From positions 1 to 26,246 of the forward strand of contig SOJA01000093.1 of NCBI GenBank assembly GCA_004376975.1: a stretch of DNA of 26,246 nt, given 5' to 3'. This stretch comes from Candidatus Bathyarchaeota archaeon. Lineage in GTDB: Archaea; Thermoproteota; Bathyarchaeia; Bathyarchaeales; UBA233. The position numbers and the translations under genes were made by a program. Positions within the stretch are counted from its first letter, which is position 1. Each line of letters begins with the position of its first letter. Under the pieces are notes generated by a model, which did no database searches, was not told the DNA's origin, and worked only from the letters and a program-made list of their open reading frames with translations. This document shows positions 1 through 26,246 of this stretch, in pieces.

Positions 1-156
1 TTCTGAACGAGTTGATCCTGTCTGTAGTGGAAAAAGGGAAAATATGGGAGACATCTCCAATTCTGTCGAGGCTAGGGCAACCCTGCCTTGTTGTAACTTA
101 CCCCGTCAAAACTCGATAGAAAAAAGGGGAGTAACGGGTGATATCTCCACTTGGTA

Positions 157-181
157 TGGGGTTCAAATCCCAACCCGCCCG
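157..181 (+). other. tRNA 3'-end-like fragment, candidate attachment (att) site
   Basis: The sequence GGTTCAAATCCCAACCCGCCC has a T-loop (TTCAAAT closed by G-C) followed by a 7-nt acceptor-like strand CCCGCCC and a discriminator-like G. The matching 5' acceptor strand GGGCGGG and D/anticodon arms are not visible upstream, and the T-stem has a mismatch, so this is not an intact tRNA gene. A tRNA 3' end only about 24 bp from the end of a decayed integrase gene is the usual arrangement at an att site left by an archaeal integrative element. This is inference from two weak signals that support each other. Confidence 0.35.
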
Positions 182-204
182 TTCTAGACGAACCTAGCAC
201 GGTT

Positions 205-416
205 TCACTTGCGCTTCCTGAAGACTTTGTTTCCGTTGTGGTCACAGACATACTCGAAACCTGCTTCTACAAGTTGACAGACTTCCTTTTCTGAGTGAGC
301 CACTTTTGCTGTGTGTTCATCGTCCTTGAAGCCACGAGTTGAGTGTAGATCAGTGTGTTCTTAATGTTTCTGTGACTGAGTATCTGCATGATATGCAGGA
401 TGTCTCTGGTCGCGCT
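205..416 (-). pseudogene. Tyrosine recombinase (integrase) C-terminal remnant, frameshifted
   Basis: Reading the minus strand, one frame gives TRDILHIMQILSH followed by RNIKNTLIYTQLV. This resembles the conserved box around the last catalytic His and the Tyr nucleophile of archaeal phage-type integrases. At about position 331 the reading continues in another frame with FKDDEHTAKVAHSEKE and EAGFEYVCDHNG, ending in FRKRK and a TGA at 205-207; this is the typical integrase tail. An in-frame stop lies just upstream (417-419), and sequence beyond it (to about 460) shows only vague similarity. The gene is therefore broken by a frameshift and lacks its N-terminal part. It ends next to the tRNA-like fragment, which supports an old site-specific integration. 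Confidence 0.75.
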
Positions 417-531
417 CTATCGTGTACACAAAGATCGAGTGATATGGTTCGAATATATGTGATGTACAGGGTGCCAACATGCACACTGTAGGCTTTCTCT
501 TGCTGTTTCAGTTGACAGTTGAATTGTGTAG

Positions 532-1776
532 TTATGCGGGTTCAGATGCTTTGGGAGTTTTCATTATTAATGATAAGAAAATTGCTATCAGCAAAAGGCC
601 AGCTGTAGCATAGAATCCTTGAACATATGTCTCGTAGGTTGGTGTGGAACCAACAATAATTGCCATCAGCATGGGACAGACTACTCCTCCTGCTCCATAG
701 GCACTTAAATACAACCCGTAATTTGGTCCGAGGTTTTTTGTGCCGAAGAAATATGAAACGAGCGTCGGCATAACCGCAAGATATGCTCCGAAGGTAGAGG
801 CAAACAGCGCTATCGCAAAATAGAGAACAGCTATAGATTTTGAGTATGGAAAAAGCCCTACTAAACATATTAGCTGGATTGCCTGCATTGTAAGCAAAGT
901 TTTCTTGGGGCCGATTCTGTCGCATATCGCACCGAATACAGGTCTTCCAACAGCATTTGACACAGCTAGGAAGGAAACTGACAAAATCGCTAACCACTCT
1001 AGGTCTCCTTTCAGACCAGTTATATCTATAGCTATCAGTTTTGCGTAGCCGATAATCATTAATCCTGCTCCGGCACCTATTAGAAATATCGTCCAAGTGA
1101 TGTAAAAGGTGCTTGTTTTTGTCATTTGACTGATTGTATAATCCTTGGTTGCTGCACTCCATGGTTTTATGGTTTTGGATTTCTGCGGCGATGGCGCTTT
1201 CCAGTCTGATGATGGAAATTTCATCATTGAGCCCAGAAGTGCCAGAAGAACAAGAAACACTATGCCCAAGATCAGAAAGGTGTTTGCAAGCCCCAATATG
1301 GAAACCAGAGCAGCAACTGCTGGAGCCGTAACTAAAGCGGATAATCCGAAGCCCATCACAGTTAATCCGAGTGATAGCCCTCTCTTATCAGGGAACCATC
1401 TACCAACCACAGCTATTGGAGGGTTATATGCGTAACCACATCCTATACCTGCAATGAGTCCAAACGCTATCGTAGTAATCCCGAGTGAAGACCCTGGAAA
1501 CCATGCTATGCTGTAGCACAGAAGATATCCTACACCAAGGAGACCTGCACCAATGAGTGCTGGTTGTCTTGGTCCCACCTTTCCTATCATTCTACCTGAA
1601 AAAGCAAAACTAACACCAAATGCCAGAAGGAAAACACTAAAGGGAATAACCGATTGTGCAGCCGTTAAGCCATAGGGTTCCTCATGTAGTGGAGATCTAA
1701 AAACACTCCACGCGTATATCGTGCCTAAACACAGATTTATTGCCAGCCCGGTAATAATGAATGTCCATCTATTCAT
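532..1776 (-). CDS. MFS transporter, oxalate/formate antiporter (OFA) type
   Basis: A 414-residue, twelve-helix major facilitator protein. It opens with a membrane helix carrying the YAWSVF motif near residue 22, typical of the OFA family. It has a GRMIGKVGPR loop between helices 2 and 3, and GRWFPDKRG and GRPVFGAICDRIGPKK, which match MFS signature loops. The length fits the family. OFA members exchange oxalate, formate or other small carboxylates across the cytoplasmic membrane; the substrate here cannot be read from sequence. The ATG at 1774-1776 is preceded by an archaeal TATA element at 1845-1856, giving a leader of about 50 nt. It is a single gene next to the integrase remnant. Confidence is high for the family and low for the substrate. 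Confidence 0.88.
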   Translation of the reverse strand: MNRWTFIITGLAINLCLGTIYAWSVFRSPLHEEPYGLTAAQSVIPFSVFLLAFGVSFAFSGRMIGKVGPRQPALIGAGLLGVGYLLCYSIAWFPGSSLGITTIAFGLIAGIGCGYAYNPPIAVVGRWFPDKRGLSLGLTVMGFGLSALVTAPAVAALVSILGLANTFLILGIVFLVLLALLGSMMKFPSSDWKAPSPQKSKTIKPWSAATKDYTISQMTKTSTFYITWTIFLIGAGAGLMIIGYAKLIAIDITGLKGDLEWLAILSVSFLAVSNAVGRPVFGAICDRIGPKKTLLTMQAIQLICLVGLFPYSKSIAVLYFAIALFASTFGAYLAVMPTLVSYFFGTKNLGPNYGLYLSAYGAGGVVCPMLMAIIVGSTPTYETYVQGFYATAGLLLIAIFLSLIMKTPKASEPA

Positions 1777-1844
1777 TGTGTGGGTTCCTCTTATAGAATC
1801 ACTTGGCTCATATTGTTGCGAACATTAGGCGTGTAAGCGACTAT

Positions 1845-1856
1845 GTATATTTAACT
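1845..1856 (-). promoter_or_regulatory. Archaeal TATA/BRE of the MFS gene
   Basis: On the minus strand AGTTAAATATAC lies about 70 bp before the MFS start. The identical 12-mer occurs before the Dps-like ferritin gene (9622-9633). The expected transcript start is near 1824. Confidence 0.55.
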
Positions 1857-2018
1857 TTCCGCCTTAACGTATTTACTTCATTAAATCTGTCAAACACGCG
1901 TTTAATACTGCAACTAGTTGTCTATACTTCCTCATCTATACATGCTTCATGTTGTAGACTATGACTGACATGTTCTGTATACTTGATAAGACTAATGGGC
2001 AATAGAAACCCTCTTAGT

Positions 2019-2228
2019 ATGTTCTCTGCAGACTTACATCGCGTGAGCAGTGTGAGGGCTTTCATTTCGGTTGATTTGAAAGGTGTGCCACATGTCATCA
2101 TCCCGGGACACACAAGTTCAAAAAGTTCAGTGTATGATGTAGCAAGAAAAACAGCCACAGGAATCACACTAATCGTAGCAGAAGGGTTAAATAAAAATGG
2201 GTTTGCCCTTGGAAGAAGAGGAGCCTGA
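2019..2228 (+). CDS. Possible small hypothetical protein
   Basis: This open frame of about 69 codons starts at an ATG (a TTG at 1983 would extend it to 81). It has a plausible composition, with alternating hydrophobic stretches such as VRAFISVDLKGVPHVIIPGH and a final GRRGA. I do not recognise a family, and no clear SD or TATA element precedes it. An overlapping frame of similar length exists on the other strand, so this may be non-coding or the decayed remainder of a gene. Listed because the gap holds nothing better. Confidence 0.25.
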   Translation: MFSADLHRVSSVRAFISVDLKGVPHVIIPGHTSSKSSVYDVARKTATGITLIVAEGLNKNGFALGRRGA

Positions 2229-2412
2229 AGGCTCAGAACCTTCTAAACCTGAAAAAACGTAGGGGGAAGGGGACTCTCTGTCTGTGTGTCTCTGTCTGTA
2301 GATGTTAGTCTCATTCGTGAGCCTTTTCTAGCATAAGAAAGCACAAACATTCCACAGACTTCATAGAAAGAAAGATTCACCATGGCGAACCATATGGTTT
2401 TGATAGAAAATA

Positions 2413-2421
2413 GCGCGCGCG
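2413..2421. repeat. (CG)n palindromic run
   Basis: GCGCGCGCG about 20 bp downstream of the lon stop. In the lon reading direction it is followed by TATTTTC, so it could act in transcript termination. One member of a family of such runs across the window. Confidence 0.8.
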
Positions 2422-2439
2422 AGTAGGAGCGTTGGTTCT

Positions 2440-4848
2440 TCATTCTTTTCTCTTTCGTTCTATGACGAACTGGGGGAATTCCCTAAGCTTCTCCGCCATC
2501 TCACTTAGTCTTTTGTCCACTCTGCCATTCACAGTTTCCTCCTCAAATGTTCCGTCCTGCAGTCTTACACCAGCCTTAACTCCCGAAAGAATCTCGATCC
2601 CTTCGTCAATGGTTTTCACGGGGTATATGTGAAACTTTCCATCTTGAACGGCATCTAGAACTTCTTCTTTCAGCATCAAGTTTTGAACGTTGCTTTCAGG
2701 GATAATCACACCTTGTTGACCAGTAAGACCCTTGGCCTTGCAGACTTCAAAGAAACCCTCTATCTTTTCATTTACACCACCAATAGCTTGTACTTCTCCT
2801 TTTTGATTTACTGACCCAGTGACGGCAATGCCTTGCTTAATGGAGAATTCCGAAAGGCCTGAGAGAATAGCGTACAATTCAGTGCTTGATGCACTATCCC
2901 CCTCGACCCCAGAGTAGCTTTGCTCAAAAACTAAGCGGGCGGAGAGACTGAGGGGTTTGTCTCGGGCATATTTGGAGGCTAAATAACCGCTTAGGATCAT
3001 GACACCTTTCGTGTGTATGCGTCCGCCCAATTTGGCCTCTCGCTCAATATCAATAACTCCCTCTCGACCCATACCTATGCTGGCTGTAACCCGTGATGGT
3101 CTTCCGAAGGCAAAGTCTCCAAGGCTTATGACCGCCAGACCATTCACTTGACCTATAACCTCGCCCTCTGTGTCGATTAACAGAACCTCCCGCTGGATCA
3201 TTTCCTTGATTTTCTCTTGGATTAGATTAGAGCGATAGGCTTTCTCCTCAATAGCCTTCATAATGTGGGCAGCAGTCATGTGCTTGGAATTCTCCTGATC
3301 GGCGTAGAAGTTGGCTTCTCGGATAATGTCGGCGACTTTCGCGAATTTTGTGGACAGCTTCACTTGACTTCCGGCTAGTCTAGAACCATACTCGATTACT
3401 TTTGCCACGGCTGACGCATCTAGGTGCTTCAGTTTCTCCTTTCGGCAGAAGGTGCAGATGAAAGCAGCATACTTTCTCATGTTTTCTTCTGTCCGGTCCA
3501 TGGTGTTGTCGAAATCAGCTTTGACTTTAAACAGTTCTTTGAAATCCATGTCCATCATGTATAGCATCTGGTAGAGATGCGGGTTTCCTATGAGAACCAC
3601 CTTAGTGCTTAGCGGGATGGGTGCTGGCATTAATCCCTTTGTCGTAATGAAACCCAAACGCTCCCCAGCTTCTTCAATTGTAACACACTCGCTTTTCAGA
3701 GCCCTCTTTAAACCATCCCAAGAGAAGATATTTCGAAGCAGCTCCTCAACCGGGAGCACCAAATAGCCGCCATTAGCCTTATGCAACGACCCGCCACGGA
3801 TCATAGTGAAATCCGTGGACAAAACGCCGAACTGAGCCTCCTTCTCTATCCTTCCAAAAAGGTTCTGATAAATTGGGTTTAGCTCCACAACTACAGGAGC
3901 TCCATGAAGATCAGAGTTGTCGACTATCAAGTTTACTTCGTATTTCCTGAAGGGAAGCTCCTTCATCCAAGGAAACGGCAAGGGAATAGGAGTCTTAGGT
4001 CTCCCGATGAAATCGGCAAGTTTCTCTAGTATGTTGTCTTGAACCTCTTTTATGTAAGCGACTACTTGGGGAAACTCCTCGTATTTCTCAGTTAGGTCAG
4101 CAACCAAATGACCAATGGCGTAAAGGGCAACCTCGCGATTCACGTTTTTAAGCTCTTCATTAACTTTGCCTTCTAAGCCTCTTAGTCTCCGCATGGCGCT
4201 CCTTAACTTGGCACTTAGCTCTTCCCTTCTCCTTTGAATCTCATCTCTCAACTGCGGGCTTAACGCCATAAAATCTTGATCGCTCAGAGGCCGACCATCT
4301 ACAACCGGGATAGTAAGTAGACCTATTGGGGTGCTTTGGAGAACGAATCCTTTCTCCTGAGCTCTGCTGTTCAGCTCAGCAAAGAGTTTCTTCCGTTCAT
4401 CCTCAATGGTTCTGATCGCAGCATCCTTCTTGGTTGCATAATCTTCGCTTTCAAACGCTTTAGGGAGCACTCTTCGTGCTTCGTGCACTAGATTAGCCAT
4501 ACCTTCTTGTAGTTCTCTCGCCTTTCCAGGCGGTAGCCTTATAGCCTTCGGTTGATGCGGGTTTCGGAAGTTGTTCACATAGCACCAGTCTGAAGGTACT
4601 GGTTTGGCTTTGGCTATCTCTTCCAAGAAGTCTTTTACCGCGGTCGTTCTACCTGTTCCTAAAGGCCCGGCAACATAAATGTTGAAGCCGCTTTCCTTGA
4701 TCTCCAAACCAAATTTAAGCGCTTTTACAGCCCTCTCCTGACCGATAATTCCCTCGAGCGGTGGAATCCCCTCAGTGGTTTCACAACTCATCAGCGACGT
4801 CGGGTCGCATTCTCTTCTAAGTTCTTTAGGAGTCAATTCATTCGACAT
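2440..4848 (-). CDS. Lon-related ATP-dependent protease (AAA_32 / Lon_C type)
   Basis: This large Lon-like protease combines an N-terminal AAA+ region with a C-terminal Ser/Lys peptidase domain. It probably degrades damaged or regulatory proteins in an ATP-dependent manner. From an upstream ATG at 4857 the protein has 805 residues. I prefer the ATG at 4846-4848 (MSNELTPKEL), which has GGATGAT at a better spacing. In the longer numbering the Walker A-like loop GPLGTGRTT is at 64-72, with Arg where Lys is usual, which I recall as common in this subfamily. The catalytic Ser is in GDSAS (about 655) and the catalytic Lys in GGVNEK (about 698). That spacing of 43 equals the Ser679-Lys722 spacing of E. 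coli Lon. It lacks the N-terminal substrate domain of LonA and the membrane helices of archaeal LonB. Monocistronic, with its own TATA box. Confidence 0.9.
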   Translation of the reverse strand: MSNELTPKELRRECDPTSLMSCETTEGIPPLEGIIGQERAVKALKFGLEIKESGFNIYVAGPLGTGRTTAVKDFLEEIAKAKPVPSDWCYVNNFRNPHQPKAIRLPPGKARELQEGMANLVHEARRVLPKAFESEDYATKKDAAIRTIEDERKKLFAELNSRAQEKGFVLQSTPIGLLTIPVVDGRPLSDQDFMALSPQLRDEIQRRREELSAKLRSAMRRLRGLEGKVNEELKNVNREVALYAIGHLVADLTEKYEEFPQVVAYIKEVQDNILEKLADFIGRPKTPIPLPFPWMKELPFRKYEVNLIVDNSDLHGAPVVVELNPIYQNLFGRIEKEAQFGVLSTDFTMIRGGSLHKANGGYLVLPVEELLRNIFSWDGLKRALKSECVTIEEAGERLGFITTKGLMPAPIPLSTKVVLIGNPHLYQMLYMMDMDFKELFKVKADFDNTMDRTEENMRKYAAFICTFCRKEKLKHLDASAVAKVIEYGSRLAGSQVKLSTKFAKVADIIREANFYADQENSKHMTAAHIMKAIEEKAYRSNLIQEKIKEMIQREVLLIDTEGEVIGQVNGLAVISLGDFAFGRPSRVTASIGMGREGVIDIEREAKLGGRIHTKGVMILSGYLASKYARDKPLSLSARLVFEQSYSGVEGDSASSTELYAILSGLSEFSIKQGIAVTGSVNQKGEVQAIGGVNEKIEGFFEVCKAKGLTGQQGVIIPESNVQNLMLKEEVLDAVQDGKFHIYPVKTIDEGIEILSGVKAGVRLQDGTFEEETVNGRVDKRLSEMAEKLREFPQFVIERKRKE

Positions 4849-4885
4849 GTATATCATCCTTCAGCATAACTCAATCTACAAATCA

Positions 4886-4895
4886 GATTTATACC
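4886..4895 (-). promoter_or_regulatory. TATA box of the lon-like gene
   Basis: Minus-strand GGTATAAATC lies about 40 bp before the start codon. The expected transcript start is near 4865, giving a short leader that contains the SD-like GGATGAT. Confidence 0.5.
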
Positions 4896-5015
4896 ATTTT
4901 AATCTTAGGTTTTTCACGTGTTAATTTCAACGGGCGAATGGAAAATTCACCATTATCAAGTTGAGGCAGCTATGGAGCTTCCTTGGGGTCACAGAGTCCT
5001 ATCAACCGCCAGAGT

Positions 5016-5753
5016 TCACACTTCTATCTTGCCATCGCAGAACGTAGTTAGCGCAACCATAGATCGTTTGTCAATTTCTTCATTTACCGCGACCAAAACC
5101 AACTCAATTCTCTTCGATTTTGTGCTCGCGATTAGATGATGAGCAAATCTTTCAACTACGTTCGCAGGGTTGAAAATATACAACGCAGATATAGCGTCTA
5201 AGTAGACGAACTTTCGTCCTGAGGTATCTTCAATGAGTCTGCTTATACTCATGTTTAAGTTTGTGAGGTTGTCAAGTTTGGCCAAGATTCTCTTCTCCGC
5301 TCCTGAATTCACTGTTGAACATTCTATGAAAAACAGCTTCCCTGTTTGGATATCTTCCCTCTTGAAAGCCTCAATTAGTGAAGAAACAGGCTTATTTATA
5401 GCGACATATATGCACTTCAACCCTTTTTCATTCACTAGCTTCTTTAGAACGATCAAGTTCACTTTAAGATAGCTTTCGATGCCGCAAGAGATTAGGATAG
5501 AGCTCGTTTCGGAGAACTCGTCAAGGCCAATCCTTACTCGGGAGTAACTCGGTCCATGCTTTATTAGACCTAAAACCTCAGAGGCTAACCTGATATGCTC
5601 TTTTTCGTCGTTCAAGATGCGTGCTAAACCCTCAACAATCGGCTGGTCTTTTATCGTTTCTAGATATTTCTCGTAAAGCTCCTTAGCTCTCTTTTCTTGG
5701 TTTAGAATCTCTTCAATAAGCGTTAGTAGATTTTCAGAAATCATTTTGCCCAC
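5016..5753 (-). CDS. Ferritin-like helical domain fused to a KaiC/RecA-like domain without Walker A
   Basis: 245 residues. Residues about 5-65 form two helices with rubrerythrin/ferritin-like spacing (EKRAKELYEKYLE, then NDEKEHIRLASEVL), including a DEKEH motif like an iron ligand helix. The rest resembles the RecA/KaiC-like fold used by archaeal signalling proteins: SSILISCGIESYLKVN where a P-loop would sit but with no GKT/GKS, a strand ending CIYVAINKP, then GRKFVYLDAISAL in the Walker B position, and a final VNEEIDKRSMVALTTFCDG. It therefore probably does not hydrolyse ATP conventionally. Its start overlaps the stop of the upstream 79-residue gene by 20 bases, so the two are translationally coupled. 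I infer a sensory or regulatory role, perhaps for iron or redox state. Function unknown. Confidence 0.7.
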   Translation of the reverse strand: MGKMISENLLTLIEEILNQEKRAKELYEKYLETIKDQPIVEGLARILNDEKEHIRLASEVLGLIKHGPSYSRVRIGLDEFSETSSILISCGIESYLKVNLIVLKKLVNEKGLKCIYVAINKPVSSLIEAFKREDIQTGKLFFIECSTVNSGAEKRILAKLDNLTNLNMSISRLIEDTSGRKFVYLDAISALYIFNPANVVERFAHHLIASTKSKRIELVLVAVNEEIDKRSMVALTTFCDGKIEV

Positions 5754-5973
5754 TCTTCATCACCCTCTTGACCATCTTTGTCAATATTTTTGAGTGGCGA
5801 GTGGACTCCACTATCATACGCCTAATCTTTCGCTCTATTTCATTTTTAGTAGTCTCGTTCATCTCGCTATCTCTGACTTCTCTCAAAAAAGCCTCCAATC
5901 GCGCCGGTACTGTTATCTCTTCAAAAGACAAAGCGTCAATCAACATCCCAACAAGTTCCTGTCTATCCACCAT
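5734..5973 (-). CDS. Small helical protein, operon partner of the ferritin-like/KaiC-like protein
   Basis: 79 residues, predicted all-helical and highly charged (KNEIERKIRRMIVESTRHSK), with no cysteines, no signal peptide and no recognisable family. The ATG at 5971-5973 begins MVDRQELVG. The 3' end overlaps the next gene by 20 bases, a strong sign that both are made together. The C-terminal helix with TRHSKILTKMVKR resembles a single helix of a ferritin-like bundle. It could complete the truncated two-helix domain of its partner, but that is speculation. Confidence 0.6.
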   Translation of the reverse strand: MVDRQELVGMLIDALSFEEITVPARLEAFLREVRDSEMNETTKNEIERKIRRMIVESTRHSKILTKMVKRVMKSGQNDF

Positions 5974-6080
5974 ATATGGTGACCATCCTGCAATACAAAT
6001 CCAACAATCAGTATCTAATATCTTTTGGCCTAATGAAAAGCTAAATCGGATGCGACGACAACACGAACTGACTCATCAAC

Positions 6081-6092
6081 TGCGCGCGCGCA
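6081..6092. repeat. (CG)n palindromic run
   Basis: TGCGCGCGCGCA is a perfect 12-bp palindrome in the divergent intergenic region between the 79-residue gene (-) and the flavoprotein gene (+). On the plus strand it is followed by six Ts. Confidence 0.85.
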
Positions 6093-6118
6093 TTTTTTCT
6101 TTGACATTCCATGACGCA

Positions 6119-6128
6119 AGTTTAAAAA
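6119..6128 (+). promoter_or_regulatory. Probable TATA box of the flavoprotein gene
   Basis: AGTTTAAAAAC lies about 42 bp before the GTG start at 6166, placing the transcript start near 6150 with a short leader. Confidence 0.4.
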
Positions 6129-6165
6129 CAAACAAAAGTGTTAGCTACAGAGTAAACAGCAGTAC

Positions 6166-7137
6166 GTGGCGAAAAACTTGTCTGAAGAAGAAGATTTTGA
6201 CGTGATTGTTGTGGGTGGTGGTCCCGCAGGCTTGAATGCAGCCATCATGTGTGCAACTAGACACCTGAAAGTTCTGCTTCTCGAAAGAGACAAAATAGGT
6301 GGTCTCCTCGCAACTCTTTATCCTAACAAGATAATTCCGAACTATCCAGGCTTCCCTCAGGGAGTGGTGGCCATAGAACTAGTCAGAAACTGGCTACAGC
6401 ATCTCCGATTCACCGGCGTTACAGTAAAACAAGAAGCCGTATTAGATGTTGCCAAAGATCTCACAGTAATTACAGATAAGAAAAAACACAGATCGAGGGT
6501 GGTCGTTATCGCCACGGGAACCAGACCTAGACGGCTAGGAATACCCAATGAATTGAAACTCAGCAAACAAGGTAAAGGTGTATATTATTTCCCTTCTCAT
6601 CCAGAGAAATTTGTTGGAAAAAAAGTATTAGTAGTTGGGGGTGGAGACACTGCTATCGATGCTACGCTTGAATTACTTAACCTAACCGACGAGATAACGC
6701 TAGTTCACAGGCGTGAAGGTTTCCGTGCCTTTGATGAAAATGTGGAAAAAATGAGAAAAAGCGGGTTAGTTGATTTAGTTCTTGGTGCAGAGGTATTAGC
6801 CTTCAAAGGGCGCAACAAAGTTGAAAAAGTTGTGATAAGACAGGAAGGAAGAAAACTGGAGAAGAGAGTTGACGCAGTGATTATTGCAATAGGGCTCGTT
6901 CCGAACAACGAAATCTGTGAGAAACTGGAATTGAAAACTGATGAACGGGGGTTCATCTTGACGGACAGAGTCCAAAGAACAAGCATCAAAGGAATCTTTG
7001 CTGTAGGTGACATTACCCACGTCGGGCTTCGCCTAATCACCGTGGCTGCCGCTCATGGAGCCATAGCCAGCCATTATATATACTCTTATGTCAAAAAACC
7101 CTACTGGGCAACAGAAGCATGGGCCACTCAAATATAA
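6166..7137 (+). CDS. Thioredoxin-reductase-like flavoprotein without the redox CxxC (ferredoxin-NADP reductase type)
   Basis: 323 residues with two Rossmann folds: FAD site VVGGGPAG (15-22) and NAD(P)H site VLVVGGGDTAIDA (154-166). The region that carries CATC in thioredoxin reductases reads GVYYFPSHPEKF (139-150) with no cysteine, so it cannot pass electrons to thioredoxin through a disulfide. Members of this superfamily lacking that disulfide include the YumC-like ferredoxin/flavodoxin-NADP+ reductases, which is the best guess. The C-terminal FAVGDITHVGLR motif binds FAD. The start is a GTG at 6166. It could reduce rubredoxin, rubrerythrin or flavodoxin partners encoded nearby, but no partner is adjacent. 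High confidence in the fold, moderate in the reaction. Confidence 0.8.
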   Translation: MAKNLSEEEDFDVIVVGGGPAGLNAAIMCATRHLKVLLLERDKIGGLLATLYPNKIIPNYPGFPQGVVAIELVRNWLQHLRFTGVTVKQEAVLDVAKDLTVITDKKKHRSRVVVIATGTRPRRLGIPNELKLSKQGKGVYYFPSHPEKFVGKKVLVVGGGDTAIDATLELLNLTDEITLVHRREGFRAFDENVEKMRKSGLVDLVLGAEVLAFKGRNKVEKVVIRQEGRKLEKRVDAVIIAIGLVPNNEICEKLELKTDERGFILTDRVQRTSIKGIFAVGDITHVGLRLITVAAAHGAIASHYIYSYVKKPYWATEAWATQI

Positions 7138-7156
7138 AGCGCGCGAAGTGAGCGCT
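7138..7156 (+). terminator. Small GC-rich hairpin after the flavoprotein gene
   Basis: Directly after the TAA stop, AGCGC (7138-7142) can pair with GCGCT (7152-7156) across a 9-nt loop. It includes the 7-nt run GCGCGCG at 7139-7145. There is no T-run directly after, so function as a terminator is uncertain. Confidence 0.35.
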
Positions 7157-7216
7157 CAGCAGCACTCATCTAGAAGAACTTAAAAAGAGAAAAAAGATAC
7201 ACCACAAGGAAAAGTA

Positions 7217-8146
7217 ATGTTTGACATCATTTTACGAACAATAATTCCCATTCTTCTTCTAATGGGAACAGGTTTGCTGTCAAGAAAGCTTGGAATCTTG
7301 AAATCTGGTGACGAGCGGATACTTAGCGCTTATGTATATTATTTTGCACTGCCAGCCCTATTTTTTGTTAACATGACTGAAACGAATTTCACCGAAGAGA
7401 CTCTGAGATTTATACTTGCGGGAATTATCCCCATTCTAATAGCGATGATAATTTACACCTCTCTCTACGTAATATTCAGATTCTCAAAGAATATGCTCTA
7501 TCTGCTTATTCTAAGTACGATCTTTGGCAGCTTAGCCTTCTTTGGCATACCTTTCATAACATTTGCCTTCCCGGGAACAGGGGAACCTGTGGCGACATTG
7601 GGAGCAGCGTCAATTTCCATTGTAAGTGTAACAGCTTCTATCACTACTCTAGAATTGTATCGGCTCCAGCAATCCAAAATACTTACAGGATTGAAACTCG
7701 TTGTGAAAAGGCTTTCGAGAAACCCACTTATTCTATCAATTTTCTCCGGCATTTTGTTGTCGCTCATCAGAATAGAAATTCCCACGCCTATATCACAGCC
7801 CCTACACATGCTGGGAAGTACAACTTCCACAGTTGCTATCTTTATGCTTGGGGTCTTTCTCTATGGAAGAAGATATACAAACATAAGTAAAGCCTTGAAG
7901 CTGAGCATGTTAAGGATAATATTTCTACCGACAATAGCCTTCTTAACCACGATGCTATTTGACTTGCCTACTTTTGAAAGATCAGCATTGATACTTATGC
8001 ACGGTATGCCTGTTGCCATCTCTATGATAATTCTCAGCGAACGTTACAATTTTTATAAAGAGACAATTGCCTCTCTGATTTTAATTTCCTCACTTGGAGC
8101 AGCATTATATTTGAGTTTATGGCTTCTATTGTTAGGACACTATTAG
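7217..8146 (+). CDS. AEC-family (auxin efflux carrier type) permease
   Basis: 309 residues, about ten hydrophobic helices, matching the AEC/MTR family. The N-terminal MGTGLLSRKLGIL, then YYFALPALFF and FGIPF around residue 115, are the conserved Pro-containing helices of this family. A central loop (about residues 148-175) separates the two five-helix halves. Family members export or take up carboxylates such as malate, or other small anions; the substrate cannot be told here. A TATA-like ACTTAAAAAG near 7177 and AAGGA before the ATG at 7217 support the start. The stop overlaps the converging M55 remnant by 15 bases. Confidence 0.87.
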   Translation: MFDIILRTIIPILLLMGTGLLSRKLGILKSGDERILSAYVYYFALPALFFVNMTETNFTEETLRFILAGIIPILIAMIIYTSLYVIFRFSKNMLYLLILSTIFGSLAFFGIPFITFAFPGTGEPVATLGAASISIVSVTASITTLELYRLQQSKILTGLKLVVKRLSRNPLILSIFSGILLSLIRIEIPTPISQPLHMLGSTTSTVAIFMLGVFLYGRRYTNISKALKLSMLRIIFLPTIAFLTTMLFDLPTFERSALILMHGMPVAISMIILSERYNFYKETIASLILISSLGAALYLSLWLLLLGHY

Positions 8147-8368
8147 AAAGGTTGTTGTGACCATTGCAGTCGGAACATCATAAGCACTACGAAGCCAACT
8201 CAAGAGCGCAATTTCTCTAACTGGCTGACCATTCACCCTCAATCTAGGAAACCGCAACATCGTATGACTCAGAAAACCGTCCGCAGTCCCTGCTATGGCA
8301 TGAAGACATAGGAGAATCATACCTTCATATCCTTCTTCGAGTAACTTCTCCAAATTGCGCGCGCTCAA
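8132..8368 (-). pseudogene. Remnant of an M55 family D-aminopeptidase (DppA-like)
   Basis: 78 codons match only the middle of an M55 peptidase. LCLHAIAGTADGFLSHTM corresponds to the conserved GYHAxAGTxxGxLSHT metal/nucleophile region, and RVNGQPVREIALL to the following V-N-G-x-x-V-G-E-x-x-L strand. Intact family members have about 270 residues; both the N-terminal metal-binding Asp/Glu and the C-terminal half are missing. There is no ATG; the frame opens at a TTG next to a (CG)n run (8357-8364) inside the remnant. DppA-type enzymes release D-amino acids from peptides. The 3' end overlaps the converging permease gene. I read this as a dead gene. Confidence 0.65.
8357..8364. repeat. (CG)n palindromic run
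   Basis: GCGCGCGC within the 5' edge of the M55 remnant, i.e. in non-functional sequence. Confidence 0.8.
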
Positions 8369-8405
8369 GTTGAGAACGTTTCTGCTATATCATACGCACT
8401 CGCTC

Positions 8406-8669
8406 TCATGGTTTAGATGACACATTAGATTTGTCAGCAACCTGTAAGGTTCCAACAACGGGAAACTTTTCAAGAATATCTCTACAGTGTGGAGCTTGTT
8501 CTAAGGCATCCGTTAAATCCACGCCAGCGTTGTGAAGAACTTGGTGGGCTCCATCTTTCCAAAGAAAACTGGCTGATACATCGTATACTTTTCCCTTGTA
8601 CGCTATACACACTGGGGGCCCGTTTTTCCCATTGCATTGGGCGAGTTCTTCTTTAGTGAACTCCTTCAT
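8406..8669 (-). CDS. Cytochrome b5-like heme/steroid-binding domain protein
   Basis: 87 residues from the ATG at 8667-8669, which has AGAAGGATC at SD distance. A GTG at 8706-8708, one base after the stop of the upstream gene, would add 13 residues that do not fit the domain. The protein begins MKEFTKEELAQCNGKNG and carries YKGKVYDVSAS, then KDGAHQVLHNAGVDLTDAL. This matches the short prokaryotic b5-like proteins, with the His in the HQVLH segment as a candidate heme ligand, and a second His in EQAPHC. It ends with FPVVGTL, typical of the family. It is soluble, with no signal peptide. It probably binds heme or another hydrophobic ligand and may serve in electron transfer beside the ferritin and rubrerythrin genes. 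The three cysteines are unusual extras. Confidence 0.82.
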   Translation of the reverse strand: MKEFTKEELAQCNGKNGPPVCIAYKGKVYDVSASFLWKDGAHQVLHNAGVDLTDALEQAPHCRDILEKFPVVGTLQVADKSNVSSKP

Positions 8670-8709
8670 ACATCTGATCCTTCTGGGTTTGTATGCATAC
8701 TTGTACACC

Positions 8710-8979
8710 TTAGCTGAAAATGGTGTCTAATAGCATCATAATGACAAAACCAGCTATCAGTCCAAAAGTGGCTTCTCTCTGATATCCCTTCTTATGAGTT
8801 TCCGGAATCATCTCATCAGCAATCACGAAAAGCATTGCCCCAGCAGCAAATCCAAGCATAGTATCTAGCAATTTGTCTGAAACTCGCTTGACAAACAACA
8901 CTGGAAGAGCTCCAAAGCCGGTTGCTAAACCTGCAACTAAGCTGGCTACTGTACCGAGCCAAACCATATCTCCGTTCAT
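8710..8979 (-). CDS. Internally deleted ZIP-family metal transporter (3 helices)
   Basis: About 89-98 residues depending on start (GTG at 9006, ATG at 8979 or ATG at 8967). The N-terminal half reads like the beginning of a GufA/ZIP transporter (GLATGFGALPVLF, then SDKLLDTMLGFAAG). It then jumps at once to the C-terminal helices of the same family (GAMLFVIADEMIPETHKKGY and a last hydrophobic helix). Normal ZIP proteins have eight helices and roughly 250 residues. The two joined regions both carry a FAAGxML-type motif in intact relatives, so recombination between these internal repeats would explain the junction. It is either a non-functional deletion product or a three-helix mini-protein. The frame is intact, and the b5-like gene follows closely. 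Confidence 0.65.
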   Translation of the reverse strand: MNGDMVWLGTVASLVAGLATGFGALPVLFVKRVSDKLLDTMLGFAAGAMLFVIADEMIPETHKKGYQREATFGLIAGFVIMMLLDTIFS

Positions 8980-9040
8980 AAGCAACACATCACGTACATG
9001 TAGCACGTCTTAGATAAAAAATTGGGAAAGGATGGAATTT

Positions 9041-9592
9041 CTACCTAAGGAATTTGGAGACGAAGGGTGAAGTCTCACCTCTACGCATGAAGTGGCCCGA
9101 TGGTCCTTCACCTAGGAATTCGGAGAACCAGGACTCATGCTCAATTTCTTCATTTAGGATTGCTTGAGATAGATCGTAGGTTCGGTGGTCTTTGCCAGCA
9201 GTTAGGTTACAGATATGGGTGTATCCTCGCACTGCGCACCTCTCCGCATCCACTAACACTGTTAACATTGCCTTGATGTCAGTTGGGTTCTTTGGTAGTT
9301 TGGCGGGGGGACAGGCCGAGATATCATGAAAGGTTTTCATGTCCTCGGGGAGCTTGCCTCCTAGCTCGTATATACGGGGGACAAGAGCTTCAAAGTGGTT
9401 ACGATCTTCAATGCGGGCGACCTCTGCGATCTCCTTGATCCCTTCTCCTTCTAGTCCTATTAGATTACATCGAAGGATAGTATAGTAATAGTAAGTTGTG
9501 AGCTCTGCTGCAGCATTCTTGACCAACAAATCCAGAAGCTGATCAACATTGATACCGGCTCGTTCCACCATTTCCCGTGCTACTTTAGCCAT
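9041..9592 (-). CDS. Dps-like ferritin (DPSL / thioferritin type)
   Basis: 183 residues forming a four-helix ferritin. Likely di-iron ligands are E30, E62, H66, E117, E149 and H152 (motifs AAAELTTYYYY, EDRNHFEAL, DAERCAVRGY, NEEIEHESW). Cys118 lies beside the E117 ligand, with further cysteines at 94 and 128. Archaeal Dps-like (DPSL) ferritins, as in Sulfolobus and Pyrococcus, carry a cysteine pair near a bacterioferritin-like di-iron site. These proteins form 12-subunit cages that use hydrogen peroxide to oxidise and store iron, protecting DNA. The ATG at 9590-9592 follows a TATA box at 9622-9633 with a leader of about 10 nt. It fits the peroxide/oxygen-defence theme of the window. Confidence 0.9.
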   Translation of the reverse strand: MAKVAREMVERAGINVDQLLDLLVKNAAAELTTYYYYTILRCNLIGLEGEGIKEIAEVARIEDRNHFEALVPRIYELGGKLPEDMKTFHDISACPPAKLPKNPTDIKAMLTVLVDAERCAVRGYTHICNLTAGKDHRTYDLSQAILNEEIEHESWFSEFLGEGPSGHFMRRGETSPFVSKFLR

Positions 9593-9621
9593 ATTATCAC
9601 ATCTTTTGCTTTAGTTCAAAG

Positions 9622-9633
9622 GTATATTTAACT
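9622..9633 (-). promoter_or_regulatory. TATA/BRE of the Dps-like ferritin gene
   Basis: Minus-strand AGTTAAATATAC is identical to the element before the MFS gene (1845-1856). The expected transcript start is near 9601, about 10 nt from the ATG. Confidence 0.6.
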
Positions 9634-9643
9634 TTATAACAGG

Positions 9644-9653
9644 TGCGCGCGCA
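9644..9653. repeat. (CG)n palindromic run
   Basis: TGCGCGCGCA lies 11 bp upstream of the ferritin TATA box. Confidence 0.8.
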
Positions 9654-9723
9654 TAATGCAATGATGTTATCCTGTCAAATTGAGATGCACGCTAAACCGC
9701 TAATCTAAGTCTGAGCAGCTATC

Positions 9724-9864
9724 ATGGCAGTCATTCTTGGACATGTAACGTACAAGGCAAAAGCTATGGGTGCAACAATCAAAATGGAAACACTCAAACA
9801 TGAATCACCTTTTCTCTATATACCTGTATCCAATGAGTTCTTTTTGGTTCAACACGCGCGATGA
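9724..9864 (+). CDS. Possible 46-residue ORF
   Basis: An open frame from ATG to TGA in the 287-base gap between the ferritin and the multi-winged-helix gene. It begins MAVILGHVTYKAKAMG and ends in FFLVQHAR. Its end overlaps the CGCGCG run at 9855-9860. There is no convincing SD or TATA element and no recognised family. Equally likely to be chance or a gene remnant. Confidence 0.22.
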   Translation: MAVILGHVTYKAKAMGATIKMETLKHESPFLYIPVSNEFFLVQHAR

Positions 9865-9879
9865 AGGCTGATGAATCTA

Positions 9880-10905
9880 TTAAGCTCTTACTGAGATCTC
9901 CCGTGGCTTCTCTCTTCTTTCTTCCGGGACGTCCAGCGCCGGAATCTGTTGAATTACCTCATAGGATATAGCTGAGAACTCTGCTGAGGCTCGTGTGAGC
10001 TTTGTGACCAACACATGTATCTTCTCTAGAAGCTTTGCGATCTCTGTTCCTTCTTTCGTCAGAGCATAGGTTTTCGGGCTTATTCTTTTGAATACCAGTT
10101 TTTTGCCTCTAAGTTTTCTCAGGTATTTGTATGTTCTGCGCAAGGAAATGTTGGTTCTTACAGCGAGTCCTTGGGCAACTATGCCTTCTTCCGGGATATT
10201 TTTGTGAACACGTCTCTCAGTAGGTGAAAGCGTTTCTTCTCGGGGAGCTCTTCTTGTTTTGAAATAGAAAACGTAGTTGTTTTCGTTACCTTTTGTTATG
10301 AGATTGGTCTCTTTGAGACGTTTAAGAATCCTTGACAGGCTTTCAGTGAGGATTAGGCTTTTCAGTTCTTCATAGGTTTTGGGACCTCTATGAAGGGCTT
10401 CAATGGTCTTTTCCTCGTAGCATTCGGAGTGAGACGGAAGCACTTCCTCAATGTCACTAGAATCTTTTGTCAATTCGCTAAGCTTGTAGCCTAACAACGT
10501 CGCACGGTACTTGCCGTGTTCTTCGTCAATGACTCCAACATCTAACAAGGGCTCCACATATTCTTCTGCAATTGTTTGCTGGCTATGATAGTAGCCAGAC
10601 TTCTTCAGTTCCCGCTGAAGGCTAACTATAGAGTGTTGCCTGCTCGATAGTATCTGCAGAATCCGCAAGCGCCTCTTGTTCTTCAAGGTGTTAAGCAGAT
10701 CTACCCAGAAGTTCCGATCTTTCGTTCTTTCGCGTAGTTCTCTGATGTCCTTCTTAAGTCTCCAAACGTTACATTCTGTAACGCAAGTCAACGGCGTCAA
10801 TGGACGGCAGTAGTCACAAGTCTCCTTCACCGCTTCCAGTATCTCTGCGAGACTTGTGTTCCAAGGTACATCTCTTAGCTCTCTCAAACCGATCTTAACC
10901 TCCAC
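9880..10905 (-). CDS. Multi-winged-helix transcriptional regulator with N-terminal Cys cluster
   Basis: 341 residues with a GTG start at 10903-10905. The N-terminus carries C30, C33, C41 and C45 (CDYC then CVTEC), a possible metal or Fe-S site. Several winged-helix units follow: residues about 65-135 (LKNKRRLRILQILSS, then a recognition helix SQQTIAEEYVEPLLDVGVI), about 165-215 (RGPKTYEELKSLI, SLSRILKRLKETNLI) and about 225-285 (SLRRTYKYLRKLRGKKLVF, then TYALTKEGTEIAKLL). This is an archaeal MarR/ArsR-like transcription factor architecture; I know no named homologue. A degenerate copy of the ATGACRTAYGTCAT operator (10921-10934) sits about 15 bp before the start, so it may belong to the same regulon as its divergent neighbour. 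Confidence 0.65.
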   Translation of the reverse strand: MEVKIGLRELRDVPWNTSLAEILEAVKETCDYCRPLTPLTCVTECNVWRLKKDIRELRERTKDRNFWVDLLNTLKNKRRLRILQILSSRQHSIVSLQRELKKSGYYHSQQTIAEEYVEPLLDVGVIDEEHGKYRATLLGYKLSELTKDSSDIEEVLPSHSECYEEKTIEALHRGPKTYEELKSLILTESLSRILKRLKETNLITKGNENNYVFYFKTRRAPREETLSPTERRVHKNIPEEGIVAQGLAVRTNISLRRTYKYLRKLRGKKLVFKRISPKTYALTKEGTEIAKLLEKIHVLVTKLTRASAEFSAISYEVIQQIPALDVPEERREKPREISVRA

Positions 10906-10920
10906 GGCGTCGGACTCTCA

Positions 10921-10934
10921 CAGACGTATGTCAA
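10921..10934 (-). promoter_or_regulatory. Degenerate copy of the ATGACRTAYGTCAT operator
   Basis: Plus-strand CAGACGTATGTCAA keeps the GACGTATGTC core and 11 of the 14 positions of the operator seen at 11577-11590. It lies 16 bp upstream of the GTG start of the multi-winged-helix gene. Confidence 0.4.
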
Positions 10935-11020
10935 GAGGACTGCTGAAGACGCTATCAAAGCTGTGTTGAGGAGAAAGGAGAGAAGGAAGTTTCCGTGACC
11001 TTCAAGTCTCTCAACGTTTT

Positions 11021-11064
11021 ATGACATACGTCATATTAGTATGACATACGTCATGCTTATATAC
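11021..11064 (+). promoter_or_regulatory. Tandem operator plus TATA box of the Cys-rich HTH gene
   Basis: Two identical copies of ATGACATACGTCAT (11021-11034 and 11041-11054) are spaced exactly 20 bp apart, about two helical turns. The TATA box CTTATATACC (11056-11065) follows immediately. The TATA centre is 25 bp from the ATG at 11085, so the transcript is probably leaderless. The bound regulator would lie on the same DNA face twice and cover the BRE. Confidence 0.8.
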
Positions 11065-11084
11065 CTTTTCCCGACAACTTAGAG

Positions 11085-11492
11085 ATGGGGATTGATCATT
11101 TGATACTTCCGTGTGAGATTGCCGTCAAAGCAGTTGTTCCAGCAATAAAGGCAACCTTAGCAACAGAACTTGTTCAAACATATGGCTTCAAACAGGCCCA
11201 TGCAGCTGAAATCCTGGGAATATCTCAATCGGCAGTGAGCAAATACACCCGACAAGTGAGAGGACACTTGATAGAAATCGGCAATATGGGGGAAATTAAG
11301 CCACTAATAACTGACATGGTAAATCTACTGGTAGACGAAAACCCTAAGAGAACAGAATTTTTAGGACTCTTCTGCCAAACTTGCAGGACAATACGTGAGA
11401 AGGGACTTATGTGCCAATTCTGCAAAAAGACAGATCCAATGATCAAGGCAGGAGTGTGCTATTTCTGCTTACATCCTGAGCCAACTGGATGA
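11085..11492 (+). CDS. HTH transcriptional regulator with C-terminal Cys-rich (3x CxxC) domain
   Basis: 135 residues. Residues about 33-60 form a helix-turn-helix (TYGFKQAHAAEILGISQSAV, then SKYTRQVRG) like archaeal predicted regulators of the COG2522 kind. The C-terminus carries three CxxC pairs (C97/C100, C110/C113, C125/C128), enough for a zinc ribbon or an Fe-S cluster; C10 is an additional cysteine. A Cys-based sensor linked to an HTH suggests response to oxygen, redox state, sulfide or metal. Two operator copies in its own promoter suggest autoregulation. The same sites occur before the molybdopterin enzyme and the rubrerythrin/IscS cluster, so it is the prime candidate to control both. 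Family call is good; the signal sensed is inference. Confidence 0.78.
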   Translation: MGIDHLILPCEIAVKAVVPAIKATLATELVQTYGFKQAHAAEILGISQSAVSKYTRQVRGHLIEIGNMGEIKPLITDMVNLLVDENPKRTEFLGLFCQTCRTIREKGLMCQFCKKTDPMIKAGVCYFCLHPEPTG

Positions 11493-11576
11493 GGACAGAG
11501 AGCGGGCGCTTCTTGCCAACAGCAAGAATAGGTGTTCTGTCTCAAAAACGGTTTTCTAGGAGGGTAACGCATATAT

Positions 11577-11615
11577 ATGACGTATGTCATAACGCTTAAA
11601 TATGACCTATGTCAT
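11577..11615 (+). promoter_or_regulatory. Double operator around the TATA box of the molybdopterin oxidoreductase gene
   Basis: ATGACGTATGTCAT (11577-11590) and ATGACCTATGTCAT (11602-11615) flank the TATA box GCTTAAATAT (11594-11603); the second site shares its first two bases with the TATA box. The arrangement GCTTAAATATGACNTATGTC recurs before the rubrerythrin gene. Binding here should block TBP or polymerase, pointing to repression. Confidence 0.8.
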
Positions 11616-11640
11616 ATTGTCGAAATGAGAGGAAGTAGCA

Positions 11641-12684
11641 ATGCGTAGAAAGAAATCTTTGCTCTTAGGAATATTGTTGATATCAATAGTTGTCCTAGTC
11701 GTTTATGCTGATGTGAAATATTGGACGAAGGAAACGGCGGTTGACACTGCACCGCCAGAACCTGTGGGAACCAAGGAACACCAAGGAAAAACGGAGGTTC
11801 TGACTCAATATGAAACAGAGAACTATTCAAAATCTGCAGAAGCTCCTGAATGGTTTGTCATAGAGGGATTGGTTGAGAACCCTGTAAACCTGACTTATTC
11901 TGAGCTGAAGAATTTTCCAATGCTATCCGAAGTAACTATGCTTCATTGCATAGGTTCTGGAGAAGGCGGAATGAGCGTCACGTATAACTGGACTGGTGTG
12001 CCACTCTTTTACCTGCTAAATATGGCGGGAATCGTGCCAGGCAATTATCGTGAGGTCGTTTTCAACGCGACTGATGGCTTTTCAAGCAGCGTTCTGCTTA
12101 CGACAGCGATGGATCCTACTTCAATTCTAGCTTTAGAAGCAAACGGAACCGACTTGGAACAAGTGTTCGGCTTTGGAGGTGGCTACCGCGTTGTGTTTCC
12201 ATGCAAGTGGGGTTACAAATGGGTGAAGTGGATAGAAAAGATAACCGTTGTTGATTACGATTACAAAGGATATTATGAACAGTACGGATATTCCGACGAG
12301 GCTATTAAGCCAAACTGCACTATGCCTTCAACTAACCCATCGCTTAGAACATTTAATGCAACAAACCCGCAAGAGTACACTGTTCAAGTCTTGAGTAACT
12401 CCTCAATAGAATCCTTCAGTTACGAGTTTGACAAAATGATTTTCAATGTTACAGGAACGGAAGGAAGCAGCGGATACTTCTACGTTACGTTTCCAAAAGA
12501 GTTGTTGGCAAGCCCGTATCTAGTCTATGTAGACGAGAACATAGTGAATTATAGTCAAACCGAAGCAAGTGGCAACGTTTATCTTTATTTCACTTATACA
12601 CACAGCGGACACAAGATTGAAATTGACGGAACACTATTACCCGAAAGTCAAGGTAGCAGTTCGGGAAGGCCAGTTTTCAAATAG
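11641..12684 (+). CDS. Secreted molybdopterin-dependent oxidoreductase (sulfite-oxidase-like fold) with C-terminal beta domain
   Basis: 347 residues. A basic start (MRRKKS) and a hydrophobic helix (7-24) give a signal anchor or signal peptide; the RRKK is not a full Tat motif. Residues about 68-210 match the Oxidored_molyb domain: VIEGLVENPVNLTYSELKNF, the probable molybdenum ligand C103 in MLHCIGSGEG, WTGVPLFYLL, and GYKWVKWIEKI. The usual C-x-G-N context reads CIGSG here, so substrate and activity are uncertain. Residues about 245-335 form a beta-rich domain (FSYEFDKMIFNVTG, FYVTFPKELL, YFTYTHSGHKIEIDG) often found in archaeal secreted proteins. Many N-x-S/T sites suggest glycosylation outside the cell. 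GAGAGGA before the ATG serves as SD. Transcription is probably controlled by the two operators upstream. Confidence 0.82.
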   Translation: MRRKKSLLLGILLISIVVLVVYADVKYWTKETAVDTAPPEPVGTKEHQGKTEVLTQYETENYSKSAEAPEWFVIEGLVENPVNLTYSELKNFPMLSEVTMLHCIGSGEGGMSVTYNWTGVPLFYLLNMAGIVPGNYREVVFNATDGFSSSVLLTTAMDPTSILALEANGTDLEQVFGFGGGYRVVFPCKWGYKWVKWIEKITVVDYDYKGYYEQYGYSDEAIKPNCTMPSTNPSLRTFNATNPQEYTVQVLSNSSIESFSYEFDKMIFNVTGTEGSSGYFYVTFPKELLASPYLVYVDENIVNYSQTEASGNVYLYFTYTHSGHKIEIDGTLLPESQGSSSGRPVFK

Positions 12685-12710
12685 GCCTTCCAAGCCAGTA
12701 TCTCCTTTTT
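12664..12710 (+). terminator. Hairpin plus T-run after the molybdopterin oxidoreductase gene
   Basis: GGAAGGCC (12664-12671) pairs perfectly with GGCCTTCC (12684-12691) across a 12-nt loop that includes most of the stop codon. A T5 run follows at 12706-12710. The pattern fits a transcription terminator, although archaeal termination depends mainly on T-runs. Confidence 0.5.
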
Positions 12711-13007
12711 CTAAACCCTGTATGGTGCCTTCAAATTTCTGGAATTTTGATGTCAAAGTGCACGTGACACACACAAGAAAAAACGGGGAGGGAGGGCGTA
12801 GTCTTCTCTTTTAAACGTTGAATCCACAATAGTCTTGTAGATTTCAATTATTCACTGACTGTAGCAAACTCAAATCAGACGTTGATGACTGCATCGCAAC
12901 TCGTTGTGAGAAGTTTCTCGACGTGCGAAATTAACATTCTGGAAAAACGGCTTGACATTTCTCAATTGACTAACATTAAGAGTAGCGCTCACCTTCTATG
13001 TCATCGC
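12711..13007. other. Convergent intergenic region, nothing recognised
   Basis: About 300 bases between the ends of two converging genes. Open frames here lack a supported start. TGATGA at about 12883 looks like a C box, but no D box is found at a suitable distance. A half-operator-like CTATGTCAT at 12997-13005 lacks the other arm. Confidence 0.4.
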
Positions 13008-13190
13008 CTAGGTGCAAGTCTCATTTTCATGACCTTGTTCTTTTCTCTTTCGCCGATAGCTCTTGGCACATGCTTCACAGCAGAAGATATATTCCCTACC
13101 GTCAATAACAGTGCGATAGGTTGCAAGCTCACATGACTCTGACGGAATTTCTTTTCTGCATAGCTCACATTGGATAAACTTGGCTTTCAT
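13008..13190 (-). CDS. Small Cys-rich metal-binding protein (TRASH/YHS-like)
   Basis: 60 residues with C8, C11, C20, C37, C38, C41 and C59 (ECELCRKEIPSESC, IFCCEACAKSY). The pattern of a CxxC, then a beta hairpin, then FCCxxC and a basic tail resembles TRASH/YHS-type treble-clef metal-binding domains, which handle zinc, copper or iron. The start ATG (13188-13190) overlaps the stop of the IscU gene by 4 bases, so it is translated with the IscU/IscS genes. It may help with metal delivery or scaffold maturation, but this is a guess from position. The family assignment is moderate, since no full motif is available. Confidence 0.6.
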   Translation of the reverse strand: MKAKFIQCELCRKEIPSESCELATYRTVIDGREYIFCCEACAKSYRRKRKEQGHENETCT

Positions 13191-13576
13191 TTTCTCACCT
13201 CTTCGTCCGCGCGCGCGTGTTTTTCATAATCTTCTATTGCTGCGTGCAACGCATCTGCAGCAAGATTAGAGCAGTGCATTTTAACTTTAGGAAGCCCACC
13301 TAACGAGTCTGCCACATCGGAACGACCAATTTTCTTAGCTTCTTCCAATGTTTTTCCCTTGGCCAATTCTGTTATCATACTGCTGGTAGCTATTGCCGCA
13401 CCACAGCCAAAGGTTTTGAACCTGATATCATCTATGCGGTTGCCTTTGACTTTAATGTAAACTGTCATCATATCTCCACAAACAGGATTCCCAACAGTTC
13501 CTACGCCATCGGCATCCGGAATTTCACCCATGTTGTGTGGGTTTCTAAAGTGTTCCATCACTTTTTCGCTGTACAC
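13187..13576 (-). CDS. iscU: Fe-S cluster scaffold protein IscU/NifU-like
   Basis: 129 residues with the three conserved cluster-ligand cysteines in NPVCGD, FGCGAA and KMHCSN, and the Asp after the first Cys that regulates cluster release. It starts EKVMEHFRNPHNMGEI, as usual for the family. The start is GTG at 13574-13576, sharing one base with the TAG of the upstream IscS-like gene, with GGAGTTGAT as SD. It builds [2Fe-2S]/[4Fe-4S] clusters in the cytoplasm for transfer to target proteins. The C-terminal tail (KHARADEEVRK) is encoded partly by a (CG)5 run at 13208-13217, a member of the repeat family. It overlaps the next gene by 4 bases. Confidence 0.93.
   Translation of the reverse strand: MYSEKVMEHFRNPHNMGEIPDADGVGTVGNPVCGDMMTVYIKVKGNRIDDIRFKTFGCGAAIATSSMITELAKGKTLEEAKKIGRSDVADSLGGLPKVKMHCSNLAADALHAAIEDYEKHARADEEVRK
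13208..13217. repeat. (CG)n palindromic run inside the iscU 3' end
   Basis: CGCGCGCGCG in the last codons of iscU (His-Ala-Arg-Ala), in the non-conserved tail. It is the only member of the family lying within an apparently intact coding region. Confidence 0.8.
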
Positions 13577-14766
13577 TATTCCATCAACTCCTTTGGAGTT
13601 AAAGGTGACATTTCTCTCAGTCTTTTGACTATATCGGGCATTATCCTTATCACATAGTCTACTTCCTCTTCAGTATTTTGCTTGCCTAGTGTAAACAATA
13701 ATGAACCATGAGCCTCTTCATGTTTTAACCCGATAGCTTTTAGCACATGAGAAGGTTCTAATGTTTTTGCAGTGCAAGCTGAACCTGAGGATGCTGCGAT
13801 TCCTTTCATGTCCAAGTCCAGCAATATTGACTCGCCTTCGATGAAGCTATATCTTACCGCAGTATTGTTAGGTAACCGTTTGGATGGATGTCCATTCAAA
13901 TATGAATGCGGGATAGGGTCAAGTAAGCCTTTGATGAGTCTGTCTCTCAGTTTCTTCAGCCGTTCACTTTCATTGGACATTTCTTCTTTTGCTATCTCTG
14001 CAGCCTTTCCGAACCCTACTATGCCGGGAAGATTTTCAGTTCCCGATCTTAAGCCTCGTTCTTGCCCTCCCCCGTGAATTAAAGGTTCCAATCGTATACC
14101 CTTTTTTATGTAAAGCGCACCTACACCTTTCGGTCCATACATATCGTTGGAAGAAATAGTGAGCAAATCTATGCCCTCAGCGTTTACATCTATTGGAACC
14201 TGCCCATTTGCAGCTGCTGCATCAACATGCAAGTAGGCTTTTTTCCTATGTACTATTTGACTAATCTCTTTTATAGGCTGAATTGTGCCGATTTCGCCAT
14301 TTGCATACATAATAGAAACCAAGATCGTTTCGCTGGTCAATTCTTCCTCCAGACTTGTGGGGTTCACAAAACCATACTGGTCAACAGGAAGGAAAGTAAC
14401 CTTGAATCCATGTGTCATTAGGAATTTACACGGATTAAGAACTGACATGTGTTCTATACTTGAAGTTATTATGTGTCTTCCCTGTTGTTGGTTACGGTGA
14501 GCGACCCCTTTGATTGCCATATTGTTGCTTTCGGTTGCACCTGAAGTAAAAATCAGTGATTCTTTGCTTTTGGCATTAATTAATTTCGCAACTTTTGTTC
14601 TCGCCTCTTCTAAGGCTTGTCTTGTCTCTTGACCAAACGAGTGGACAGATGATGGATTACCACAGAGTGACTCCATATAAGGCGACATAGTCTCTATCAC
14701 GCGAGCATCAACAGGTCTCCCAGACGTATGATCCATATAGATACGTTTCGCTCTTGACATTCTCAT
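13576..14766 (-). CDS. iscS: IscS/NifS-like protein lacking the PLP-binding lysine
   Basis: 396 residues with the class V aminotransferase fold: TSGATESNN (74-82), the His of SIEHMSVL (H106) that stacks on [13 protein letters not shown] (180-189), the flexible loop Cys in SSGSACTAK (C331) and [14 protein letters not shown]. In cysteine desulfurases the Schiff-base Lys sits in S-x-H-K-x-x-G-P-K-G. Here the segment reads [10 protein letters not shown], with N207 and D208 replacing His-Lys. The Gln that contacts the PLP oxygen (D-A-x-Q) is Ala (A185). I recall that Archaeoglobus fulgidus IscS also has Asp at this position (D199) and regains activity when it is changed to Lys. So this protein probably does not desulfurate cysteine conventionally, but may still hold C331 as a sulfur or cluster ligand for IscU. 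Tightly linked to iscU, dsrE-like and tusA-like genes. Confidence 0.9.
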
Positions 14767-14770
14767 TCAC

Positions 14771-15139
14771 TCAAAAACATAGAATTGCGTCAACTTCTAG
14801 CGCCAAATCATTTAACGTTGCAGCACCAACAACTTTAGCTTCCAGTATGAAGTCTCCGCGGGAAAGCCCTAACAGTTGTGTGCTTTGTTCACAGACAAGT
14901 AGTTTTACCCCAGATCTTGTGGCGTGGTCTATTACCTCTTTGAGTGACGGGAAGTTGCCCAGTTTGATCTTTTCTGCTTCTCCTTTTTTGACTACAGTGA
15001 CGCCCTTTATCAGGAAATAGATGGTTGCATCTATGTTCATCATCGCTGCTGTAGTGGCTAAAACAAATGGCGCATAAGTGCGTTCTGGCGTGTCAACTCC
15101 GCTTGTTTGCACGTACAGTATCCTTTTTTTCTGCGACAT
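14771..15139 (-). CDS. DsrE/DsrF-like sulfur-relay protein
   Basis: 122 residues with the DsrE fold: a first strand KKRILYVQTSG, a small-residue helix PFVLATTAAMM, and FLIKGVTVVKKGE. C83 in KLLVCEQST is at the position of the persulfide-carrying cysteine of DsrE/TusD proteins. A further Cys sits two residues from the C-terminus (C121). Such proteins accept sulfane sulfur, commonly from TusA, and pass it on. The stop lies 4 bases from the IscS-like start and the upstream TusA-like gene ends 21 bases away, so the three are co-transcribed. A role in feeding sulfur to IscS C331 or IscU is inference. Confidence 0.85.
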   Translation of the reverse strand: MSQKKRILYVQTSGVDTPERTYAPFVLATTAAMMNIDATIYFLIKGVTVVKKGEAEKIKLGNFPSLKEVIDHATRSGVKLLVCEQSTQLLGLSRGDFILEAKVVGAATLNDLALEVDAILCF

Positions 15140-15160
15140 ACTATACCTCTTTCCTATTGG

Positions 15161-15397
15161 TCACTTCACCTTTTTTATTAATATTCGAACAGTGTTTCCA
15201 TTCTTACTTACGTTTACTATCTCTTGTTCTAAACGCTTTACAAGACTTCGTATGTCCGCTTCTGCGGCTGGATCATCAGCTAAGACTTCCATGATTTCTC
15301 CAATTCTCATGTTATCCAATTCTATTCTTGTTCTAAAGACAGGTTCAGGACAGTATAAACCCAGACAATCTAAAGTCCTGTCAGGTTTAACCATCAT
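15161..15397 (-). CDS. tusA: TusA-like sulfur carrier protein
   Basis: 78 residues with the TusA signature: RTLDCLGLYCPEPVF holds C16 in the CPxP motif, the persulfide carrier, plus C11. The length and the final beta strand (NTVRILIKKV) fit the family. It starts with two consecutive ATGs after GGGAGATATT. TusA proteins shuttle sulfur from a donor (IscS, rhodanese or DsrE) to acceptors for tRNA thiolation, molybdenum cofactor or Fe-S assembly. The gene is the first of the tusA-dsrE-iscS-iscU block; 117 bases separate it from the rubrerythrin gene upstream, with no obvious TATA box between. Confidence 0.9.
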   Translation of the reverse strand: MMVKPDRTLDCLGLYCPEPVFRTRIELDNMRIGEIMEVLADDPAAEADIRSLVKRLEQEIVNVSKNGNTVRILIKKVK

Positions 15398-15514
15398 AAT
15401 ATCTCCCTAAACATAAGTGCACAGGAAAGGGAAATGAAATTCTCTCTTGGTTCTCCAACCTTTGCCATTCATTCACTTCCACCATTTCAATCATGTCCAC
15501 TCTCAATGGACTTA

Positions 15515-16018
15515 CTAGTCTACTCTTTCAAACCTAGATCTAGAAGCATTGCATGTTGGACACGTTTCTGGTGCCTCATTTTCCACAATATGACCGCAAA
15601 CTGTACAGACATAGTACTCAGCAGATCGCTGTGCTATCAAATGATTAAGCGCCTTTTTGTAAAGTCTAGCGTGACCATCTTCCACATCACGGGCTTGGGA
15701 AAATACTAAAGCAGCAGCATCTTCGCCATCTTCTTCGCCTTCTCCTAACATTCTAGGATAATGAATCCCATTAACCGTTGTCTCTGACTGGAAAGCTCTT
15801 TCCAAGTTGGTCTGTGTGTCGTCGACAACCTCAAGCAACGCAAAATGCCGTCTAGAGTGGATACCTTCGGCAGTAGCGACAGCCCTGAACAAGTGTGCTA
15901 TCTGAGGTAAATCCTCTTCTTCAGCCTTCTTCGCAAACATTAGAAGCCTTTGATGGGCTTTCGCTTCCTCGACAAACGCAGTGTGTACATTGTTAGCAGT
16001 CCTCTCTTTCATGCTCAT
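15515..16018 (-). CDS. Rubrerythrin-like protein with C-terminal rubredoxin-type domain
   Basis: 167 residues. Residues 9-130 form a ferritin-like four-helix domain with EEAKAHQRLL, ATAEGIHSRRH and DVEDGHARLYKKAL as di-iron ligand helices. Residues 134-167 carry two CxxC pairs (YVCTVCGHIV, ETCPTCNAS) forming a short rubredoxin-like zinc/iron site. Rubrerythrins reduce hydrogen peroxide in anaerobes using electrons from rubredoxin. A glycine/acid-rich insert (GEGEEDGED, about 92-100) separates helices. The stop of the upstream rubrerythrin gene is 27 bases before this ATG, so both share a transcript. Paralogue of that gene, but clearly diverged. Confidence 0.9.
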   Translation of the reverse strand: MSMKERTANNVHTAFVEEAKAHQRLLMFAKKAEEEDLPQIAHLFRAVATAEGIHSRRHFALLEVVDDTQTNLERAFQSETTVNGIHYPRMLGEGEEDGEDAAALVFSQARDVEDGHARLYKKALNHLIAQRSAEYYVCTVCGHIVENEAPETCPTCNASRSRFERVD

Positions 16019-16045
16019 TTTTCTTCACGTTTGTAGATAGTCACT

Positions 16046-16618
16046 TCAGTAGTTTTCACACCAGACTTCATAGTAGCTTTTTGCGTGTTGGCAAACCGGA
16101 CATTTTTCGGGCGCGTGGCTGCCTTCAAAAACGTAACCGCAATTCCTGCATCTCCACATAGTTGGTGAATCCTTTTTGAAAACCTTACCTTGCTCTACAT
16201 TTGCCAGCAACTTTCGATATCGTCGCTCATGATAATTCTCCACCTTAGCAACCATGCGGAAGGTTCTAGCGGCGTCTTTAAAACCCTCTTCCTCTGCCAC
16301 CTTAGCAAAGCTCGGATATAGGGTTCCCCACTCAAATTTCTCTCCTTCTGCTGCAGCCTTCAAATTTTCCTTTGTTGATCCAATAATGCCTGCAGGATAA
16401 GTAGCTGTGATCTGAACCATTCCACCTTTTAGATGCTTAAAGAAGAGTTCAGCGTGTTCTTTTTCGTTATCAGCCGTTTCTTGGAAAATAGCAGATATCT
16501 GTTCATACCCTTCCTTCTTGGCCACGTTAGCAAAAAAAGTGTATCTGGTTCTGGCTTGTGACTCGCCTACAAATGCTGCCACAAGATTTTTATCGGTTTG
16601 ACTTCCCTTAAATTCCAA
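16046..16618 (-). CDS. rbr: Rubrerythrin (TTG start)
   Basis: 190 residues from a TTG at 16616-16618: MEFKGSQTDKN, as rubrerythrins normally begin. An ATG at 16672 would add 18 residues, but that ATG lies inside the promoter (TATA 16661-16668, operator 16649-16662), upstream of the expected transcript start, so it cannot be right. GGAAGGAGA precedes the TTG at good SD distance. Helices with ESQARTRYTFFA, DNEKEHAELF, and VAEEEGFKDA, KVENYHERRY carry the di-iron ligands. The C-terminal rubredoxin site has WRCRNCGYVF and EKCPVCQHA. It reduces peroxide in the cytoplasm. It is the first gene of the operator-controlled cluster that continues to tusA, dsrE, iscS and iscU. Confidence 0.92.
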   Translation of the reverse strand: MEFKGSQTDKNLVAAFVGESQARTRYTFFANVAKKEGYEQISAIFQETADNEKEHAELFFKHLKGGMVQITATYPAGIIGSTKENLKAAAEGEKFEWGTLYPSFAKVAEEEGFKDAARTFRMVAKVENYHERRYRKLLANVEQGKVFKKDSPTMWRCRNCGYVFEGSHAPEKCPVCQHAKSYYEVWCENY

Positions 16619-16648
16619 TATTATTCTCCTTCCTAAAGCAGTTCGTCT

Positions 16649-16670
16649 ATGACATACGTCATATTTAAGC
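16649..16670 (-). promoter_or_regulatory. Promoter and operator of the rubrerythrin/sulfur cluster
   Basis: On the minus strand GCTTAAATAT (16670-16661) is the TATA box, and ATGACGTATGTCAT (16662-16649) overlaps its end by two bases. This layout is the same as at 11594-11615. The expected transcript start is near 16638, about 20 nt before the TTG start. A bound regulator would block transcription initiation. Confidence 0.8.
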
Positions 16671-16753
16671 ATTACTGGAAGTTCTCCAGCGCGATGATTA
16701 TGAAATCCTACTTTCGCACCGGATCAGCTCTTCATTAACGAAGATATTGCAAA

Positions 16754-16763
16754 AATATATAAG
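16754..16763 (+). promoter_or_regulatory. TATA box of the Ogg2 gene
   Basis: AATATATAAG lies about 45 bp before the preferred ATG at 16806. The expected transcript start is near 16784, within the (CG)n run at 16780-16787. Confidence 0.55.
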
Positions 16764-16779
16764 ATGGTCTCACATAAAG

Positions 16780-16787
16780 GCGCGCGC
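16780..16787. repeat. (CG)n palindromic run
   Basis: GCGCGCGC at the expected transcript start of the Ogg2 gene. Confidence 0.8.
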
Positions 16788-16805
16788 TATTTGGAGACGA
16801 ATATC

Positions 16806-17432
16806 ATGAAAAGATTGCTAGAACTCGTTGAAAATTTGAAGAAAGACGAAGTAAAAAATTTAGTAGATACCCGCTTGAAAGAATTCAAAGAACTCGCTAA
16901 CGGGTCGAACAATAAAATCTTTGAAGAGCTTTGTTTCTGCATTTTAACTGCCAATTCTAATGCCGAAAGATGCATGAAAGTTCAGATGGAAATAGGAGAC
17001 AAATTCTTAACTCTTCCAGAATCTCACCTGGCCAGAGAATTAAAGGAACGTGGTTATCGCTTTCCAAATACAAGAGCAAGATACATCGCAGATGCGAGGA
17101 AATACAAGAACTCTCTAAAAGACACTATTACAAAGCTTAATGAAGAGAACGAATTAAGAGAATGGCTAGTTAAAAACATAAAAGGAATTGGATTCAAAGA
17201 AGCAAGCCATTTCCTAAGAAATATAGGCTACACCGATTTTGCCATCATAGACTTCCACATAATCAATGTCTTGACAAAGCACAAAACAATTGAGAAACCA
17301 AGAGGACTAACGAAAAGAAAATACTTAGAAATCGAAGACTTACTGAGAAAAATCGCAATAGAATCAAACCTCAACTTGGCTGAATTGGATCTGTATTTAT
17401 GGTATACGGAAACTGGAAAAATACTAAAATGA
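16806..17432 (+). CDS. ogg: 8-oxoguanine DNA glycosylase/lyase, Ogg2 type
   Basis: 208 residues from the ATG at 16806, preceded by GGAGACGA; an in-frame ATG at 16764 would start before the expected transcript start. The helix-hairpin-helix segment NIKGIGFKEASHFL has the catalytic Lys at 131, and YTDFAIIDFHI has the catalytic Asp at 149. These positions nearly match K129/D147 of Methanocaldococcus jannaschii Ogg, and the length matches too. The enzyme cuts out 8-oxoguanine and nicks the DNA strand. It lies next to the DUF166 gene (20-base gap), opposite the rubrerythrin cluster. It fits the oxidative-damage theme but lacks the shared operator. Confidence 0.92.
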   Translation: MKRLLELVENLKKDEVKNLVDTRLKEFKELANGSNNKIFEELCFCILTANSNAERCMKVQMEIGDKFLTLPESHLARELKERGYRFPNTRARYIADARKYKNSLKDTITKLNEENELREWLVKNIKGIGFKEASHFLRNIGYTDFAIIDFHIINVLTKHKTIEKPRGLTKRKYLEIEDLLRKIAIESNLNLAELDLYLWYTETGKILK

Positions 17433-17452
17433 TTTAATCCTCATAGTAAGAG

Positions 17453-18274
17453 ATGTCAGATTTGAATTCAGCCAAAAACAGAAAAGAGTTGACTCTAGTC
17501 TTCATTTACAGCAGGGAATATGCAGAACGGGTGATAAGAAACCTGATAAACGATCCATGCTTCTGCAAATCATGCGACCTCTACTGCGACTTCTGCAAAT
17601 ACAACATATACACCCATGTCCGCAACATCCGTGCAGCAATCCAGCTGCCAACACCCTCTGAGCTGCCCACCTTCATAGACGATCCGGAAGAATACATGCC
17701 TAAGAAAATTCCTAAAGCTGACTTATGCTTAGCCTCTGGACTGCACAAAGACCTATTATTAGAAGTCCCAAGTATCATACAAAAAGCCGGGATAAAAGGG
17801 TTGATTGTGCCAATAGAAGACTTCACTGAAGTTCCATCCGGTCTAAGAAAGCAGCTAAAAGAGAGATGTCAAGAACTGATTTTGGAAAATGCGTTTCCAA
17901 AGCCTTTCTGTTCATTAGAACCGGCAGAAGATAGACCAGTGATTTCAAGATTTGTAACTGAACTGAAAGTAGGGCGACCCTCATTAGAGATTTCAACCGC
18001 AAGAAGAGACAAACACGACGTTATAGGCTCTGTGATTGTTAGGAGAAGTGCTCCGTGCGGCTCAACATGGTATGTGGCAAAAAAACTCATAGGAGTGGAA
18101 ACAAAAAGGGAAATCCTCTATGATGCGATAGCAAAAGCCCACCATAGCTATCCCTGCACCGCAACAATGAGCGTAGACCCAGAAGTAAAAGAGCCAATAC
18201 TTCACATTGGAGGATATATAATACGACAAGAAGTTGAGAAAGCGATAGAACAGGGAAGGAAGTTTAAGAGATAG
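17453..18274 (+). CDS. DUF166 family protein
   Basis: 273 residues. The N-terminus has a Cys cluster (CFCKSCDLYCDFCKY, about residues 36-50) suited to an Fe-S or zinc site. The C-terminal part has APCGSTWYVAKKLIG, AKAHHSYPCTATM and ILHIGGYIIRQEV, the characteristic DUF166 segments with conserved Cys and His residues. The family is archaeal, mostly in methanogens and relatives, and to my knowledge has no firmly established function; older annotations linking it to thymidylate synthase are not supported by anything seen here. It probably forms an operon with the Ogg2 gene 20 bases upstream. A T8 run downstream probably ends the transcript. Confidence 0.83.
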   Translation: MSDLNSAKNRKELTLVFIYSREYAERVIRNLINDPCFCKSCDLYCDFCKYNIYTHVRNIRAAIQLPTPSELPTFIDDPEEYMPKKIPKADLCLASGLHKDLLLEVPSIIQKAGIKGLIVPIEDFTEVPSGLRKQLKERCQELILENAFPKPFCSLEPAEDRPVISRFVTELKVGRPSLEISTARRDKHDVIGSVIVRRSAPCGSTWYVAKKLIGVETKREILYDAIAKAHHSYPCTATMSVDPEVKEPILHIGGYIIRQEVEKAIEQGRKFKR

Positions 18275-18322
18275 AAGGTTGAAGCTTTACTAGCCTTTCC
18301 AGTCCAGAAGTCTTTTGTCACT

Positions 18323-18772
18323 TCAGCTCTTCTGAACACTTTTTTTTGCCAAGGTTTCTCCAAGTTTCTTGCAGGCTCTCAGGTTCTCTTCGGTGGGTTC
18401 TCCTTGAGAGACTATACCATCCATCACCTTCTCCAGCCTGAAGGAAGAAATCATCCTTTCCAAGCTTAATAGAGCAGAGTTACTGGCTCCACCGCCTGAA
18501 GTGAAGGTTGCACTCGGTTTACCCTCCACCTTTTCTCTTATGCTTAATGCTCTGTCAAAAAAGTCCTTCATCAATCCAGCCATATAACTGAAGTAGTTTG
18601 GAGAACCGAAAGCTACAGCATCACAAGAGATTAGATCGTTAACTGTTGCATAGTCAACACGCTTCATTTTGGCTGAAGCTCCCTCAACACTTTCAACGCC
18701 TTCAGCAACAGCTTTTGCTAAAGCTTCAGTTCTACCTGACCTAGAATAATACAAAACCAGCACTTCAACCAT
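18323..18772 (-). CDS. Flavodoxin / NAD(P)H-quinone-reductase-like flavoprotein
   Basis: 149 residues from the ATG at 18770-18772, which has a strong SD (GGGAGG) 8 bases before it. An upstream in-frame ATG at 18886 would add 38 unrelated residues and start inside a (CG)n run. The FMN phosphate loop YYSRSGRTEALA (about 8-19) and FGSPNYFSYMAGLMKDFFDR, TFTSGGGASN match WrbA/flavodoxin-like FMN proteins. It probably carries electrons as an alternative to ferredoxin or reduces quinones. A plausible partner is the Cys-less flavoprotein at 6166-7137, though they are far apart. It converges with DUF166. Confidence 0.88.
   Translation of the reverse strand: MVEVLVLYYSRSGRTEALAKAVAEGVESVEGASAKMKRVDYATVNDLISCDAVAFGSPNYFSYMAGLMKDFFDRALSIREKVEGKPSATFTSGGGASNSALLSLERMISSFRLEKVMDGIVSQGEPTEENLRACKKLGETLAKKSVQKS
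18340..18347 (+). terminator. T8 run, probable terminator of the Ogg2-DUF166 transcript
   Basis: Eight consecutive Ts 66 bases after the DUF166 stop, inside the 3' end of the converging flavodoxin gene, where they read as Lys codons on the other strand. Confidence 0.5.
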
Positions 18773-19225
18773 ATCAAATCCTCCCACATCATACCTCAGT
18801 TTACCATACAATATAAATTTAATCCACCTGAACAACAAGGCTAGGCTGATATCAGTAGAACGGAAGGTATCGCGCGCGCGATACAAAGAAGTCCAAGTTT
18901 AAGGATTATCGAAGAACTACCGAGGAAGAAAAGAAAATCTTTGGAAGCCCCTGGATTGCCGTCTTCAAAAAGAAACATAGAAATTAGAATGTCAAGTGAA
19001 TCGCACATGCCTCTCCAGCTTTCAGGATTTCCATCTTAAGGGTAACGTCCCTCCCAGCCCGCTTTCCAGGTTTATGTGCAGCACTTGCGTGAGAATTGTT
19101 ATTTGAGTTTCCAGATGTCAATGGAAAACTCAACCAAAACGTAAAGCTGATTTGCTTGATAGAAAACTATTTACATACCAGTTTCCAGGCACAATTAGAC
19201 ACTGTGTCTTAGAGGAAGTGTGTGT
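18773..19225. other. Intergenic region with an 18-bp palindrome and a coding remnant
   Basis: It holds the flavodoxin promoter (AT-rich TTAAATTTATATTG on the minus strand near 18807-18822) and the palindrome GTATCGCGCGCGCGATAC (18867-18884). It also has a 39-codon plus-strand open frame without any start codon ending at 18987 (KDYRRTTEEEKKIFG, then SPWIAVFKKKHRN). The last looks like the decayed end of a gene, but I cannot name the family. The rest (18990-19225) shows nothing but the SD of the DUF362 gene. Confidence 0.45.
18867..18884. repeat. Perfect 18-bp palindrome with (CG)n core
   Basis: GTATCGCGCGCGCGATAC; the longest member of the (CG)n family, extended on both sides by GTAT/ATAC. 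It lies about 95 bp upstream of the flavodoxin start. Confidence 0.9.
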
Positions 19226-20068
19226 TTGACGTCAAAAGTTTCCATAGTCAAGTTTGATGAAAACGAAGCTGAATCATTAAAGGAAGCCCTCAGCTTAATC
19301 GGCGGAATAGACAATTTGAACACTTCTGAGAGAACAGTTGTTGTTAAAGTCGGCGTTTTCAGTCATAAAGCAGATAATCATACATCTTTCAACTTTGTAA
19401 AAGCCATCGTTGACAGCTTCAACAAGGCTCCAAAGATTTTCTTAGCTGAGTCAGACAACTACCGAGGAACAGGGTTAGAAAGACTTCAAATCTGGAAGGA
19501 GCTTTTCAATGAACGAACTGCACCATTCAACCTTTCAGATGAAACAAATACCGGGGATGTAACGCTTGCTGACCAAGAAATGAAGTTATCCAGCATTCTC
19601 TTTAAACCTAACGTGTTAGTGGACACGCATATACTGCGCACCTTTGAAAGAGGAAGCATTCTTAAAAATCTGTTTGGATGTATTCCTACTCGAAAGAAGG
19701 CAAAGTTTCATAAAATTCTCAGTCAGCTTCTAGCTGACATCTACGAAGCAGTAGGCGGCGTAGATCTAGCTGTCATGGATGGCACATATCTTTGGCGTGG
19801 AGCAGGCGATGTTCGAGTGCGAATGAACACTCTTCTAGTGGGCAGAGACGCAGTTGCTGTGGAAACTGTAGGGGCAACCTTGGCTGGGTTGAGGCCTGAG
19901 AGAATACCTGTAATACAAGAATTCGTGAAGAGAGGTCTTGGAGAAGGAAACATTGAAAACATAGAGATTGTGGGAGCCCCCTTCGAAAGCATCAAAGCGG
20001 AATTTAAGTCAGGCGTAAACGATCTCAAAAGGAAGTGGCGAGAGCGTGGAGATGAACCCAAAACCTAG
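19226..20068 (+). CDS. DUF362 domain protein (no ferredoxin domain)
   Basis: 281 residues from the TTG at 19226, with GAGGAAG at SD distance; a GTG at 19220 would overlap the SD. Segments characteristic of DUF362 are VVVKVGVFS near residue 41, AESDNYRGTG, KPNVLVDTHILRTFERGS, LLADIYEAVGGVDLAVMDGTYL and LLVGRDAVAVETVGATLAG. Many DUF362 proteins carry a C-terminal 2[4Fe-4S] ferredoxin; this one lacks it and has almost no cysteines. The biochemical role of the family is not established. It stands alone between divergent and convergent neighbours, ending before a GC-rich palindrome with a T7 run. Confidence 0.82.
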   Translation: MTSKVSIVKFDENEAESLKEALSLIGGIDNLNTSERTVVVKVGVFSHKADNHTSFNFVKAIVDSFNKAPKIFLAESDNYRGTGLERLQIWKELFNERTAPFNLSDETNTGDVTLADQEMKLSSILFKPNVLVDTHILRTFERGSILKNLFGCIPTRKKAKFHKILSQLLADIYEAVGGVDLAVMDGTYLWRGAGDVRVRMNTLLVGRDAVAVETVGATLAGLRPERIPVIQEFVKRGLGEGNIENIEIVGAPFESIKAEFKSGVNDLKRKWRERGDEPKT

Positions 20069-20145
20069 TCGTCTGGAATCGACAGTTTGATTAGGAAAGG
20101 CTTTTTCAAGCACCAAAACAGGAAAACAAGAGAAGAAGTGGCTAA

Positions 20146-20172
20146 AGCGCGCGCTACCTCAGGTCTTTTTTT
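20146..20172 (+). terminator. (CG)n palindrome followed by T7, terminator-like
   Basis: AGCGCGCGCT (20146-20155) then a T7 run at 20166-20172, downstream of the DUF362 gene and before the converging ubiquitin-like gene. Another member of the (CG)n family. Confidence 0.45.
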
Positions 20173-20252
20173 ACAAACACTTCATCTTCACTGCATTGGA
20201 AAAAGTGCAGCAGACATCACTTTCCACCTTAATCTCTACGGTTGTGTTAATC

Positions 20253-20537
20253 TCATCCGCCATGTGAAACTGGAACAAAAACAATCTCGTCCCCGTTTTT
20301 CAGTGTGGTTTCCAGCCCGTTCAAAATACTGATTTCCCTCTCATTCAAGAGGATAAGCGTGTTTGGTCTAGGATCCTGCAAATCTGCGTCGATCAATACC
20401 CCTTTAAGTTTAGGTAATTCCTCAACGATTTTCTCTACAGCTTTTTTTACATTAGGCATGTCCCCATACTCGATGGTGAGCTTGCTTTTGCCTGAGATTG
20501 TGCGGAAAACTCCAATAAATCGCACAGTCACTTCCAT
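20253..20537 (-). CDS. MoaD/ThiS-like ubiquitin-fold protein with C-terminal Gly-Gly (SAMP-like)
   Basis: 94 residues from the ATG at 20535-20537 (MEVTVRFIGVFR); an ATG six codons upstream is less likely. It has the beta-grasp pattern: first strand VTVRFIGVFR, helix NVKKAVEKIVEELPKL, strand NTLILLNEREI, then LKNGDEIVFVPVSHGG. The terminal Gly-Gly is the site that an E1 enzyme adenylates and that carries thiocarboxylate. In archaea such proteins donate sulfur for tRNA 2-thiouridine (SAMP2) or molybdopterin (MoaD), and can be conjugated to lysines. It is divergent from the NcsA/TtuA and UbaA-like genes, its probable partners. Confidence 0.88.
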   Translation of the reverse strand: MEVTVRFIGVFRTISGKSKLTIEYGDMPNVKKAVEKIVEELPKLKGVLIDADLQDPRPNTLILLNEREISILNGLETTLKNGDEIVFVPVSHGG

Positions 20538-20621
20538 TTTTCTCTCGCAACCCAACGTTAGAAACTATGCTGCAGTATACCAAACGATAGATATTAACCT
20601 ATTTTCCAGAGTCGTTTCCTT

Positions 20622-20629
20622 GCGCGCGC
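20622..20629. repeat. (CG)n palindromic run
   Basis: GCGCGCGC in the divergent promoter region between the ubiquitin-like gene (-) and the tRNA thiolase gene (+). Confidence 0.8.
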
Positions 20630-20702
20630 CTTCTCCAAAAGATTATTGTATTTTGTCTACTTCAATAGTTCCAGAAAGTGATTGAAGCTGCGTGAATGCT
20701 AT

Positions 20703-21647
20703 ATGGAGACTCAAGTCTGCACTAGTTGCAAGCGTAGGGATCCCTTCTTTTTTAGGTCATACTCCGGAGAAAGACTTTGCAAAAGATGCTTCATCAAATC
20801 TATAGAGGATAAGACTAGAGCAACCATCGCCAAGTACAATATGTTTCAGTACGATGATAGCGTAGCTATTGCGATTTCAGGTGGAAAAGATAGCATCGGC
20901 CTTTTACATATTTTGACCAAAACAGAGCCGGACTATCCGAAAGCCACGTTTGTCGCAGTTACGGTAGACGAGGGAATCAGAGGATATCGAGACGAAGCCT
21001 TGAGAATAGCAGCTAAAAACTGCAGAAAACTCAACATAGAACATCACATAATCTCTTTTAAAGAACTCTACAACTATACACTTGACGAGATTGTTAGACA
21101 TCTGAAAAAAGAGGGAAAAAGCAAGTTGACACCATGTGCATACTGCGGTGTCTTACGAAGACAGGCATTAAACGTTGTAGCAAGAGACGTCAAAGCGGAT
21201 AAGCTCGCAACTGCTCACACATTGGATGATGAGACGCAGACAATTCTCTTGAACATTCTTCACGGTGGCCCATTAAGATTAGCAAAAGGGAAACCAATCA
21301 CAGATCAGGTACATCCAATGCTTACGCGGAGAGTAAAACCTTTCTGTGAAATTCCAGAAAAAGAAACAGCTCTGTATGCTTACATTAAGAAGATAGAGTT
21401 CCAAGGCATACCGTGCCCATACGCTTCAGAAGCCCTAAGGAATGACATGCGTCTTTTTCTGAACAGAATGGAAGAGAAACATTCAGGAATAAAATTCACA
21501 ATATTCAAGTCGGTGGAAAAAATCAGGCCAGCCATAGGAAAAATGTTCAAAAAGGAGGAGTTAAGGGAATGCATCAGATGCGGTGAGCCTACTGTTGGGA
21601 ATGTATGTAGACCGTGTACGATGCTTCTACAGTTGTTTGACGCTTAA
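20703..21647 (+). CDS. ncsA: tRNA 2-thiouridine synthetase, NcsA/TtuA (Ncs6/CTU1) type
   Basis: 314 residues from the ATG at 20703 (METQVCTSCKRR); a TTG at 20682 would add seven residues. N-terminal and C-terminal zinc knuckles (CTSC/CKRC, and CIRCGEPTVGNVCRPC) frame a PP-loop ATPase core. The PP-loop SGGKDS is at 59-64, and the [4Fe-4S]-ligand cysteines are likely C145 and C148 (TPCAYCG) and C238 (GIPCPYASE). This is the full TtuA set of motifs. The enzyme adenylates C2 of a tRNA uridine and inserts sulfur delivered as thiocarboxylate by a ubiquitin-like protein. Both likely partners lie next to it: the divergent SAMP-like gene and the downstream E1-like gene. Confidence 0.92.
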   Translation: METQVCTSCKRRDPFFFRSYSGERLCKRCFIKSIEDKTRATIAKYNMFQYDDSVAIAISGGKDSIGLLHILTKTEPDYPKATFVAVTVDEGIRGYRDEALRIAAKNCRKLNIEHHIISFKELYNYTLDEIVRHLKKEGKSKLTPCAYCGVLRRQALNVVARDVKADKLATAHTLDDETQTILLNILHGGPLRLAKGKPITDQVHPMLTRRVKPFCEIPEKETALYAYIKKIEFQGIPCPYASEALRNDMRLFLNRMEEKHSGIKFTIFKSVEKIRPAIGKMFKKEELRECIRCGEPTVGNVCRPCTMLLQLFDA

Positions 21648-21872
21648 TTCCGAGTCTTGCCACGCTAGTCTTCTTCATTTTAGAAAAGACTATTGCAGCT
21701 TGTGAGAAATATCTGGTTTTTAGAGTGTTGATGGGTTATGGAAAAGGTTTAGAGATTACGGGAGCGCAGTCACCAATCAAAATGTTTAAACGCAACATTT
21801 TTCGTTAGTGAGAAATCGTTCGTAAAGAACGGACGGGGGAAGCAATATAATATATACAGAAGGTGATTGGAG
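21648..21872 (+). other. Leader/intergenic region before the E1-like gene
   Basis: Contains a TATA-like ATGTTTAAACGC near 21782 and a short hairpin CGTTC-GTAAA-GAACG (21817-21831), then the SD AAGGTGAT (21859-21866). It suggests an independent promoter for the E1-like gene with a leader of about 60 nt. Confidence 0.35.
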
Positions 21873-22913
21873 ATGATCCGATTTGATCGGGATGAATATT
21901 ATAAGAGGCAGTTTGTCCTCCGTGAGCTTGGGCCTGAAGGACAAGAAAAGCTAAGGCGTTCAAAAGTTGCGGTTATTGGTTTGGGGGGGCTTGGAAGTGC
22001 AGCAACTCAGTACTTGGCTTTAGCAGGTGTGGGAAATTTGCGTTTGGTGGATCAAGACACTGTAGAATTGGACAATTTGCACAGGCAAGTACTTTACAAC
22101 CTTGACGATTTAAGATTTCCCAAAGTTGAATCTGCCGCGAGAAGAATCAAGGCGATAAACCCAGAAATCCATGTGGAGCCCATACCGGAAAATGTGAGGA
22201 AGAGCAACGTTGAGAAAATCCTTGAAGGGGTGGATTGCGTTGTTGATGGACTGGATAACATACATACTCGTTATCTAATTAACAAGATATGTGTAGAAAT
22301 GAGAATTCCTTATGTTTATGCAGCCGCTATAGGAATTGAAGGATATCTATCTGTCTTTAACTCTCCAGAAACACCATGTTTAAGGTGTGTTTTCCCAGAC
22401 CTAGACGACAGTTACTTGCAAACGTGCGAAACCCGCGGGGTTCTCGGTGCGACAACAGGAATCATAGGGACAATGGAAGCAATGGAAGCCATAAAACTGC
22501 TCGCAGAAATCGGAAACACACTCAAGAATATCCTACTAATATGTGATTTCTACGACATGACCATAGCTAAAGTTGACATTTTCAAAAATCCAAAATGCTC
22601 AGTATGTGGAGAAGCTAGAACAAAGAAGGGCGTAGAAGTAACCGAACGGCTAGTTTGGTTATGCGGCCAAAACACCGTGAATATCAATCCCAGAAAACCT
22701 TTTACACTGAGCGTTGATGATGTATACAATCGCTTAAGCAACCGTTTTAAAGTGCTGTTAAAGTCGTCTTTTGTTTTGGTGTTTAAACACAATGATGTGG
22801 AGGTCAGCCTTTTCAAGGGAGGTAGAGCGCTAATAAAAAACGTCAACAGCGAAAAAGAAGCTTTAGACATCTACAAGAGCATTATGAAACACTTAGAAGC
22901 TGAGATGAAGTAA
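21873..22913 (+). CDS. ubaA: E1-like ubiquitin-activating protein (UbaA/MoeB/ThiF family)
   Basis: 346 residues from the ATG at 21873, supported by the SD AAGGTGAT; a TTG two codons upstream is less likely. The ATP site is VAVIGLGGLGSAATQYL (about 33-49), followed by LVDQDTVELDNLHRQ and the Asp of DGLDN. Two CxxC pairs (C169/C172 and C242/C245) bind structural zinc. C185 in QTCETRGVLG is at the position of the thioester cysteine of MoeB/UBA4 proteins. It adenylates the C-terminal Gly of ubiquitin-like proteins for sulfur transfer or protein tagging. The last 95 residues are an extra alpha/beta domain (INPRKPFTLSVDDVYNRL, FKGGRALIKNV) in place of a rhodanese domain, so sulfur must come from another donor. 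Confidence 0.92.
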   Translation: MIRFDRDEYYKRQFVLRELGPEGQEKLRRSKVAVIGLGGLGSAATQYLALAGVGNLRLVDQDTVELDNLHRQVLYNLDDLRFPKVESAARRIKAINPEIHVEPIPENVRKSNVEKILEGVDCVVDGLDNIHTRYLINKICVEMRIPYVYAAAIGIEGYLSVFNSPETPCLRCVFPDLDDSYLQTCETRGVLGATTGIIGTMEAMEAIKLLAEIGNTLKNILLICDFYDMTIAKVDIFKNPKCSVCGEARTKKGVEVTERLVWLCGQNTVNINPRKPFTLSVDDVYNRLSNRFKVLLKSSFVLVFKHNDVEVSLFKGGRALIKNVNSEKEALDIYKSIMKHLEAEMK

Positions 22914-23019
22914 TAGTTTACTCTGGAGTGAGCATTGCATAAACAACATTCCTAACAATTCCTTCAGTCTGTACTAGCAGCATACACTTCAGAGTTGAGC
23001 AGACCATTCTTAGCGCACG

Positions 23020-23433
23020 CTACAAGAAAGAAATGGAAGACTCACGCTCACAGTCTTGGTTGAGTTTACCTAGAGTAAGGTTCTTGACAGCGTTTCTAAA
23101 AGAAATGAGCTTCAACTGAAAGACAGGAGTCTGGCATAGGGATTCGAACCATAATAAGCAAGCTTCTTTATACATGGAGTTCCTTTCCGCGAGTTCTGCT
23201 GCTCTCCCAAAATATTCAAAACCCGATGGAGGAAAGAAGTCTGCAGCTTGTTTAAGCAGTTTGATCGCTTCCTCAATTCTCTCTCTTCTTTCCAGATGCA
23301 TTGCATGAACGAACCGAATTTTAAAAGATACAATCGCATCCGGTGGAAATTGAGCTAAGTACGGCGGAGCTCTATAAACGAAAGCCATTAAGCCATATTT
23401 CTTCACCGACTGTGATAACTTCTTCAGAATCAT
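23020..23433 (-). CDS. Hypothetical helical (TPR-like) protein
   Basis: 137 residues, mostly helical, with two TPR-like helix pairs: RRERIEEAIKLLKQAADFFP, then SGFEYFGRAAELAERNSMY followed by KEACLLWFESLC. The N-terminus (YGLMAFVYRAPPYLAQFPP) is hydrophobic but not a clear signal peptide. No enzyme motifs. TPR units usually mediate protein-protein contacts. It lies 54 bases downstream of the PP-loop thiolation gene in the same direction, so the two probably share a transcript. An overlapping frame at 23112-23339 is a shadow. Function not recognised. Confidence 0.55.
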   Translation of the reverse strand: MILKKLSQSVKKYGLMAFVYRAPPYLAQFPPDAIVSFKIRFVHAMHLERRERIEEAIKLLKQAADFFPPSGFEYFGRAAELAERNSMYKEACLLWFESLCQTPVFQLKLISFRNAVKNLTLGKLNQDCERESSISFL

Positions 23434-23487
23434 TATTCAATCAAAAACTCCACTGCGAGCAAGTAGCGCCAGCAATTGATTTGAGTA

Positions 23488-24468
23488 TTATTTTATTCGC
23501 AACTTTTCTATCGCGTTATCACTTAACTTTGACACGGTTATTGATCTATTCATTTTTTCCATGCCGAACTTCACCACAGTTTCATTTTCTTCTGAATCTG
23601 AATACTGAGCAGTTAATACAGCTGCCGTTTCTATTGCTTCCTCTGTTTTAGGACCTTGAAGTAGAGTTATGGGGCTACCACAATCTGGAACTTCAAAAAG
23701 GTAATCATTACCATCTTTTAAATCTCGCAGTCGCTTGTTCTCGTCTTTATTCCGACCAACGATTATCTTGTTTTTCTTAAGCCTGAAATGTCTACCAATC
23801 TTCAAGAGAAGGATGTCTTTCATCTTTATTCTTTTCTTATATTCAAACAAATCTCTAACTTTATCCGCAAATTCCTTGTAAGTTAACAAACAACCGCCTG
23901 ATGGGCAAGGACAACCAGTTATTTTATAACTTTTTGACAGTTCTAATTGTCTCTTTCTGGATCTACCTCTAAAATCCAATAATTTTTCTCTATCGACCCA
24001 ACCTTTCTCTTCAGCTTCCGTTTTTGGCAACAATTTAGCAGAAAGAGGCCTAAGGATCTTTCCCTTTAACCCAGCCTCGGTTTCTATTATATCTAAAGCC
24101 TTTCTATGTTGAGACATCGGTCTTTCATCTAAGACTTCTCCAGTAAAAATAAACGAGGCTCCTATCTCTTCGGCATACTTCTTTGCCTTGTTTAACATGA
24201 ATATTCTACAGTCGATGCATGGATTCATGTTTTTTCCATAACCATACTTTGGTTTCCTTACAACTTTCAAATAGTCTTCACCAGAGTTGATCATCTTGAT
24301 TGGTATCTTGAGTTGTCTCGCGATTCCTATTGCTCCACAACCGCCTCTCCCACACAGACAAAAGGGGGAAGTGAAGTTTAACGCAACAACTTCTATACCC
24401 TGGTCTACGATTAACTTTAAAGCCAGAGTACTATCCAGTCCACCGGACAACAATGCCAAAGCTTTCAT
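23488..24468 (-). CDS. PP-loop ATPase of the MnmA/ThiI superfamily (tRNA thiolation-like)
   Basis: 326 residues. The PP-loop SGGLDST (8-14) adenylates a substrate. A Cys-rich stretch CLCGRGGCG (about 37-45), NPCIDCR (about 82-88) and CPCPSGGCLLT (about 187-197) provides ligands for an Fe-S cluster or catalytic persulfide. FTGEVLDERPMSQHRKAL is the conserved segment between them. A C-terminal part with LLKIGRHFRLKKNKIIVGRNKDEN is typical of a poorly characterised family often annotated as ThiI- or MnmA-like. The likely role is sulfur insertion into tRNA uridine or another adenylated substrate. It lacks the THUMP domain of ThiI. Divergent from fdhD, with a perfect 18-bp palindrome between them. 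Confidence 0.8.
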   Translation of the reverse strand: MKALALLSGGLDSTLALKLIVDQGIEVVALNFTSPFCLCGRGGCGAIGIARQLKIPIKMINSGEDYLKVVRKPKYGYGKNMNPCIDCRIFMLNKAKKYAEEIGASFIFTGEVLDERPMSQHRKALDIIETEAGLKGKILRPLSAKLLPKTEAEEKGWVDREKLLDFRGRSRKRQLELSKSYKITGCPCPSGGCLLTYKEFADKVRDLFEYKKRIKMKDILLLKIGRHFRLKKNKIIVGRNKDENKRLRDLKDGNDYLFEVPDCGSPITLLQGPKTEEAIETAAVLTAQYSDSEENETVVKFGMEKMNRSITVSKLSDNAIEKLRIK

Positions 24469-24536
24469 ACTTTTTCACTCCACTAATTGTTACATTAACC
24501 ACAGACACCTCATAAATACTTGTTACGAGGCTCTCC

Positions 24537-24554
24537 ACTGGCGTGCACGCCAGT
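24537..24554. promoter_or_regulatory. Perfect 18-bp palindrome in the divergent thiolation/fdhD promoter
   Basis: ACTGGCGTGCACGCCAGT is perfectly self-complementary. It lies about 70 bp before the PP-loop gene start and about 20 bp before the fdhD TATA box. Its length and position suit a dimeric repressor or activator. It is unrelated to the ATGACRTAYGTCAT operator and to the pure (CG)n runs. Confidence 0.6.
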
Positions 24555-24564
24555 ACAGCAACTT

Positions 24565-24582
24565 CGCGCGCGCTTATATTTA
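24565..24582 (+). promoter_or_regulatory. (CG)n run abutting the fdhD TATA box
   Basis: CGCGCGCGC (24565-24573) is directly followed by the TATA box TTATATTTA (24574-24582), so the run occupies the BRE position. The expected transcript start is near 24604, leaving a leader of about 80 nt. Confidence 0.55.
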
Positions 24583-24681
24583 CCCTTAAACAGCGAAAGT
24601 AACCAAAATAGGCGTACGTTAGAGTCTTTTTTGCGGCGTATGTTTTTTAGGCGCTTGAGAACTATTAGTTTGAGGGGGTTC

Positions 24682-25500
24682 ATGCTCTCACCGAGTGTTA
24701 AATTGAAAATTAAGAAGATTAGTTTGCGTAAGAAAAGTGTGAAGGTTGCAGAAGAGCTCATAGCAACTGAGGTTCCAGTTAATATTTACGTGAATGATCA
24801 ACATGTGGTTACTCTGTTTTCTTTACCAGCGCAATTAAAAGAGTTAGGTGTTGGATGGCTTCTCAGCCAAGCCATAGTAAAATCGATTGAAGAAATAATC
24901 AGCGTCCAGGTAAAAGAGAATAATGTAAGAATGAATTGCAGCAGAAAGCTCGAAACTCGGATAAAAGCAGTTAAAACCATTAAAATAGTGGATCCCTCCT
25001 GCGGGTCAACAGGTGAAGACTTTCTTTTCCTAAGTGACCGAATGACCAGACCCTTTGTCGACTCTGATTACATGGTTGAGGCGGAAGAAATTCTGAGATT
25101 TGTGAGAGTTCTCAACGAAAAATCTGCCTTGTTTAAATTAACTGGTGGTACACACTCAGCGGCGATTTTTTATAGGGAAAAATTGGTTGCATCCGCAGAA
25201 GATGTTGGCAGGCATAATGCTGTAGACAAAGTCATTGGTGCAGCTGCAGAGAAAAAAGTTGACTTTTCAAGGTGCGTCATAGTAAGTAGTGGCAGGCAAC
25301 CAGCCAACATGGTCCTTAAAGCTGTCCGTGTGGGAATACCTATTGTGGCTTCTATCGCAGGCCCAATTCTATCGGGAGTAGATGTTGCCGTAAAAACTGG
25401 GGTCACGCTGATTTGTTTTGTCAGAGGGCAACGAATGAATGTTTACAGTTACCCCGAGAGAGTAAAAGTACCCAAATTCCCAGCAAAGCAAACTGAATAA
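24682..25500 (+). CDS. fdhD: FdhD-like sulfurtransferase (formate dehydrogenase accessory protein)
   Basis: 272 residues from the ATG at 24682, preceded by a strong SD (GAGGGGG); an open frame reaches back to 24520 but would start before the expected transcript start. FdhD motifs are clear: TEVPVNIYVND near the start, LFKLTGGTHSAAIFY, ASAEDVGRHNAVDKVIGAA, VSSGRQPANMVLKAVR and IVASIAGPIL. FdhD passes sulfur from a cysteine desulfurase to the molybdenum/tungsten cofactor of formate dehydrogenase. The usual CGxCG loop reads DPSCGSTGED, with one of the two cysteines replaced by Thr. No formate dehydrogenase is in the window; the secreted molybdopterin enzyme (11641-12684) is of a different family. 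A MoaD-like gene follows 69 bases later. Confidence 0.92.
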   Translation: MLSPSVKLKIKKISLRKKSVKVAEELIATEVPVNIYVNDQHVVTLFSLPAQLKELGVGWLLSQAIVKSIEEIISVQVKENNVRMNCSRKLETRIKAVKTIKIVDPSCGSTGEDFLFLSDRMTRPFVDSDYMVEAEEILRFVRVLNEKSALFKLTGGTHSAAIFYREKLVASAEDVGRHNAVDKVIGAAAEKKVDFSRCVIVSSGRQPANMVLKAVRVGIPIVASIAGPILSGVDVAVKTGVTLICFVRGQRMNVYSYPERVKVPKFPAKQTE

Positions 25501-25569
25501 CCCGTAGCATGATGAGTATAAGTGAAGAATTTAGGGAAGATGTGATCATATATACAATTAAGTGAGAAT

Positions 25570-25854
25570 ATGAAAGTCAAAATAAGATATCTTGGCAGAA
25601 CTATGGAACTTTTTGGTTTACCTCCAGATCAGAGAGAGGAAACAATTTACCTAGGTGATGGCTCTTTGTACGGAGATATTTTGAAAGGGATTGAAGAGAA
25701 ATTCCAGCAGGCTAACAAAGACAAAAGCATGGCAGAATATGACGTCTTTAATGATATTGTGGTTTTCTCCAAAGGGAGAATCTTGAGGACTACAGAGGAA
25801 AAATCAATTGACCATCCAGAAATAATCATTGCCCCGCTCATCGCTGGAGGCTAG
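25570..25854 (+). CDS. MoaD-like ubiquitin-fold protein with C-terminal Gly-Gly
   Basis: 94 residues beginning MKVKIRYLGRTMELFG and ending IIIAPLIAGG. The beta-grasp fold, the strand IVVFSKGRIL before the final loop, and the terminal Gly-Gly mark it as a sulfur carrier or modifier of the MoaD/SAMP type, a substrate for the UbaA-like E1. It lies 69 bases after fdhD in the same direction, suggesting a link to molybdenum cofactor synthesis or sulfuration. It differs clearly from the protein at 20253-20537. MoaD or a protein modifier are both possible. No MoaE gene is in the window. Confidence 0.88.
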   Translation: MKVKIRYLGRTMELFGLPPDQREETIYLGDGSLYGDILKGIEEKFQQANKDKSMAEYDVFNDIVVFSKGRILRTTEEKSIDHPEIIIAPLIAGG

Positions 25855-26113
25855 CGCGCAATAAAGGCACCAAGACAAAAACAAGCTTGGTAATGAGTTC
25901 CTTATTGTCCTGTGTTTTCATGATTTAAACATCCTCAATCTAGACATAAGAATCTTTGTTCATTACTACTAAGTGCCTGATGTGAGCTCGCAAGGTGGCC
26001 AGATGTTGCTCCAAAATGAAATGTGAAGCAGAAAAAAGGGATTTGCGGGAGATAACCCCGAAGAAAATTCGGAAACAGATATCGCATTGGATTGAAGTAA
26101 TACATCTCACCAT
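25855..26113. other. Intergenic region, nothing firm
   Basis: A GCGCGC run (25854-25859) overlaps the stop region of the MoaD-like gene. A 33-codon frame starting at an ATG near 26018 and a small hairpin CCGAA-GAAAA-TTCGG (26058-26072) are not convincing as genes or terminators. Confidence 0.35.
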
Positions 26114-26246
26114 CTAGATTCCAATAAGGACGAAAAATACATCTTCCAAGATTATGTATAGCCCCGCTATAGATATTGCCAAACCAATGAGTATTTCCAA
26201 GTGTCTTTCTATCTTCTGGAGTTTTGTTATGTATTGGATGGCTTTA
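26114..26246 (-). CDS. C-terminal end of a membrane protein, cut by the window edge
   Basis: The minus strand reads KAIQYITKLQKIERHLEI, then a hydrophobic helix LIGLAISIAGLYIILEDV and FFVLIGI before a TAG at 26114-26116. A basic loop (HLEI preceded by KLQKIER) followed by a last membrane helix resembles the end of CcdA-like or other small transporter families, but 44 codons are too few to decide. The start lies beyond the window. Confidence 0.55.
   Translation of the reverse strand, partial: KAIQYITKLQKIERHLEILIGLAISIAGLYIILEDVFFVLIGI

Follow-up and report, generated by a model that had tools for sequence, protein, structure and literature searches.

The window analyzed here is a stretch of 26,246 bp from Candidatus Bathyarchaeota archaeon (contig SOJA01000093.1). 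Five genes of its reverse strand, in the order tusA, dsrE, iscS, iscU, and a gene for a small Cys-rich protein, form a tight run with gaps of 21, 4, −1, and −4 bases. This arrangement, proposed earlier from the sequence alone, is borne out by the gene coordinates and by Pfam matches to TusA, DsrE, Aminotran_5, and NifU_N, and Pfam likewise supports the two rubrerythrins said to precede the run. None of the genes iscR, iscA, hscBA, and fdx of the E. coli-type isc operon is found among the genes of the run at 13008–16672.

The TusA-like sulfur carrier (15161–15397; PF01206, E = 1e-21) exceeds its family cut-off (77 against 28.6 bits) and, when aligned to E. coli TusA, has the CPxP cysteine, Cys16, which like Asp42 and Asp48 is conserved in 82/83 aligned sequences. 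The DsrE-like sulfur carrier (14771–15139; PF02635, E = 8e-20; PDB match 3mc3) also passes the cut-off of the DsrE/DsrF family (71.6 against 22.7 bits), its Cys83 being conserved in 56 of 57 aligned proteins. The IscU/NifU-N scaffold (13187–13576; PF01592, E = 5e-49), for which 4eb5_C, the IscU of the A. fulgidus complex, is the top PDB hit, is intact, as had been stated: Cys33, Asp35, and Cys58 are present in 94/94 aligned sequences and Cys102 in 90/90 covering that site. The last gene (13008–13190) encodes a 60-aa TRASH/YHS-like protein with matches to PF04945 and PF24273, both below their cut-offs. Its cysteines 8, 11, 20, 37, and 38 occur in 27/27 aligned relatives, and it is a possible metal carrier.

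The IscS-like protein (13576–14766, Pfam Aminotran_5) has A. fulgidus IscS (4eb5, E = 7e-152) as its best PDB match. The frame and coordinates of the S-S-N-D motif at residues 205–208 are as originally predicted, with Asp208 (codon 14143–14145) in place of the PLP lysine; Ala185 (14212–14214) at the position of the PLP-contacting Gln and the intact sulfur-loop Cys331 (13774–13776) were confirmed as well. Overlooked in that prediction was the loss of a third catalytic residue, the alignment placing Leu357 (13696–13698) at the substrate-Arg position, R354 in E. coli IscS, where this Arg binds the substrate. Among the features of enzyme-type IscS/NifS proteins, the mobile-loop Cys is thus present, while the Schiff-base Lys, the Gln, and the Arg are absent. 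Since all three of the latter are gone, the protein should not perform the usual desulfurase reaction, and sulfur uptake from cysteine by it seems improbable. With NCBIfam models, the protein scores a hair below the cut-off of TIGR03402 (530.7 against 530.75), below that of TIGR02006 (452.6 against 643.2), and above that of the broad subfamily model NF002806 (315.8 against 304). Of 8000 homologs scored, 7823 have E ≤ 1e-100; the nearest 120 listed invariably carry Asp208 and Cys331, and Lys at position 208 occurs in 0/120. Because these homologs carry the same Asp and Cys, Asp208 is not a sequencing artifact, and both a sequencing error and a pseudogene are ruled out.

Rubrerythrin genes and operator sites

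Upstream of the sulfur genes, on the same strand, lie genes for a rubrerythrin that probably begins with TTG at 16618, preceded by GGAG (16046–16618; NF045767, 292.6 bits against a cut-off of 200) and for a short rubrerythrin (15515–16018; PF02915, PF21349). As only 117 bases separate tusA from rbr2, a single transcript comprising the rubrerythrin and sulfur genes is plausible. The operator palindrome TATGACATACGTCATA (TATGAC-n4-GTCATA, 16648–16663) is situated beside a TATA-like box, 5' of the TTG start and of the whole rubrerythrin/sulfur run. The earlier claim of one operator-controlled promoter stands insofar as this palindrome fits the rubrerythrin start; it does not stand as to number, as the window contains five copies of the operator, which lie ahead of three genes. 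Two copies (11020–11055) precede an HTH gene and two (11576–11616) a molybdopterin oxidoreductase gene. The former gene (11085–11492, forward strand) encodes a small protein with a Cys-rich C-terminus and weak HTH matches below cut-off; its relatives adjoin iscS in other archaea, and it is a candidate regulator of the operator sites, sequence TATGACnnnnGTCATA.

The rubrerythrin link is local to the window: among 80 loci, some of which end at contig edges, a full-length rubrerythrin within 3 kb upstream was found at L017 only. The regulon claim is local too, because among 128 scanned lysine-less rows, duplicates included, only L005 has operator copies (at most one mismatch), ahead of its tusA-iscS run.

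Distribution, linkage, and origin of lysine-less IscS

The first set comprised the best 80 of 349 relatives, i.e., 50 lysine-less and 30 lysine-bearing loci; further loci came from the searches by phylum, the top 30 places being taken from each, and from 40 places picked by eye (L211 repeats L182). L081–L110, largely repeats, and 31 of 304 IscS-like ORFs with identical cores or fewer than 200 core residues were dropped before the pooled count. In the pooled set, Gln185 and Arg357 are each lost in 103/104 lysine-less proteins and Cys331 is kept in 104/104. At the 30 lysine-bearing loci of the first 80, the Gln, His207, and the Arg are all kept (30/30).

Within 1.5 kb and on the same strand, tusA or dsrE accompanies 89 of the 104 lysine-less iscS genes of this non-redundant set, compared with none of the 113 intact ones (Fisher p = 1.4e-45, for rows that are non-independent, chosen by similarity, and phylogenetically clustered). 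Random linkage among relatives, named beforehand as evidence against the proposal, is not what we found. A first replicate gave tusA linkage at 18/19 lysine-less and 0/11 lysine-bearing loci (three of these 19 were already in the 80-locus set), a second gave tusA or dsrE linkage at 24/25 and 0/5, respectively, and lysine-bearing paralogous ORFs of the same genomes are linked in 0/38 cases. On the strength of three phylum samples and the same-genome paralogs, we rejected linkage that is random or confined to one clade. Fifteen of the 104 lysine-less genes have neither tusA nor dsrE in reach, and three of these (L028, L126, L166) start about 115 bases or less from a contig end. Linkage is also seen for 4/20 lysine-bearing IscS that lack the Gln/Arg and for 3/36 SufS-like proteins; hence, lysine loss is no precondition of linkage. 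The gene order differs between the two domains, tusA being upstream in 62/63 linked archaeal-type clusters and downstream in 18/19 linked bacterial-type ones. The TRASH/YHS-like gene adjoins 19/50 lysine-less and 0/30 lysine-bearing loci, and the other neighbor families that occur in at least 4 of the 50 lysine-less loci are found in only 4 to 9 loci each.

In each tree, archaeal and bacterial lysine-less IscS form separate groups; the first tree was built after removal of a few duplicates, of rows with low scores, most of them SufS-like, and of ten near-identical rows from Wolbachia. For sets without L070 and A. fulgidus, the AU test did not reject a single origin on the full alignment (p = 0.153) and rejected it only marginally once the catalytic columns were removed (p = 0.046). 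Nineteen archaeal-type rows, including both A. fulgidus copies, fall on one side of a branch with an SH-aLRT value of 65, which is 99 without A. fulgidus; once A. fulgidus is added, the starred branches cease to force a second origin. A tree pair test yielded three independent pairs, too few for significance. The lysine was perhaps lost independently in archaea and bacteria; a single origin is still conceivable.

A second, lysine-containing desulfurase was sought in the genomes of relatives. Apart from the genome presumed to be A. fulgidus, 24/27 archaeal genomes with the lysine-less gene also encode a lysine-bearing IscS- or SufS-like protein, as do 11/12 bacterial genomes, two having a SufS-like gene beside tusA. 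No other gene at the IscS/SufS level was found in the genome taken for A. fulgidus or in 13 other sampled genomes. Cysteine-independent assembly, as originally predicted together with a putative redox switch, is not forced in the lineage of the window, since the lysine-bearing protein found in most of these genomes could charge TusA from cysteine. It appears better supported for Archaeoglobus and the 13 other genomes, because they contain no other such gene that we could find.

A possible sulfur route and its alternatives

We propose, with a probability of slightly below 0.6, that the IscS-like protein is a former cysteine desulfurase that now serves as a persulfide relay and cluster-assembly platform, with sulfur passing from TusA/DsrE to Cys331 and then to IscU. 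Three catalytic residues are lost, the sulfur-carrying cysteines are kept, the genes are tightly linked, and the presumed A. fulgidus genome has no further gene at the IscS/SufS level. The linkage and the kept cysteines fit the earlier suggestion that sulfur reaches Cys331 or IscU from DsrE/TusA; how the sulfur is transferred, in which direction, and where it first comes from, we infer. TusA would obtain its sulfur from DsrE, from sulfide or inorganic sulfane sulfur, or, where present, from a separate lysine-bearing desulfurase. Charged TusA would dock on the IscS-like protein and hand its sulfane sulfur to the mobile-loop Cys331, and the loop would swing over to IscU and release the sulfur there. 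Cys331 may then continue to coordinate the [2Fe-2S] cluster as it forms, compare the published A. fulgidus case.

According to PMC2854127, Cys19 of E. coli TusA and loop Cys328 of IscS face each other about 4 Å apart in the crystal, and hence the reverse step from TusA to the IscS-like protein would need no new geometry. The same source describes TusA and IscU as mutually exclusive on E. coli IscS, so that the relay would need sequential binding. It lists R27, M24, R31, and F58 among the TusA residues needed for IscS binding; in an alignment read by eye, the window TusA keeps R27 and differs at M24, R31, and F58. Counted against the relay is that linkage alone proves neither transfer nor direction.

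It is also conceivable, if rather unlikely, that the IscS-like protein contributes no more than a docking surface and one cysteine that coordinates the cluster growing on IscU, the sulfur being free sulfide and TusA/DsrE serving elsewhere. The title of Pagnier et al. (2015) is in line with such a role for A. fulgidus IscS. This is the published view for that protein (PMC7585200), whose Cys321 is a cluster ligand in the complex from A. fulgidus (PMC9769115), and Methanococcus maripaludis makes Fe-S clusters from sulfide (PMC10500019). A ligand role alone nevertheless leaves unexplained why tusA/dsrE accompany lysine-less but not intact iscS, and why a second, differently ordered linkage exists in bacteria. 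The protein could act as a relay and as a ligand alike, and the latter role may be half of the truth.

Export of sulfur by the IscS-like protein, TusA, and DsrE, destined for molybdopterin, another thio-cofactor, or the thiolation of tRNA and leaving IscU as a passenger, would agree with the function of TusA in tRNA 2-thiolation in E. coli (PMC2854127, in excerpt) and with the operator shared by the molybdopterin oxidoreductase gene of the window. It is made improbable by iscU, which adjoins 94/104 lysine-less iscS genes and has its cluster ligands intact, and by the neighbor families present in at least 4/50 lysine-less loci, none of which, on visual inspection of their 60 N-terminal residues, resembles tRNA-thiolation or molybdopterin proteins. 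The PLP-pocket residues His106 and Asp182, each kept in 102/104 lysine-less proteins, would suit an enzyme that still desulfurates slowly, with PLP but no internal lysine; the joint loss of three catalytic residues and the reported inactivity of A. fulgidus IscS (PMC7585200, in excerpt) make such an enzyme very improbable.

Extending the relay beyond the window is more tentative, and we hold it at somewhat less than even odds: lysine-less IscS with TusA/DsrE would be a distinct and widespread Fe-S route of archaea and some bacteria (anammox Planctomycetes, Chloroflexi), in which the enzyme chemistry was lost, perhaps repeatedly and independently, and IscS came to serve as the dock at which carriers deliver sulfur, the only IscS/SufS-type system in Archaeoglobus. 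If true, the only such system there being lysine-less, ISC assembly in Archaeoglobus would run without cysteine desulfuration, and counts of "cysteine desulfurases" in archaeal genomes would be inflated. Many archaeal genes so annotated are unlikely to encode one. The proposal touches both the question of the origin of Fe-S cluster sulfur in anaerobic archaea and the puzzle of A. fulgidus IscS, whose complex with IscU is solved, yet which is inert toward cysteine. The near-exclusive linkage names candidate sulfur donors, and reconstitution is possible with already crystallized proteins.

Comparison with known systems

In sulfur oxidizers such as Metallosphaera cuprina, DsrE and TusA are co-encoded sulfane-sulfur carriers that feed sulfur oxidation; the window shows the same co-encoding, the pair being placed instead with the IscS-like protein and IscU. 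The minimal MIS system (MisS/MisU) is alike in having IscS and IscU without the rest of the isc operon and differs in that MisS is treated as a desulfurase in the excerpt of PMC12442378. In the E. coli relay (PMC2854127), TusA similarly binds IscS, and sulfur moves between it and the loop Cys, but the persulfide is generated from cysteine on IscS and passed to TusA, whereas the opposite direction is expected in the window. Methanosarcina acetivorans IscS1/IscU1 (MA0808/MA0807) resembles the window in that a lysine-less IscS adjoins IscU; the four genes of unknown function clustered with them are unnamed in the excerpt of PMC7585200.

The closest solved homolog is A. fulgidus IscS2-IscU (PDB 4EB5, 4EB7, 4HVK, mutant 4R5F), the IscS-like protein being identical to it at 228/382 residues (60%). 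Both have Asp for Lys, have lost the Gln and Arg, and keep the loop Cys and an adjacent IscU; the branch common to them is weakly supported (SH-aLRT 65). That A. fulgidus IscS has Asp at the lysine site and no normal desulfurase activity, as stated in the original prediction, agrees with the match to 4EB5 and with PMC7585200 (in excerpt). A dead IscS is itself not new, because this protein was already published as lysine-less and inactive; the apparently new part is its tie to the sulfur carriers TusA/DsrE. The supposed novelty of this combination held within the open-access literature, seen in part, where we recognized no paper joining them and, in the texts consulted, no mention of TusA/DsrE for A. 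fulgidus, the original A. fulgidus papers being outside that scope. In the presumed A. fulgidus genome, the iscS gene of a dsrE-iscS-iscU run encodes a protein with 1/382 residues different from 4EB5, and a second copy lies in a tusA-dsrE-iscS-iscU run, from which the window departs by also having the TRASH protein.

Gene run and candidate operator

On the minus strand of the window, positions 16672–13008 encode two rubrerythrins, TusA, DsrE, an IscS-like protein (IscS*; 13576–14766), IscU, and a 60-aa Cys-rich protein. From tusA onward the genes follow one another closely, separated by 21, 4, −1, and −4 bases. Position 208 of IscS*, the place of the PLP lysine, is Asp, while Asn207, Ala185, and Leu357 replace His, Gln, and Arg, respectively; in E. 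coli, the Arg at the last of these sites binds the carboxylate group of the substrate. Cys331 of the loop is retained, as are His106 and Asp182 in the pocket. These residues and gaps bear out the original prediction, which had described an IscS-like protein with Asp208, Ala185, and an intact Cys331 in a tight tusA-dsrE-iscS-iscU run. The top PDB match of IscS* is A. fulgidus IscS (E 7e-152), which has the same residue losses, and the IscS proteins of two other Candidatus Bathyarchaeota loci, L024 and L017, are 90% and 89% identical to IscS*; these nearest relatives place the window in a bathyarchaeal lineage. Public sources name the homologues cysteine desulfurase or cysteine desulfurase NifS; despite these names, Asp208 and Cys331 are found in all 120 nearest homologues listed. 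IscS* falls short of the NCBIfam NifS model by 0.05 bits and of the IscS model by 190 bits.

The palindrome TATGACnnnnGTCATA occurs in five copies in the window; with up to two mismatches allowed, the expected number is 0.84, and 0/100 shuffles reached five copies. Two copies (11020–11055) precede a Cys-rich HTH gene (11085–11492), two (11576–11616) flank a TATA-like box before a molybdopterin oxidoreductase gene (11641–12684), and one (16648–16663) precedes the rubrerythrin gene heading the sulfur run. This arrangement before three genes suggests a small local regulon, and a putative self-regulated repressor acting at TATGACnnnnGTCATA is a fair guess. Two copies also precede the tusA-iscS run of L005; in L017 and L024, the closest relatives, no copy has fewer than two mismatches. 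The oxidoreductase, which shares its operator with the rubrerythrin run, is SorA/MsrP-like, scoring well under those NCBIfam cut-offs. Relatives of the HTH gene lie near lysine-less iscS-iscU in L212 (5458–5796), L182, L183, L186, L187, and L211, and elsewhere also near lysine-bearing iscS.

Linkage of tusA and dsrE to lysine-less IscS

A scan of one genome per species (84,980 species) yielded 349 relatives. Among the best 80 of these 349 loci, the lysine is absent from 50 and present in 30. The lysine-less loci have lost Gln185 in 50/50 and Arg357 in 49/50 cases, the lysine-bearing ones keep both in 30/30, and Cys331 is present in all 80. The lysine is replaced by Asp (26 loci), Gln (17), or other residues in seven single cases. 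Judged by record titles, the lysine-less loci within the same best 80 include archaea (Bathyarchaeota, Hadesarchaea, Methanosarcinales, Thermoplasmata, one Lokiarchaeote) and bacteria (Planctomycetes, both anammox and others, Chloroflexi, and one each of Firestonebacterium, Deltaproteobacterium, and Cloacimonadota). A same-strand tusA lies within 3 kb of 37/50 lysine-less versus 1/30 lysine-bearing genes; for tusA or dsrE, the counts are 41/50 versus 1/30. The sole linked lysine-bearing locus, L025, has its tusA at 2988 bases, adjoining another class-V paralogue.

The survey was replicated on three extra samples drawn by phylum. For the phylum of the L012 genome (96/200 genomes matching), the 30 best places included 19 lysine-less genes, 18 with tusA and the 19th beginning at a contig end, and tusA was beside 0/11 lysine-bearing genes; three of the 19 loci duplicate first-survey loci. 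For that of L045 (103/196 matching; 30 places used), tusA accompanied 22 and tusA or dsrE 24 of 25 lysine-less genes, and neither was linked to any of five lysine-bearing ones. For that of L043 (219/251 matching), dsrE and tusA lie downstream of 7/9 lysine-less IscS genes, the exceptions being L287, with neither, and L290, with only a doubtful overlapping tusA call; tusA or dsrE accompanied 0/22 lysine-bearing IscS genes. Forty extra places gave five lysine-less rows (one a repeat), all linked, and lysine-bearing IscS with intact Gln and Arg had no same-strand tusA or dsrE, while four lysine-bearing genes of an odd family (Gln to Asp, Arg to Leu) did have tusA.

In the pooled non-redundant set of 273 sequences, with linkage defined as within 1.5 kb on the same strand, 104 lysine-less genes have tusA in 82 cases, dsrE in 56, either in 89, and iscU in 94, whereas the 113 genes keeping Lys, Gln, and Arg have neither tusA nor dsrE, and iscU in 49. 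Linkage, which was to be random had the original prediction failed, is thus non-random (89/104 versus 0/113), a regularity extending beyond one cluster. SufS-like genes have tusA in 3/36 cases, and 0/38 lysine-bearing paralogue ORFs fetched from 27 archaeal genomes with a lysine-less gene are linked to tusA or dsrE.

Four of 20 lysine-bearing genes devoid of Gln/Arg are linked. Carrier linkage may therefore track the loss of substrate binding instead of the lysine, since odd-family proteins at L242 and L245–L247 keep the lysine, have Gln replaced by Asp and Arg by Leu, and are tusA-linked, two also to dsrE. A second odd family, in Bathyarchaeota genomes (L124, L125, L127–L130), reads S-S-Y-K (His to Tyr) with the same Gln and Arg replacements, often has an IscU-like neighbour, and is accompanied by a SufS-like protein in several loci. 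In L121, L122, L132, and also L235, the PLP Gln is Ala with Lys and Arg retained; L121, L122, and L132 further have Asn in place of both the PLP His and the PLP Asp.

The partners TusA, DsrE, and IscU are predicted to be competent. Near lysine-less IscS, TusA keeps the CPxP Cys in 82/83 cases, as well as, in 82/83 each, two Asp that are described as assisting transfer in E. coli (PMC2854127); DsrE keeps Cys83 in 56/57, and IscU keeps C33, D35, and C58 in 94/94 and C102 in the 90/90 covering it. The five Cys of the 60-aa protein are kept in 27/27 clusters with lysine-less IscS.

Evolutionary history and possible coexisting desulfurases

In the first tree, the 47 archaeal and the 20 bacterial rows of lysine-less IscS form separate clades (SH-aLRT 99 each), L070 of Cloacimonadota being a third, isolated case; a 53-row tree without catalytic columns recovers both clades (SH-aLRT 99 each). 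Once L271, L070, and the two A. fulgidus copies are included, the bacterial clade stays at 99 and the archaeal group lies on one side of a branch with SH-aLRT 65, a value on which the proposed relay does not depend. Clusters were typed by identity, with L070 and L290 borderline: among the linked ones, tusA lies upstream of iscS in 62/63 of archaeal type and downstream in 18/19 of bacterial type. The two groups therefore put together or reordered this linkage separately. The AU test of a single origin of lysine loss gives p = 0.153 with all columns and 0.046 without catalytic columns; a single origin is therefore still plausible. The Cloacimonadota genome G429 carries an archaeal-type SSND tusA-dsrE-iscS-iscU run (L271), grouping with Methanosarcinales, besides its own TAHL copy (L260), which looks like cross-domain transfer or a binning error.

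A lysine-bearing IscS- or SufS-like protein is also encoded in 24 of 27 archaeal genomes with the lysine-less gene (from 28 first-survey loci, the L024 genome being left out) and in 11/12 such bacterial genomes. The remaining three archaeal genomes include G018, in which masked bases truncate a SufS-like fragment, and G007, with a distant class-V protein having no loop Cys aligned. A SufS-model search (E ≤ 1e-20) of 44 genomes, of which 41 came from the two phylum samples of archaea and the others were G002, G007, and G018, gave the lysine-less gene as the sole match in 14 by hand count, absence being weaker for drafts (G341, G326, G412, G248, G393, G311, G356, G267, G383, G258, G274, G113, G171, and G002). 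M. jannaschii was the sole miss among 14 control genomes. With a whole-superfamily model, nothing else exceeded 101.2 bits in 12 of the 14 lysine-less-only genomes, the lysine-less genes scoring at least 255. We take G341 to be A. fulgidus because its protein differs from the A. fulgidus IscS-IscU structure 4EB5 at one of 382 residues; it has two lysine-less copies and no other gene at the IscS/SufS level.

These searches therefore point to two regimes: the lysine-less gene only, apparently in Archaeoglobus and others, and the lysine-less gene beside a lysine-bearing relative, as seems to hold for most of the 27 archaeal genomes and probably for the window's organism. The cysteine-independent Fe-S assembly originally proposed is thus better supported in the 14 genomes with the lysine-less gene alone and not required in those that also have a lysine-bearing relative. 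In the bacterial genomes G420 (L274) and G423 (L276), a SufS-like gene directly adjoins tusA, so that cysteine could supply the sulfur for charging TusA in these two.

A proposed sulfur relay and known systems

A relay from TusA or DsrE through Cys331 of IscS* to IscU is probable. TusA or DsrE would carry sulfane sulfur, Cys331 would accept it and pass it to IscU, and IscS* may ligate the nascent cluster, as observed in the A. fulgidus complex (PMC9769115). The primary source may be sulfide, sulfane sulfur, or, where SufS is present, cysteine through that protein. The sulfur supply envisaged in the original prediction is thereby supported in part: the non-random linkage favours the carriers, and with lysine-bearing relatives in most of the archaeal genomes, independence from cysteine is not required.

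The lysine-less A. fulgidus IscS and its inactivity have already been published, and M. acetivorans IscS1 is described as lysine-less in the same source (PMC7585200). SufS homologues are reported in 290/311 methanogen and alkanotroph genomes with SufBC (PMC8351635), in a paper whose main text lacks the word lysine. The TusA/DsrE linkage is apparently new, no paper joining it with lysine-less IscS having been recognised in an open-access literature search. In the E. coli IscS-TusA complex, the corresponding two cysteines face one another at about 4 Å, with sulfur flow opposite in direction to that proposed from TusA to IscS*. TusA and IscU do not occupy IscS together there (PMC2854127), and a ping-pong relay would fit such alternating binding.
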